A stretch of DNA of 64,000 nt, taken from contig NZ_JAAGWY010000002.1 of the NCBI RefSeq assembly GCF_010686705.1, forward strand, positions 396,001 through 460,000, read 5' to 3'. Made by a program: the position numbers and the translations under genes. Origin of the DNA: Leifsonia tongyongensis. GTDB taxonomy: Bacteria > Actinomycetota > Actinomycetes > Actinomycetales > Microbacteriaceae. How positions within the stretch are numbered: the stretch's first letter is position 1; the number at the start of each line of letters is the position of its first letter. Shown here piece by piece: positions 1 to 64,000 of this stretch. The notes under the pieces are model-generated. The model worked only from the letters and a program-made list of their open reading frames with translations. It made no database searches and had not been told where the DNA came from.

Positions 1-277
1 TCTCCTTCGCGATGAGCGCGTGCTCACTGTCGCGCTGGCTGCTCACCGACACGTACTCGCCGAGGGCCATCGAGACCGCGCCGCCGACCAGCCCGGCAAG
101 ACCGGCCGTGAGGATGGGTGCGAAGGCGCTGGTGGCACCGGCGACACCGACGACGATGGCGGCGACGGAGACGATCCCGTCGTTGGCGCCGAGGACGCCC
201 GCCCGCAACCAGTTGAGCCGCTGCGCGAGGCCTTCGCGGTGCGGCTCGTCGTCGTGTAAACCGTTCTCAGTCGTCAT
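1..277 (-). CDS. VIT1/CCC1-family transporter, N-terminal part (runs off window)
   Basis: The first 92 residues of a membrane protein of the VIT1/CCC1 (vacuolar iron/manganese transporter-like) family; the rest lies beyond base 1. Visible hallmarks are a charged, His-containing N-terminus, then LNWLRAGVLGANDGIVS, which is the family's typical first helix, a second hydrophobic stretch rich in Gly/Ala/Val, and the GEYVSVSSQRDSE segment that follows helix 2. Family members move Fe2+ or Mn2+ across membranes; the substrate here cannot be read from sequence. The ATG at 277 sits 6 nt downstream of a TAGGCT hexamer, so the transcript is probably leaderless. It is transcribed in the same direction as the helicase upstream but separated from it by a tandem repeat, so probably is not its operon partner. 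Confidence 0.85.
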   Translation of the reverse strand, partial: MTTENGLHDDEPHREGLAQRLNWLRAGVLGANDGIVSVAAIVVGVAGATSAFAPILTAGLAGLVGGAVSMALGEYVSVSSQRDSEHALIAKE

Positions 278-283
278 GACACA

Positions 284-289
284 AGCCTA
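284..289 (-). promoter_or_regulatory. -10 element of a probable leaderless promoter (VIT-family gene)
   Basis: TAGGCT on the minus strand, 6 nt before the ATG at 277, places the expected transcription start on or next to the start codon. No ribosome-binding site is visible between them. No good -35 hexamer is seen. Confidence 0.5.
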
Positions 290-316
290 GAACGAGACAC
301 CGACAGCTCCGCGCAC

Positions 317-435
317 GGAGCCCGGTGCTGGGAGCCCGGCCTAGGAGCCCGGCCTAGGAGCCCGGCCCTGGAGCCCGGCCCTGGAGCCCTAGCCCTGGAG
401 CCCCGCCCAGGAGCCCGGCCTAGGAGCCCAGCCGC
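317..435. repeat. 13-bp GGAGCCCGGCCTA tandem repeat, about nine units
   Basis: Imperfect direct repeats of a 13-bp unit start at 317, 331, 344, 357, 370, 383 (14 bp), 397, 410 and 423; an extra G at 330 separates the first two. Most units keep GGAGCCC and vary in the last six bases (GGCCTA, GGCCCT, AGCCGC). The array fills most of the space between the VIT-family gene and the helicase, and its last units overlap the helicase 3' end: the helicase stop codon (420-422) is the CTA end of unit 410-422, and unit 423-435 encodes its final residues. Confidence 0.85.
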
Positions 436-2249
436 CGCCTGAGGAAGTCGATCCGCGCCTGCAACTGCGTGACGCTGGCCTGCGCGACCGCAGGACCCCC
501 GCACACCCGCCTCAGCTCGGCGTGCACGAGGCCGTGCGCTTCACCGGTGTTTTTCGCGTACAGCCCGACCAGGCTGTTCAGCAGGCTGCGCTGCTCCTTG
601 AGGTTGCGGTACAGGGGCGCCGGCGGGTGTGCGGCATTCTCGGCGCTTCCTCCGTGCTGCGGTCGCGACGACCCCCGACGAGCCTGTCGGGCCTGCCGCT
701 GAGTGAGGAGTTCGTGTACCTGCTCCGGTTCGAGAATGCCGGGCAGCCCGATGAAGTCGTGTTCTTCGTCACTTCCCGGGACCGCGTAACTGCCGAATTC
801 GGCGCCGTCGTACAGCACTCGATCGAAGTTCGCCTCAGACGCCAGCGCTTCGAACGCGAAGAGGTCCTGCAGACGGTCCGACGCCTTGTCGTCCCGGTTC
901 GCTTCGGCGACCATGGCGTCTTCGGGGTTGTAGAGGTCACCTTCTTCGTCACCGGTGCGGATGCGGTCGAGGGCATGATCCCTTTCGAGTTCGAGCTGCG
1001 CCGCGAGACTCATGAGCATCGGGACGTTCGGCAGGAACACCGACGCGGTCTCACCGCGCCGGCGGGCTCGGACGAAACGCCCGATCGCCTGGGCGAAGAA
1101 CAGGGCGGTGGATGCACTGGTCGCGTACACGCCGACGGACAGCCGCGGCACGTCGACACCTTCTGACACCATGCGCACCGCGACCATCCACCGCGTCGTG
1201 CCTTTCGAGAACTCTTCGATGCGGTCGCTGGCCTCCTTCTCGTCGGAGAGGACGACCGTCACCGGCTCTCCCGTGAGCTGGCGGAGGATGTCGGCGTAGG
1301 CACGCGCGGTGTAGTGATCGGTGGCGATGACGAGGCCACCTGCATCCGGAATCGAATTGCGTACCTCGGTCAGCCGACGGTTCGCGGCACTCAGCACGGC
1401 CGGGATCCATTCGCCTTTGGGGTCGAGCGCGGTCCGCCATGCCTGCGAGGTGATGTCTTTGGTGTTGCCTTCGCCGAGGCGCGCCTCCATCTCGTCGCCC
1501 GCTTTGGTGCGCCACCGCATGTGCCCGGCGTAGACCATGAAGATGACCGGGCGCACGACACCGTCTTCGAGGGCGCGACCGTACCCGTAGTTGTAGTCGG
1601 TCTGCGAGGTGCGGATGCCGTGGCGGTCGGGCAGGTAGGTCACGAACGGGATCGCCGCTGTGTCGGACCGGAACGGGGTTCCCGTGAGGGCGAGGCGCCG
1701 GGTTGCGGTCTCGAACGCTTCGCGGATGCCGTCGCCCCAGTTGAGGGCGTCTCCGCCATGGTGGACTTCGTCGAGGATCACCAGAGTGCGATACGAATCG
1801 GTGATGTCACGGTGCAGGCTCGGCCGCATGGCGACCTGGGCATAGGTGACGGCGACGCCCTTGTAGTGCCGCCCGTAACGGCCGTCGGCGTTCCTGAAGG
1901 TCGGGTCGAGCCGGATGCCGACCCGTTCGGCGGCCTCTGCCCACTGCCTCTTGAGGTGCTCGGTCGGTGCGACGACGGTCACGCGCTCCACCACGCGTCG
2001 CGCGAGGAGTTCCGTAGCGAGCCGGAGTGCGAACGTGGTCTTGCCGGCCCCCGGCGTCGCTGCGGCGAGGAAGTCACGAGGCTCGTGTACGAAGTACGCG
2101 TCGAGAGCTTCCGCCTGCCACGCGCGCAGCTTGCGTGCCGTCCCCCAGGCCGCGCGCTCCGGGAAGGACGGTGACAGGTGCTCCGCGGCGAAGGTACCGA
2201 CATGTGCACCCGGGCGTTCGGGTGTCGGCGGCGAGGTCGGTGTATCCAC
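420..2249 (-). CDS. DEAD/DEAH-box SF2 helicase (type III restriction res-like)
   Basis: A 609-residue superfamily 2 ATPase. Motif I (TPGAGKTT, about 65-72), motif II DEVH (160-163), motif III TGTPFR (189-194), motif V VSEGVDVP (361-368) and motif VI QAIGRFVRA (387-395) are all present in order, so both RecA-like domains look intact. The last 200 or so residues are acidic then basic and match no domain I recognise; no nuclease motif is evident. Its ATP-driven DNA or RNA remodelling substrate is unknown. There is no methylase or nuclease partner next to it, so a restriction role is not supported. The GTG start at 2249 lies 8 nt after a TAAATT hexamer. The 3' end, including the stop, lies in the 13-bp tandem repeat. 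Confidence 0.85.
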   Translation of the reverse strand: MDTPTSPPTPERPGAHVGTFAAEHLSPSFPERAAWGTARKLRAWQAEALDAYFVHEPRDFLAAATPGAGKTTFALRLATELLARRVVERVTVVAPTEHLKRQWAEAAERVGIRLDPTFRNADGRYGRHYKGVAVTYAQVAMRPSLHRDITDSYRTLVILDEVHHGGDALNWGDGIREAFETATRRLALTGTPFRSDTAAIPFVTYLPDRHGIRTSQTDYNYGYGRALEDGVVRPVIFMVYAGHMRWRTKAGDEMEARLGEGNTKDITSQAWRTALDPKGEWIPAVLSAANRRLTEVRNSIPDAGGLVIATDHYTARAYADILRQLTGEPVTVVLSDEKEASDRIEEFSKGTTRWMVAVRMVSEGVDVPRLSVGVYATSASTALFFAQAIGRFVRARRRGETASVFLPNVPMLMSLAAQLELERDHALDRIRTGDEEGDLYNPEDAMVAEANRDDKASDRLQDLFAFEALASEANFDRVLYDGAEFGSYAVPGSDEEHDFIGLPGILEPEQVHELLTQRQARQARRGSSRPQHGGSAENAAHPPAPLYRNLKEQRSLLNSLVGLYAKNTGEAHGLVHAELRRVCGGPAVAQASVTQLQARIDFLRRRLGS

Positions 2250-2318
2250 TTGGAACCAATTTACCGGCTCCCACTGACACCTTCGGCACCGCCAGCTTCG
2301 GCGGGTGTCCGGGCCGAC

Positions 2319-3137
2319 TCAGACGGACGGCTGCGGGATGATCGGGTCGGCCATCTCCAGGGAGGTGACGGTCGCCTCGATTCCTGCATCCTTCAGAGCG
2401 TTCGTCACCGCCACGACGACGTTGGACGTCACGGCCTCCCACGCCGAAGGGTCATGCCAGAAGTCGACGCCGAACGTCATCCGGTCGCTTCCCGACTGTG
2501 TCGCCCGCACCTGCACGGGCTGGTCACCCAGTCCGTCGGCGGATGCGGCGGCCTCCGCGACGAGGGCCGACAGCGTCGCGAAACGCTCGGTCGTCAGCAT
2601 CCGCACCTGGATGCTCGTGCGCAGGGCCCCGCGCTCGCTGAGGTTCACCAGCGGATTGTCGACGACGAGGGAGTTCGGGATGTGCACACTGCGGCCGTCG
2701 ATGGTGTGGACGATCACCGAGCGCGCGGTGAGGTCCTGCACAGAGCCGACGTAGCCCTGGATCTCCACCCACTGGCCGACATCGATCGGGCGCCGGGACT
2801 GCAGCACGATCGCAGCTCCCCAGTTGGCGGCGATGTCGCGCAGTGCGAGGGCCGCGATCAGCCCGATGATGATGACGCTGACGATGAGCGGCTGCAGGTT
2901 CGCACCCAGGAACGCCAGCGCGACGCCCACGCCGAGCAGCACGATGAGGTATTTCACGATGCGGGCGAGCAGTGCGACGAGGGCGCTGCTCACCCTGGGC
3001 CATCGGCGTCCGACGGCGAGTACGGCTCTCTTGGCGAGGGATCCGAACACGAACCCGGCGATGAGCGCGAGGACCGCGAGGAGGATGTCCCAGCCGGAGA
3101 GGTTCGCGCTTTCGAAGAAGGCCGCGATCTTGTCCAT
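2319..3137 (-). CDS. Small MscS-family mechanosensitive ion channel
   Basis: A 272-residue MscS-like channel that would release solutes on hypo-osmotic shock. Hydrophobic helices occur at about 15-35 and 55-75, followed by the pore-lining helix TM3 and the conserved start of the beta domain (ALRDIAANWGAA, then RRPIDVGQWVEI) and IPNSLV. The cytoplasmic alpha/beta region follows and ends normally. I chose the ATG at 3137; an in-frame opening further upstream would add 79 low-complexity Arg-rich residues that run into the divergent SulP promoter. It is divergent from the SulP gene and lies 69 bp after the helicase start region. Confidence 0.88.
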   Translation of the reverse strand: MDKIAAFFESANLSGWDILLAVLALIAGFVFGSLAKRAVLAVGRRWPRVSSALVALLARIVKYLIVLLGVGVALAFLGANLQPLIVSVIIIGLIAALALRDIAANWGAAIVLQSRRPIDVGQWVEIQGYVGSVQDLTARSVIVHTIDGRSVHIPNSLVVDNPLVNLSERGALRTSIQVRMLTTERFATLSALVAEAAASADGLGDQPVQVRATQSGSDRMTFGVDFWHDPSAWEAVTSNVVVAVTNALKDAGIEATVTSLEMADPIIPQPSV

Positions 3138-3205
3138 GACGGCAGTAAAGCAGCAGGTGCGCGCCGACTGTGGTCGGCGCGCTGGTCGCGATTCGGGGCG
3201 ACGGC

Positions 3206-3211
3206 TATGCT
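3206..3211 (+). promoter_or_regulatory. Candidate -10 element for the SulP transporter gene
   Basis: TATGCT in the 109-bp space between the divergent mscS-like and SulP genes. It would start a transcript near 3218 with a leader of about 30 nt. The matching -35 is poor, so this is a moderate call. Confidence 0.35.
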
Positions 3212-3246
3212 CGCACTCGACGGGCGTGCGGTCGAAAGGTCGAATC

Positions 3247-4953
3247 GTGAGCGAAGACGTTCTCAACCCGGAGGCCAGGCCGCGACTGCTCCTGCCGGGG
3301 CTCACGATGCACAACGTCGGTCGGGAGCTTCTCGCCGGTGTCACGCTTCTCGCGATCGCCGTGCCGGTCAACATCGGCTACTCGCAGATCGCCGGGCTCC
3401 CCGCGACGGCCGGGCTCTACGCCCTGATCGTCCCCGCCGCGATCTGGGCGCTCCTCGTCTCGTCGAGGCAGCTGGTCGCCTCTCCCGACGCTGCTGCGTC
3501 GGCGCTGGTCGCATCATCGTTGGGCGGGCTCGCCGTGGCCGGAGGGAAGGACTACGCGACCCTCGCCCTCGCGCAGGCGATCATCGGCGGCGTCATGTTC
3601 TTCGCCTGTGCGTTCTTCAAGCTCGGGTTTCTCGCGAACTTCCTTTCGAAGCCCATCCTGACGGGCTTCGTCGGAGGTCTGGCCCTCGACATCCTGCTCG
3701 ACCAGGTCGCGAAGATGCTCGGCGTGAAGATCCATTCCGGCGAGGAGTTCCTCGTCAAACTGGGCGAGTTGTTCACCGGGCTGCCGACGGTGAACCCCTG
3801 GTCGGTGCTGATCTCCGTATCATCGATCGCGATCATCCTCCTCGGCCGGCGGTGGCTCGCGCGTGTGCCCTGGGCACTTGTCGTGCTGGTGCTGTGGACC
3901 ATCCTGGATGTGTCAGCCGGACTCGAGAACCAGGGGGTCGCGGTCCTCGGAACGATCCAGGCGGGGCCGCCGAAGCTCACCTGGCCGATCATCGACTGGA
4001 GCATGTGGCTCGCTCTCATACCGAGTGCGGCAGCGCTGACCGTCGTCGCGATGGGCGAGGGGCTTCTGGTCTCTCGCGCGTACGGCGCCAAACGCGACTA
4101 CCCGGTGAATCTCAACAGGGACCTGTTCGCATTCGGCGCGGCCAACGTCGCCGCCGGTGCGTCAGGCGCCTTCACGATGGGGTCGTCCACCTCGCGTACG
4201 GCGGCGATGGACCAGGCCGGCTCCCGCACCCAGGTGCCGGCCCTCGTGACAGCGGTGATCACCCTGCTGCTCGTCATCTTCGGCACGGGCCTGCTCGAGC
4301 ACATCCCCTCCCCCGTGATCGGTGCGATCATCACGGTCGCCGTCGTCCCCTTGCTCGGTTTCGGCGAGTTCGCAGCTCTCTGGCGGCTGCGCAAGTTCGA
4401 GTTCGCCGTAGCGGCCGTCTGCTTTCTCACCTCGCTGCTGCTCGGCCCGATCCAGGGCATCCTGATCGCCTTCGTCCTCGCCCTCGTCAACCTGGCGAAA
4501 TCGGCGGCCGACCCCGCCGTCGATGTGCTGAACGCCCAGGGTGTCCCCCAGGGGTCGATTCTCCCGGTCCAGGAGAGAGGAGAGGTGACCGCCCCCGGGA
4601 TCCTCGTGATCCGCTTCGCCGCGCGCGTGTTCTTCGCGAACGCGTCCGCGTTCAAGGATGCCGTCGAGGGAGCGGTGCTGGCCGCGGCGCCGGCCGAGGT
4701 CCGCCACGTGGTGATCGACTGCGAGGCGATCGGCGATATCGACGTCACCGGCGCGGACGCCGTCGCCGCGACGAAACAGTGGGTGCTCGAGCGTGGTCTC
4801 TCCTTCGGATACTGCCGGGTGCGACCCGACCTCGCCCGGGTCCTCTCCGAGTTCGGGCTCGACGCCGGATCGACGATCTACGGCACGACTCGCGACGCGA
4901 TCGCGCGGCTCAGTGCCGCCGATGCAGCACAGGGCGGCGGCGCGCAGCCCTGA
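3247..4953 (+). CDS. SulP-family anion transporter with C-terminal STAS domain
   Basis: A 568-residue SLC26/SulP permease. It begins with the family's N-terminal GLTxHNVGRELLAGVTLLAIAVP-type segment, continues through about 10-12 hydrophobic helices to about residue 425, and ends with a STAS domain (about 440-550) containing HVVIDCEAIGDIDVTG. Bacterial relatives carry sulfate, bicarbonate or dicarboxylates; the anion here is not predictable, and no carbonic anhydrase or sulfate-assimilation gene is adjacent to suggest one. The GTG at 3247 is chosen because it directly precedes the transporter sequence and follows a GAAAGG ribosome-binding-like stretch; the open frame reaches further upstream through non-homologous Arg/Ser-rich sequence. 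Monocistronic by spacing. Confidence 0.9.
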   Translation: MSEDVLNPEARPRLLLPGLTMHNVGRELLAGVTLLAIAVPVNIGYSQIAGLPATAGLYALIVPAAIWALLVSSRQLVASPDAAASALVASSLGGLAVAGGKDYATLALAQAIIGGVMFFACAFFKLGFLANFLSKPILTGFVGGLALDILLDQVAKMLGVKIHSGEEFLVKLGELFTGLPTVNPWSVLISVSSIAIILLGRRWLARVPWALVVLVLWTILDVSAGLENQGVAVLGTIQAGPPKLTWPIIDWSMWLALIPSAAALTVVAMGEGLLVSRAYGAKRDYPVNLNRDLFAFGAANVAAGASGAFTMGSSTSRTAAMDQAGSRTQVPALVTAVITLLLVIFGTGLLEHIPSPVIGAIITVAVVPLLGFGEFAALWRLRKFEFAVAAVCFLTSLLLGPIQGILIAFVLALVNLAKSAADPAVDVLNAQGVPQGSILPVQERGEVTAPGILVIRFAARVFFANASAFKDAVEGAVLAAAPAEVRHVVIDCEAIGDIDVTGADAVAATKQWVLERGLSFGYCRVRPDLARVLSEFGLDAGSTIYGTTRDAIARLSAADAAQGGGAQP

Positions 4954-5021
4954 CGCTAAGGCCGGCCCGAGCGTGCTGGCCGCGAACGTATACGTGGTGT
5001 GAAGGCGTGCAGAATGGATGC

Positions 5022-5819
5022 ATGGCCGACGTGCAGCATCCCTGGTCCCGTTATGTCGCGATCGGCGACTCGTTCACCGAAGGTATCGGAGACCCGGAGC
5101 CGCGAAGCCCCGGAGGCCACCGCGGCTGGGCGGACCGGGTCGCGGAGGTCCTCAGTAGCCAGACCGACGATTTCGCCTATGCGAACCTGGCGGTGCGAGG
5201 AAAGCTCATCAAGCAGATCCTCGACGAACAGGTGGAGCCGGCGCTCGCCTTGCGCCCCGACCTGGTGACGATCTCGGCGGGCGGAAACGACGTCATCCGT
5301 CCCGGCACCGACCCGGACCATATCGCCGCGCTCTTCGACGCCGCGGTCGCCCGGCTCAGGTCCGATGGGGCGACCGTGGTGGTGTTCACCGGCGTCGACG
5401 TCGGCTTCTCGTCCGTCTTCCGCGGTATCCGGGGAAAGGTCGCGATCTACAACGAGAACGTGCGCGCTGTCGCGGCACGCTACGACTGCATCGTCGCAGA
5501 CCAGTGGTCGCTGACCGAGATCCAGGATGCGCGGATGTGGGCGCCCGACCGCCTGCACCTCGCCCCGCTCGGCCACCACACCGTCGCTCGCATGGTGCTC
5601 GCTGCGCTGAACGTCGAGAACGACCTGCAACCGCTTCAGCCGGAACCGCTACCGGAGCGGACCTGGCGGAAGGCACGCGCGGAGGACCTCTCGTGGGCGC
5701 GCGAATACCTGGTGCCGTGGGTGGTCCGCCGCATCCGCCACCAGTCGTCGGGCGACCACATCCTGCCCAAGCGGCCCGAGGCGGCGCCGTTCACCTACCC
5801 CGGCTACCCCGGGGACTGA
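5022..5819 (+). CDS. SGNH/GDSL-family hydrolase
   Basis: A 265-residue secreted-type fold without a signal peptide, so probably cytoplasmic. Block I is GDSFTEGIGD (nucleophile Ser near residue 17), block III is GGND (about 91-94), and the C-terminal Asp-x-x-His is in PDRLHL (about 178-183). Such enzymes are esterases or lipases with varied acyl substrates; the substrate is not assignable. The C-terminal 60 residues are basic and proline-rich. The ATG at 5022 is one of three closely spaced ATGs and is the one in frame with the GDS block; CAGAAT lies 6 nt upstream, so it may be leaderless. It is convergent with the D-Ala-D-Ala carboxypeptidase gene. Confidence 0.9.
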   Translation: MADVQHPWSRYVAIGDSFTEGIGDPEPRSPGGHRGWADRVAEVLSSQTDDFAYANLAVRGKLIKQILDEQVEPALALRPDLVTISAGGNDVIRPGTDPDHIAALFDAAVARLRSDGATVVVFTGVDVGFSSVFRGIRGKVAIYNENVRAVAARYDCIVADQWSLTEIQDARMWAPDRLHLAPLGHHTVARMVLAALNVENDLQPLQPEPLPERTWRKARAEDLSWAREYLVPWVVRRIRHQSSGDHILPKRPEAAPFTYPGYPGD

Positions 5820-5836
5820 GTCGGCGTGCCTGGTCT

Positions 5837-5862
5837 TACCGGGCCTCGGTCGAGCCCGGGTA
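5837..5862. terminator. Stem-loop between convergent genes (possible bidirectional terminator)
   Basis: TACCGGGC (5837-5844) faces GCCCGGGTA (5854-5862) with one bulged G and a 9-nt loop. It lies exactly in the 45-bp gap between two convergent stop codons. There is no U-run, so it is a weak candidate. Confidence 0.35.
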
Positions 5863-5864
5863 CC

Positions 5865-7121
5865 TCAGGCCCCCAGACCGCCCGGGTGCCCCAGACGCCA
5901 CCAGAATCCCGGATCGGGAAGCTTCGACTGGAGTGCGAGCTGCGCCGTCTCGGTCTTGCCGTTGAGCGTGAACGAGACCTCGCCGACGACTTCGCCCGCG
6001 TTGCCGGTCTGCACGGGCCGGGTCTGGATCGACACGCTCACCGGTGTGTCCGACCAGACCAGGAACATCTTGGTCGACGTCGCGACGAGCTTCGATTTCG
6101 CACCCCACACTGTCGTATAGGTTCCGAAAACCTGTCCGTCGGTGGCCACGTCGACTTCATGGAAGCCGTTCTGCATGCTGACCAGCAGGGTCTTCACCGC
6201 CGCCCAGAGCGCGTCGTGGGTGGGCGCGCCGACGACTACGCCGAGCACGCGCACCGTGCTGGAGCCGACCGCGACATCCGCCGAGAACAGCAGGCAGTTG
6301 CCCGCCTGGTCGGTGTTGCCGGTCTTGATCCCGTCGATGCCGTCGACACCGAGGAGCACGTTGGTGTTCTGCTGCAGGCCGGCGCCCGGGAGGGTGGCCT
6401 CTTTCGTCGCGACGATCGACGGGAGCACGGGGTCAGCGAGCACGAGCTTCCCGATGGCGATCAGGTCTTTGGTGGTGCTGCGGCTGCCCGGGTCGAGCCC
6501 GCTCGCGTCGACGACATGGGTGCCGCTGAGGTTGTGCGACGACAGCCAGGCTTTCGCGGCCTTGAGGTAGGCGCCCACGCTTCCGAAGGCCCAGTTCGCC
6601 AGGGAGATCGCGTAGTTGTTGGCCGACGGGAGCAGCATCGCGGTGAGCGCCTGCTTCTCCGTCATCGACGTGCCGGCCACGACCGGTGCCCACGACCCGC
6701 CATCGGCGATGACCTGGTTCCACACCGCGACGTCAGCGGCGGTGAATCGGATGCTCGGACCGTCGTCACCCGCTTTGAGCGGCTTCTTCGCGAGCACCAC
6801 GAGCGCGGTGATCGTCTTCGTCATACTGGCGATCGGAAGGCTCGCGTTGGTCCCGTGGAACTCGGACACTCCCGGATAGTCGAGCGCAGTGATCGCACTT
6901 GCGCCGAATCCCGGCCAGGACAGCTGGGCGGCCGGCTGGGCGATCGCCGTCTCGTGCTCGGTGACGGCGGCGGTCGCAGGCATCGGAGCGACGAGCGACC
7001 CCGTCACGTACATCGCGCTGACCAGGAACAGGCCGAGAATGCCGAACACCACGATGCGCCGCCTGCGGTACGTTCGACGCTTCGTCGTCTCACGTGTCGC
7101 ACGGCGGGGCTGGTCTGGCAC
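5865..7121 (-). CDS. D-alanyl-D-alanine carboxypeptidase (peptidase S11, low-mass PBP)
   Basis: A 418-residue DD-peptidase that trims the terminal D-Ala of peptidoglycan stem peptides outside the membrane. A very basic N-terminus (residues 1-22, Arg/Lys/Thr) precedes one hydrophobic segment (about 23-45) that acts as signal anchor. The penicillin-binding motifs are complete: SMTK (99-102, catalytic Ser), SAN (166-168) and KTG (266-268). A beta-rich C-terminal domain follows. The start is GTG at 7121, 7 nt after TATGAT, with no ribosome-binding site, so it is probably translated from a leaderless mRNA. It is the last gene in its direction; the SGNH hydrolase converges on its 3' end. Confidence 0.93.
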   Translation of the reverse strand: MPDQPRRATRETTKRRTYRRRRIVVFGILGLFLVSAMYVTGSLVAPMPATAAVTEHETAIAQPAAQLSWPGFGASAITALDYPGVSEFHGTNASLPIASMTKTITALVVLAKKPLKAGDDGPSIRFTAADVAVWNQVIADGGSWAPVVAGTSMTEKQALTAMLLPSANNYAISLANWAFGSVGAYLKAAKAWLSSHNLSGTHVVDASGLDPGSRSTTKDLIAIGKLVLADPVLPSIVATKEATLPGAGLQQNTNVLLGVDGIDGIKTGNTDQAGNCLLFSADVAVGSSTVRVLGVVVGAPTHDALWAAVKTLLVSMQNGFHEVDVATDGQVFGTYTTVWGAKSKLVATSTKMFLVWSDTPVSVSIQTRPVQTGNAGEVVGEVSFTLNGKTETAQLALQSKLPDPGFWWRLGHPGGLGA

Positions 7122-7128
7122 GCGTTAG

Positions 7129-7134
7129 ATCATA
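7129..7134 (-). promoter_or_regulatory. -10 element of leaderless promoter for the DD-carboxypeptidase
   Basis: TATGAT, close to the TATAAT consensus, ends 7 nt before the GTG start at 7121. This spacing puts +1 at the start codon. Confidence 0.55.
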
Positions 7135-7163
7135 ATGCGAGCATCCAGTGGAAGCCCTGAAAG

Positions 7164-7207
7164 GGCCCCGAGCGTCGCAGACCCCGCCCGAACCTGGCCT
7201 CGGGGCC
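7164..7207 (-). terminator. Hairpin after the SpoU methyltransferase gene
   Basis: GGCCCCGAG (7164-7172) and CTCGGGGCC (7199-7207) are perfect 9-bp complements with a 26-nt loop, starting 7 nt beyond the methyltransferase stop. On the minus strand the hairpin is followed by CTTTCA, a weak U-tract. It separates that gene from the downstream carboxypeptidase promoter. Confidence 0.5.
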
Positions 7208-7214
7208 GCCGCGC

Positions 7215-8021
7215 TCAGCGGTCGCGGAGTGCCCAGAGCGCGACGGCGCTGGCGGATGCGAGGTTCAGCGAGTCCACGCCGTGACGCATCGGGATGGTTA
7301 CCACGGTGTCTGCCGCACCGAGTGCGTGCCGGCTGAGCCCGTCGCCCTCCGAGCCGAGAACGAGCGCGACCCGGCCGGGTGGATCGGCGGCGAACACGTC
7401 GAGGCTGACGGCGTCGTCGGCGAGTGCGAGAGCAGCGATGGTGAATCCGGCGTCGTGCAGTATCGGCGCCGCCTCATCCCATTCGGGCAGACGAGTCCAC
7501 GGCACCTGCAGCACGGTCCCCATGCTCACCCGCACACTCCGCCGGTACAGCGGGTCGGCGCAGCGGGGCGTGACGAGTACGGCATCCGCGCCAAGACCGG
7601 CGACGCTCCGGAAGATGGCCCCGACATTGGTGTGATCCACGATGTCTTCGAGCACGACCACCCGGGTGGCCGGCGCGAGCAGGTCGCGCGGGTCGGGAAG
7701 CGCCGGGCGGTGCATCGCGGCCAGGGCGCCGCGGTGCAGGTGATAGCCGGTGAGCCGTTCGAGCAACGGGCTGTCGCCGACGAAGACCGGGACCTCAGGG
7801 AAGGCCGCGAGGAGCGGCTCGACGTCGGGCAGCCACTGCTCCTGCAACAGCACGGAGCGGGGACGATGGCCGGCGGCGATGGCACGGGTGATCACTTTCG
7901 TCGACTCGGCGATGTACAGGCCGCCGGCAGGCTCGCTCACGCGTCGGAGTGCCACATCGGTCAGCCGCGAGTAGTCGTCGAGCGCCGGGTCGCTGAGATC
8001 GCTGATGCGCCTGATGAGCAT
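7215..8021 (-). CDS. SpoU/TrmH-family RNA 2'-O-methyltransferase
   Basis: A 268-residue SPOUT methyltransferase. The N-terminal about 100 residues form the L30e-like substrate-binding domain. The C-terminal knotted domain shows motif 1 NVGAIFRSVA, motif 2 LVLGSEGDGLS and motif 3 IPMRHGVDSLNLASA, whose Asn/Arg/Ser positions bind S-adenosylmethionine. Members 2'-O-methylate rRNA or tRNA riboses; the target base is not predictable. It is divergent from the sirtuin gene with 145 bp between them, and an inverted repeat lies in that space. Confidence 0.9.
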   Translation of the reverse strand: MLIRRISDLSDPALDDYSRLTDVALRRVSEPAGGLYIAESTKVITRAIAAGHRPRSVLLQEQWLPDVEPLLAAFPEVPVFVGDSPLLERLTGYHLHRGALAAMHRPALPDPRDLLAPATRVVVLEDIVDHTNVGAIFRSVAGLGADAVLVTPRCADPLYRRSVRVSMGTVLQVPWTRLPEWDEAAPILHDAGFTIAALALADDAVSLDVFAADPPGRVALVLGSEGDGLSRHALGAADTVVTIPMRHGVDSLNLASASAVALWALRDR

Positions 8022-8071
8022 GTCGGTGCCGCCGTCCTGTCGCTTCTGGTGTCCGTCGCGCTCCTACATTG

Positions 8072-8101
8072 CCAGTTGCCGGAAACAAACCGGAAAACTG
8101 G
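8072..8101. repeat. Imperfect inverted repeat in the methyltransferase-sirtuin divergent region
   Basis: Left arm CCAGTTGCCGG (8072-8082) and right arm CCGGAAAACTGG (8090-8101) are complementary except for the centre of each arm, around a 7-nt A-rich spacer. It also contains a near direct repeat CCGGAAAC / CCGGAAAAC. It lies just upstream of TACACT (8108-8113), a plausible -10 for the sirtuin gene, so an operator is one explanation. Confidence 0.5.
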
Positions 8102-8166
8102 GGTGTTTACACTCAGGATGGACGGTGCGCTTTCGTGCGTCCGTGCATCCGGATCCGGAGGTGGGG

Positions 8167-9015
8167 ATGACTGCGCTGGTGACCGAGCCGGCCGCTCCGG
8201 TCGAGGGCGACCTCGACCGCGCAGCCGAACTTCTGGCGACGCGCCGTTTCGCTGTCCTCACCGGCGCAGGCGTCAGCACCGACTCGGGCATCCCCGACTA
8301 CCGCGGAGAGGGCGCACCGAAACGGTCGCCGATGACGTTCCAGCAGTTCCTCGGCAGCGACGCGCATCGCAAGCGCTACTGGGCGGGAAGCCACCTGGGG
8401 TACCGACGTTTCAGGGCCGCCGAACCGAACGCCGGACATCGCGCCCTTGCGCTCCTCGAGGCGGGGGGTGCGCTGACCGGGGTCATCACGCAGAACGTCG
8501 ACGGACTCCATACGCGCGCAGGTTCCCGCAAGGTCGTCGACCTGCACGGCGCGATGGACCGCGTGCTCTGCCTCAACTGCGGCCAGATCTTCGCACGCGA
8601 GGCCATCTCGGCGCGGATCGAGGAGGCGAATCCCTGGCTCGACCAGCCGGATGCGGTGGAGATCGCACCGGACGGGGACGCGATCGTGACCGACATCGAG
8701 GCGTTCGTCGTCCCGGATTGCACGGTCTGCGGCGGCCGCCTGAAGCCCGACGTCGTGTTCTTCGGCGAGTTCATCCCGGCGGAGAAGTATCGCGAAGCGA
8801 GCGCGCTCGTCCAGCGTTCCGACGCACTCCTCATCGCCGGTTCGTCCCTCGTGGTCAATTCGGGTATCCGGCTCCTCGAACAGGCCAGACGTCGGCGCAT
8901 CCCGATCATCATCGTGAACCGCGGAGTCACCAAAGGCGACACGCGCGCGACGGTTAAGCTGGACGCAGGGACGACGGAGACGCTCGTGGAGCTCTCCGCC
9001 CGGCTCACCGCCTGA
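8167..9015 (+). CDS. NAD-dependent protein deacylase (sirtuin, Sir2 family)
   Basis: A 282-residue sirtuin that removes acyl groups from lysine using NAD+. The Rossmann motifs GAGVSTDSGIPDYRG (about 37-51) and TQNVDGLHTRAG are present, the catalytic His is in DLHGAM, and the zinc is held by CLNC and CTVC pairs. The DYRG motif and long insert suggest the class II (SIRT4-like) branch. GGAGG at 8157-8161 sits 5 nt before the ATG, fixing the start. The histidine phosphatase gene follows by 55 bp in the same direction and may be cotranscribed. The acyl specificity and targets are not visible from sequence. Confidence 0.92.
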   Translation: MTALVTEPAAPVEGDLDRAAELLATRRFAVLTGAGVSTDSGIPDYRGEGAPKRSPMTFQQFLGSDAHRKRYWAGSHLGYRRFRAAEPNAGHRALALLEAGGALTGVITQNVDGLHTRAGSRKVVDLHGAMDRVLCLNCGQIFAREAISARIEEANPWLDQPDAVEIAPDGDAIVTDIEAFVVPDCTVCGGRLKPDVVFFGEFIPAEKYREASALVQRSDALLIAGSSLVVNSGIRLLEQARRRRIPIIIVNRGVTKGDTRATVKLDAGTTETLVELSARLTA

Positions 9016-9070
9016 TCGCACCCCGGCAAAGGCGGCGCTGTCTGGCCGGCCGTCCCCGGAAAGGGATCGC

Positions 9071-9670
9071 GTGACCAGACTGTCTCTCGTGCGCCACGGT
9101 CAGACCGACTGGAATCTCGCCCGGCGCATCCAGGGTTCGACCGACGTGCCGTTGAACTCCACCGGGCGGGCGCAGGCGGATGCGACAGGCCGGGCGCTCG
9201 CCGCGGGCGACTGGGATGCGATCTACACGAGTCCCCTGAGTCGCGCGGCAGAGACCGCGAGCATTATCGCCGGGCATGTCGACCTCGGCGAACCCACGCC
9301 GGTCGACGGGATCGCCGAGCGCCGATACGGCGAAGCCGAGGGACTGACCGGCGCGGAGATCCTGGCCCGGTGGCCGGAAGGGACGCCGGTCCCCGGCCGC
9401 GAAACCCGGGAGGCCGTGGTCGAACGCGCGCTTCCGGCGCTCCTCGACCTCGCCGAGCACCACGACGGCGAATCGCTCATCGTCGTCAGTCACGGCGGGG
9501 TGATCGGGTCCCTGGTGCGTCACGTCACCGGCCACGCTCTTCCCGGGCCGGGCGAAGTCATCCCGAACGGTTCGGTGCACACGTTCGTGTACCGCGACGG
9601 CAAGCTCGAACTCGACCGGTTCAACGTCGGGCTCGAGGAACGCGACCTGTTCACAGCGTCGGTCCTCTAG
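9071..9670 (+). CDS. Histidine phosphatase (phosphoglycerate mutase-like)
   Basis: A 199-residue histidine phosphatase. The phospho-acceptor motif is LVRHGQTDWN (His near residue 9), and the second catalytic His is in VVSHGGVIG. The rest of the alpha/beta fold is complete, including TSPLSRAAETA. Substrates across this family range from phosphoglycerate to alpha-ribazole phosphate and sugar phosphates; no cobalamin genes are near, so the substrate stays open. The start is GTG with AAGGGA upstream. The 3' end faces the glycosyltransferase gene across a 45-bp gap that contains short GTTCAGC repeats. Confidence 0.88.
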   Translation: MTRLSLVRHGQTDWNLARRIQGSTDVPLNSTGRAQADATGRALAAGDWDAIYTSPLSRAAETASIIAGHVDLGEPTPVDGIAERRYGEAEGLTGAEILARWPEGTPVPGRETREAVVERALPALLDLAEHHDGESLIVVSHGGVIGSLVRHVTGHALPGPGEVIPNGSVHTFVYRDGKLELDRFNVGLEERDLFTASVL

Positions 9671-9715
9671 CTCCGGCGCTCAGCCCCGGCGGCGTTCAGC
9701 ACAGCCAGGCGTCGT

Positions 9716-10810
9716 TCAGCGCAACCGGCGCCTCGATCGTGCGGCCGCGGCGGTCAGCACGGTCATCAGGTGCTCCGCCGAAGCGTCCCAGGTGAAGCGG
9801 CCCGCCTCACGCTCAGACACCGAGGACCGCCCCGCCCACACGCCAGGTGCCTCCAGCTCGCGGATGCGTGCGACCAGCTCGTCGACGGACGTCGGGTCGA
9901 AGTACAGGGCTGCGTATCCTCCGATCTCGCGGAAGATGGGGATGTCGCTGACGACGACCGGCGTTCCGAGCGTCATCGACTCCACGAGCGGGATGCCGAA
10001 CCCCTCATCCAGGGATGCGGTCACGAGCGCCGTCGCGTCCCGTAGCGCCTGCGTGTACTCCTCATCGCTGGCGCCGTCGTGGAAGACGATCCGGGCTCCC
10101 GGTGCGATCGCGGTCAGGCGTTCCCGTTCGCGTTCGTCGATACGGCTCATCAGGTGCAGCTCGTAGTCGGGAAGCTGAGCGGCGGCACGGACCAGCGTGT
10201 CCACATTCTTGTACGGCATGAACGAGCCCATGTACACGAGCGACTTCGACACGGGTTCCGTTCGCACCGTGGGCGCAGCATGCGGTTCGCCTGGCGCGTC
10301 CGCGGCGTTCATGACCACCGAGATCGGCCGCCTGGTCAGGTGATGCTCGGTGATCAGATTCTTGGTGGTCTGCGAGACGGTGACCACCGCATCCGCCCGG
10401 TTCAGCAGCATCCGCTGCGGCCACCAGGCCAGATGGTACAGGCGCCACAGCAAGCGGATGGGCCAGGCCAGGTCGCGCGGAGGGGTGCGGTTGCGGTAGT
10501 AGATGAGGTCGTGCACGGTGAGCACCAGCCGGTAGCCGCGTCCCCAGCCGCCCATGGTCTGCATGGGCGTGAAGACGACATCGGGCTTGAGCTTGTTCAC
10601 CTGGTAAGCCACCCACGGTTCCCGCACGCTCGTGGGCGCGCTGATGAGCTCCCAGGGCAGGTCGGGGAGCAGCTCCAACTGGCGGTGATCGCTGATCAGC
10701 ATGGTGACCGGATGGCGCTGGGCGAGCGCGGTGACGAGACCGGCCGTGTAACGGCTGATGCCGTCGTGACGCCCGATGCGCGTGTACCGGCAGTCGAAGA
10801 CGATCTTCAT
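9716..10810 (-). CDS. Glycosyltransferase family 4 (GT-B fold)
   Basis: A 364-residue retaining GT-B glycosyltransferase. The N-terminal domain begins MKIVFDCRYTRIGRHDGISRY, a donor/acceptor loop typical of GT4 mannosyl- and rhamnosyltransferases. The C-terminal nucleotide-sugar domain carries YMGSFMPYKN, the ExxxxxxxE-type motif in DEGFGIPLVESMTLG, and a final helix. No membrane span is seen, so it works on the cytoplasmic face, probably on envelope polysaccharide or glycolipid; donor and acceptor are unknown. Its ATG overlaps the upstream hydrolase stop by 4 bp (ATGA), so the two are translationally coupled. Confidence 0.9.
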   Translation of the reverse strand: MKIVFDCRYTRIGRHDGISRYTAGLVTALAQRHPVTMLISDHRQLELLPDLPWELISAPTSVREPWVAYQVNKLKPDVVFTPMQTMGGWGRGYRLVLTVHDLIYYRNRTPPRDLAWPIRLLWRLYHLAWWPQRMLLNRADAVVTVSQTTKNLITEHHLTRRPISVVMNAADAPGEPHAAPTVRTEPVSKSLVYMGSFMPYKNVDTLVRAAAQLPDYELHLMSRIDERERERLTAIAPGARIVFHDGASDEEYTQALRDATALVTASLDEGFGIPLVESMTLGTPVVVSDIPIFREIGGYAALYFDPTSVDELVARIRELEAPGVWAGRSSVSEREAGRFTWDASAEHLMTVLTAAAARSRRRLR

Positions 10811-11736
10811 CGCGAGCCGTCCGCGGTCGGCTGTGCGAGGAAGGCCGTGATCTGCTCGGCGGCTTCGGCCGGGACCTCGTAGTGGATGAGGTGGCCCACG
10901 TCGGCGATGACGTGCAGGCGCGCATCCGGGAACAGTGCCACCAGCCGCTCCTGGGCTGCGACAGGTGTGATGTCGTCTTTGTCCGCCGCGATCAGCAGTG
11001 TGCGCTCCGGGATGCGCGGCGCGAACTCGCTGACGTCGTTGCCCACGGATGCGCGGAACGCTTCGAGCACGACCCGCCGGTCGGAGAACGCGCTGAAATA
11101 GCGGTCGTGCTGATCGTGGATCCAGCGGCGGAGAGCCTTGTCGTCGGTCTTCGCCATCGCCACGCTCATCACCCGGACGATGAGTCCGTTGCGCAGCAGG
11201 GCGAACCCGAGACGCTCCGGGAGCACCGAGGCCAGCCAGTAGTAGAACACGGCGAGACGCGTGAGGACGCCGCGGGGGCCTGTGAGCGCTGGAGCGGCGA
11301 TCGGGTTCACGAGGACGACGTCGGCTGGGTGGAGGGCGTCGGCCGGGTCGACAGCACGGCCGGCGAGAGCCGCGGAGACGATGATCGACCCGAACGAGTG
11401 CCCGAGGATCACGACGCGACCGGTCAGGTCGAGTGACGCGACGAAGGCCCGCAGCCAGGCGGCGTACCCGTCGATGTCGTGGTGCGCGTCACGGAGTGGC
11501 TCCGATTCGCCGAAACCGGGAAGGTCCGGTGAGATCAGCCGGAATCCGTCCAGGTGCGCCACTACCGGTTCGAGACCATGATGGTCGCCGCGAAAACCGT
11601 GCACGAGCACGATCGATGTGGCGGCGGACGGGTCGCCGTAGTCCCAGTACCGGGTGGTACTGCCGAGGACGTGAGCGTCGCCGGCGCGCACGGGGATGCG
11701 GCCGAGACGGTCGTCGTAAGGCGAAGAAGCGATCAT
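10807..11736 (-). CDS. Alpha/beta-fold hydrolase
   Basis: A 309-residue alpha/beta hydrolase. The oxyanion region is VLVHGFRGDHHG, the nucleophile elbow GHSFGS, the acid lies in AADKDDITP, and the His in VGHLIHYEVP; a helical cap lies between. It may be an esterase, lipase or C-C hydrolase. The ATG at 11736 is preferred over an upstream in-frame codon at 11814 that would add 26 Cys/Arg-rich residues: TAAACT lies 8 nt before 11736, implying a nearly leaderless mRNA. It is coupled to the glycosyltransferase downstream by a 4-bp overlap, hinting at a shared envelope-related substrate. Confidence 0.88.
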   Translation of the reverse strand: MIASSPYDDRLGRIPVRAGDAHVLGSTTRYWDYGDPSAATSIVLVHGFRGDHHGLEPVVAHLDGFRLISPDLPGFGESEPLRDAHHDIDGYAAWLRAFVASLDLTGRVVILGHSFGSIIVSAALAGRAVDPADALHPADVVLVNPIAAPALTGPRGVLTRLAVFYYWLASVLPERLGFALLRNGLIVRVMSVAMAKTDDKALRRWIHDQHDRYFSAFSDRRVVLEAFRASVGNDVSEFAPRIPERTLLIAADKDDITPVAAQERLVALFPDARLHVIADVGHLIHYEVPAEAAEQITAFLAQPTADGSR

Positions 11737-11744
11737 CAGGCTCA

Positions 11745-11750
11745 AGTTTA
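11745..11750 (-). promoter_or_regulatory. -10 element of a near-leaderless promoter (hydrolase-glycosyltransferase pair)
   Basis: TAAACT on the minus strand, 8 nt before the ATG at 11736. It supports the shorter start for the hydrolase. Confidence 0.45.
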
Positions 11751-11802
11751 GGCAGCGAGGCCGCGCACACCGGACATCCGGAGCCCTCCCACAGGCGCGT
11801 AC

Positions 11803-11833
11803 TAGACACGGCACCCGTAGTAAGACCTAGACT
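11803..11833 (+). promoter_or_regulatory. Candidate promoter for treS
   Basis: TAGACA (11803-11808) and TAGACT (11828-11833) are separated by 19 bp, slightly long. The expected start near 11840 falls at the edge of the LacI-type operator just downstream. Confidence 0.4.
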
Positions 11834-11841
11834 CGAACGGT

Positions 11842-11855
11842 TGTAATCGCTTGCA
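11842..11855 (+). promoter_or_regulatory. LacI/GalR-family operator upstream of treS
   Basis: TGTAATCGCTTGCA fits the LacI/GalR-family operator pattern TGnAAnCGnTTnCA at every fixed position, including the central CG. It sits about 10 bp after a candidate -10 and 28 bp before the treS start, where a bound repressor would block initiation. No LacI-type gene lies in this window, so the regulator would be encoded elsewhere. Confidence 0.65.
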
Positions 11856-11883
11856 GAACGTCACGGCACCCGGAAGGAGAAAC

Positions 11884-13593
11884 GTGAGCTTCACCGCGCC
11901 GATCACGTTGCCAGGCCTCACACTCGACCCCCAGTGGTATCGGCGATCGGTCTTCTACGAGGTCATGATCCGTTCCTTCGTCGACAGCAACGGTGACGGG
12001 TCGGGTGATCTCGGTGGTCTCACGTCGAAGCTGGACTATCTGCAATGGCTCGGCGTCGATGCCCTCTGGCTTCCGCCGTTCTTCACCTCCCCGCTGCGCG
12101 ACGGCGGGTACGACGTGTCGGACTTCCGCACGATCCTGCCCGAATTCGGGACGATCGACGAATTCAAAGACCTGGTCACCAAGGCGCACGAACGCAACAT
12201 GCGCGTGATCATCGACCTTCCGATGAACCACACGTCTGACCAGCACGAGTGGTTCCAGCAGTCGCGTTCCGACCCCGAGGGGCCGTACGGGGACTTCTAC
12301 GTCTGGAACGACACCGACGACAAATGGCCGGACATCCGAATCATCTTCATCGACACGGAGGACTCCAACTGGGCCTTCGACTCCGAGCGGCGCCAGTTCT
12401 ACTTCCACCGCTTCTTCTCCCACCAGCCGGACCTCAACTTCGAGAACCCCGCTGTGCACGAGGCGATGTTCGACATCGTGCGGTACTGGCTCGACATGGG
12501 CGTCGACGGCTTCCGGCTGGATGCGATCCCATACCTCTACGAGTCCGATGAAGGAAACGGCGAAGGCGAGCCGCCGACGCACGAGTTCATCAAACGGCTC
12601 CGCGCGATGGTCGACCGCGAATACCCGGGCCGCGTCATGGTTGCAGAGGCCAACCAGTGGCCTCGTGAGGTCGCTGCGTTCTTCGGCACGGAAGAGGAGC
12701 CCGAATGCCACATGGCGTTCGACTTCCCCGTGATGCCCCGCATCTTCTACTCGTTGCGTTCGCAGCAGGCAGGAGAGCTCGTGCGGGTGCTGTCCGAGAC
12801 GACGGACATCCCGGAGTCGGCGGGCTGGGGTGTGTTCCTCCGCAACCACGACGAGCTGACGCTCGAGATGGTCAGCGAGGAGTACAGGCAGGCGATGTAC
12901 GGCTGGTACGCCTACGACCCGCGGATGCGCGCCAACATCGGCATCCGTCGCCGCCTGGCTCCCCTGCTCGACAACTCGCGCGCCGAGCTGGAGCTTGCGC
13001 ACGCTCTGCTGTTCTCGCTCCCGGGGAGCCCGTTCCTCTATTACGGCGACGAGATCGGGATGGGCGACAACATCTGGTTGCCCGACCGCGACAGCTCGCG
13101 TACGCCGATGCAGTGGACGCCCGACCGCAATGCCGGGTTCTCGACCGCCGATCCCGGCAAGCTGTTCCTCCCCGTCGTGCAGTCGCTGGTCTACCACTAC
13201 AACCAGATCAATGTGGAAGCCCAGCTCGCGCAGTCGCGTTCGCTGCTGCACTGGATCCGTAACGTCATCCACGTGCGCAAGGCGCATCCGGTCTTCGGGC
13301 TGGGGTCGATCCGGGTGCTGCAGACCGACCACGAGTCGGTGCTCGCGTTCGTCCGGTCGTATGCCGGCAGCGGCACGCATTTCGGTGACCTGCCGGAGGA
13401 CGTGCTGTGCGTGTTCAGCTTTGCGCACAACCCCGTGGCCGTGTCGCTGGAGGCGCCGGAGTTCGCAGGGTCGCGTCTCTTCGACCTGTTCGGCGGAGGC
13501 GAGTTCCCGACGGTGGCCGACGACGGTCGCTTCAGCCTGACGCTCGGCACGCAGAACTTCTACTGGCTGCACATCGAGCCCGCCCAGCGCTGA
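11884..13593 (+). CDS. treS: Trehalose synthase (maltose alpha-D-glucosyltransferase)
   Basis: A 569-residue GH13 enzyme that interconverts maltose and trehalose. The TreS signatures are clear: YEVMIRSFVDSNGDGSGD, WLPPFFTSPLRDGGYDV, NHTSDQH, GFRLDAIPYL (catalytic Asp), VAEANQWP (acid/base Glu), ECHMAFDFPVMPR and RNHDE (transition-state Asp). A beta-sandwich C-terminal domain completes it. There is no fused maltokinase domain and no maltokinase gene adjacent. GTG at 11884 follows AAGGAGA at 6-7 nt. With GlgA/GlgC 2-5 kb away this suggests a link between trehalose, maltose and alpha-glucan. The LacI-type operator upstream implies sugar control. Confidence 0.92.
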   Translation: MSFTAPITLPGLTLDPQWYRRSVFYEVMIRSFVDSNGDGSGDLGGLTSKLDYLQWLGVDALWLPPFFTSPLRDGGYDVSDFRTILPEFGTIDEFKDLVTKAHERNMRVIIDLPMNHTSDQHEWFQQSRSDPEGPYGDFYVWNDTDDKWPDIRIIFIDTEDSNWAFDSERRQFYFHRFFSHQPDLNFENPAVHEAMFDIVRYWLDMGVDGFRLDAIPYLYESDEGNGEGEPPTHEFIKRLRAMVDREYPGRVMVAEANQWPREVAAFFGTEEEPECHMAFDFPVMPRIFYSLRSQQAGELVRVLSETTDIPESAGWGVFLRNHDELTLEMVSEEYRQAMYGWYAYDPRMRANIGIRRRLAPLLDNSRAELELAHALLFSLPGSPFLYYGDEIGMGDNIWLPDRDSSRTPMQWTPDRNAGFSTADPGKLFLPVVQSLVYHYNQINVEAQLAQSRSLLHWIRNVIHVRKAHPVFGLGSIRVLQTDHESVLAFVRSYAGSGTHFGDLPEDVLCVFSFAHNPVAVSLEAPEFAGSRLFDLFGGGEFPTVADDGRFSLTLGTQNFYWLHIEPAQR

Positions 13594-13645
13594 CCTTTCG
13601 ACAGCGTCGTGCGTGTGTCCGCACGGGACTGACGGTGGTCTCACC

Positions 13646-13651
13646 TAGCCT
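13646..13651 (+). promoter_or_regulatory. -10 element of leaderless promoter (exonuclease gene)
   Basis: TAGCCT lies exactly 6 nt before the ATG at 13658, leaving no room for a ribosome-binding site. Confidence 0.5.
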
Positions 13652-13657
13652 TGGACC

Positions 13658-14344
13658 ATGAGCAACTGGCACGAGGAACTGGGCGTATTCGATCTCGAGA
13701 CGACGGGGATCGACGTCGAGACGTCCCGGATCGTGTCGGCCCATGTCGGGCTGCTCAATGCCGAAGGTCTCGTCATCCAACGCAACGACTGGCTCGTCGA
13801 TCCCGGAGTCGAGATCCCGGTCGAGGCGACGGCTGTCCACGGCATCAGCACGGAGCATGCCCGGGCGCGCGGCCTTCCCGCGGGCCAGGCCGTCGCGCAG
13901 ATCGTGTCGGCACTCCGCGCGGTCTTCGAACGCGGAACTCCGGTCGTCGCGTACAACGCCCCCTACGACTTCACGCTCCTGAACCGCGAAGCGCTGCGGT
14001 ACGGCATCGTGCCGCTGTCAGCGCCCGGTCCCGTCATCGATCCGCTCGTGATCGACAGGGCGGTCGACAAATACCGCAAAGGCAAGCGCACCCTCGAGCT
14101 GACCGCTCTGTTCTACGGCGTCGACCTCACCGACGCGCACGACGCAGGCGCCGATGCGATCGCCGCGGGCCGGGTCGCTCAGGCGATCGCCCGGGCCCAT
14201 GCCGAGGAGCTGGCCCTCGAGGCGGCCGAGTTGCACCGCCGCCAGGTGCAGTGGAGCCTCGAGCAGGCCGAAGACTTCCAGGCCTACATGCGACGCGAGC
14301 ACAACCCGCTGTTCACAACCTCGGGTGCTTGGCCGGTCCGCTGA
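13658..14344 (+). CDS. DEDDh 3'-5' exonuclease (DNA polymerase III epsilon-like)
   Basis: A 228-residue RNase T/DnaQ-fold exonuclease. ExoI is VFDLETTG (metal-binding Asp and Glu near 11 and 13), ExoII is YNAPYDFTLL, and ExoIII carries HDAGAD, giving the DEDDh set. The C-terminal 60 residues are an alpha-helical tail, Glu/Gln-rich. Such stand-alone actinobacterial proteins are often annotated as polymerase III epsilon-like, but a proofreading partner is not shown here. It lies 64 bp after treS and probably has its own leaderless promoter. Downstream it converges with rpmE2. Confidence 0.88.
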   Translation: MSNWHEELGVFDLETTGIDVETSRIVSAHVGLLNAEGLVIQRNDWLVDPGVEIPVEATAVHGISTEHARARGLPAGQAVAQIVSALRAVFERGTPVVAYNAPYDFTLLNREALRYGIVPLSAPGPVIDPLVIDRAVDKYRKGKRTLELTALFYGVDLTDAHDAGADAIAAGRVAQAIARAHAEELALEAAELHRRQVQWSLEQAEDFQAYMRREHNPLFTTSGAWPVR

Positions 14345-14380
14345 CGGGGGTATTTCAGCTCCAGCGCGCCGCGCGACGAA

Positions 14381-14408
14381 AAGGCGACCGGCCGGAGCCG
14401 GTCGCCTT
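14381..14408 (-). terminator. Intrinsic terminator of rpmE2
   Basis: AAGGCGACCGG (14381-14391) and CCGGTCGCCTT (14398-14408) form a perfect 11-bp stem with a 6-nt loop. Read on the minus strand the stem is followed by TTTTCG, a short U-run, 16 nt after the rpmE2 stop. It may also stop the converging exonuclease transcript. Confidence 0.75.
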
Positions 14409-14423
14409 ATCGATGAAAGCTGG

Positions 14424-14675
14424 TTACTTGCCGAAGCCCTTGTAGCGCGAGTTGAACTTCTCGACACGGCCGGCCGAGTCGAGGATGCGCTGCTTGCCGG
14501 TGTAGAAGGGGTGCGATTCGGAGGAGATCTCGACGTCGATCACCGGGTAGGTGTTGCCGTCTTCCCACTCGATCGTCTTGTCGCTCGTCACCGTGGAACG
14601 GGTGAGGAACGTCGCACCCGAGGCCAGGTCGCGGAAAACCACCGGAGCGTACGCGGGGTGAATGTCGGTCTTCAT
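14424..14675 (-). CDS. rpmE2: 50S ribosomal protein L31 type B
   Basis: An 83-residue L31 that binds the large subunit and bridges to the small one. It starts MKTDIHPAY and contains [21 protein letters not shown], typical of L31. There are no cysteines, so it lacks the CxxC zinc site of the zinc-containing form; this is the zinc-independent type B. In many bacteria that form is turned on by Zur when zinc is scarce, but I see no recognisable Zur box in the 115 bp upstream. A ribosome-binding site AAGGA lies 7 nt before the ATG. Confidence 0.95.
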
Positions 14676-14775
14676 CAGGGCTTCCTTGTTGCTTAGTGAT
14701 TAGGGTGTCTTGCCCGCTGCGCTGCACGTGTGTCGCGCGGGGCGAGAAGCATGATGGCTCGTGGGCCAGCTATCG

Positions 14776-14781
14776 AGTTTA
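14776..14781 (-). promoter_or_regulatory. Candidate -10 element for rpmE2
   Basis: TAAACT on the minus strand between the ABC ATPase stop and rpmE2; it would give a leader of about 94 nt. The -35 is weak. Confidence 0.35.
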
Positions 14782-14790
14782 GCAGATGGT

Positions 14791-15588
14791 TCAGGACTCT
14801 GCCGCGACGGATGCCCGCGCGCTGTAGCGGCCGTCGGACTCGGTCAGGTCGATGCCACGACCGAAGGTGTCGCTGAGTTTCTCCGAGGTGATGACGGTGT
14901 CGATGACGCCTTGAGCGACGACTCCGCCCTTCCGGAGCAGCAGTGCGTTGCGGAACCCGAGTGGGATCTCTTCGACGTGGTGCGTGACCATGACGATGGC
15001 AGGCGATCGCGGGTCGCTCGCGAAGCCGCCGAGCAGCTCGAGGAGCTCTTCGCGGCCGCCGAGGTCGAGGCTCGCGGCCGGTTCGTCGAGGAGAAGGATC
15101 TCAGGGTCCGTCATGACGGCACGGGCGATCTGGACTCTCTTCTGCTCGCCGTCGCTGAGCGTTCCGAATGCCCGCTCCGAAAGGTGATCGAGGTTCCATT
15201 CGTTGAGCACGCGGTGGGCGCGACGCTCGTCGATCTCTTCGTACTCTTCGTTCCAGCGGCCGGTGACGGCATACGCTGCTGTCATCACGACGTCGAGCAC
15301 CTTCTCGTTGCGCGGAATGCGACGTGCCATGGCGCTCGAGGCGAACCCGAGTCGCGGACGCAGTTCGGCCAGGTCGCTCTTGCCGAGCTGCTCCCCCAGC
15401 ACGTCGGCCGTGCCGCTCGTCGGGTGGATGGCGGCTGCCGCGATCTGCAGCAGCGTCGTCTTGCCCGCACCGTTGGGGCCGAGGATCACCCACCGTTCGT
15501 CCGGCTCGACGGTCCAGTTCACACTGTCGAGAATCGTATTCTCGTCGCGGACGATGGACACATCTGTGAGCTTGAGAACGCTGGCCAT
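14791..15588 (-). CDS. ABC transporter ATP-binding protein (orphan)
   Basis: A 265-residue single nucleotide-binding domain: Walker A GPNGAGKTT (about 38-46), signature LSDGEQKR, Walker B ILLLDEP, and the switch His in MVTHHVEE. LSDGE in place of LSGGE is common in the ModF/molybdate-like branch. No permease or binding protein is adjacent, so its partner, if any, is elsewhere. The ATG at 15588 lies 6 nt after TAGGCT, so it is probably leaderless, even though glgA ends only 22 bp upstream on the same strand. Confidence 0.88.
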   Translation of the reverse strand: MASVLKLTDVSIVRDENTILDSVNWTVEPDERWVILGPNGAGKTTLLQIAAAAIHPTSGTADVLGEQLGKSDLAELRPRLGFASSAMARRIPRNEKVLDVVMTAAYAVTGRWNEEYEEIDERRAHRVLNEWNLDHLSERAFGTLSDGEQKRVQIARAVMTDPEILLLDEPAASLDLGGREELLELLGGFASDPRSPAIVMVTHHVEEIPLGFRNALLLRKGGVVAQGVIDTVITSEKLSDTFGRGIDLTESDGRYSARASVAAES

Positions 15589-15594
15589 GGTTCT

Positions 15595-15600
15595 AGCCTA
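15595..15600 (-). promoter_or_regulatory. -10 element of leaderless promoter (ABC ATPase)
   Basis: TAGGCT, 6 nt before the ATG at 15588, in the 22-bp gap after glgA. It lets the ATPase be transcribed apart from glgA. Confidence 0.5.
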
Positions 15601-15610
15601 CCGGGCGATT

Positions 15611-16795
15611 TCAGGCGAGCAGCGACCGGTAGATCTCTCGTGTCTGCTCGGCGATGGAGGTCCAGCTGAACGCGGTTTCGGCGCGCAGTCGGCCCGCGCT
15701 TCCCATGAGAGCTGCCCGGTCGCGGTCGTGGACGACCTCGATGAGTGCCGCCGCGAGCTCGGCGACGAAGGAGTCGGGGTCGGTGGGTGTTCCTGTGCCG
15801 TCCTGCAGTTGGTCGATGGGCACGAGGCGCCCGGTTACGCCGTCGACGATGACTTCGGGGATGCCGCCCGTGGCTGTCCCCACGACCGGCAGGCCGCACG
15901 CCATCGCTTCGAGGTTGACGATGCCGAGCGGTTCGTAGACGGACGGGCAGACGAACACGGTGGATGCGGTGAGCACCGCGCGCAGTTCCGTCTGGCTGAG
16001 CAGGCGGTCGATCCACACGACCCCTTCCCGCTCGGCCTGGAGCGCCTCCACGCCCCGGGTGACTTCGGCCATGATCTCTGCGGTGTCCGGCGCGCCGGCG
16101 CATAACACGACCTGTACCTCCGCGGGCAGGAGGCGCGCGGCCCTGAGCAGGTACGGCAGCCCCTTCTGCCGGGTGATCCGCCCGACGAAGACCACGGCGG
16201 GCCGGTCGGGGTCGACACCGAGGGACCGCGCGAGATCGTCGTCCTCGAGCGGTTTCCACCGCGTGAGGTCGATCCCGTTGTAGACGACTTTGACTTTGTC
16301 GGGGTCGAGTGCGTGGTAGCTGCGCAGCATGTCACGCCGCATCCCCTCGCTGACCGCGATGACCGCATCCGCCGACTCGAACGCGGACCGTTCGATCCAG
16401 CTGGAGACGCGGTAGCCACCGCCGAGCTGTTCGGCCTTCCAGGGTCGCAACGGCTCGAGGCTGTGCGCGGTGATCACGTGGGGGATGCCGTGCAGCAACG
16501 AGGCCAGTTGGCCCGCCGCATTGGCGTACCAGGTGTGCGAGTGCACCAGGTCGGCTCCCCCGGCATCCTGCGCCATCCGCAGATCGACGCCGAGCGTTGC
16601 GATGGCGCCGTTGGCCTCGCTGAGCTCGGCTGGAACGCCGTAGGCGTACGTGTCGGGCTCCTCACGGGGAGCGCCGAAGCAGCGGACGACCACGTCGGTG
16701 TCGACCCGGAGCGCGCGCACCAGTTCGGCGACGTGCACTCCAGCACCCCCGTAGATCTCCGGCGGATATTCACGGGTGAGCAGATCGACTCGCAT
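15611..16795 (-). CDS. glgA: Glycogen synthase / maltose-1-phosphate synthase (GT4)
   Basis: A 394-residue GT4 glycosyltransferase of the actinobacterial GlgA type: RVDLLTREYPPEIYGGAGVH at the N-terminus (donor-loop Gly-Gly), HSHTWYAN, VVYNGID, FVGRITRQKG and PSVYEPLGIVNLEAMA, with the two catalytic Glu residues. The mycobacterial relative (GlgM) uses ADP-glucose and glucose-1-phosphate to make maltose-1-phosphate, so the product could be that rather than linear glucan. The divergent neighbour glgC makes the ADP-glucose donor, an arrangement also found in mycobacteria. It lies cytoplasmic. Only 46 bp separates it from glgC, so both promoters overlap. Confidence 0.9.
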   Translation of the reverse strand: MRVDLLTREYPPEIYGGAGVHVAELVRALRVDTDVVVRCFGAPREEPDTYAYGVPAELSEANGAIATLGVDLRMAQDAGGADLVHSHTWYANAAGQLASLLHGIPHVITAHSLEPLRPWKAEQLGGGYRVSSWIERSAFESADAVIAVSEGMRRDMLRSYHALDPDKVKVVYNGIDLTRWKPLEDDDLARSLGVDPDRPAVVFVGRITRQKGLPYLLRAARLLPAEVQVVLCAGAPDTAEIMAEVTRGVEALQAEREGVVWIDRLLSQTELRAVLTASTVFVCPSVYEPLGIVNLEAMACGLPVVGTATGGIPEVIVDGVTGRLVPIDQLQDGTGTPTDPDSFVAELAAALIEVVHDRDRAALMGSAGRLRAETAFSWTSIAEQTREIYRSLLA

Positions 16796-16805
16796 GACCT
16801 GAACG

Positions 16806-16811
16806 CTAGTA
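16806..16811 (-). promoter_or_regulatory. Candidate -10 element for glgA
   Basis: TACTAG on the minus strand, 10 nt before the glgA ATG. It lies within 20 bp of the glgC -10 on the other strand. Confidence 0.4.
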
Positions 16812-16829
16812 CAGCCGAGGGGTTGCCTC

Positions 16830-16835
16830 TACTCT
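16830..16835 (+). promoter_or_regulatory. -10 element of leaderless promoter for glgC
   Basis: TACTCT ends 6 nt before the ATG at 16842, with no ribosome-binding site between. Confidence 0.5.
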
Positions 16836-16841
16836 TGAGCC

Positions 16842-18083
16842 ATGGCTGGCACAAAGATCTTCGGCATCGTCCTTGCAGGTGGCGAAGGGAAGCGGCTGAT
16901 GCCGCTCACAGCAGATCGAGCCAAGCCAGCGGTCCCGTTCGCCGGCCAGTACCGCCTGATCGACTTCGCCCTGTCGAACCTGATCAACTCGAACCTGCGC
17001 CAGGTGGTCGTGCTGACCCAGTACAAGTCGCACAGTCTCGACCGGCACGTCTCGCAGACCTGGCGCCTCGACGGCATGCTGAACTCGTACATCGCTTCGG
17101 TTCCCGCCCAGCAGCGGCTGGGCAAGCGCTGGTTCAGCGGATCGGCCGACGCCATCCTGCAGAGTCTCAACCTCCTGCGCGACGAGAAGCCCGACATCGT
17201 CGTGGTGGTCGGAGCCGACCACGTGTACCGCATGGACTTCGCCCAGATGATCGACGCGCACATCGAGTCCGGGGCGCCGGCGACCGTGGCCGCGATCCGC
17301 CAGCCCATCGGTCTCGCCGACCAGTTCGGGGTGATCGAGGTGGACTCGCAGCATCCGGACCGGATCGCTGCGTTCCGTGAGAAGCCGACCGACCCGGTCG
17401 GGCTGCCCGACTCGCCGAACGAGGTGCTCGCCTCCATGGGCAACTACGTCTTCGACGCGGATGCTCTGATCGAGGCCGTGATCCGTGACGGTGACCGACC
17501 CGACTCGAACCATGACATGGGTGGCGACATCATTCCCGACTTCGTCAACCGGGGTGAGGCGGGCGTGTACGACTTCAACCGCAACGACGTCCCCGGTTCG
17601 ACCGACCGCGACCGCTACTACTGGCGGGATGTGGGGACGATCGAGTCGTTCTTCGAGGCCCACCAGGACCTGATCTCCGCCTTGCCGGTCTTCAACCTCT
17701 ACAACCGCTGGTGGCCGATCTTCAGCCAGCAGCTCAACTCGCCGCCGGCGAAGCTGGTGCGCGACGGGCGCGGGTCGCTCGGGGTCACCATCGACTCGAT
17801 CGTTTCGCTTGGGAGTGTGATCTCGGGCGCGCACCTCGAACGCAGCGTGCTCGGGCCGTGGGCGAAGATCGAGTCGGGCGCGCACGTCGTCGACTCGGTC
17901 GTCTTCGAGCGGGCCGTCATCGAGCCGAACGCGTTCGTCACCCGCGCTATCCTCGACAAGGACGTGGTCGTGGCAGCCGGCGCTTCCGTCGGAGCCGACC
18001 CTGCGCGTGATCGTGCGAGGGGTTTCACCGTGACCGAGTCCGGGATCACCGTCGTCGGCAAGGGAGTACACGTCGTTCCATGA
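16842..18083 (+). CDS. glgC: Glucose-1-phosphate adenylyltransferase (ADP-glucose pyrophosphorylase)
   Basis: A 413-residue enzyme that makes ADP-glucose from ATP and glucose-1-phosphate. The nucleotide loop [19 protein letters not shown] is near residues 9-27, followed by [29 protein letters not shown] and a C-terminal left-handed beta-helix ([15 protein letters not shown]). It is full length. It feeds the divergent glgA product. Its stop overlaps the serB start by 4 bp (ATGA), so the two are translated together although functionally unrelated. Confidence 0.96.
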
Positions 18084-18805
18084 CGCAGCGTTCCGCCGCG
18101 CCCAGCGCCAGCAGCGCTGTCAGCGCCTCAACTGCGCCCAGCGCCCCACCTGAACAGACCGCGGGTTCGCCCCGATTCCTCGTCGTGCTCGACGCGGATT
18201 CGACGCTCATCCACGATGAGGTCATCGAGCTTCTCGCCGAGGAGGCGGGATCGCGCACCGAGGTCGCGGAGATCACCGACCGGGCGATGCGTGGCGAGCT
18301 CGACTTCGAGCAGAGCCTGCGCGAGCGGGTGCGGACTCTCGCGGGTCTGCCGGTCGAGGTGTTCGAGCATGTCGGCGAACGGGTCCGTGTCACCGACGGT
18401 GCTGCGGAGCTCGTGGCAGGCGTCCGCGCAGCGGGCGGACGAGTGGGTGTGGTGTCCGGCGGCTTCCACGAGGTGCTGGACGGGCTCGGTCACCGTCTGG
18501 CGCTGGACCATTGGCGCGCCAACCGGCTCGAGGTGGTGGACGGCGTGCTCACGGGCGGGCTGGTCGGTGCGATCGTGGATGCGGAGGCGAAAGCGGCCGC
18601 GCTGCGCGAGTGGGCAGCCGATGCGGGCATCCCCGTGGCCTGCACGGTCGCCGTCGGAGACGGCGCGAACGATCTGCGGATGATGGCCGCAGCAGCCCTG
18701 TCCGTCGCCTTCAACGCGAAGCCCCGCGTCCGCGCCGAGGCGAATGTCGTCATCGACCGCCAGGACCTGTCGCAGGTGCTGGCGGTGTTGGGGTTGCGCG
18801 GGTAA
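18080..18805 (+). CDS. serB: Phosphoserine phosphatase (HAD family)
   Basis: A 241-residue HAD hydrolase that makes L-serine from phosphoserine. HAD motif I is LDADST (nucleophile Asp), motif II VVSGGF and motif [14 protein letters not shown] Ser/Ala-rich leader of about 28 residues precedes the catalytic domain and no ACT domain is present. The start overlaps glgC, coupling them. The 72-bp gap to the convergent fabG-like gene holds only a small GC-rich stem. Confidence 0.9.
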
Positions 18806-18877
18806 GGGTCAGCCTCGGCAGCGTGGCTGCTCGGACTGGCGTCGCGGGAATGCGATGCAATCCATTCAGCTCCAGCG

Positions 18878-21182
<2,305 letters not shown>

Positions 21183-21191
21183 GCGCTGGAG

Positions 21192-22799
21192 CTAGGCCAG
21201 CGAGATCAGGTCGAGGTAGTCCTTGTTCCAGTGGTCTTCGACGCCGTCGGGCATGATGAGCACCCGCTCCGGGTTCAGCGCCTCCACCGCGCCCTCGTCG
21301 TGGCTCACGAGCACGACCGCTCCTTCGTAGTGCGCCAGGGCGTCCAGGATCTCCTCGCGGCTGGCCGGGTCGAGGTTGTTCGTGGGCTCGTCGAGCAGGA
21401 GCACGTTCGCACCGGAGACGACGATCATCGCAAGTGCGAGCCGGGTCTTCTCGCCACCCGAGAGCACACCCGCCGGCTTGTGCGAGTCGTCGCCCGTGAA
21501 GAGGAAGGAGCCGAGCACCCGCCTGGCCTCGGTCTCGGTCAGGCTCGGTGACGACGACATCATGTTCTGCAGCACGGACGCCTTGACATCGATGGTCTCG
21601 TGCTCCTGCGCGTAATACCCGATGCGGAGGCCGTGACCCGGTTCGATCTGGCCGGTGTCCGGCAGGTCGACGCCCGCGAGCATCCGGAGCAGTGTCGTCT
21701 TGCCTGCACCGTTGAGCCCGAGTACGACGACTTTGGAGCCCCGGTCGATGGCGAGGTCGACGGCGGCGAAGATCTCCAGTGAGCCGTAGCTCTTCGAGAG
21801 GTCGCTCGCCTGCAGCGGCGTGCGTCCGCAGGGCGCCGGCGTCGGGAAGCGGAGCTTGGCGACCCGGTCGACCGAGCGAACGTCCTCGAGCCCGGCGAGC
21901 AGTTTCTCGGCACGGGCGACCATCTGGTGGGCGGCGGCGGCCTTGGTGGCCTTGGCACCGAACTTCGCGGCCTGCAGCTGCAGCGCCCCCGCCTTCTTCT
22001 CGGCGTTGGCGCGCTCCTTCTTGCGGCGTTCCTCGTCGGCCGCGCGCTGGCGCTGGTAGTTCTTCCAGCCCATGTTGTAGATGTCGATGACCTGGCGGTT
22101 GGCATCGAGGTAGAAGACGCGATTGACGGTCTCGCCCACGAGTTCGACATCGTGGCTGATCACGATGAAGCCGCCCGAGTAGTTCTTCAGGAACTCGCGC
22201 AGCCAGACGACGGAGTCGGCGTCGAGGTGGTTGGTCGGCTCGTCGAGGATCATCGTGCGCGCATCCGAGAACAGGATGCGCGCGAGCTCGATGCGTCGCC
22301 GCTGGCCGCCCGAGAGCGTCTTCAGCTGCTGGTCGAGGATGCGGTCGGGCAGGTTCAGGTTGCTGGCGATCGATGCGGCCTCGGCTTCGGCCGCGTAGCC
22401 GCCGAGCATGTGGAACTGCTCTTCGAGCCGGCCGTACGTCTTCATCGCTGCAGCGCTGACCGCCGGGTCGTCGCTGGCCATGTCGTGGGTCGACTTCTGC
22501 ATCCCGAGCACGATGCTGCCGAGGCCGCGGGCGTCGAGGATGCGCGTTCGGGCCAGGTCTTCCGGGTTGCCGGAGCGGGGATCCTGTGGGAGGTACCCGA
22601 TCTCTTCGCTGCGTTCGACGCGGCCGCCGGTCGGGAGGGACTCCCCCGCCAGCACTTTGGTGAGTGTGGTCTTGCCCGCGCCGTTGCGCCCGACGAGACC
22701 GATCTTGTCGCCGTCGGCGACACGGAAGTCGACCCCTTCCATCAGAAGTCGGGCTCCCACTCTGAGCTCAAGGTCGTGCACACTGAGCACAGGCGTCAT
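21192..22799 (-). CDS. ABC-F family ATPase (EttA/Uup-type)
   Basis: A 535-residue protein with two tandem ABC domains and no membrane segment. Walker A motifs are GRNGAGKTT and GLNGAGKTT; signatures are LSGGQRRRI and LSGGEKTRL; Walker B MILDEPTNHLD and LLLDEPTNNLD. A charged, Lys/Arg/Ala-rich linker (about 250-290) connects them and reaches into the ribosomal E site in this family. Some ABC-F proteins give ribosome-protection antibiotic resistance, others tune translation; the short C-terminus without an extra arm suggests a housekeeping type. It is followed upstream by the suf operon in the same direction, 76 bp away. Confidence 0.92.
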   Translation of the reverse strand: MTPVLSVHDLELRVGARLLMEGVDFRVADGDKIGLVGRNGAGKTTLTKVLAGESLPTGGRVERSEEIGYLPQDPRSGNPEDLARTRILDARGLGSIVLGMQKSTHDMASDDPAVSAAAMKTYGRLEEQFHMLGGYAAEAEAASIASNLNLPDRILDQQLKTLSGGQRRRIELARILFSDARTMILDEPTNHLDADSVVWLREFLKNYSGGFIVISHDVELVGETVNRVFYLDANRQVIDIYNMGWKNYQRQRAADEERRKKERANAEKKAGALQLQAAKFGAKATKAAAAHQMVARAEKLLAGLEDVRSVDRVAKLRFPTPAPCGRTPLQASDLSKSYGSLEIFAAVDLAIDRGSKVVVLGLNGAGKTTLLRMLAGVDLPDTGQIEPGHGLRIGYYAQEHETIDVKASVLQNMMSSSPSLTETEARRVLGSFLFTGDDSHKPAGVLSGGEKTRLALAMIVVSGANVLLLDEPTNNLDPASREEILDALAHYEGAVVLVSHDEGAVEALNPERVLIMPDGVEDHWNKDYLDLISLA

Positions 22800-22875
22800 C
22801 CAATTCTGTCGTCATGTCTCCATGACCGGAGGTAAGGGTATTCGTCAACTCGCGCACGGGGTCGCGCGAGGCGGG

Positions 22876-23205
22876 TCAGATGGCGAAGCCGATGGCGCGC
22901 ATCATGTCGCGCCCGTCGTCGGTGATCCGCTCGGGACCCCACGGCGGCATCCAGACCCAGTTGATCCGGAAGGCTTCGACGATTCCGTCGAGCGCCTCGG
23001 CCGTCTGCTCTTCGAGGACGTCGGTGAGAGGGCATCCGGCGCTCGTCAGCGTCATCGAGATGATGAGGGCGTTGTTCTCGTCGTCCCAGCCGAGATCGTA
23101 GATCAGGCCGAGGTCGACGACGTTGACCCCGAGCTCGGGGTCGACCACGTCTTTCAGCGCCTCTTCGACCTGGTCGAAGAGTGCCGGGCTCAGTGTTGCG
23201 ACCAT
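22876..23205 (-). CDS. sufT: MIP18/DUF59-family Fe-S assembly factor
   Basis: A 109-residue DUF59/PaaD-like protein. The N-terminal VEEALKDVVDPELGVNVVDLGLIYD segment and the TSAGCPLTD motif, with a conserved Cys, mark the family. SufT helps maturation of Fe-S proteins in actinobacteria and firmicutes. It starts 9 bp after the sufC stop, closing the suf operon. Confidence 0.88.
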   Translation of the reverse strand: MVATLSPALFDQVEEALKDVVDPELGVNVVDLGLIYDLGWDDENNALIISMTLTSAGCPLTDVLEEQTAEALDGIVEAFRINWVWMPPWGPERITDDGRDMMRAIGFAI

Positions 23206-23214
23206 GGCAGCAGC

Positions 23215-24012
23215 CTACGCCTCTGCAGGAGCGGGTACGTCGGTTTCGACAGCAGGCTCAGGGGTCTCGGTGTAGCGGTCGTAGCCTTCGTCCTCGAGTC
23301 GGTCGGCGAGTTCGGGACCACCCTCCTCGGCGACGCGGCCGGCGACGAACACGTGCACGAAGTCGGGCTTGATGTAGCGGAGGATGCGCGTGTAGTGGGT
23401 GATCAGCATGATGCCGAGACCCGTGTTCTCCTTCGCGCGGTTGACGCCCTCGGAGACGACCTTGAGCGCGTCGACGTCGAGGCCGGAGTCGGTCTCGTCG
23501 AGCACGGCGATCTTGGGCTTCAGGAGCTCGAGCTGGAGGATCTCGTTGCGCTTCTTCTCACCACCGGAGAATCCTTCGTTGACGTTGCGCTCGGCGAACG
23601 ACGTGTCCATGCGGAGCTTCGTCATCGTCTCGCGCACTTCCTTCACCCAGCCGCGGATGGCCGGCGCCTCGCCCTCGATCGCGGTTTTGGCCGTGCGCAG
23701 GAAGTTCTGGTTGGTCACGCCGGGGATCTCGACCGGGTACTGCATCGCGAGGAAGAGGCCGGCACGTGCCCGGGCGTCCACGGTCATCGCGAGGACGTCC
23801 TCACCGTCGAGGGTGATCGTGCCGCTCGTCACCTTGTACTTCGGGTGGCCGGCGATCGTGTAGGCGAGAGTCGACTTCCCGGAGCCGTTCGGTCCCATGA
23901 TCGCGTGGATCTCTCCTTCGCGGATGGTCAGGTCGACGCCGTTCAGGATGGGCTTGGTGCCCTGCTCGGTCTCGACGGTGACGTGGAGGTCGCGGATCTC
24001 AAGAACTGACAT
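23215..24012 (-). CDS. sufC: SufC, Fe-S cluster assembly ATPase
   Basis: A 265-residue ABC ATPase: Walker A MGPNGSGKST, Q-loop near VTNQNF, signature FSGGEKKRNEIL and Walker B IAVLDETDSGLD. The FSGGEKKR signature and DETDSGLD are SufC-specific. It powers the SufBCD scaffold on which 2Fe-2S and 4Fe-4S clusters are built, in the cytoplasm. It begins 6 bp after the Rieske gene stop. The 20 C-terminal residues are an acidic Pro/Ala extension. Confidence 0.96.
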   Translation of the reverse strand: MSVLEIRDLHVTVETEQGTKPILNGVDLTIREGEIHAIMGPNGSGKSTLAYTIAGHPKYKVTSGTITLDGEDVLAMTVDARARAGLFLAMQYPVEIPGVTNQNFLRTAKTAIEGEAPAIRGWVKEVRETMTKLRMDTSFAERNVNEGFSGGEKKRNEILQLELLKPKIAVLDETDSGLDVDALKVVSEGVNRAKENTGLGIMLITHYTRILRYIKPDFVHVFVAGRVAEEGGPELADRLEDEGYDRYTETPEPAVETDVPAPAEA

Positions 24013-24018
24013 GTGCTT

Positions 24019-24342
24019 CTAAATCTCTTTCGTTGCGGTCGGGTCGATGTAGACGTCTCCATCGATCAGCTCGACCGGGTAGACGGGGACCGGCTCGTAG
24101 GCCGGCAGGTTCAGGGGTTTGCCCGTGACGAGCGAGAACAGCGAGCCGTGGGCCCAGCATTCGAGGGTCTCGTCTTCGACGAAGCCTTCGGAGAGCGAGA
24201 TCTCGCCGTGCGTGCAGGTGTCGCCGATGGCGTGTACCGCGCCGGATGAGTCCTTCACGACGGCGATCGGGATGCCGTCGAGCACGACCCGGACGGCCTG
24301 GTTCTCCACGAGCTCGTCGACCGAGCAGACGCGCGTGCCCAC
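24019..24342 (-). CDS. Rieske [2Fe-2S] ferredoxin in the suf operon
   Basis: A 107-residue single Rieske domain. The cluster ligands are CTHG and CWAHGS (Cys-x-His, then Cys-x-x-His), in the fold of dioxygenase-type ferredoxins. No membrane helix. It sits between sufD and sufC with near-zero gaps (GTG start directly after the sufD stop), so it is part of the assembly operon, where it could donate electrons or act as an assembly client. The electron partner is unknown. Confidence 0.9.
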   Translation of the reverse strand: MGTRVCSVDELVENQAVRVVLDGIPIAVVKDSSGAVHAIGDTCTHGEISLSEGFVEDETLECWAHGSLFSLVTGKPLNLPAYEPVPVYPVELIDGDVYIDPTATKEI

Positions 24343-25593
24343 CTAGTTCTCCCTCGGGCCGGCGGTCTCCGCACCGGCTGATGTCGACGGCTCGAGGGCC
24401 GTGAGCTCGGCTTCGATGGCATCCGTGAGGCGTTCCTGCAGGGCCGGCGAGCCGATCTTCTGCACGATCTCCGCGAGGAAGCCGCGGACGACCAGGCGGC
24501 GCGCCTCGTCTTCGGTGATCCCGCGGGACTGCAGGTAGAACAGCTGCTCGTCATCGAAACGCCCGGTCGCGCTCGCGTGGCCGGCGCCGAGGATGTCCCC
24601 GGTCTCGATCTCGAGGTTCGGAACGGAGTCGGCACGGGCGCCGTCGGTGAGCACCAGGTTGCGGTTCTGCTCGTAGGTGTCGGTGCCCACGGCCTTGGGT
24701 CCGATCAGGACGTCGCCGACCCAGACCGTGCGTGCTCCGACGCCCTGCAGGGCACCCTTGTACGTCACCCGGCTGCGGGTGTGCGGCGCATCGTGGAAGA
24801 CGTACACCTGCTGCTCCAGGTGCTGACCGGCATCGGCGAAATACGCGCCGAGCAGTTCGGTGTCCGAACCGGATCCCACGAGGTGCGCGGCGGGGTTCAG
24901 CCGCACGAGGCCGCCACCGAGGGTGATCGCGATGTGCTTCAGGAATGCGTCGCGCCCGACCGAGGCGAAATGGGTCGCGACGTGCAGTGCGTCGTCGTCC
25001 CACTCCTGCACGGTGACGACGGTCAGCGCTGCGGACTCGCCGACGAGGATCTCGAGGTTCTCGGTCAGGTGTGCTGCGCCGGTGTTCTGGAGGATGACCG
25101 TGGCGCGGCTGAACGGCGCGGCCTCGATGATGGTGTGCGCGCCGCGTGCGCCCTGGCCGAGCTCCGAGCGCGTCAGCGTGAATTCCTTGTCGTCCTCGCC
25201 CGTGACCGAGACGACGAGCGCCTTCTCGAAGCTCGTCCAGGCGTTCGCGGATGCGCGCTCCTCGGGGGCGCCCGCCTTTCCGACGCGGGCGTCATCGCGG
25301 CCGACCCATTCGATCGTCACGCCGGCCGTGTCGGTCGTCGTCACGTCGTACGGCGAGCCGTCGAGTTCGCTCGACGTCAGTTCCGTGATGCGCGCGACAG
25401 GCGTGTACTTCCAGGTCGCCTCGCGGCCGGTGATGGCCGGGAAGTCCTCGACGTTCGTCGAATGGAACCGCTCAGAACGTGTCTGGATGGGCACGACGCC
25501 CCATCCTCCGTCGGAGTGTTTCTTGATTCCGTGCTGTTCAGCTGTGGGGCCGGAGGCCGTGGTCGTGGGGGTCGGTGTTGTTGCCATGCTCAT
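24343..25593 (-). CDS. sufD: SufD, Fe-S cluster assembly scaffold
   Basis: A 416-residue SufD, the SufB paralogue that builds the SufBC2D complex. The beta-helix core with VTVQEWDDDALHVAT, HIAITLGGGLVRLNP and the C-terminal TGRFDDEQLFYLQSRGI...ARRLVVRGFL is typical. Two starts are close (ATG 25593 and 25587); the upstream one gives the listed span. An open frame upstream overlaps the sufB 3' end and is unlikely to be translated. About 35 N-terminal residues are Thr/Pro-rich. Confidence 0.93.
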   Translation of the reverse strand: MSMATTPTPTTTASGPTAEQHGIKKHSDGGWGVVPIQTRSERFHSTNVEDFPAITGREATWKYTPVARITELTSSELDGSPYDVTTTDTAGVTIEWVGRDDARVGKAGAPEERASANAWTSFEKALVVSVTGEDDKEFTLTRSELGQGARGAHTIIEAAPFSRATVILQNTGAAHLTENLEILVGESAALTVVTVQEWDDDALHVATHFASVGRDAFLKHIAITLGGGLVRLNPAAHLVGSGSDTELLGAYFADAGQHLEQQVYVFHDAPHTRSRVTYKGALQGVGARTVWVGDVLIGPKAVGTDTYEQNRNLVLTDGARADSVPNLEIETGDILGAGHASATGRFDDEQLFYLQSRGITEDEARRLVVRGFLAEIVQKIGSPALQERLTDAIEAELTALEPSTSAGAETAGPREN

Positions 25594-25633
25594 GCGGCCG
25601 ACAGTGCCTTTCGACGAAGAATGAGAAGAATGG

Positions 25634-27052
25634 TCATCCGACGGAGCCTTCCATGCCCATCTCGATGAGCTTGTTGAGTTCGAGTGCGTATTCCATGGGG
25701 AGCTCACGGGCGATCGGCTCGATGAAGCCACGGACGATCATCGCCATCGCTTCGTCCTCCGGCATGCCGCGCGACATCAGGTAGAAGAGCTGCTCTTCGC
25801 TCACGCGCGACACCGTCGCCTCGTGACCGAGGTGGACGTCGTCGACACGGATGTCGATCGACGGGTAGGTGTCCGAGCGCGAGATGGTGTCGACGAGCAG
25901 AGCGTCGCACCGCACGTTGTTCGACGCGTGGTGGGCGTTCTGGTCGACCCGCACCTCTCCGCGGTAGCCCGCGCGGCCCCCGCCACGCGCGATCGACTTC
26001 GAGACGATCGACGACTGCGTGTACGGCGCCATGTGGATCATCTTCGCGCCGGCGTCCTGATGCTGGCCGGGGCCGGCGAAGGCGACAGACAGGGTCTCGC
26101 CCTTGGCGTGCTCGCCCATCAGGTAGATCGACGGGTACTTCATCGTGACCTTGGAACCGATGTTGCCGTCGATCCACTCCATGGTCGCGCCTTCGGCGGC
26201 CGTGGCGCGCTTGGTGACGAGGTTGTACACGTTGTTGGACCAGTTCTGGATGGTCGTGTAGCGTACGCGGGCGTTCTTCTTGACGATGATCTCCACCACC
26301 GCGGAGTGCAGCGAGTCCGACTTGTAGATCGGGGCCGTGCATCCCTCGATGTAGTGGACGTAGCTGTCCTCGTCGGCGATGATCAGCGTGCGCTCGAACT
26401 GGCCCATGTTCTCCGTGTTGATGCGGAAATAGGCCTGCAGCGGAATGTCGACGTGGACGCCGGGCGGCACGTAGACGAAGGATCCGCCCGACCAGACGGC
26501 CGAGTTCAGCGCTGCGAACTTGTTGTCGCCGCTCGGGATGACGGTGCCGAAGTACTCTTCGAAGAACTCGGGATGCTCGCGCAGGGCCGTGTCGGTGTCC
26601 ATGAAGATCACGCCCTGGGCTTCGAGCTCCGCGTTGATCTGGTGGTAGACGACCTCGGACTCGTACTGGGCCGCGACGCCTGCGACGAGCCGCTGCCGCT
26701 CCGCCTCGGGGATACCGAGCTTCTCGTAGGTGTTCTTGATGTCGTCGGGCAGGTCTTCCCAGGTCTGGGCCTGCTTCTCCGTCGACCGCACGAAGTACTT
26801 GATGTTGTCGAAGTCGATCTCCGACAGGTCGGCGCCCCAGGTGGGCATCGGCTTGCGCTCGAAGAGCTGGAGGGCCTTGAGCCGGCGCTGCAGCATCCAC
26901 TCGGGCTCGTTCTTGAGGTGGGAGATGTCGGCGACCACCTCCGGCGAGATCCCTCGACGTGCGGACGCGCCCGCGACGTCCGAATCCGCCCAGCCGAACT
27001 CGTACTGCCCCAGGCTGTTGAGTTCGGGACGGTCGATCAGGATGTCTGACAT
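25634..27052 (-). CDS. sufB: SufB, Fe-S cluster assembly scaffold
   Basis: A 472-residue SufB. Family blocks present are WAGSDV-like start, [47 protein letters not shown] and [13 protein letters not shown]...[13 protein letters not shown]. The YIEGCTAP cysteine is the likely cluster-carrying site. ATG at 27052 has GAGGTAGAT in front. It is the first gene of the operon; ctaA lies upstream on the same strand with a 213-bp gap, and no sufR-type regulator lies between. sufS and sufU are not in the window. Confidence 0.96.
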
Positions 27053-27230
27053 ATCTACCTCGTTTCCTACCACACGTAACCGGCTGTCATTCCGGCTCAT
27101 TCCCCGCTGGACGACATGCGTCGACGTCCGCGGATCAGGATTGTGCGAGTGGCTGGTGTGCGTACCTAATATGTTCGAGCACGTGGGCGACGCTGCCTCG
27201 GCGCCTGAGGGCGCGCGTCACGAACACTTC

Positions 27231-27236
27231 ATTCTA
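27231..27236 (-). promoter_or_regulatory. Candidate -10 element for the suf operon
   Basis: TAGAAT on the minus strand would start transcription about 170 nt before sufB. The -35 is weak. A CACTTC/GAAGTG inverted pair flanks it at about 27226 and 27260. Confidence 0.3.
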
Positions 27237-27263
27237 CAGGCAGGCTCACAGCGGACGCTGAAG

Positions 27264-27279
27264 TGTCAACGAATTGACA
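27264..27279. repeat. 16-bp palindrome TGTCAACGAATTGACA at the ctaA stop
   Basis: Two TTGACA-type arms (27264-27269 and 27274-27279) around CGAA, overlapping the ctaA stop codon at 27266-27268. It could be a small terminator hairpin for ctaA, an operator for suf, or chance. Confidence 0.4.
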
Positions 27280-28225
27280 GTGAGCGTGCCGGTTCGGCGG
27301 GAATGACCGAGACCGTCGGGAACAGTCCGGGATTCACATCCAGGACGACGCGGAGCACACCGACCCACACGAGAGCGGCGCCGAGCAGGTGCAGGGCGAC
27401 CAGTGCGTCGGGCAGGCCCGTCAGCGACTGGAGGACCCCGATGCCCGCCTGGAGAAGCAGGACGACGATGAAGGTGACGGTGCGGCGGCGCGCGAGGACC
27501 GCATCCGGGATGCGCGCCAGAACGACGAGCAGAGCGATCGCCAGTCCCAGCGTCGCGGTGCCCAGGACGGCGTGGACGACCGTGACGTCGAGCCAGTCGA
27601 AGGTCATGCGCGGCACGGCGGCGGAATCGCCCGAGTGAGGACCCGAACCGGAGACGAGCGTGCCGACCAGGATGAGAAGGAGGGTGACGGCGAGGAGCGT
27701 ATAGCTGAGGACGCGCGCGATGCGTGGGATCGCCACCGCCGCGGACTCGCCGAGGTGCGCGCGATGCCACGTGAGAGCCGTCGTGGTCAGCAGCGCGATC
27801 GCCATGACGAAATGGAAAGCGACGATGTACGGGTTGAGCGCCGTGAGAACGGTGATTCCGCCGGCGATCGCGTTCGCGACCACCAGCCAGAACTGCGACC
27901 ACGCGAGCCTGGTCATGGTGCGGTTGCGCGGCTTCTGGAGCCGGGCGGCCACGATGACCCACCCGACGGCGACACACAGGACACCGGTCATCATGCGGTT
28001 CGTGAACTCGATGATGGCGTGGATGCCGAGAGCCGGAGTCGGAGTCAGCGACCCCACCTCACAGCTCGGCCAGGTCGGGCAGCCCAGCCCGGAGCCGGTG
28101 ACTCGCACGACTCCCCCGCTGAACACGATGAAGATGCTGACGATCAGCGCTGCCGTCGTCGCCCACCGGAGCGACCGTGGACCGAGGGTGTAACGCGATG
28201 CCAGATACGCGAGCGGGGTTTGCAC
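27266..28225 (-). CDS. ctaA: Heme A synthase (COX15/CtaA)
   Basis: A 319-residue membrane protein with about eight helices that oxidises heme O to heme A. The conserved extracellular Cys pair is in GCPTWPSC, followed by HAIIEFTNRMM, which carries a haem His and the catalytic Glu. A second haem-His pair is in later helices (VAFHFVMAIA, VVHAVLGTATL). GTG at 28225 is chosen because it directly precedes the first helix; an open frame upstream adds 38 Arg-rich residues. TACGAT is 5 nt upstream, suggesting a leaderless start. Works with CtaB and SURF1 for cytochrome oxidase. Confidence 0.92.
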   Translation of the reverse strand: MQTPLAYLASRYTLGPRSLRWATTAALIVSIFIVFSGGVVRVTGSGLGCPTWPSCEVGSLTPTPALGIHAIIEFTNRMMTGVLCVAVGWVIVAARLQKPRNRTMTRLAWSQFWLVVANAIAGGITVLTALNPYIVAFHFVMAIALLTTTALTWHRAHLGESAAVAIPRIARVLSYTLLAVTLLLILVGTLVSGSGPHSGDSAAVPRMTFDWLDVTVVHAVLGTATLGLAIALLVVLARIPDAVLARRRTVTFIVVLLLQAGIGVLQSLTGLPDALVALHLLGAALVWVGVLRVVLDVNPGLFPTVSVIPAEPARSLSIR

Positions 28226-28274
28226 ACTCCATCGTAACCGGAGCGTTCCTGGCCGGATCCCGTGCTGCCGCCGG

Positions 28275-28826
28275 TCAGCCCCTGTCGTCGCGCGGCCGCG
28301 CGTCGAGCACGCCCAGCCACGACGGGCGCGGCTCGCCACGGAAGTCGACCGTGCGGGTGGGATCAGCGTCGATCACGAAGCCGAGCGCCACGGCGATCCT
28401 CCTGCTGGCGTCGTTGCCGACCAGCCCTTCCCAGCGCAGCCGGGTGTATCCGGGTCCTCCCGCACCCAGCGCATAGTCGATCACCGCCCTGGCGGCCTCT
28501 TTCATGAAGCCGTGACCGCGCGAGGCCTCGCCCAGCCAGCAGCCGAAGGATGCGCTGCCTGCGGCCTCGTCACGACGCAGTTCGATCGCTCCGATCAGTG
28601 GAGTGTCCGCGGCGGTACGGATGGCCCAGGTCTCGTATGCCCCGCTGGCGAGTCCGTGCGGCGCATAGCTGCGAACGAAGAACTCAGCGTTGTCCCGGCC
28701 GTAGGGCCACGGCAGTGGCACCCAGCGGTGGATCTCCGGGTCCTGGCAGAGCTCGAAGACCGCCTCGATGTCCGCGTCGGCGGGCGCGTCCAGGGTGAGG
28801 CGCTCCGTGACGAGTGTTCGGAGCAT
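28275..28826 (-). CDS. GNAT-family N-acetyltransferase (RimJ/RimL-like)
   Basis: A 183-residue GNAT enzyme: RLTLDAPADADIEAVFELCQDP at the start and the acetyl-CoA-binding region GCWLGEASRGHGFMKEAARAV are typical of the ribosomal-protein alanine acetyltransferase subgroup. The substrate is not deducible. It sits between ctaB and ctaA on the same strand: 4 bp after ctaB and 49 bp before ctaA, so it is probably cotranscribed without being part of haem synthesis. Confidence 0.88.
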   Translation of the reverse strand: MLRTLVTERLTLDAPADADIEAVFELCQDPEIHRWVPLPWPYGRDNAEFFVRSYAPHGLASGAYETWAIRTAADTPLIGAIELRRDEAAGSASFGCWLGEASRGHGFMKEAARAVIDYALGAGGPGYTRLRWEGLVGNDASRRIAVALGFVIDADPTRTVDFRGEPRPSWLGVLDARPRDDRG

Positions 28827-28830
28827 CGAC

Positions 28831-29751
28831 TCAGAACGGGAGAAGGGGATCGATGGCGATCGCCAGGAACAGCAGCGTCAGGTAGGCGATCGAGCCGTGG
28901 AACACCCGCATCGGCGAAACGTGTTCGTGGCGGATCGCCAGGTTGTACAGCCGGTGCGATTCGTAGATGAACCAGCCGCCGGCGCCGAGGGCGACCGCGG
29001 TGTAGAGGACGCCCATGTGCGCGACGGGGACCAGCAGCAGCGAGCATGCGACGGTCGCCCAGGCGTACAGGATCACCTGGAGTCCGACGACGGCCCGGCC
29101 GCGGACGACTGCGAGCATCGGCACTCCGGCCGACTTGTAGTCGTCGCGGTACTTCATCGACAGCGGCCAGTAGTGCGGCGGCGTCCAGAGGAAGATGATG
29201 AAGAAGAGGATGAATGGTGCCCAGGCGAGCGATCCGGTCACGGCGGCCCACCCGATCAGCACCGGCATGCAGCCGGCGATTCCGCCCCAGACGATGTTCT
29301 GCGGCGTGCGGCGCTTCAGGATGAGCGTGTAGAAGACCACGTAGAGCAGGATCGCGACGAGCGACAGCGCCGCGGCCAGCCAGTTGGCGAAGAAGCCGAG
29401 CACGAGGATGGATGCGATCCCCAGGCCCCATGCGAAGAGGAGCGCCTCGCGATCGGAGAGCTCGCCGGTGACGAGCGGCCGGTTCTTGGTGCGGTTCATC
29501 ACGCGGTCGATATCGCGGTCGAAGTAGCAGTTGAAGGCCCCTGCGGATCCCGCGCTCATCGCCCCGCCGACGACAGTCGCAAGCACCAGAAGAAGGTTCG
29601 GGATGCCGTTCTGCGCGAGGATCATGGTCGGGACGGTGACGACCAGCAGAAGCTCGACGACGCGGGGCTTGGTCAGCGCCAGGTAGGCCCGGAACTTGCG
29701 CCGTGCGCCGATTCGACCCGGTTCCACTCGGCTCTCTACAGCGACGTCCAT
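28831..29751 (-). CDS. ctaB: Protoheme IX farnesyltransferase (heme O synthase)
   Basis: A 306-residue UbiA-family polytopic protein that adds farnesyl to haem B. The first Asp-rich motif is in [19 protein letters not shown], the second in [15 protein letters not shown], and [14 protein letters not shown] is the conserved start. About nine helices. ATG at 29751 follows GAGGAG at 2-3 nt; a longer in-frame GTG 27 bp upstream lacks a ribosome-binding site. It is divergent from tkt, an arrangement widespread in actinobacteria. Confidence 0.95.
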
Positions 29752-29865
29752 TGCTCCTCTAACGGTCGAATCCCCCACACGATTCTAGGGCATGGCCGAC
29801 GGAGGGCACGCCCCTGCGGGTGGCGCGGGCGAACCCGGAAGACGCCACGTTTCCTGCGTGTTACC

Positions 29866-29871
29866 TATACT
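29866..29871 (+). promoter_or_regulatory. Candidate -10 element for the pentose phosphate operon
   Basis: TATACT in the 277-bp ctaB-tkt divergent region would give a leader of about 150 nt before the tkt GTG. The -35 is weak. The leader holds no ORF or riboswitch that I can recognise. Confidence 0.4.
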
Positions 29872-30028
29872 TGAAGATGCTCGCCAACCGAAGCGCTCTC
29901 ACCCCCGGCCTGTTTGTAGGTCGTCCACGGTTTCTGCGTGAGGTGCCGATGACGTCCACGGCGCGCACTACCTCAACCGGTGCGGGACATGACGGCCCGT
30001 CACCCTCTCTACGAAGGGTCAGTTTCAC

Positions 30029-32122
30029 GTGGCAGCTCTGCAATGGGATCCCATTGACAACAAGGCAGTAGACACCGCTCGGGTTCTTGCAGCGGACGCG
30101 GTTGAGAAAGTCGGCAACGGGCATCCCGGAACTGCCATGAGCCTCGCCCCTGCCGCGTACCTGCTCTTCCAGAAGGTGATGAGGCGCGACCCGCAGGACC
30201 ACCACTGGCTGGGGCGCGACCGGTTCATCCTCTCTGCCGGCCACAGCTCGCTGACCCAGTACATCCAGCTCTACTTCGCCGGCGACGGCCTGAAGCTGAC
30301 CGATCTCGAGGCGCTGCGCACGTGGGGTTCGCTTACGCCCGGCCACCCGGAGTACGGGCACACCGACGGTGTGGAGATCACGACCGGCCCCCTCGGCCAG
30401 GGCATCTCGTCTGCCGTGGGCTTCGCCTACGCAAGCCGCTTCGAGCGCGGACTCTTCGACCCCGACGCCGAGCCGGGCACGAGCCCGTTCGACCACTTCG
30501 TCTATGTGATCGCCGGCGACGGCGACCTCCAGGAGGGCGTGAGCAGCGAGGCGTCCTCGCTCGCCGGCCACCAGGAGCTCGGCAACCTCATTGCGATTTA
30601 TGACAGCAACCAGATCTCGATCGAGGACGACACCAACATCGCTTTCACCGAGGATGTCAAGGCGCGTTATGAGGCGTACCACTGGCACGTGCAGGTCGTC
30701 GACTGGAAGAAGTCCGGCGTCTACAGCGAAGACGTGGTCGCGCTGCACGATGCGATCGTCAAGGCGCAGGGCGTCACGGACAAGCCGTCCCTGATCATCC
30801 TCAAGACCATCATCGGCTGGCCGAGCCCGAAGAAGCAGAACACGGGCAAGATCCACGGGTCGGCGCTGGGCGCCGACGAGCTGGCCGCCGTCAAGGAGGT
30901 TCTCGGCTTCGACCCCGCCAAGACCTTCGACGTCCCCGCCGAGGTCATCGAGCACACGCGAAAGGCCATCGACCGCGGTCTCGCGGCGCACGCCGAATGG
31001 GATGTCGCCTTCACAGCCTGGGCGGAGGCGAACCCGGAGCGCAAAGAGCTGCTCGAGCGGCTCCTCACGGGTGAACTGCCCGAGGGCGTCGACGCGGCCC
31101 TTCCTGCGTTCGAGCCGGGCAAGGACATCTCGACCCGCGCAGCGAGCGGCAAGGTCATCAACGCGATCGCGCCGCTGATGCCCGAGCTGTGGGGCGGCTC
31201 CGCCGACCTCGCCGAGTCGAACAACACGACCATCGAAGGCGCTGCGTCGTTCGTGCCCTCCGAGCACTCGACGCACGAGTGGACCGGCAACCCCTACGGA
31301 CGGGTGCTCCACTTCGGCATCCGCGAGCACGCGATGGCTGCGATCATCAACGGCATCGTGCTGCACGGCCCGACGCGTGCTTTCGGCGGCACGTTCCTCA
31401 TCTTCAGCGACTACATGCGCCCGGCGGTCCGCCTGTCCGCGCTCATGCGGGTCCCGTCGATCTTCGTCTGGACGCACGACTCGGTGGCACTCGGCGAAGA
31501 CGGGCCGACCCACCAGCCGATCGAGCAGCTCTCGACGCTCCGCGCGATCCCCCACCTCGACGTCGTGCGCCCGGGCGACGCGAACGAGGTCGCCTGGGCC
31601 TGGAAGACCATCCTCGAGCGCCGCAAGGGCCCGGCGGGCATCGCGCTGACCCGCCAGAACATCCCGGTGTTCGCCCGCGGCGACGGCGACGCGGCCGGCG
31701 ACACCTTCGCCTCGGCCGAGAACGTCGCCAAGGGCGCGTACGTGCTGGCAGAAGCGCCGGGCGGAACGCCGGACGTGATCTTCATCGCCACCGGTTCCGA
31801 GGTGCAGATCGCGGTGGATGCGCGTGAGAAGCTGCGCGCAGACGGCATCAACGCACGTGTGGTCTCCGCGCCCTGCCTCGAATGGTTCGAGGAGCAGAGC
31901 GACGAGTACCGCGCATCCGTGCTCCCGGCAGCGGTGAAGGCGCGTGTCTCGATCGAAGCGGGCCTCGACCTCACCTGGCGCAAGTACGTCGGCGACCACG
32001 GCCGCAGCGTGTCGATCGAGCACTTCGGTGCATCCGCCGACTACAAGACCCTGTTCCGCGAGTTCGGCATGACGACCGAGCATGCCGTCGCGGCAGCAAA
32101 GGAATCGCTCGCGTCCCTCTGA
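30029..32122 (+). CDS. tkt: Transketolase
   Basis: A 697-residue thiamin-diphosphate enzyme that moves two-carbon units in the non-oxidative pentose phosphate pathway. The ThDP motif starts GDGDLQEG and extends to the N-terminal half's [20 protein letters not shown] and the C-terminal ATGSEVQIA and [15 protein letters not shown] region complete the three domains. GTG start; ribosome-binding signal is weak (GAAGG 12-13 nt upstream). First of six genes running the same way through to pgl. Confidence 0.97.
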
Positions 32123-32161
32123 GACCGAGCCAGGAACGTCAAGCCAAAGGGAAGAGAAGAC

Positions 32162-33274
32162 ATGACAGACGCAACACCCACCGCCCAGCTCTCCGAAGCC
32201 GGAGTCAGCATCTGGCTCGACGACCTCTCCCGTGAGCGCATCCGATCGGGCGGGCTGCAGAAGCTGATCGACGACAAGAACGTCGTCGGCGTCACCACGA
32301 ACCCCACGATCTTCGCCACCGCGCTGTCCAAGGGCGCGGCCTACGACGACCAGGTGCGCGAACTGGCGAAAGCCGGCGCAGACGTCGTCGACGCCGTCTT
32401 CGAGATCACGACGAACGACGTGGCCGACGCGAGTGACATCTTCCACGCGACCTTCGAGGCCACGCACGGCCTCGACGGCCGGGTGTCGATCGAGGTCGAG
32501 CCTGGGCTCGCACACGACGCCGCCGGGACGGTCGCCGAGGCGAAGAAGCTGGCAGCCAAGGTCGACAAGCCCAACGTCCTCATCAAGATCCCGGCGACGG
32601 TCGAAGGCCTCGAAGCCATCACGGAGACCATCGCCGCGGGTATCAGCGTCAATGTCACGCTGATCTTCAGCCTCGAGCGCTACCGCCAGGTCATCGACGC
32701 GTACCTGACCGGACTCGAGAAGGCCGCCGCTGCGGGGATCGACCTGTCGGGCATCCAGTCGGTCGCTTCGTTCTTCGTGTCGCGCGTCGACACCGAGATC
32801 GACAAGCGCCTGGTGGCCATCGGCACGGACGAGGCGCTCGCACTCAAGAGCAAAGCCGGCGTGGCCAACGCGCAGCTCGCGTACCAGGCGTTCGAGGAGG
32901 CCTTCGCCACCGACCGTGCCAAGGCGCTGCTGGCCGCCGGTGCGAACCTGCAGCGCCCGCTGTGGGCCTCGACCGGGGTCAAGGACCCGAGCCTTCCTGA
33001 CACGCTCTACGTGACGCAGCTGGTCGCGCCCGGCGTCGTCAACACGATGCCGGAGAAGACCCTCGACGCGACCTTCGACCACGGGGTCATCACCGGTGAC
33101 ACGGTGACAGGCTCGTATGCGGCAGCCGCCGACGTGCTGGCGGCGATCGACGCGCTCGGCATCTCGTACGACGAGGTCACCGAACTGCTCGAACGCGAAG
33201 GCGTCGACAAGTTCATCGTCTCCTGGAACGAACTCCTCGACACCGTCAGCGCCGCGCTCGAGGCAGCGAAATGA
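32162..33274 (+). CDS. tal: Transaldolase
   Basis: A 370-residue class I aldolase-like transaldolase of the long actinobacterial type. [24 protein letters not shown] (Schiff-base Lys) and [14 protein letters not shown] are visible. It interconverts sedoheptulose-7-phosphate/glyceraldehyde-3-phosphate with erythrose-4-phosphate/fructose-6-phosphate. GGGAAGAG lies before the ATG, 39 bp after tkt. Its stop overlaps the pgi start by 4 bp. Confidence 0.96.
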
Positions 33275-34881
33275 GCTTCAAGGTCCACGTCTCGGGAGCA
33301 GCTGAGCAGGCCGTCAAGGCCGCTCTCCCCCAGCTCGTGGCCGACCTCGTCGCTTCCGGCATCACCGCCCAGGATGCGGCGCTGTGGGGTCCGGATGCGG
33401 AGGCCGAGGCGTCCAAGCGCCTCGGCTGGACCGAGTCGGTCGCCATCTCGCGCCCGCTGGTGCCCGAGATCGTCGCGCTGCGCGACGAACTCCGTGCCAA
33501 GGGCGTCGACCGCATCGTGCTCGGCGGGATGGGCGGGTCGTCGCTCGCTCCCGAGGTCATCGCCCAGACGGCAGCCGTCGAGCTGACCATCCTCGACTCG
33601 ACCGCTCCCGGCCAGGTGCTCGCCGCCCTCGGCGACCGGCTCGAGTCGACGGCTCTCGTCGTGTCGAGCAAGTCGGGCTCCACGCTCGAGACCGACAGCC
33701 AGCGTCGCGTCTTCGAGAAGGCGTTCCGTGATGCGGGCATCGACCCGCGCGAGCGGATCATCGTGGTGACCGATCCGGGCTCGCCGCTCGACGCCTCGGC
33801 GCGCGAGGCGGGCTACCGGGTCTTCAATGCCGACCCGAACGTCGGCGGCCGCTACTCGGCGCTCACCGCTTTCGGGCTGGTTCCGTCGGGCCTCGCGGGC
33901 GTCGACATCGAGGAGCTGCTCGAAGAGGCCGAGACGATCTCGCTCGAACTGGCGATCGACGATCCGACGAACCCGGGGCTGATCCTCGCCGCGGCGATCG
34001 CCGGCGGCAACCCGCTCAAGGACAAGCTCGCGCTCGTCTCCGACGGCACCCACATCGTCGGACTGCCGGACTGGGCGGAGCAGTTGATCGCCGAGTCCAC
34101 GGGCAAGCAGGGCACGGGCATCCTTCCGGTCGTCCTCGACAAGCTCGCGCCGGAGCTGTCGGCGAATCTCCCCGACCTCCAGGTGGTCCGGCTCGTCGAC
34201 AACGCCGACGCACGCCACCTGTTCCCGGCCGACCGGCACCACGGCGAGATCCTCGTCTCGGGAAGCCTGGGCGCCCAGTTCCTCGTGTGGGAGTATGCGA
34301 CCGCGATCATCGGCCGGCTCCTCGGCATCAATCCGTTCGACCAGCCCGACGTCGAGTCGGCGAAGATCGCAACGCGTGGCCTGCTCGACAACCGGCCCGA
34401 GGCGACCGCTCCGGCCTTCGTCGCCGACGGTATCGAGGTGCGTGGCACCGCCGCCGTCGTCGCGGGAGCCGGAACGCTGTCGGGAGCCGTGGATGCACTG
34501 CTCGCGCAGCTCGGACCCGACGGCTACGTCTCCATCCAGGCCTACGTCGACCGCATCGCGCTGCCCCAGCTCGCCGGCCTCCGCGACCTTCTCGCCGGCA
34601 AGGCGGGCAGGCCGGTCACCTTCGGCTGGGGGCCGCGGTTCCTCCATTCGACCGGACAGTTCCACAAGGGTGGACCGGCCGTCGGCGTCTTCCTGCAGAT
34701 CACGGAGAACGCGCCGGAAGACCTCGCCATCCCGGACCGGCCGTTCACCTTCGGGCAGCTGATCCAGGCGCAGGCGAACGGCGACGCGAGCGTGCTCGCC
34801 GACCACGGACGCCCGGTCCTCACCCTCAACCTCACCGACCCGGAGGCGAACCTCGTGCCTCTCTTCGACGCGGTCAACTAG
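33271..34881 (+). CDS. pgi: Glucose-6-phosphate isomerase
   Basis: A 536-residue sugar isomerase. [24 protein letters not shown] (phosphate-binding SIS motif) and the later [21 protein letters not shown] segment place it in the bacterial PGI family (the bifunctional-size transaldolase/PGI is excluded because tal is separate). It links glucose-6-phosphate for zwf to fructose-6-phosphate from tal. The ATG overlaps tal by 4 bp, so it is translationally coupled. Confidence 0.93.
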
Positions 34882-34907
34882 GCGCATCAACCGAATCAAG
34901 GAGTTCA

Positions 34908-36449
34908 ATGTCCCCGGTGGAGATCACCCCGGAGTTCAACCCGCTGCGCGTGCCGTACGACAAGCGACTCAATCGCATCGCCGGCCCGAGCAGCCTCATC
35001 ATCTTCGGTGTGACGGGTGACCTCTCCCGCAAGAAGCTGATGCCGGCGGTCTACGACCTCGCCAACCGCGGTCTCCTCCCGCCCGGATTCTCCCTCGTCG
35101 GCTTCGCCCGCCGCGACTGGGAGGACCAGGACTTCGAGAAGGTCGTCTACGACGCGGTCAAGCAGTACTCGCGGACACCGTTCCAGGACGACGTCTGGCA
35201 GCAGCTCGCGCAGGGCATCCGCTTCGTGTCCGGCGAGTTCGACGACGAGGCGTCGTTCGAGCGGCTCCGGGAGACGGTCGAGAAGCTCGACGTCGAACGC
35301 GGCACGATGGGCAACCACGCGTTCTACCTGTCGATCCCGCCGAAAGCGTTCCCCCTCGTCACGGAGCAGCTCAGCAGGTCCGGACTGGCGAAGCAGGAGC
35401 CGGGGCACTGGCGGCGCGTCGTGATCGAGAAACCGTTCGGAAGCGACCTCAAGTCGGCCCGCGAGCTGAACAAGGTGGTGGAGTCCGTCTTCCCTCCCGA
35501 CTCGGTCTTCCGCATCGACCACTACCTCGGCAAAGAGACCGTCCAGAACATCCTGGCCCTGCGCTTCGCCAATGAGTTGTACGAGCCGATCTGGAACGCG
35601 AACTACGTCGACCACGTGCAGATCACGATGGCCGAGGACATCGGCGTGGGCGGCCGCGCCGGATACTACGACGGGATCGGCGCCGCGCGAGACGTCATCC
35701 AGAACCACCTCCTCCAGCTCCTGGCGCTGACCGCGATGGAGGAGCCCATCTCCTTCGACGCGGCCGACCTCCGCGCCGAGAAGGAGAAGATCCTGGCAGC
35801 CGTGCGGCTGCCGGACGACCTGAGCACGGCCACCGCCCGCGGACAGTACTCGGGCGGTTGGCAGGGCGGGGAGAAGGTCGTCGGCTTCCTCGAAGAAGAC
35901 GGCATGAACCCGCACTCGACCACCGAGACCTACGCGGCGATGAAGCTCGGCATCGGAACCCGGCGCTGGGCCGGGGTTCCGTTCTATCTCCGGGCGGGCA
36001 AGCGCCTGGGCCGGCGGGTGACCGAGATCGCCGTCGTCTTCAAGCGGGCGCCGCAGCAGTTGTTCGCCGAGAGCCAGACCACCGCGCTCGGACAGAACGC
36101 GCTCGTCATCCGGGTCCAGCCCGACGAAGGCGTGACGATCCGCTTCGGATCCAAGGTTCCCGGCGCCGGGATGCAGGTGCGTGACGTCAGCATGGACTTC
36201 GGTTACGGTCACGCGTTCACCGAGGCGAGCCCGGAAGCATACGAGCGGCTCATCCTCGATGTGCTCCTGGGCGACCCGCCCCTCTTCCCGCGTCACGAAG
36301 AGGTCGAACTCTCCTGGAAGATCCTCGACCCGATCGAAGAGTACTGGGCGACACTGGGCCAGCCCGAACAGTACCGCCCCGGAACGTGGGGCCCGAGCTC
36401 CGCCGACGAGCTGCTCGCTCGCGACGGCCGAACCTGGAGGCGCCCATGA
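34908..36449 (+). CDS. zwf: Glucose-6-phosphate dehydrogenase
   Basis: A 513-residue G6PD, the oxidative entry of the pentose phosphate pathway. The dinucleotide motif GVTGDLSRKKLMPA (about 25-38) and the catalytic RIDHYLGKETVQN segment are intact. The AAGGAG ribosome-binding site lies 4-5 nt before the ATG. It needs OpcA for full activity in related bacteria, and opcA follows at once with a 4-bp overlap. An upstream open frame overlapping pgi is not used. Confidence 0.97.
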   Translation: MSPVEITPEFNPLRVPYDKRLNRIAGPSSLIIFGVTGDLSRKKLMPAVYDLANRGLLPPGFSLVGFARRDWEDQDFEKVVYDAVKQYSRTPFQDDVWQQLAQGIRFVSGEFDDEASFERLRETVEKLDVERGTMGNHAFYLSIPPKAFPLVTEQLSRSGLAKQEPGHWRRVVIEKPFGSDLKSARELNKVVESVFPPDSVFRIDHYLGKETVQNILALRFANELYEPIWNANYVDHVQITMAEDIGVGGRAGYYDGIGAARDVIQNHLLQLLALTAMEEPISFDAADLRAEKEKILAAVRLPDDLSTATARGQYSGGWQGGEKVVGFLEEDGMNPHSTTETYAAMKLGIGTRRWAGVPFYLRAGKRLGRRVTEIAVVFKRAPQQLFAESQTTALGQNALVIRVQPDEGVTIRFGSKVPGAGMQVRDVSMDFGYGHAFTEASPEAYERLILDVLLGDPPLFPRHEEVELSWKILDPIEEYWATLGQPEQYRPGTWGPSSADELLARDGRTWRRP

Positions 36450-37417
36450 TCGTCGATCTCCCCGCAACCACGACGAGCAAGGTCTCGAAAGCGCTCGTCA
36501 AGATTCGCGAAGAGGGCGGCGCGGTCGCCCTCGGCCGCGTCCTCACTCTCGTGATCGCAACCCATCTGGGTCAGGAGGAGGAAGCGATCGAGGCGGCGAA
36601 CGACGCCTCGCGCGAGCATCCGATGCGTGTCATCGTCGTCTCGACGGAAGACCCCAACCATGGGGCGCCGACCCTGTCGGAAGGCCGGCTCGACGCACAG
36701 ATCCGGGTCGGCGGCGACGCAGGCGCGAGCGAGGTCATCGTGCTGCGCGCCTACGGAGAGACCGCCAGCGACGAGGAGGGCCTGGTCACCGGGCTGCTCC
36801 TGCCGGACGCTCCTGTGGTGGCCTGGTGGCCCGGAGCCGCACCGGAAGTGGCCTCCGCATCACCGCTCGGCCGCATCGCGACCCGGCGCATCACCGACGC
36901 GTCGGCACAGCCCGACCCGCACGAAGCACTCCGTCACCTCTCCAGAACGTATAAGCCGGGCGACACGGACTTCGCCTGGACGCGCCTGACGCTCTGGCGG
37001 GCACAGCTCGCCGCGGTGCTCGACCAGCCGCCGTACGAGGCCGTCGAGAGCGTCGAGGTCGCGGGCGCGGCCGACTCCCCCTCGACCGTGCTGCTCGCTG
37101 CATGGCTCTGCCTTCAACTGCAGGTGCCGGTGCAGCACGACCTCACATCGCGCGCGACCGGATCGAGCGGCATCCACGGTGTGCGCCTCGGTCGCGCCTC
37201 CGGAGTCATCGAACTCGAACGTGAGATCCCCGACGTGGCCCGCCTCTCGGAGCCCGGTCAGCCCACCCACGATCTTTCGCTGCCACGCCGCAACCTGCGC
37301 GACTGCCTGGCCGAGGAACTGCGTAGGCTGGACCCCGACGATCTGTACGGCGAGGTGATCACCAAGGGCCTCGAAGAGCTTGAGGCCGCCGACGAAGGAG
37401 TGGGCGCGAAGCGATGA
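36446..37417 (+). CDS. opcA: Glucose-6-phosphate dehydrogenase assembly protein OpcA
   Basis: A 323-residue OpcA, known in actinobacteria and cyanobacteria as an allosteric/assembly partner of Zwf. MIVDLPATTTSKVSKAL, VRVVVVSTEDP-like middle and the VVAWWPG segment are typical. ATG overlaps the zwf stop by 4 bp and its stop overlaps the pgl start by 4 bp, tying the three oxidative genes together. Confidence 0.93.
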   Translation: MIVDLPATTTSKVSKALVKIREEGGAVALGRVLTLVIATHLGQEEEAIEAANDASREHPMRVIVVSTEDPNHGAPTLSEGRLDAQIRVGGDAGASEVIVLRAYGETASDEEGLVTGLLLPDAPVVAWWPGAAPEVASASPLGRIATRRITDASAQPDPHEALRHLSRTYKPGDTDFAWTRLTLWRAQLAAVLDQPPYEAVESVEVAGAADSPSTVLLAAWLCLQLQVPVQHDLTSRATGSSGIHGVRLGRASGVIELEREIPDVARLSEPGQPTHDLSLPRRNLRDCLAEELRRLDPDDLYGEVITKGLEELEAADEGVGAKR

Positions 37418-38184
37418 CGAACGAACGACGTGTGCTGGTCCACCCCGACAAACAGGCCCTCACCGGTTCGGTCGCCGCGCGTTTCCTCACGAAGACGGTC
37501 GACATCATCGACGACCTCGGGGGTGCCAACATCGTCCTGACGGGGGGAACGGTCGGGATCGGCGTGCTCCAGGCCGTCAATGACTCGCCCGCCCGCGACA
37601 GCGTCGACTGGTCGAAAGTCCACTTCTGGTGGGGCGACGAGCGCTGGGTGCCGAAAGGCGACGCCGACCGCAACGAACTGGCGGCGCGGCAGGCTCTGCT
37701 CGACAACATCGCGGTACCGCCAGGGAACGTGCACCCGTTCGCTGCGTCCGACGAACTCGACGACCTGGATGCCGCCGCGGTGGCCTACGCCGACGAGCTC
37801 GCGGCATACGCGGCCGACGGTGCACGATACCCGCGCTTCGACATCACGTTCCTCGGCGTCGGGCCTGACGGTCACATCGCCTCGCTCTTCCCCGACCGTG
37901 CGGGCATCCGCGAAACCGACGCGACAGTCGTCGCCGTGCGCGACTCCCCCAAACCGCCGCCCGAGAGGCTCAGCCTCACGCGTCCGGTGCTGAACTCGTC
38001 GGATCGCATCTGGCTGGTGCTCGCAGGCGACGACAAAGCGTCCGCGCTCGGCCTCGCGCTTGCGGGTGCGAGCTACACGGAAGTACCGGTGGCCGGCGCC
38101 AAAGGCCGCAAGCGCACCGTGTTCTTCGTCGACCAGGACGCGGCCGCCCAGGTGCCGGCGAACCTCATCGCGCCGTCCTATTGA
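37414..38184 (+). CDS. pgl: 6-Phosphogluconolactonase
   Basis: A 256-residue sugar-phosphate hydrolase of the NagB-like fold. VHFWWGDERWVPKGDADRN and LGVGPDGHIASLFP are the two active-site blocks. It hydrolyses the lactone made by Zwf. Last gene of the operon; the 6-phosphogluconate dehydrogenase that would follow biochemically is not in this window. Two stacked hairpins follow the stop. Confidence 0.96.
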   Translation: MTNERRVLVHPDKQALTGSVAARFLTKTVDIIDDLGGANIVLTGGTVGIGVLQAVNDSPARDSVDWSKVHFWWGDERWVPKGDADRNELAARQALLDNIAVPPGNVHPFAASDELDDLDAAAVAYADELAAYAADGARYPRFDITFLGVGPDGHIASLFPDRAGIRETDATVVAVRDSPKPPPERLSLTRPVLNSSDRIWLVLAGDDKASALGLALAGASYTEVPVAGAKGRKRTVFFVDQDAAAQVPANLIAPSY

Positions 38185-38264
38185 TTTAGCGCGCCGGTCC
38201 CCTGCCCGGCACGCCGTGGCATGCTGCGGCCGCGCGCGAGCGCCCTACGCATGCTGCCCCAGAT

Positions 38265-38287
38265 GTTTTTGGACGGAGTCCAAGAAC
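38265..38287 (+). terminator. First hairpin after pgl
   Basis: GTTTTTGGAC and GTCCAAGAAC pair (one G-U) around a 3-nt loop. It precedes a stronger hairpin by 2 nt. Confidence 0.45.
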
Positions 38288-38289
38288 AC

Positions 38290-38328
38290 AGAAAGCCCCC
38301 GCCCGGATGTGTCCGGCGGGGGCTTTCT
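38290..38328. terminator. Strong bidirectional terminator between pgl and rbpA
   Basis: AGAAAGCCCCCGCC (38290-38303) pairs with GGCGGGGGCTTTCT (38315-38328) with further pairing inward through CGGA/TCCG. Both flanks give short U-rich runs (TTTCT on each strand), which fits the two convergent operons that meet here. Confidence 0.8.
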
Positions 38329-38336
38329 CGTGAGAC

Positions 38337-38705
38337 CTAGTTGGTTGCGCTGAGCTTGCCGCGGCGCGCACGAAGCTGCGTCAGGGCGTCCTCGAGGAGC
38401 TGCTCAGCCTCGTCCTCGGTGCGACGCTCCTTCACATAGGCGAGGTGCGTCTTGTACGGCTCGAGCTTGGCGACCGACGGCGGGTTGTCCTTGTCGCGGC
38501 CGGCAGGCAGGCCCGACGACGGCGAGTCGATGATCTCAGGAATCTCGTCCTCAGGCAGGTTCGCGGCGAAATGCCGCACCGTCTCGTTGCCGAGGGCGTC
38601 CCAGTACGACACGGAGATACGCTCTGCGTGGTAGCCGCGGTCCTGCTCCCCCATCGGACCGGCGCCGACGCGCGAGCCCCGAATTGCGCTTCCACCGGAT
38701 GCCAT
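38337..38705 (-). CDS. rbpA: RNA polymerase-binding protein RbpA
   Basis: A 122-residue RbpA, the essential actinobacterial factor that helps the primary sigma factor open promoters. The N-terminal GSAIRGSRVGAGPMGEQDRG and the sigma-binding C-terminal helix region (TEDEAEQLLEDALTQLRARRG) are characteristic. No zinc-binding Cys is seen, as in many non-Streptomyces members. AGGAGG lies 4-5 nt before the ATG at 38705. It comes 36 bp after secG and is the last gene of the glycolytic run. Confidence 0.95.
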   Translation of the reverse strand: MASGGSAIRGSRVGAGPMGEQDRGYHAERISVSYWDALGNETVRHFAANLPEDEIPEIIDSPSSGLPAGRDKDNPPSVAKLEPYKTHLAYVKERRTEDEAEQLLEDALTQLRARRGKLSATN

Positions 38706-38741
38706 TGTTCCTCCTCTGGCCCGAAGGCCGATGTGCTGTGG

Positions 38742-38993
38742 TCAGGCGCCAGTATCGAACTTGGTGATCAGTCCGAGTACGACGATGCAGGTGATCCAGA
38801 TCAAGCCCAGGATCACCGTAATGCGATTGAGGTTGCGTTCGGCAACTCCGGATGCTCCGAGGTTGGACGTGACGCCACCCCCGAACATGTCCGACAGGCC
38901 GCCCCCACGACCTTTGTGCAGAAGGATGAGCAGGGTCAGCAGGAGGCTGGTGATGCCCAGAAGCACCTGCAGGACGACCTGGAGAATTTGCAC
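38742..38993 (-). CDS. secG: Preprotein translocase subunit SecG
   Basis: An 83-residue membrane protein with two helices and the cytoplasmic KGRGGGLSDMFGGG loop between them, which is the SecG signature. It aids SecYE-mediated export. GTG start with AAAGG upstream. It lies after tpiA, an arrangement shared by many actinobacteria and firmicutes. Confidence 0.95.
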   Translation of the reverse strand: MQILQVVLQVLLGITSLLLTLLILLHKGRGGGLSDMFGGGVTSNLGASGVAERNLNRITVILGLIWITCIVVLGLITKFDTGA

Positions 38994-39061
38994 GAGAAAC
39001 CTTTCGGGGAACGACCGGGCTCAGCGCCCGGGAAGACCACAGACCAGTATAACCGCAGCCG

Positions 39062-39865
39062 TCACAGGCCGACGTGCTTCTGATATCGCACGATGGCCGC
39101 GAACTCGTCGACGTCGAGGCTTGCGCCGCCCACCAGGGCCCCGTCGACGTTGGGTTCGCGCATGAAGCTGGCGATGTTGCCGGACTTGACCGAGCCTCCG
39201 TAGAGGATGCGCGTCTTGGCGGCGACGTCTTCACCGAGCACATCCACGAGCACGGCGCGGAGCGCCGCGGCGACCTGCTCCGCCTGCTCCGGCGTCGCCG
39301 CCTGACCCGATCCGATGGCCCAGACGGGCTCGTACGCCACCACGATGTCTGCGGCCGTGGACACGTGCGCCAGGGCCGCGCGGAGCTGTGTGACCGGAAT
39401 CGCGCTTGGCCCGTGCTGCTCGAGGTCTTCGGCCGTCTCGCCGACACAGATGATCGGCGACAGGTTCTGCGCCAGGGCGGCTGCAACCTTCGCGGCGACC
39501 TGTTCGTCCGTCTCCGCGTGCAGGGTGCGGCGTTCCGAGTGCCCGATGATGACGTAACGGCACTCCAGCTTCGACAGGAAGACCGCGGAGATCTCGCCGG
39601 TGTACGCGCCCGACTCGTGCTCGGAGACGTCCTGCGCACCGAACGCGAGAGGAAGCTTGTCCGCCGAGACGAGCGTCTGCACGCTGCGCAGGTCGGTGAA
39701 GGGCGGGAAGACCGCGACCTCCACGGTGTTGAAGTCGTGACCGGCGTCCTTCAGCGTCCACGCGAGCTTCTGCACGAACGCGATCGCCTGAAGGTGATCG
39801 AGATTCATCTTCCAGTTGCCGGCGATCAGCGGCGTGCGCCGCACCGACGAGCTCACTGCTGCCAT
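39062..39865 (-). CDS. tpiA: Triosephosphate isomerase
   Basis: A 267-residue TIM barrel. GNWKMN (Lys near residue 19), IIGHSERR (His) and [10 protein letters not shown] (catalytic Glu) are all present. It interconverts dihydroxyacetone phosphate and glyceraldehyde-3-phosphate. The ATG lies 13 nt inside the pgk coding end, so the two overlap and are coupled. Confidence 0.97.
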
Positions 39866-41070
39866 CCGAGGACCTCCAGGCCGGGCAGGTGCTTGCCCTC
39901 GAGGAATTCGAGGCTCGCCCCACCACCGGTAGAAATGTGACCGAACTGGTCATCGCTGAAACCGAGTGCGCGCACGGCGGCCGCTGAGTCGCCGCCGCCC
40001 ACCACACTGAGCCCGCCAACCTCGGTGAGCGCCTGGGCGATCGCCTTCGTGCCCGCCGCGAACGGTGCGAGCTCGAAGACGCCCATCGGTCCGTTCCAGA
40101 AGACGGTGCGGCCGGCGCGGATGTACTCCGCGAAGAGCTCGGAGGTCTCCGGGCCGATGTCGAGACCGAGTCCGGCATGGCCCCACTCGGTGTCCTCGAT
40201 GGCGTCGATCGGGCGAACGACATGGTCGGCGTCGGCGCTGAACGCCGAAGCGACGACGACGTCACGCGGGAGCACGATCGCGACCCCCAGCTGCTCCGCC
40301 TGCTCGAGGTAGCCCCTGACCGTCTCGAGCTGGTCGGCCTCGAGAAGGCTGGAGCCGACCTTGTGGCCCTGCGCTGCGAGGAAGGTGAACAGCATCCCTC
40401 CACCGATGAGCAGCGAGTTCACACGTGGAAGCAGGTGGCCGATCACGCCGAGCTTGTCGGAGACCTTCGAACCGCCCAGCACGACGACGTACGGCCGCTC
40501 AGGGCTCTCCGTGAGGCGGTCGAGCACATCGAGCTCGGTGGCGATCAGCTGACCCGCCGCGCTCGGGAGGAGCTTCGCCAGCTCGTACACGCTCGCCTGC
40601 TTGCGGTGGACGACTCCGAAGCCGTCGCTCACGAACGCATCGCCGAACTCGGCCAGGCGCGAGGCGAACGCTTCGCGCTCGGCATCGTCTTTGCTCGCCT
40701 CCCCCGGATTGAACCGGAGGTTCTCGAGGAGGGCGACGTCGCCGTCCTCCAGGCCGTTCACGGCCGCTTGTGCCCCGCCGCCGACCGTGTCGCGCGCGAA
40801 TGTCACGGGCTTGCCCAGAAGCTCGCAGAGACGCTGAGCGACGGGGGCGAGGCTGTACCGGGAATCCGGTGCACCCTCCGGGCGGCCGAGGTGAGAGATC
40901 ACGACGACCTTGGCGCCCTGGTTGATCAGGGCGTTCAGCGTGGGAATCGACGCTCGCACACGGCCGTCGTCCGTGACCTGGCCGTCCTTGAGGGGAACGT
41001 TCAGATCACAGCGGACGATGACGCGCTTGCCGGCGAGCGAACCGAGTGAATCCAATGTGCGAAGCGTCAC
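39853..41070 (-). CDS. pgk: Phosphoglycerate kinase
   Basis: A 405-residue [11 protein letters not shown] and SHLGRPEG in the N-lobe, [11 protein letters not shown] and GGGDSAAAV in the C-lobe. It makes ATP from 1,3-bisphosphoglycerate. GTG start 15 bp after the gap stop. Confidence 0.97.
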
Positions 41071-41085
41071 GTCGGTTCCCTTGCG

Positions 41086-42105
<1,020 letters not shown>

Positions 42106-42194
42106 TTACTCACGAGCGCCGAGCGGCGCGGATATGGGGGTTGAAATGCGGACGGCGGCGTCCCGGGCGGTGGCCACCCGGGACACCCTTCCCG

Positions 42195-42821
42195 CTACGA
42201 CAGTAGCAGCAGCCCTGACGTCTTTTCGCGTGCTGCCCGGAAGCGCAGGTCCACATCCGCCCAGTTGGTGATGTTCCAGAAAGCCTTGACGTAGTCGGCC
42301 TTGACGTTGACGTAGTCGAGGTAGAAGGCGTGCTCCCACATGTCGAGGAGCAGCAGCGGGATGGTCGCGGCCGCCAGGTTGCCCTGGTGGTCGTAGAGCT
42401 GCTCGATGATCAGCTTCTGGCCCAGGGAATCCCAGGCGAGGATCGACCAGCCGGACCCCTGGATCCCGAGCGCGGAGGCGGTGAAATGCGCGCGGAACTT
42501 GTCGTAGGAGCCGAAGAACTCGTCGATCGCGGCACCCAGCTCGCCACCCGGCTTGTCGCCGCCGTCCGGTGAGAGGTTGTTCCAGAACACCGTGTGGTTG
42601 ACGTGACCGGCCAGGTTGAACGCGAGGTCCTTCTGGAGTTTGTTCACGTAGGTGAGGTCGTCAGCGTCGCGTGCCTCGGCGAGCTTGGCGAGGGCGGTAT
42701 TGGCACCGTCGACGTACGCCTTGTGATGCTTGTCGTGGTGCAGCTCCATGATCCGACCGCTGATGTTCGGTTCAAGTGCCGAATAGTCGTACGGAAGGTC
42801 TGCGAGCGTGTAGTCAGCCAT
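42195..42821 (-). CDS. sodA: Superoxide dismutase (Mn/Fe family)
   Basis: A 208-residue Mn/Fe SOD. Metal ligands are in the MELHHDKHH helix, [12 protein letters not shown] and [11 protein letters not shown] (Asp and His). GSGW and the AHF pattern favour manganese but do not prove it. Cytoplasmic, no signal peptide. GAGGAG lies 7-8 nt before the ATG. Has its own probable promoter (TAGACT at 42886). Confidence 0.95.
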
Positions 42822-42885
42822 TACTCATCTCCTCATATCGTTGCCGACCGCGATCCATTCGCGGCGGCTTTCGAGCGACTTTTCC

Positions 42886-42891
42886 AGTCTA
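42886..42891 (-). promoter_or_regulatory. Candidate -10 element for sodA
   Basis: TAGACT on the minus strand, with GTTCAG at a 17-bp spacing as a weak -35; start near 42879 with a leader of about 58 nt. Confidence 0.4.
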
Positions 42892-42957
42892 GTGAGGAGG
42901 AGCCGTGGCTGAACGCGCACCTTTCACCCTTGAGAAGCCCCGGTGATCGTGCCTGAC

Positions 42958-43938
42958 TCAGACGTCGTCGAGATCGGCGGGGAGGTTGGCCTCCGTGCCC
43001 GGGATGCCCAGGTCGACAGCGCGCTTGTCGGCCATCGCGAGCAGGCGGCGGATGCGGCCGGCGACGGCATCCTTCGTCATGGGCGGGTCGGCGTGGTGGC
43101 CGAGCTCGTCGAGGCTGGAGTCGCGGAAATTGAGGCGGAGCTCGCCGGCGTAGCGCAGGTGGTCGGGAACGTCGTCGCCGAGGATCTCGAGTGCTCGTTC
43201 TACGCGCGCGCACGCGGCGACAGCGGCCTGCGCCGAACGCCGCAGGTTGGCGTCGTCGAAGTTCACCAGGCGGTTGGCGGTCGCCCGCACCTCGCGGCGC
43301 TGGCGGAGCTGCTCCCAGCTCTGCACCGTGCCGGTGGCGCCCATGTGCACGAGCATGGCGCTGATCGCGTCGCCGTCGCGGATGACGACGCGATGAACCC
43401 CACGCACCTCGCGGGCCTTCGCCGCGATCCCGAGGCGCCCCGCGGCGCCGACGAGCGCCATCGCGGATTCGTTTCCGGGGCAGGTCACTTCGAGCGCTGC
43501 CGAACGACCGGGATCGGTGAGCGAGCCGTGGGCGAGGAACGCGCCACGCCAGACGGCGGCGAGCTCTTCGCGCGACCCGGTGGTGAGCCGGTTCGGCAGC
43601 CCGCGGATGGGTCGGCGGCGCGCATCCAGGAGTCCGGTCTGGCGCGCAAGGGTTTCGCCGCCGTCGAGGACGCGGACGAGGTACTGGCTGGTGCGGCGCA
43701 GCCCTGACGCCGAGATGACCGAGACCTCGCTGCGGACGCCGTAGAGCTCGGCGAGGTCTTTGCGCACGCGTCGTGCGAGCTCGGGGGTGTCGAGTTCGCT
43801 TTCCACGGCGATGCGCCCGGAGATCAGGTGCAGACCACCGGAGAACCGGAGGATGGTCGCCAGTTCTGCCGCGCGGACCGTGGTCTTGCTGACCTCGACC
43901 TTCGAGAGTTCATCTTTGACGTCGGCGGTGAGAGCCAA
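42958..43938 (-). CDS. whiA: DNA-binding protein WhiA
   Basis: A 326-residue WhiA, with the LAGLIDADG-like N-terminal fold ([24 protein letters not shown]) and a C-terminal helix-turn-helix ([26 protein letters not shown]). In Streptomyces it controls sporulation septation with WhiB; in non-sporulating relatives its role is cell division or unknown. The start is a rare TTG at 43938, preceded by AGGA 6-7 nt upstream. It follows rapZ directly; yvcK, usually between them, is absent. Confidence 0.93.
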
Positions 43939-44023
43939 TCGTTGTCCTATCTTTCGCGTCGATCGCGTGAGCGAGCGAGTATGTCTGTCTTCCGGTCGTC
44001 AGACCGAGCTTGTCGTGCCGGAT

Positions 44024-44899
44024 TCATTCACGGCCGAGGTCACGATGTTTCGCACTCACGGCGACCCCCGGGAGGGTCTGCAGGCGTGTGACCAGCTCTT
44101 CGGCGATCGCCACGGAACGGTGCTTCCCCCCCGTGCAGCCTACCGCGATCGTGGCGTGCCGTTTGTTCTCACGCTGGTAGCCGGCGAGCACGGGGGTCAG
44201 CGCGGCCACATAGGCATCGATGAATTCGCGTGCACCCGGCTGGCCGAGGACGTAGTCGCGCACCTCGTCATCCTGCCCGGTCAGCGGCCTGAGAGCAGGG
44301 ATCCAGAACGGGTTCGGAAGGAACCGTGCATCGGAGACCAGATCGGCGTCGGCCGGGAGCCCGTACTTGAAGCCGAAGCTCATGACGGTCACCTGGACGC
44401 CGGCGGTGTCCTCCGCTGCGAAGGTCTCGGTGATGCTGGTGGCGAGCTGATGGATGTTCAGGTCGGAGGTGTCGACGATCATGTCCGCCGACTCGCGGAT
44501 CTCACGCAGGCGGGTGCGCTCGGCGGTGATGCCGTCGAGGATCGTCCCGCCGCCCTGCAGCGGATGCGGCCGCCGAACGGCTTCGAAGCGCCTCACGAGG
44601 GCCGCATCCGTGGCCTCCAGGAAGAGCACACGCACCTTGGTTCCGTCGCGGAGACTCTGCACCATGTCCTGCAGGTCGGCGAAGAAGTTGCGGCCGCGGA
44701 CGTCGACCACCGCGGCGATGCGCGGAAGGGTGGAGCCTGCACGGCTCGCCAGCTCGATGAGCGGTCGGAGCATCTGCGGAGGCAGATTGTCGACGACATA
44801 CCAGTCGAGATCTTCGAGCGCGTTCGCCACCGTTGATCGGCCGGCGCCAGACATTCCTGTGACGATCAGCACTTCCTGCTGTTCGTTCTCGGTGGTCAT
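44024..44899 (-). CDS. rapZ: RapZ-family nucleotide-binding protein (YvcJ/RapZ)
   Basis: A 291-residue P-loop protein: [16 protein letters not shown] (Walker A, with Arg in place of Lys, as in many actinobacteria), [10 protein letters not shown] (Walker B-like) and the C-terminal [16 protein letters not shown], conserved in this family. In enterobacteria RapZ directs glmZ RNA decay; in Gram-positives it binds UDP-GlcNAc or nucleotides. ATG at 44899 is chosen as the first codon after GGAGG with homologous sequence; 37 bp separate it from uvrC. Confidence 0.9.
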
Positions 44900-44936
44900 G
44901 GGCGTCGCGCCTCCGCTCGGTCGGTGTGGCTCCAGC

Positions 44937-46946
44937 CTATCGAGTGCCGAGGCGATCATGGATGGCCCCAGCTAGGGAGGGTCCGATGCCTTTCACCTCT
45001 GCGATCTGCTCCGGCGAGGCCTTCTTCAGTTGGGCGACCGAGCCGAAATGCTTGAGGAGTTCTTTGACCCGCGAGGGTCCGAGCCCGGGGATCTCGCCCA
45101 GCACCGAGCCGATGTCGCGCTTGCGCCGGGAACGCTGGTACGTGATCGCGAAGCGGTGCGCTTCGTCGCGGATGCGCTGGATCAGGAACAGTGCATCGCT
45201 GTTCCTGGGGAGGATGACCGGGTAGTCGGAGTCCGGCAGCCAGATCTCCTCGAGACGCTTGGCGATGCCGGCGAGCTGGATGCCCTGCACTCCCGATTCT
45301 TCGAGAGCCCGGGCCGCCGCCGCGACCTGGGGCTGCCCGCCGTCGACGATGAGCAGGTTGGGCGGGTACGAGAACCGGGCGCGACGCTTCTCGGCCGCGG
45401 CAGCGAGCTCGTCTTCGAGCGGGTCGCGGTCGACGGCCTCATCGCCGGGCGCCGTGTCGCCGAGTGCGTTGGGGTCGAGCTCGTCGAGGACCGGTTCGTC
45501 GCCTTCTGATGCGTCGTCCTCGCCGCCCGGTCGGAGATACGCGAGGCGCCGGGTGATGACCTGGTAGATCGACTCGGTGTCATCGGTCGACTCGGGGATG
45601 CTGAACCGGCGGTACTGGTCTTTGCGCGGCAGCCCGTCCTCGAACACGACCATCGAGGCGACGATGTTCGTGCCGCTGAGGTGGGAGACGTCGTAACACT
45701 CCATCCGGAGCGGCGCTTCGTCCATGCCGAGCGCATCCCGGATGTCGCCCAGCGCCTTCGAACGTGCGACGAAATCCGAACTGCGCCGTGTCTTGTACAG
45801 GATGAGCGCGTTCTTCGCGTTCATCTCGACCGTGTGCGCAAGGGCGGCCTTGTCGCCGCGCTGGGCGACCCGGATGCCGACCCGTCCCGTGAGCGGACCG
45901 CGCGACGACGCAGGGTCGCCGTTCTCCTGCCGCCGGGCGGTCAGCCAGAGTTCGAGCTCGGCCGCGTCCTCCGGGAGTTCGGGAACGAGGATCTCGCGCG
46001 GCGGTGTCGAGTCGCCTTCGTAGGCGTTCTGGAGCACGATCTCGACGAGCTCGCCGAGATCCACATCCAGTTCTTTGTCGACCACCCAGCTGCGCACACC
46101 TCGGATGCGGCCGCCGCGGACGATGAACTGCTGCACGGCTGCTGCGAGCTCGTCGTGGGCGATGCCGAAGATGTCGGCGTCGACGTTCTCGGGCAGCACG
46201 ATGGCGCTCTTCGACATCGCCGCTTCCAGTGCCTGGATGGCGTCCCGGTGCCGTGCAGCGGATTCGTAGTCCTGGGTGCTCGCAGCCGCCTTCATCCGGT
46301 GCGTGAGGTCGCGGATGTACCGGGTGTCGTTGCCGGCCATGAACGAGACGAAGTCCTCCGCGATCTCGCGATGCTCGTCCTTGGTCACCCGGCCCACGCA
46401 CGGTGCGGCGCACTTGCCGATGTCGCCGAGCAGGCAGGGGCGCCCCGTGATCTCCGCACGGCGGTAGACGCCGTCCGAGCAGCTCCTCATCGGGAAGGCT
46501 TTGAGCATCAGGTCGACCGTGTCGCGGATCGCCCAGACCTTCGTGTACGGGCCGAAGTAGCGGGCATCCTTGATGTTGCGGTTGCGTGTGACGGTGACCC
46601 GCGGTACGTCTTCACCGAGTGTGACGGCGAGGTACGGGTAGGTCTTGTCGTCGCGGAACTGCACGTTGAACGGCGGGTTGAACTCTTTGATCCAGGTGTA
46701 CTCGAGCTGGAGCGCCTCGAACTCGGTCGCGACGACCGTCCACTCGACCGACGATGCCGACGTGACCATCTTCCGCGTGCGATCGTGCAGGTTGTGAAGG
46801 GGGGCGAAATAGTTGCTCAGGCGAGCGCGCAGGTTCTTCGCTTTTCCGACGTAGAGCACCCGGCGGTTCGCATCCCGGAACCGGTAGACGCCCGGCTGCG
46901 TCGGTATCTCCCCGGCCTTGGGCCGGTAGCTGACGGTATCGGCCAC
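44937..46946 (-). CDS. uvrC: Excinuclease ABC subunit C
   Basis: A 669-residue UvrC. The N-terminal GIY-YIG nuclease shows [20 protein letters not shown] (about 20-40), a UVR domain lies near 205-235, the RNase H-like C-terminal nuclease contains [16 protein letters not shown] and LIVDGGQPQ, and a C-terminal (HhH)2 DNA-binding region [11 protein letters not shown] follows. Makes both incisions in nucleotide excision repair with UvrAB. Starts 9 bp after uvrA. Confidence 0.97.
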
Positions 46947-46955
46947 GGCGGTAGC

Positions 46956-49841
<2,886 letters not shown>

Positions 49842-49951
49842 TCGATCAATTCTCCGCTATTCGTGCGACGTGGCGATCCACGTTCGCTCTCGGCGACAGT
49901 CGCCCCGACCGCGCGGTGCGCCCCCACCCCGGTTGTCCGAGTACACCGCAG

Positions 49952-49967
49952 TCGAACATATCTTCGA
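49952..49967 (-). promoter_or_regulatory. LexA (SOS) box upstream of uvrA
   Basis: TCGAACATATCTTCGA matches the actinobacterial LexA consensus TCGAAC-N4-GTTCGA with one mismatch (C for G). It overlaps the 3' end of a minus-strand TACAAT hexamer at 49967-49972, so LexA bound here would cover the promoter. Confidence 0.6.
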
Positions 49968-49972
49968 TTGTA
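49967..49972 (-). promoter_or_regulatory. Candidate -10 element for uvrA
   Basis: TACAAT on the minus strand, adjacent to the LexA box; expected start near 49960 with a leader of about 118 nt. No good -35. Confidence 0.4.
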
Positions 49973-50039
49973 GCGCTCCCCTGTCGCGCTGTGCGCCCCT
50001 ACGCGGCGAGTCTAAGCCACCCCTCCGACATCGGAGCGA

Positions 50040-50606
50040 TCAGGGTCGCCGCTCCCGCAGAAGCGGTCCGAGGAGGATGAACGCCAGCGCCGCGAGTGCG
50101 CCCGCCGCGACGACAGCGATGGCCGGGAGCGCAGCGCTCGGCGCTGTCGCGGAGGCCAGCCAGAGTGTCGCCGCGATGAGCAGCTGAGTGGGCACCTGGA
50201 TCGCGGCATAGCGGACGGCGGACGGCGCGAGTGCACGGAACTGGACCCTCGACAGCGGTGGCGCCACGAGCATCCACGAGGCGAGCACGTGCTCTGCGTG
50301 CACGCCCGCCACCAGGACGTACGGGTGCCAGTCGAGCGGCTCGGGCTGGCGCGTGAGCACGGTTCCGGCGAGCACCACGAGCATCACCCAGGCCGTCATC
50401 CAGCGCGGCACGGCGACGGCTGCGGCGGCGAGCAGGATGACGACACCGCTCCAGAACGCCGACGTCCCCTCGGCGACCCCCAGGCTCACCGCCACGAGGA
50501 GGAAGACGGCCCGCAGCGCCCAGCCGGGGAGGTGCGCGCCGATGACCGGGGCTCCGGTTGCAAGGTGGGCCGCACCCGGTTCGAGCGTGGTCGGTTCCGA
50601 GGTCAT
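50040..50606 (-). CDS. Membrane protein of the MoxR/DUF58 cassette, unknown
   Basis: A 188-residue protein with about five hydrophobic helices (first near 30-48, then 52-66, 72-83, 134-150 and 158-180) and short loops. I recognise no family. It is the last gene of the cassette and its ATG overlaps the DUF58 stop by 4 bp, so it is translated with it. Its role is probably structural or in membrane sensing; nothing more can be said from sequence. A small CTCCGA/TCGGAG hairpin lies just after its stop. Confidence 0.7.
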
Positions 50607-51958
50607 CGGACACCTCGCGGCCGGCTCAGGATCCGCAGCACCGCTTCGCGATCCGGATGGTCGGCGGAGCGCTCCCAGCGGACCACGTCGATCCCCGCCG
50701 CTCGCAGACGATGAAGCCGCTCGTCGCGCTCCATCGTCACGATCCGGAAGGCGACGAGTTCGCGTCTGACCAGTCCGGTGGTCACCGGGTTCGGAAGCGC
50801 GTCGACACCGATGACGCGGTGCCCGGATGCCCGCCAGAGCAGTGCGAGATGCGCGGCCTCGTCATCGAGGAACGTCGAGAAGACGATGATCTCCGCACCG
50901 GGGACGACCTGCGGCGCGCGCACCCGGTCAGATGCGTAGCCCGACGGACGCGTGCGCGCGATGGCGTCCAGGAGCCGGTAGAGGTGCCGCGCTCCTCCTC
51001 CGGGCCGGAGCGCGCGGGTCTGGGTCGCGAGGTCGTGGAAGCCGACGCGGTCGCCCGACCGGATGTAGCCGGCGGCAAGAGAGCTCGCCCCCTCACGGGC
51101 GAGATCCAGGGAGCTGACCCCCCTGTTGCGCGGTGCGCCGCTGCTCCATTCCGACACTCCGTCGGTCACGTCGTCCCTGCTGTCGAGGACGATCAGGATG
51201 GCCGCATCCGAGGTCGCCGTCGTGCGACGCACGTACAGCTCCCCCGGCGCCTGCGCACGCCGCGCCGTAGCCCGCCAGTCGATGCGCCGCAGGCGGTCGC
51301 CACTCGTGAAACGGTCGATGTCGCGGAATTCGCCGCCCGCGCCCGGACGGGACGAATCATGAGGTCCGGTCAGTCCGGTCAGCCGCTCAGGCAGCGGAAG
51401 ACTCCGCGGCGCCGTGTACGGCGGTTCGACGACCCGTTCGGTGAAGAGCGGCAGCGTCGGGTCCGACAGGAAGGCCGCATCCGCTCCGATCAGCCGGTAC
51501 CGCGTCTCCACGAACCGCTGCGGACCGGAGTGCAGGACCGGGATGGTGCCCCGGAGCGCGGCGGCCGTCGCCGGCGCGACGAGGTAGTCCCGCTCGCGCG
51601 CACCGAGGGTTCTCAGCCGCACATGTACGGCGTCCAGGCCGTTTCCCGCCGTGATCCCGATCGTGTAGTCGAGGGACGTGCGTTCGCGGCCGCGCTTCGT
51701 CGCGGAGGTGAACCTCGATGGTGTCCGGGACGGCGGTCGCCTGTCCCAGGCGAGCGCTGCCGCAACGGCGAGCGGAAGGCCGACCAGGGCGAGTTCGACG
51801 TTCGCGACGGCCAGGGCCATCCCGAGGCAGATCAGGGCGACGACGATGCCGCCGGACACCGCCGCGCTCATCGACCATCCGTGGCTGGACACGCTCGTGG
51901 GGGGTGCAGGTGGCGCAGGTCCCTGCTCGGGAGTCCGCGCGGCGCCGGTCTCGTCCAT
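50603..51958 (-). CDS. DUF58 domain-containing protein
   Basis: A 451-residue DUF58 protein. Two N-terminal helices (about 35-75) anchor a beta-rich middle, and the DUF58 signature EFRDIDRFTSGDRLRRIDWRATAR lies at about 230-255 with a vWA-like domain after it (AAILIVLDSRDDV). DUF58 proteins pair with MoxR ATPases and von Willebrand-type proteins in protein maturation or envelope stress systems of unclear function. It lies 2 bp after moxR and overlaps the next gene by 4 bp. Confidence 0.9.
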   Translation of the reverse strand: MDETGAARTPEQGPAPPAPPTSVSSHGWSMSAAVSGGIVVALICLGMALAVANVELALVGLPLAVAAALAWDRRPPSRTPSRFTSATKRGRERTSLDYTIGITAGNGLDAVHVRLRTLGARERDYLVAPATAAALRGTIPVLHSGPQRFVETRYRLIGADAAFLSDPTLPLFTERVVEPPYTAPRSLPLPERLTGLTGPHDSSRPGAGGEFRDIDRFTSGDRLRRIDWRATARRAQAPGELYVRRTTATSDAAILIVLDSRDDVTDGVSEWSSGAPRNRGVSSLDLAREGASSLAAGYIRSGDRVGFHDLATQTRALRPGGGARHLYRLLDAIARTRPSGYASDRVRAPQVVPGAEIIVFSTFLDDEAAHLALLWRASGHRVIGVDALPNPVTTGLVRRELVAFRIVTMERDERLHRLRAAGIDVVRWERSADHPDREAVLRILSRPRGVR

Positions 51959-51960
51959 GG

Positions 51961-52980
51961 TCAGCTCGCGGTCCGCCCCGGGGCCCTGGTTCCGACGACC
52001 GGCGGCCCCGCGACCGTGTTGACGAGCTCGGTCACGATCTGGGTGGGCTGTACTCCTCCGGTCCAGGCCTGGACGGTCAGCGAGAGGCGGTGGGCGAGCA
52101 CGGGGACGGCGACGGCCTTCACGTCGTCGGGGATGACGAAGTCGCGCCCAGCCATCACGGCCTTCGCGCGGGCCACCAGGAGAAGGCTCTGCGAGCCGCG
52201 CGGGGATGCGCCCACCTGCACGGACCGATGATGTCGCGTCGCGGCCGCGAGGGCGACGCAGTAGGCGGCGATATCCGGATCGACGTCCACATGTTCGACA
52301 CCGGTCTGCATCGCGCGCAGCGTCTCCGCGGTGACGACGGGCTCGATCACCGCGCGCTCCTGGTGCCGCGCGATGCGCGCGAGCAGCACCCGGCTCTCGC
52401 CCGCCGTATCGGGATAGCCGACAGCGAGGCGCACCATGAACCGGTCGAGCTGGGCCTCAGGCAGTGCGTAGGTCCCTTCGTACTCGATCGGGTTCGAGGT
52501 GGCGATCACGTGGAAGGGTACGGGCAGCGGAAAGCTCCGGCCCTCCACGGTCACCTGCCCTTCGGCCATCGCCTCGAGCAGCGCCGACTGCGTCTTCGGC
52601 GAGGTGCGGTTGATCTCGTCGGCGAGGAAGAGACCGGTGAACACCGGTCCGGGTCGGAACACGAAATCGGCTTCGGCCGGCGCATACACGAATGACCCGG
52701 TGATGTCGGCCGGCAGGAGATCCGGCGTGCACTGCAGCCGACGGAACTCGAGTCCGATCGCGGTCGCCAGGCTCCGGGCCGCGAGCGTCTTCCCGAGGCC
52801 CGGGACGTCCTCGAAGAGGACGTGGCCGCCGGCGAGGATGGTCGCCAGGGCCAGTTCGAGCGGCTCTCGCATGCCGACGACCACCGTCGACACCCGGTCG
52901 AGGATCGCCTCGGCCAGTGTCGCCACCTCCCGCACGGGCAGGGGGCGCGGCCGGTCGGTCGTTGCGGGGTCGACGATCAT
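51961..52980 (-). CDS. MoxR-family AAA+ ATPase
   Basis: A 339-residue MoxR. Walker A is the MoxR variant VLFEDVPGLGKTLAARSLA (about 53-71), Walker B LFLADEINRTSPKTQSALLEAM, sensor 1 VIATSNPIEYEGTYALPEAQLDRF. A C-terminal lid follows. MoxR chaperones mature partner complexes, often with DUF58/vWA proteins, as here. Its ATG overlaps the upstream gene's stop by 4 bp. Confidence 0.95.
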   Translation of the reverse strand: MIVDPATTDRPRPLPVREVATLAEAILDRVSTVVVGMREPLELALATILAGGHVLFEDVPGLGKTLAARSLATAIGLEFRRLQCTPDLLPADITGSFVYAPAEADFVFRPGPVFTGLFLADEINRTSPKTQSALLEAMAEGQVTVEGRSFPLPVPFHVIATSNPIEYEGTYALPEAQLDRFMVRLAVGYPDTAGESRVLLARIARHQERAVIEPVVTAETLRAMQTGVEHVDVDPDIAAYCVALAAATRHHRSVQVGASPRGSQSLLLVARAKAVMAGRDFVIPDDVKAVAVPVLAHRLSLTVQAWTGGVQPTQIVTELVNTVAGPPVVGTRAPGRTAS

Positions 52981-53516
52981 CGGGGCTCCTCGGTACGGCT
53001 TGCGGTCTCAGGGGTGCGGACGTCGAGGCCGCGCAGAGCGTCGAGTGTCGCCTCGACTGCCGTGAGCTGGGGCAGGGGCCGCTCACCGGGGCGGATCGTG
53101 TTCCAGGCTTCGCTGCCCAGGAGGTGTTCGATCGCGGCTGCGTCGGCGGGCTCCTCGAGGTCGAGTTCGTGCCGGGCGAGAATACTCCTCGCCAGGTCGC
53201 GCACGCGCCGGAAGGCGGATGCCGCTACCGCTCCTGACCGCGAGTGGAGCGACCAGGACAAGTGGTTCACGTCACGCCGGATGCCGCTCTCGATGGGAGT
53301 CCGCTCGCGCATCCAGTCGGCCGGGCGATGCTCGGGGACGGCGCCGAGTACGCCTGCAACCACCGCGACGACCAGCCCGAGCGCAACAGCGTGCGCGACA
53401 TCCATTCCGAAATACCAGGCGACGAGCCCTGTACCCCCGCCGAGCAGGACGCAGACGATCAGCCGTCCGCGGAGCGGAGGCCGGAGGAGCAGGCGGCGGG
53501 GCGACTGTTCGGTCAT
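52977..53516 (-). CDS. Membrane protein of the MoxR/DUF58 cassette, unknown
   Basis: A 179-residue protein with two adjacent helices near 17-58, then a soluble, mostly helical domain rich in Arg/Glu/His to the end (WMRERTPIESGIRRDVNHLS, then RVRDLARSILARHELDLEEP). I do not recognise the family. ATG at 53516 overlaps the DUF4129 stop by 4 bp; an open frame upstream continues into DUF4129 coding sequence and is not used. It lies next to MoxR, so may be a regulator or adaptor of that ATPase. Confidence 0.7.
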   Translation of the reverse strand: MTEQSPRRLLLRPPLRGRLIVCVLLGGGTGLVAWYFGMDVAHAVALGLVVAVVAGVLGAVPEHRPADWMRERTPIESGIRRDVNHLSWSLHSRSGAVAASAFRRVRDLARSILARHELDLEEPADAAAIEHLLGSEAWNTIRPGERPLPQLTAVEATLDALRGLDVRTPETASRTEEPR

Positions 53517-54244
53517 GATGCACTCCCCTCCCCGAGCGGTCGGGTCGCGCCGGGCACGCCTTCCCATGACGCTGCGAGCCGCTCGAGCGAGCGGCGGGCG
53601 ACGGACACGTCGAGTTCGGTCACGGGTGTGTCCCCGAACCGGACCCGCAGGTAGAGGTCGAGCAGCGTGCGTGCGGCATCGTCGTCTGCGTGCACCCGGG
53701 CCAGCACGCGCTGCGTGAACTCCGCCGGCGTCTCCGCCGCACGTCGCTGGACCCCGGACTCTTCGGCGGCCTCCTGCAGGCCGAGCCAGGCCCGCTCGAT
53801 CGCATCGCGGGGCAGACGATCCTCCGAGAGCGTCGTCAGCGCGCGGTCGAATCCGCGCTGGAGAGCGGGGGCGTCGGGAGCGGATGGCGGTTCCGGTTCG
53901 CTTGCGGGGCCCGCGTCGAGCAGTCGGGCGCTGTCGAGCGGCCGGCCGGACGCCTGCCGCCTCCGGAGCATTCTTCCGAGCAGGAGCCCGGCGAGGACGA
54001 TCAAGGCGGCGATGGCAATCCATAGCAGAGGCGTGCCGTCGATGACGAACGGCAGCCCAGGATGCGAACTGCGCGTACCCGATTCGGCAGTGGGGGCCGG
54101 TTCAGGATGCGGTGACACCGTCGGCTGCGTCCAGTCCGGAACCCACCGGATGCCCGAGAACGTGGCCGGCCCCTGGAGAAGGATGCCTGCCAGGAGCGTG
54201 ATCCCGAGCACCACGCACACGACGAGGACGGTCCGCTGCTTCAT
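53513..54244 (-). CDS. DUF4129 domain-containing membrane protein
   Basis: A 243-residue protein with a signal-anchor helix (about 7-24), a second helix (about 74-92), a Pro/Ala linker and a DUF4129 domain (about 130-230) containing RDAIERAWLGLQEAAEESGV and TPAEFTQRVL. DUF4129 usually follows or is fused to transglutaminase domains in these cassettes; no transglutaminase is seen here. First gene of the five-gene cassette, 88 bp after uvrB. Confidence 0.85.
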   Translation of the reverse strand: MKQRTVLVVCVVLGITLLAGILLQGPATFSGIRWVPDWTQPTVSPHPEPAPTAESGTRSSHPGLPFVIDGTPLLWIAIAALIVLAGLLLGRMLRRRQASGRPLDSARLLDAGPASEPEPPSAPDAPALQRGFDRALTTLSEDRLPRDAIERAWLGLQEAAEESGVQRRAAETPAEFTQRVLARVHADDDAARTLLDLYLRVRFGDTPVTELDVSVARRSLERLAASWEGVPGATRPLGEGSAS

Positions 54245-54332
54245 CCGCCTCGCCTCACCCGCCTCGATTGCCGGTCGTGCTCGCCGACGCGACGGCGACG
54301 CTCACTCGTTCACCGTACCGCCGGTGCCTGAA

Positions 54333-56399
54333 TCAGCCCAGATGTCCGGCTTTCTCCATCTGGCGGAGATCGTGCTTGAGGTCGGAGAGTTCGTCTCGCA
54401 GCCTCGCCGCGAGTTCGAACTTCAGTTCGCCGGCCGCCTGGAGCATCTGCTCGTTGAGGTCGGCGATCAGCGACTCCAGCTCGTTGGCACCGGCTGCGGC
54501 GATGCCTTCGCGCCGCAGGTTGGGGACGGGGCTCTTCCGGCGCTGTTCGCGTCCGGCCAGGATTGCCGCGGTGTCAGCCTCTTCGCGCGCCAGAATGTCG
54601 GTGATATCGGCGATGCGCTTGCGGAGGGGCGTGGGGTCGATGCCATTGACCGTGTTGTATTCGACCTGCTTCTCACGGCGACGCGTCGTCTCCTCGATGG
54701 CCTGCTTCATCGAATCCGTGAGCACGTCGGCGTACATGTGCACCTGACCGGACACGTTGCGCGCCGCGCGGCCGATCGTCTGGATGAGCGACGTGGACGA
54801 CCGCAGGAAGCCCTCCTTGTCTGCGTCGAGGATCGCGACGAGCGAGACCTCAGGCAGGTCCAGGCCTTCTCGGAGCAGGTTGATGCCCACGAGAACGTCG
54901 TAGACGCCGGCGCGCAACTCGGTCAGGAGCTCGACGCGCCGCAGCGTGTCCACGTCGGAGTGCAGGTAGCGAACCCGCACGCCCGCCTCGGCGAGGAAGT
55001 CGGTGAGCTCTTCCGCCATCTTCTTGGTCAGCGTGGTCACGAGCACGCGCTCGTCCCGTTCCGCCCTCACGCGGATCTCCTCGAGCAGGTCGTCGATCTG
55101 CCCCTTGGTCGGCTTGACGACGATCTCAGGGTCGATCAGGCCCGTCGGCCGGATGATCTGCTCGACCACACCGTCGGCGATGCCCATCTCGTACCGGCCC
55201 GGCGTGGCAGAGAGGTAGACCGTCTGGCCGACGCGCTCCTTGAACTCGTTCCACTTGAGTGGTCGGTTGTCCAGAGCGCTCGGCAGGCGGAATCCGTGCT
55301 CGACGAGCGTGCGCTTGCGCGACGAGTCCCCTTCGTACATCGCCCCGATCTGCGGAACCGTCACGTGGGACTCGTCGATCACGACGAGGAAGTCGTCGGG
55401 GAAGTAGTCGAGCAGGCAGTTCGGCGCCTCGCCGGGCTGCCGGCCGTCGATGTGCCGCGAATAGTTCTCGATGCCCGAGCAGAAGCCGATCTGCTCCATC
55501 ATCTCGATGTCGAAGCTCGTGCGCATCCTCAGCCGCTGCGCCTCGAGCAGTTTGCCCTCGCGCTCCAGCTCGACGAGCCGATCGTGGAGTTCGGTCTGGA
55601 TGGTGCCGATCGCCCGCTGCATGGTCGCGGGGCTGGCGGCATAGTGGGTCGCCGGGAAGACCGACACCGCATCCATGCGGTTGATGATCTCGCCGGTCAG
55701 CGGATGCAGGGCGTAGAGCGCCTCGATCTCGTCGCCGAACAGCTCGATGCGCACGGCGTGCTCCTCGTAGACCGGGATGATCTCGATCGTGTCGCCGCGC
55801 ACGCGGAACTTGCCGCGCGAGAAGTCGACGTCGTTGCGCTCGTACTGCATGCCGACGAACTTGCGGATGAGCGCGTCACGCCCGACGTTGTCGCCGACCT
55901 GCAGGGCCGCCATCGCGCCGAGGTACTCTTCGGCCGCGCCGAGACCGTAGATGCACGAGACCGTCGAGACGACGACGACATCGCGCCGGCTGAGGAGCGA
56001 GTTGGTCGTCGAGTGTCGCAGTCGCTCGACCTCCGCGTTGATCGACGAGTCCTTCTCGATGAACGTGTCGGTCTGCGGTACGTACGCCTCGGGCTGGTAG
56101 TAGTCGTAATACGAGACGAAGTACTCGATCGCATTGTTCGGGAGCAGCTCGCGGAATTCCGTGGCGAGCTGGGCGGCGAGGGTCTTGTTGTGCGCGAGGA
56201 CGAGCGTCGGCCGCTGTACGGCCTCGATGAGCCAGGCCGTCGTCGCGGACTTGCCGGTGCCCGTGGCGCCGAGCAGCACCACATCGGTCTCGCCGGCGTT
56301 GATTCTGGCGGTGAGTTCGGCGATGGCCTGCGGCTGATCACCGCTCGGCTTGTACTCGCTGATGACCTCGAACGGGCGGACAGCGCGAGTCGTTTCCAT
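54333..56399 (-). CDS. uvrB: Excinuclease ABC subunit B
   Basis: A 688-residue UvrB helicase-like protein. Walker A GATGTGKS (about 45-52), beta-hairpin [19 protein letters not shown] (Walker B), [26 protein letters not shown], and the C-terminal UVR motif ([20 protein letters not shown]). Verifies lesions and loads UvrC. ATG at 56399 rather than an in-frame codon 30 nt upstream, because TAGACT lies 7 nt before it: a leaderless start. Confidence 0.98.
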
Positions 56400-56406
56400 A
56401 GCCCCA

Positions 56407-56412
56407 AGTCTA
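56407..56412 (-). promoter_or_regulatory. -10 element of leaderless promoter for uvrB
   Basis: TAGACT on the minus strand, 7 nt before the uvrB ATG. No LexA box is visible beside it, unlike uvrA. Confidence 0.5.
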
Positions 56413-56478
56413 AGGAACGCCGCCGACATCGGGTCAGGTGTGCGCTCTCGGCGAAAGAGGGTTACCGGTGCCGCCGGG

Positions 56479-57078
56479 TCAGGCGGTGGTCAGCCGCTCC
56501 CAGAGCGCATCCGCCTGCTCGAGCGTGTGCTCCAGACTTCCGTCCGTGTCGATGACGACGTCGGCCACGGCGAGCCGCTCCTCGTCGGACGCCTGCGAAC
56601 GGATGCGCCGCGTCGCCTCGTCCGCCGCCATCCCGCGCAGCTCGACGAGACGCCGGATGCGCGTCTCGGCGTCCGCGTGCGCTACGACGATGAGATCGAA
56701 CGGATAGGCGTTGGCGGTCTCGACGAGCAGCGGCACGTCGTAGACGATCACGGCGTCCGGATTCGCACGCCGTGCCTCCTCGAAACGCTCGGTCGACCGT
56801 CGGAGAACGGCCGGATGCGTGATCGCGTTGAGCCGGAGACGGGACGACTCGTCGCTGAACACGATCGCGCCAAGCGCGGCTCGATTGAGGCTGCCGTCTG
56901 CGTTCAGAACACCATCGCCGAAGGTCTGTGCGATCTCCGCAAGCGCCGGGGTGCCCGGTTCGACCACCTCGCGCGCGATCTGGTCCGCATCCACCGCCAC
57001 TGCTCCGCGTTCCGCAAGGCGCCTGGCCACCGTCGACTTGCCGGACGCGATCCCGCCCGTGAGACCAATCAGCTGCAC
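56479..57078 (-). CDS. coaE: Dephospho-CoA kinase
   Basis: A 199-residue P-loop kinase for the last step of coenzyme A synthesis. [17 protein letters not shown] (about 5-21) and [18 protein letters not shown] are the two diagnostic blocks; [13 protein letters not shown] is the third. GTG start. Its C-terminus is normal; many actinobacteria have a fused DUF442/UPF0157 extension that is absent here. It lies between rpsA and uvrB, both same strand. Confidence 0.95.
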
Positions 57079-57114
57079 CCCTCCATGCTAGGGCCACCCG
57101 CCTGCCGCTTAATG

Positions 57115-57152
57115 CCGGAACGGCCGGGCCCCGAAGGACCCGGCCGTTCCGG
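57115..57152 (-). terminator. Perfect 14-bp hairpin after rpsA
   Basis: CCGGAACGGCCGGG (57115-57128) and CCCGGCCGTTCCGG (57139-57152) pair completely with a 10-nt loop, 11 nt beyond the rpsA stop. There is no U-run on the minus side (CATTAAG follows), so it may act with Rho or as an RNA stabiliser; actinobacterial terminators often lack U-tracts. Confidence 0.65.
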
Positions 57153-57163
57153 TGATCGACTGC

Positions 57164-58618
57164 TTAGGAGTTGCTCGAGAGCTTCTCACGCAGAGCCGCA
57201 AGCGACTCGTCGTCGGCGAGGGTGCCGGCCGAAGCGGGCTCGCTCGTGAACGTCGAACCACCCGACGCGGCAGTGCCTTCGGCAGCGGCCTCTTCGAGAC
57301 CCTTGGCGACCTGCTTCTTGTGGGCCTCCCAGCGAGCCTGGGCTGCAGCGTACTCCTGCTCCCACTTCTCGCGCTGGGCCTCGAAGCCTTCGCGCCACTC
57401 GTTCGTCTCGGGGTCGAAGCCCTCCGGGTACTTGTAGTTGCCCTGCTCGTCGTACTCCGTGAGCATGCCGTACAGCGCCGGGTCGAACTCGGTGCCCTCG
57501 GGGTCGACGCCCTCGTTCGCCTGCTTCAGCGAAAGCGAGATGCGGCGACGCTCCAGGTCGATGTCGATGACCTTGACGAAGACCTCGTCGCCGACCGACA
57601 CGACCTGCTCGGCGAGCTCGACGTGCTTGCCAGACAGCTCCGAGATGTGGACGAGGCCCTCGATGCCGTCTGCGACGCGCACGAACGCGCCGAACGGAAC
57701 GAGCTTCGTGACCTTGCCCGGTGCGACCTGGCCGATGGCGTGGGTGCGGGCGAAGACCTGCCACGGGTCCTCCTGGGTCGCCTTGAGCGACAGCGAGACG
57801 CGCTCGCGGTCCAGGTCGACCTCGAGGATCTCGACGGTGACTTCCTGGCCCACCTCGACGACCTCGGAGGCGTGCTCGATGTGCTTCCACGACAGCTCCG
57901 AGACGTGCACGAGACCGTCGACGCCGCCGAGGTCGACGAACGCACCGAAGTTGACGATCGACGAGACGACGCCCTTGCGGACCTGGCCCTTCTGGAGGTT
58001 GTTGAGGAACGTCGTGCGGCTCTCGGACTGCGTCTGCTCGAGCAGCGCGCGGCGCGACAGGACCACGTTGTTGCGGTTCTTGTCGAGCTCGAGGATCTTC
58101 GCCTCGATCTCCTGGCCGAGGTACGGCGTGAGGTCGCGCACGCGGCGGAGCTCGATGAGCGAAGCCGGGAGGAAGCCGCGGAGGCCGATGTCGACGATGA
58201 GACCGCCCTTGACGACCTCGATGACCGTTCCGGTGACGACTCCGTCGGCATCCTTGATCTTCTCGACGTCGCCCCACGCACGCTCGTACTGAGCGCGCTT
58301 CTTCGACAGGATGAGGCGGCCTTCCTTGTCCTCCTTCTGGAGAACGAGTGCCTCGACGGTGTCGCCGACCTGGACGACCTCGCTCGGGTCCACGTCGTGC
58401 TTGATGGAAAGTTCGCGGGAGGGGATGACACCCTCGGTCTTGTAGCCGACGTCGAGGAGAACCTCGTCGCGGTCGATCTTGACGACGGTACCCTCGATGA
58501 GGTCTCCGTCGTTGAAGAACTTCAGCGTCTTTTCGACCGCGGCGAGAAAGTCTTCAGCAGATCCGATGTCATTGACGGCGACCTGCTTCGGCGCCTTGTC
58601 GGTCGTTGCGATTGTCAT
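57164..58618 (-). CDS. rpsA: 30S ribosomal protein S1
   Basis: A 484-residue S1 with four S1 OB-fold domains (about 35-103, 121-187, 207-275 and 292-361), each with the GxVxxIVxFGAFVDLG-type core, and an acidic, Glu/Ala-rich C-terminal tail. It brings mRNA to the 30S subunit, which interests here because many genes look leaderless and would not need it. GGAG lies 9 nt before the ATG at 58618. An ORF extension upstream lacks homology. Confidence 0.97.
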   Translation of the reverse strand: MTIATTDKAPKQVAVNDIGSAEDFLAAVEKTLKFFNDGDLIEGTVVKIDRDEVLLDVGYKTEGVIPSRELSIKHDVDPSEVVQVGDTVEALVLQKEDKEGRLILSKKRAQYERAWGDVEKIKDADGVVTGTVIEVVKGGLIVDIGLRGFLPASLIELRRVRDLTPYLGQEIEAKILELDKNRNNVVLSRRALLEQTQSESRTTFLNNLQKGQVRKGVVSSIVNFGAFVDLGGVDGLVHVSELSWKHIEHASEVVEVGQEVTVEILEVDLDRERVSLSLKATQEDPWQVFARTHAIGQVAPGKVTKLVPFGAFVRVADGIEGLVHISELSGKHVELAEQVVSVGDEVFVKVIDIDLERRRISLSLKQANEGVDPEGTEFDPALYGMLTEYDEQGNYKYPEGFDPETNEWREGFEAQREKWEQEYAAAQARWEAHKKQVAKGLEEAAAEGTAASGGSTFTSEPASAGTLADDESLAALREKLSSNS

Positions 58619-58702
58619 GTAGTAAGTGCTCCAGTATGGACATAGTTCAGGCCGTTCGCGGGGTACTGCAGTATTTGATTTCCGCGAAAGGCAGGCGGAT
58701 AG

Positions 58703-58720
58703 GACGTCACAAAGGTGACG
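58703..58720 (-). terminator. Small hairpin between the epimerase gene and rpsA
   Basis: CGTCAC and GTGACG pair around AAAG, 8 nt after the epimerase stop. No U-run; weak candidate. Confidence 0.35.
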
Positions 58721-58727
58721 GTCTAGC

Positions 58728-59711
58728 TTAGCTGGCGGCGACGGTCTCCGGCAAGCTGCGCGCCCCGACGATGTCCCGCAGCGCGGGCTCGAGGTCGGGG
58801 AACGCGAATTCGTAGCCCGCATCCGTCAACCGTTCGGGGACCACCCAGCGGCTCTTCAGCACCAGTTCGGTCTCCGTGCGGATCGCGGCGGAGCCGAGCT
58901 CCAGCATCCACCTGAACGCCGGAAGGCCCACCCGAATTCCCAGCACGCGGCGCAGCGTGGCCATGAAGGTCCGGTTGTCCGTCGGATGCGGTGACGCAGC
59001 ATTCACGACGCCGTCGAGGCCTGTGCGCGCCTGCAGGAAACGGATGATGCCGTACACGTCGCGGATGTGGATCCAGCTGAACCTCTGGCGACCGCCCCGG
59101 GCGCGGAACTCGTGGAAGGTGCCCGCGTCACGGCGTGCACGGGTGGAGAACCAGCGCCCGTCGAGCTGCGGGCCGCCCAGACCGAACCGCGCGAGCCGGA
59201 TGAGCGGAAGGAGGGCGCTGCCGTCGCCCAGCACGATCGCCATCCGAAGCGCGACCCGGCGCGTCGCCGGCAGGTCGGCGGCGAAGAATGTGCGCTCCCA
59301 CTCGGTCGCGATGCCCACCGAGAAGCCGGTGCCGAACTCACCGGTCGACTCTGTCATCGGGCGGTCCTCCGCGTGGCGGTAGATCGTGGCGGTCGAGGCG
59401 TTCACCCAGAGGGCGGGCGGATTCTCGCACCCGGCCACCGCATCCGCCAGCTCGCGTGTGGTCGCCACGCGCGACCGCAGGATCTCTGCGCGGTTCGCCG
59501 GGCCGTACCGGCAGTTGACGCTCTTTCCGGCGAGGTTCACCAACAGGTCGGCACCCTCGAGGAGGTCGGTGATCGCTCCCGTGTTCCCCCAGGAGGCGTC
59601 AGGGCCTGCGCGGCCGATCAGGGCGACGTCCGCACCGTCGGCGCGGAACGCATCCGCCAGATACCGGCCGATGAAACCGGATGCACCGGCGATGACGATG
59701 CGTTCGGCCAC
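58728..59711 (-). CDS. TIGR01777-family epimerase/reductase (extended SDR)
   Basis: A 327-residue extended SDR: GASGFIGRYLADAF (about 8-21, nucleotide binding), LVNLAGKSVNCRY, WVNASTATIYRHAEDRPMTE and SWIHIRDV, with a C-terminal DUF1731-type tail. YfcH/TIGR01777 relatives bind NAD(P) but their substrate is unknown. GTG start 3 nt after the DUF4166 stop; both are expected to be co-translated, and the pair is common in actinobacteria. Confidence 0.88.
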   Translation of the reverse strand: MAERIVIAGASGFIGRYLADAFRADGADVALIGRAGPDASWGNTGAITDLLEGADLLVNLAGKSVNCRYGPANRAEILRSRVATTRELADAVAGCENPPALWVNASTATIYRHAEDRPMTESTGEFGTGFSVGIATEWERTFFAADLPATRRVALRMAIVLGDGSALLPLIRLARFGLGGPQLDGRWFSTRARRDAGTFHEFRARGGRQRFSWIHIRDVYGIIRFLQARTGLDGVVNAASPHPTDNRTFMATLRRVLGIRVGLPAFRWMLELGSAAIRTETELVLKSRWVVPERLTDAGYEFAFPDLEPALRDIVGARSLPETVAAS

Positions 59712-59714
59712 GCG

Positions 59715-60368
59715 TCACTTCCCTTCGCCCGCAGGCTCCCCCGGCCGGATCTCATAGTCGAAGGCTCCGGCGTACTGGTAGATCGTACCGAGGAGCGGCG
59801 CCCTGACGGTGAGGGTGACCCGCTGGGCGCCGAGTGTGTCGTCGAAGCTCTCGGTCAGTTCGACGACCGGTGCGAGGCGGCGTGGGAACGTGAGGCGGAG
59901 GGCGCCGGCGAGGAACGTCACCCGCGTCGACCGGAGCCGCAATGCGCCCCCGACGACGGACGCCTCGAGCCTCGTGTCGAGTCGTGCCGGAAAGCCCAGG
60001 CGATCGTGCAGCCCGGAACCGTCAGCAGCAATACGGTCGCGCATGTGCCGGCCGCCCCCGGTGAGGGCGAAGAAGCGGTCGGCGTTGATCGCTGGGCCTG
60101 CACCGTCGGCCGCCGGGCGGTTGACGACCGTGAACGGCACGTCGCGCTGCCACACCGGGAAGACGACGCCCGCGCGCCTGAGAACGGCCAGCGCGGGCCA
60201 CAGCCACCGGCGGGGCGTCCCGACCATGTCGAAGACGCCCCGCCCGAAGCCGTGATGGCCGGCCGGGATGACGCTGAAGTACGCTTGCAGCCGCGGATGC
60301 AGCTCGGCGAGTTCATCGCCGAGCACCGCCTGGTACGGCGAACGTTCCTCCTGCGACCCGGCAGCCAC
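59715..60368 (-). CDS. DUF4166 domain-containing protein
   Basis: A 217-residue DUF4166 protein. The domain appears to run from about 15 to 205 with the HHGFGRGVFDMVG region and GTIYQYAGAFDYEI at the end. Function unknown; DUF4166 is often fused to or next to saccharopine-dehydrogenase-like or TIGR01777 enzymes, and may act with the epimerase here. GTG at 60368 is one nt after the DUF885 stop; an open frame upstream overlapping DUF885 is Ser/Arg-rich and unrelated. Confidence 0.8.
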   Translation of the reverse strand: MAAGSQEERSPYQAVLGDELAELHPRLQAYFSVIPAGHHGFGRGVFDMVGTPRRWLWPALAVLRRAGVVFPVWQRDVPFTVVNRPAADGAGPAINADRFFALTGGGRHMRDRIAADGSGLHDRLGFPARLDTRLEASVVGGALRLRSTRVTFLAGALRLTFPRRLAPVVELTESFDDTLGAQRVTLTVRAPLLGTIYQYAGAFDYEIRPGEPAGEGK

Positions 60369-60369
60369 C

Positions 60370-62043
60370 TCAGTCGAGCAGAGCCGACTTGAGGGTGTCG
60401 AGGCCGACGCCGCCGATGTCGAGCGCCTTCTTGTGGAACGCCTTGATGTCGAACGCGGCCCCTTCACGGCGGGCGTACTCGTCGCGCAGCTGCTCCCAGA
60501 TGCGCTGGCCGATCTTGTACGACGGCGCCTGGCCCGGCCATCCGAGGTAGCGGTTCACCTCGAAGCGCACGAAACCCTCGTTCATGTTGACGTTGTCTCC
60601 GAGGAACTGGAAGGCGTATTCGCCGGTCCATGGGCCGGAGCCGTCGGGCAGCTGCTTCTCGAGGTGCACGCCGATGTCGAGGACGACGCGGGCGGCGCGC
60701 ATCCGCTGGCCGTCGAGCATCCCGAGCCGGTCGGCCGGGTCATCGAGGTAGCCGAGCTGCTCCATGAGCCGCTCGGCGTAGAGCGCCCAGCCCTCGGCGT
60801 GACCGGAGGTGCCGGCGTTGCGGCGCCACGTGTTCAGCTGGGCCTTGTTGTAGACGGCCTGCGCGATCTGCAAGTGATGGCCGGGGACGCCCTCGTGGTA
60901 GACGGTGGTGAGTTCGCGCCAGGTGTCGAACTCGGTGACACCTTCGGGGACGCTCCACCACATGCGGCCGGCACGTGCGAAATCGTCGGTCGGCGGGGTG
61001 TAGTAGATGCCGCCTTCCTGGGTCGGCGCGATCATGCACTCGAGCCGGCGGATCTCGGTCGGGATGTCGAAATGCGAGCGACCGAGCTCTTCGACCGCTC
61101 GGTCGCTGGTCTCCTGCATCCACTTCTGGAGCGCATCCGTGCCCTGCAGTTTCCTGCTCGGATCCTGGTCGAGGAACGCGATGGCTTCGTGGACGGACGC
61201 TCCCGGCTTGATCTCGCGCGCGATCGACTCCTGCTCCGCGACCATCCGTGCGAGCTCCTCGATGCCCCACTCGTAGGTCTCGTCGAGGTCGACGGTGGCC
61301 CCGAGGAAATAGCGGGACGCCAGGGCGTAGTGTTCGCGACCGACGGCGTCTTTCTCGGGGGCGTGCTGCGCGAGCTCGTCGGTGAGGAACGCCTGCAGCT
61401 TGCCGTAAGCCTCGGCGGATGCGCGGGCGCCCTCGGCCAGGTCGGAGGCGAGGGATGCGGGCAGCTCGCCCCGGGCGGGCTTGGCACCTTCCGTGAATTC
61501 GAAGAAGAACCCGTTCGGACTGGTCTGCTTGCCGACCTGCGCCGCGACCTCGCGGACCTGGCGGATGGCGGCCACATTGCCGTTGGCGACGCCGGAGCGA
61601 AGGGTCTCGATGTAGCCGTCCATCGCTGCCGGGAGGTTGCGCAGGCGCTTGGAGATGTTCACCCAGTCCTGTTCGCTGTCGGTCGGCACGAGGTCGAAGA
61701 TCTCGCGGAGACCCTGCGCGGGCGAGGCGATCACGTTGAGATCGCGCTGATCGAACCCGGCGTCGTGCTTCTCGATGTCGAGTTCGAGCTCACGTGCGAG
61801 ATCCATTTTGGTGACGCGGTCGATGTCGTCGACCGGTTCCGCCGACCGGATCGCGGCGAGGGTGCGCTTGGCGGCCTCCTTCGCCCGCTCCGCGCCCGCA
61901 GGCGAGTAGTCGGCGTATTCGCCTTCGCGACCGGGCCGGCCGAGATAGACGTGGTACTCGGGGAACAATTCCAGCTGGGTGTCGACCCACTCTTCAGCGA
62001 TCGTGTCGATGGGAGTGGGAGTTCGCTTCTCTGCGTTCGTCAT
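60370..62043 (-). CDS. DUF885-family metallo-hydrolase (peptidase-like)
   Basis: A 557-residue DUF885 protein. The zinc motif is HEGVPGHH (His383, Glu384, His389, His390 by my count), with a downstream EGWALYAERL that supplies a third ligand. The fold is that of carboxypeptidase-like metalloenzymes; the natural substrate is unknown. No signal peptide, so cytoplasmic. First of a three-gene run with DUF4166 and the epimerase; 47 bp after polA. Confidence 0.88.
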   Translation of the reverse strand: MTNAEKRTPTPIDTIAEEWVDTQLELFPEYHVYLGRPGREGEYADYSPAGAERAKEAAKRTLAAIRSAEPVDDIDRVTKMDLARELELDIEKHDAGFDQRDLNVIASPAQGLREIFDLVPTDSEQDWVNISKRLRNLPAAMDGYIETLRSGVANGNVAAIRQVREVAAQVGKQTSPNGFFFEFTEGAKPARGELPASLASDLAEGARASAEAYGKLQAFLTDELAQHAPEKDAVGREHYALASRYFLGATVDLDETYEWGIEELARMVAEQESIAREIKPGASVHEAIAFLDQDPSRKLQGTDALQKWMQETSDRAVEELGRSHFDIPTEIRRLECMIAPTQEGGIYYTPPTDDFARAGRMWWSVPEGVTEFDTWRELTTVYHEGVPGHHLQIAQAVYNKAQLNTWRRNAGTSGHAEGWALYAERLMEQLGYLDDPADRLGMLDGQRMRAARVVLDIGVHLEKQLPDGSGPWTGEYAFQFLGDNVNMNEGFVRFEVNRYLGWPGQAPSYKIGQRIWEQLRDEYARREGAAFDIKAFHKKALDIGGVGLDTLKSALLD

Positions 62044-62090
62044 ACTCCGACCCTATAAGCCGTGTGGCTTGGTCCGCGATGGCGGCGCGA

Positions 62091-64000
62091 TCAGTGGGCC
62101 GCGTCGTCCCAGTTCGCGCCTCGCCCGACCTGGACGTCGAGCGGAACTCGGAGTTCGGCCGCCGTCGCCATGCGGTTGCGCACGATCGCTTCGAGCGCAT
62201 CCCACTCCCCAGGGGCGACCTCGAAGATCAGTTCGTCGTGCACCTGGAGGAGCATGCGCGAGTTGAGGCTCTGGTCGATGAGGTCGGCGGAGATGTTCAG
62301 CATGGCGATCTTGAGGATGTCGGCGGCCGACCCCTGGATCGGCGCGTTCAGGGCGGCGCGCTCGGCGTTGTCGCGGAGCACGCGGTTGGTGCTGGTGAGG
62401 TCGGCGAATGGGCGGCGGCGGCCGAAGATCGTCTCGGTGTAGCCGTCGACGCGCGCCTGCTCGACGACGTTGCGGAGATAGTCGCGCACCGCACCGAACC
62501 GGGTGAAGTAGTCGGTCATGAGCTGACGCGCCTCTGACGTCTCGATGCGCAGCTGCTTGGAGAGCCCGAAGGCGCTCAGGCCGTAGGCGAGGCCGTACGA
62601 CATTGCCTTGACCTTGGTGCGCATGGCGGGAGTGACCTCGGCCGGCGTGACGCCGAAGATGCGCGCGCCCACGAACCGGTGGAGGTCCTCCCCCGACTTG
62701 AACGCCTCGATCAGCCCCGCGTCCTCGGAGAGGTGCGCCATGATGCGCATCTCGATCTGCGAATAGTCGGCGGTGAGCAGGGATTCGAAGTCTTCGCCGT
62801 GTTCGAAGGCCGACCGGATCTCGCGGCCCTCTTCGGTGCGGACGGGGATGTTCTGGAGGTTCGGGTCGTTCGACGAGATGCGGCCGGTCGTGGTGCCCGT
62901 CTGGTCGTAGGTGGTGTGGATGCGGCCGTCGGCTTCGACACCGCGTTCGAGTGTCTCGATGATCTGCCGCAGTTTCGACGCGTCGCGGTGCTGGAGGAGC
63001 AGATCGAGGAACGGATGCGGGTTCTGCTCCTGCAGGTCGGCGAGCGACGCAGCGTCGGTGGAGTATCCCGTCTTCGTGGAGCGGGTCTTGGGCATCTGGA
63101 GCTCGTCGAACAGCACCTGCTGCAGCTGCTTCGGCGAACCGAGGTTCACCTCGTGGCCGATCTCGGCGTAGGCGCGGGCGGCGTAGTCGTTGGCCTTGTC
63201 GGTGAGTTCGCCGCGCAGGCGGGCGAGCACCTCGGCGTTGACCGTGACCCCGGTGAGCTCCATCTCTGCGAGGACCGCGACGAGGGGCAGTTCGATCTCG
63301 TCGAGGACACGACGGGATCCCTCGTCGATGGCGATCGACTGGGCTTCGGCGATGCGGAGCACGTACCAGGCCTCGGTCGCTGCGCTGACCGGTTCGGTGA
63401 GTGGGACGAGCTGGTTGGGATCGGATTGCGGCAAGGACTCGCCGAGGACGTCGTAGACCTGCTCGGCGAGGGTCTGCGGGCCGCCTCCCGGCCGCAGCAG
63501 CCAGCCTGCGAGCCGCGTGTCGAAGGCGAGGCCGTCGACAACGAGGCCGGCGCGGCTCAGCGCCTTGAACTGGGGTTTCGCATGGAAGAAGTATTTCGGC
63601 GCGCTGCTGCTGAGCCACTCCTCGAGGGCGGTGTAGTCCGGTCGCCCGGGAGCCCAGGGCACGTAGGCCGAGTCGTCCTGGGTCGCCAGCCCGAAGCCGG
63701 TGATGCCCAGGTGGCCGCGCTCGACCTGTACGCCGACCGGCTTGCCGTCGGCCGACGCACGCGCCAGCCACAGTGCGAGCTCTTCGTCGATCATCGTCCG
63801 GACGGGCGGAATCGCCGTCGCCGCCGAACTGACGCCGTCGGCGACCGAGCCCTCGAGCTGGCCTTCGGCCTCAGCCGTCTTGAGCAGCCGCTCGAGGAGC
63901 GTCTTGAACTGCAGACGGCCGAAGATGTCGCGCACGGCCTGCTCGTTGATGGGGCGCCGTTCGAGGTCGGCGGGGCCGACCGGAAGCTCGACGTCGTCGA
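62091..64000 (-). CDS. polA: DNA polymerase I, C-terminal three quarters (start beyond window)
   Basis: About 636 residues of Pol I; the 5'-nuclease domain is mostly off the right edge. The 3'-5' exonuclease-like region is present but its catalytic acids look lost: VQVERGH in place of the D-x-E block and HAKPQFKAL in place of the block with a metal-binding Asp, as in other actinobacterial PolA. The polymerase is intact: motif A TADYSQIEMRI, motif B RTKVKAMSYGLAYGLS, motif C QVHDELIFEV. It fills repair gaps and replaces RNA primers, consistent with the neighbouring uvr genes. Confidence 0.95.
   Translation of the reverse strand, partial: DDVELPVGPADLERRPINEQAVRDIFGRLQFKTLLERLLKTAEAEGQLEGSVADGVSSAATAIPPVRTMIDEELALWLARASADGKPVGVQVERGHLGITGFGLATQDDSAYVPWAPGRPDYTALEEWLSSSAPKYFFHAKPQFKALSRAGLVVDGLAFDTRLAGWLLRPGGGPQTLAEQVYDVLGESLPQSDPNQLVPLTEPVSAATEAWYVLRIAEAQSIAIDEGSRRVLDEIELPLVAVLAEMELTGVTVNAEVLARLRGELTDKANDYAARAYAEIGHEVNLGSPKQLQQVLFDELQMPKTRSTKTGYSTDAASLADLQEQNPHPFLDLLLQHRDASKLRQIIETLERGVEADGRIHTTYDQTGTTTGRISSNDPNLQNIPVRTEEGREIRSAFEHGEDFESLLTADYSQIEMRIMAHLSEDAGLIEAFKSGEDLHRFVGARIFGVTPAEVTPAMRTKVKAMSYGLAYGLSAFGLSKQLRIETSEARQLMTDYFTRFGAVRDYLRNVVEQARVDGYTETIFGRRRPFADLTSTNRVLRDNAERAALNAPIQGSAADILKIAMLNISADLIDQSLNSRMLLQVHDELIFEVAPGEWDALEAIVRNRMATAAELRVPLDVQVGRGANWDDAAH

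Follow-up and report, generated by a model that had tools for sequence, protein, structure and literature searches.

The window, the whole 64-kb stretch of DNA analysed here, carries uvrB and uvrA on its minus strand, with a cluster of about five genes on the same strand between them. Three genes of this cluster were scanned: two gave no NCBIfam match and one gave general AAA ATPase matches only; we take genes of the MoxR and DUF58 types to be among its members. uvrA, whose product has its nearest named relatives in Microbacteriaceae (76–81% identity), is followed by uvrC, rapZ (named RNase adapter RapZ by NCBIfam) and whiA, and 198 bp lie between its GTG start codon and the gene ending at 50040. 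The features of the region are the following:

56407 to 56428, minus strand: PafBC/RecA-NDp promoter motif of uvrB, TGTCGG-N10-TAGACT, ending 7 nt before the ATG
54333 to 56399, minus strand: uvrB, ATG start, no LexA box upstream
50009 to 50030, minus strand: P1, PafBC/RecA-NDp promoter motif TGTCGG-N10-TAGACT, exact match
49967 to 49972, minus strand: TACAAT, the -10-like hexamer of a proposed promoter P2, sharing one base with the LexA box
49952 to 49967, no strand assigned: LexA (SOS) box, reading TCGAAGATATGTTCGA along the uvrA strand, with one of its half-sites imperfect
49842 to 49951, minus strand: uvrA leader from box to start codon, with GGAGA at 49851–49855 (ribosome-binding) and GCGAAC at 49882–49887
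46956 to 49841, minus strand: uvrA, GTG start
44937 to 46946, minus strand: uvrC, 9 nt after uvrA
44024 to 44902, minus strand: rapZ, 34 nt after uvrC with ATG at 44902; longest ORF from 44959
42958 to 43938, minus strand: whiA, 85 nt after rapZ

Read along the uvrA strand, the upstream region thus consists of TGTCGGAGGGGTGGCTTAGACT (50030 to 50009), TACAATCGAAGATATGTTCGA (49972 to 49952), a leader of 110 nt and the GTG. The LexA box, TCGAACATATCTTCGA at 49952–49967, lies 110 nt ahead of the GTG. It had been proposed in an earlier note as a one-mismatch LexA box, and its sequence, coordinates and single mismatch all proved correct on re-reading of the window; the note also had it abutting TACAAT, which does lie beside the box, but the real relation is an overlap of one T. 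The box matches 11 of the 12 fixed bases of the palindrome TCGAAC-N4-GTTCGA and 15 of 16 bases of the genome's own 16-mer, and so qualifies as an actinobacterial LexA (SOS) operator palindrome, in a genome that encodes both lexA and recA. The boxes of recA (TCGAAGGTATGTTCGG) and lexA (TCGAACACATGTTTGT) in this genome are poorer, with two mismatches each to the 12 fixed bases.

A one-mismatch match to the 12-base pattern is not significant by itself, since the 4.05-Mb genome has 77 places that match TCGAACNNNNGTTCGA with at most one mismatch, compared to 8 for a reversed-pattern control, and the window has three (33944, 49952 and 54415). The full 16-mer TCGAACATATGTTCGA is far more selective: with up to two mismatches it is found at just seven places, four of them exact, one with a single mismatch (the uvrA site only) and two with two mismatches, against none for the reversed control. 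The exact sites lie ahead of an imuA-imuB-dnaE2 set (L003, L211), ahead of a radical-SAM gene (L004), 2 nt before a 103-aa ORF (L002) and within the longest reading of a 133-aa ORF (L001), where a later GTG would follow the box. In the first of these, imuB and dnaE2 show IMS and DNA polymerase III alpha domains, and imuA, the first gene, has no Pfam match and is assigned by position only. The two small ORFs at exact boxes (L001 and L002) are candidate SOS genes in their own right.

The second element, P1, is an instance of the directional PafBC/RecA-NDp motif TGTCRG-N10-TA-N3-T, which excerpts of the mycobacterial literature place at repair genes, PafBC function having been tested in mycobacteria (PMC8151990, PMC6789036, PMC11804915, PMC5656591). 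The motif is matched at 50009–50030 before uvrA and at 56407–56428 before uvrB, so that the presumed promoter of uvrB has the same form as P1 of uvrA. Exact matches number four in the window, all on the minus strand; besides P1, the other three end 6–8 nt before an ORF, namely uvrB, a 609-aa ORF at 2279 and an ORF at 305. As separate observations, the motif at 2258–2279 (minus) precedes this 609-aa ORF, which looks helicase-like by eye, and that at 284–305 (minus) precedes an ORF that is presumably VIT-like, of a VIT family, with dnaE2 adjoining.

A stricter form of the PafBC motif occurs at 10 places in the genome, as against one for its reversed control. Five of the 10 lie ahead of uvrA, uvrB, a gene for an MgsA/RarA-type ATPase, dnaX and a ribonucleotide reductase gene, and the other five (L016, L017, L018, L021, L023) precede genes whose identity is unclear or that are not recognised as repair genes. 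At the ribonucleotide reductase gene (L025) the motif is more than 100 nt upstream, which suggests that nucleotide supply is perhaps linked to damage. At recA, an exact PafBC motif 58 nt ahead of the ATG accompanies a LexA-like box at 144 nt. Adjacent genes for PafB and PafC (L209) are present, and their products match the solved PafBC structure (PDB 6sj9) at 2e-37 and 2e-40.

At uvrB, the earlier note's two statements hold: the best match to the LexA box within 200 nt upstream has three mismatches, and TAGACT, 7 nt and the ATG at 56399 follow one another as expected of a leaderless promoter, as far as sequence can support this. By its motifs, uvrA would thus take PafBC and LexA as inputs and uvrB would take PafBC only. 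The note had concluded that the two genes would be regulated differently. This is borne out by the LexA box at uvrA and its absence at uvrB, but not by the exact PafBC motif that both share; given the shared motifs and the presence of pafB and pafC, both genes are expected to be damage-inducible, and hence equal induction of uvrB and uvrA would not refute LexA control of uvrA. The two are probably partly coordinated rather than separately controlled.

We then considered the conservation of the uvrA region in 30 clade genomes, comprising the window, one other genome of its genus and all 28 genomes found for the sister genus g55. A box with at most one mismatch to the 12 fixed bases precedes uvrA in all 30 (nine perfect, 21 with one mismatch), and in all 30 it is overlapped by one T of a TA[GC]RRT hexamer, with an invariant G two bases ahead of the hexamer. 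Position by position, the strongly conserved stretch reads GNTA[GC]AATCGAACANA-N-[CG]TTCGA. In 18 of the 30 the right half-site has C in place of the consensus G, and the window and the other genome of its genus carry the corresponding change in the left half-site; a reasonable reading of this pattern is that a weak operator is kept on purpose at uvrA. As genomes of one genus are related, the 30 of 30 do not amount to 30 independent events, and the evidence for the box lies rather in the contrast between a block that does not vary and the variable sequence around it. An exact P1 is present in 29 of the 30 genomes, at 136–257 nt before uvrA; it is missing in L234, where the box is kept. Among these 29, the gap from P1 to the box is 37–42 nt in 27 (41 bp in the window) and 53 and 55 nt in the other two.

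What the box is predicted, from sequence, to overlap as a core promoter element is the conserved -10-like TACAAT ahead of uvrA, without a -35: none was conserved across the 30 clade genomes, the bases upstream of the hexamer being low in information, and no sigma-70-type promoter was scored in the uvrA upstream region. The leader holds an element of its own, GCGAAC, which in all 30 clade genomes (window 49882–49887, minus; L107, L108, L110, L111, L218–L242) is 24–25 nt ahead of GCGGA in the ribosome-binding site of uvrA; in g55 it is mostly GCGCGGTGGGCGAACA, and its spacing to the LexA box varies. A search for conserved RNA structure with RNAalifold in 28 g55 leaders returned just a 3-pair hairpin of -3.7 kcal/mol, lower than any of 50 column-shuffled versions, which averaged -0.14 and reached -1.28 at the lowest, though column shuffling destroys stacking and folds of single leaders differ among genomes.

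A survey of the family covered 199 genomes, 197 of them with a match, from which 67 loci in 64 of the 85 genera were drawn among the matches listed and joined to the window; of the 21 genera left unsampled, g23 was listed but passed over, and the others were absent from the matches listed, which leave out weaker ones. Counts for uvrB have n = 67, as L207 is without uvrB; the uvrB anchor lies 9 nt inside the gene, and all distances depend on aligning the proteins to the start codons of the window. An exact sense PafBC motif was found within 200 nt of uvrA at 40 of 68 loci and within 100 nt of the uvrB anchor at 55 of 67, as against none in antisense at either gene and an average of 0.01 at each over 100 shuffles. 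The motif sits at a near-fixed distance, 28–32 nt before uvrA at 27 loci and 37–38 nt before the uvrB anchor at 51, which would give leaderless mRNA at many uvrA and uvrB loci.

A LexA box with up to one mismatch was found at none of the 67 family uvrB loci and, with uvrB coding sequence excluded, at eight of the 68 uvrA loci: five of the window clade, L175, L200 and L201. Two-mismatch boxes occur in L145, L179, L187 and L188. Without the cut at the uvrB stop the count within 200 nt of uvrA is nine of 68, compared to 0.05 on average over 40 shuffles. In many relatives a stretch about 150–250 nt before uvrA fits the pattern xCGAxCTxAAGTTCGA; these apparent LexA sites were discarded as the coding end of uvrB, with uvrA directly after. 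PafBC only is the commonest state with a recognisable motif at uvrA in the family sample (33 of 68), and 23 of the 68 uvrA upstreams have neither motif, some of them following uvrB closely.

Where a LexA-like box is present, its relation to the PafBC motif takes three forms. In the window clade the PafBC motif comes first and the LexA box lies downstream of it. In g79 (30 loci from 31 genomes searched, the remaining genome matching only weakly) the PafBC motif is at -31 in 30 of 30 and the LexA box is upstream of it, at -73 or -74, with one mismatch in 24 of the 30 and two in one more; it is absent in five. In 25 of the 30 loci (L278–L307) about 27 nt separate this LexA-like box from the leaderless-type PafBC promoter downstream of it; this would be an odd site for repression, and the box might perhaps block read-through from uvrB. 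In g15, nearest to a named Leucobacter locus (90% DNA identity), 31 genomes were searched and 30 loci obtained, two of which were wrongly anchored and excluded (among them L277, which has a one-mismatch box). All 28 remaining loci have a LexA-like box, with a single mismatch in 16 and two in 12; it stands at -68 in 16 loci and at -62 to -84 in the others, ahead of a -10-like hexamer near the start codon. None of the 28 has an exact PafBC motif at uvrA. The g15 uvrA regions (L248–L275), together with L028, show the recurrent half-sites TCGCAC/TCGTAC. At uvrB, on the other hand, the exact PafBC motif is found in L145 (g15), L175 (g47) and the Leucobacter locus L028. Control in g15 and L028 thus appears to be split, with uvrA under LexA without an exact PafBC motif and uvrB under PafBC. 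Two-mismatch boxes such as those of g15 are weak singly and draw their weight from their fixed position.

On a tree of UvrB plus UvrA from 67 genomes the window clade falls together on a single branch (SH-aLRT 99). Presence or absence of the LexA box at uvrA takes three changes on this tree when seven genomes are scored as having the box and L145 (two mismatches) and L201 (one) as without; counting L201 as having it would add one change. It would thus seem that uvrA gained a LexA box on about three occasions, and that uvrB gained none in our sample.

Downstream of uvrA, uvrC and rapZ are indeed close behind on the same strand, with gaps of 9 and 34 nt, as the earlier note had it. The order uvrA-uvrC-rapZ-whiA is kept in all five named Microbacteriaceae loci that are long enough (L026–L029, L056), where uvrC starts 2–102 nt past the point at which the uvrA alignment stops. 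The idea that a terminator separates uvrA from rapZ was considered and set aside, as no minus-strand terminator-like site was scored between 42.0 and 50.1 kb; the same scan gave five plus-strand matches against a shuffle mean of 3.7. From this layout, read-through of the uvrA transcript into uvrC is plausible and into rapZ possible; the SOS-inducibility of rapZ that the note had raised would hinge on such read-through alone.

We interpret the uvrA upstream as a two-input DNA-damage control region with a PafBC-driven P1 and a LexA-gated P2, a reading to which we assign a probability of roughly 80%. In this model, with its mechanism taken from mycobacterial work, single-stranded DNA would activate PafBC, upon which the housekeeping RNA polymerase holoenzyme would start at P1. 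About 40 bp downstream, LexA bound to an operator overlapping P2 (TACAAT) would keep P2 off, until RecA triggered the self-cleavage of LexA and P2 was released. Being inside the P1-transcribed region, LexA would perhaps slow P1 transcripts too. The PafBC input would be common to uvrA and uvrB, the extra SOS layer would fall on uvrA alone, and uvrC, and less surely rapZ and whiA, would be carried along by read-through. The motifs, their positions and conservation, and the lexA, recA, pafB and pafC genes are all in place. Binding would follow from the sites, and repression, start sites and induction from what is known of these families. Repression via the box may be weak, the box being imperfect, with a mismatch in 21 of 30 clade genomes.

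The LexA switch at uvrA is in our view convincing on the pattern of sites. That the box might be a functionless chance match draws on how common one-mismatch 12-base matches are in the genome and the window, and the 12-base pattern alone would not reject it; the genome-wide rank of the full 16-mer and its conservation with the overlapping hexamer in all 30 genomes, across two genera and in a leader that is otherwise divergent, rule this out for practical purposes and leave it hardly credible. A larger though still improbable claim is that LexA alone makes uvrA damage-inducible, with uvrB outside damage control. It would account for a good LexA box at uvrA and none at uvrB, and the g15 loci, with a LexA-like box and no PafBC motif at uvrA, indicate that split control probably exists elsewhere in the family. 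It is at odds, however, with the exact PafBC motifs at both genes of the window, the exact P1 in 29 of 30 clade genomes and the presence of pafB and pafC.

Closer to the two-input model is a variant in which LexA acts mainly as a roadblock to P1 transcripts and TACAAT is no working promoter. P2 has no conserved -35, and the near-constant gap of 37–42 nt between P1 and the box in 27 of 29 genomes would fit it. Against it, conservation of the hexamer comes close to that of the box, and the invariant G ahead of it resembles a partial extended -10; furthermore, the four exact boxes of the genome, judged by eye, have no TASAAT flank in that register, so the hexamer at uvrA is not simply LexA context. 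We therefore regard this variant as rather unlikely. A bolder extension, tentative and on the whole unlikely, is that LexA was recruited in the clade to gate an older PafBC promoter, halting P1 transcripts until RecA clears LexA. If so, uvrA, together with uvrC, rapZ and whiA by read-through, would fire only when both sensors report, and after uvrB. The repeated gain of a LexA layer at uvrA but not at uvrB, in different geometries, would on this view suggest that it is the supply of UvrA on which selection for tighter control acts.

Taken with the two-input reading of the window, the family would offer a natural series of ways to connect a single repair enzyme with two damage sensors: PafBC only, PafBC then LexA (window clade), LexA then PafBC (g79) and, in g15, LexA with no exact PafBC motif. 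The series predicts that UvrA and UvrB differ in timing after damage, and that a LexA-independent PafBC response operates in Microbacteriaceae.

Among known systems, as described in excerpts of the papers cited, the kind of control proposed here is already known from mycobacteria, where recA, uvrA and uvrC are under dual PafBC/SOS control (PMC8223512). The PafBC motif in M. tuberculosis is given as TGTCGG-N10-TA-N3-T with variants TGTCAG and TGTCAC, and UvrA is overproduced there without RecA (PMC8151990); PafBC, activated by ssDNA, redirects the sigma-A holoenzyme to such promoters (PMC11804915), and an M. smegmatis pafBC mutant has lower uvrB transcript (PMC5656591). Not all members of the phylum have uvrA under LexA: in the portion of PMC3489674 consulted, uvrC is the sole uvr gene of C. 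glutamicum in the SOS microarray, and a SigH promoter is described for uvrA. In the open-licence literature we found no paper joining Microbacteriaceae with the SOS response, LexA and uvrA together, and neither the site order, the clade-wide P2-box block nor the repeated recruitment described here.

Our own wider scan took in 38 actinobacterial loci out of 80 named ones, two with little upstream sequence, and was made without a shuffle control. An exact PafBC motif precedes uvrA in 18 of the 38, including six of eight Streptomyces loci, at about -60, and Kribbella uvrA has an exact PafBC motif plus a two-mismatch LexA-like site. For S. venezuelae, PMC9380542 (in the part consulted) mentions an initial search by which the M. 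smegmatis PafBC motif did not seem to be conserved; we regard the Streptomyces motifs as a lead rather than a contradiction of that statement. The same source places LexA at S. venezuelae uvrA by ChIP-seq and SPR, more weakly than at recA, lexA2 and dnaE2-2, with a change in uvrA expression just below the study's cut-off, and the window resembles this species in having a LexA site at uvrA. The order is reversed in the six Streptomyces loci we compared (L038, L040, L041, L044, L045, L046; S. venezuelae not included), where a LexA-like site with three mismatches, at -145 to -149, is upstream of the PafBC motif at -59 to -61. Of two mycobacterial loci, L034 (Mycolicibacterium) matches the PafBC motif exactly, at -37, and L039 has no exact match; within 350 nt neither has a LexA box, the best match having four mismatches in each. 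Relative to the mycobacterial PafBC promoters, those of the family stand out in that 51 of 67 uvrB and 27 of 68 uvrA upstreams have the motif at a near-fixed, leaderless-type distance. Thus, as in mycobacteria (PMC8223512, in excerpt), uvrA would be under PafBC and LexA as separate inputs to one gene, with UvrABC in the PafBC regulon, whereas, unlike in mycobacteria, the LexA box of the window lies downstream of P1, over a second -10.
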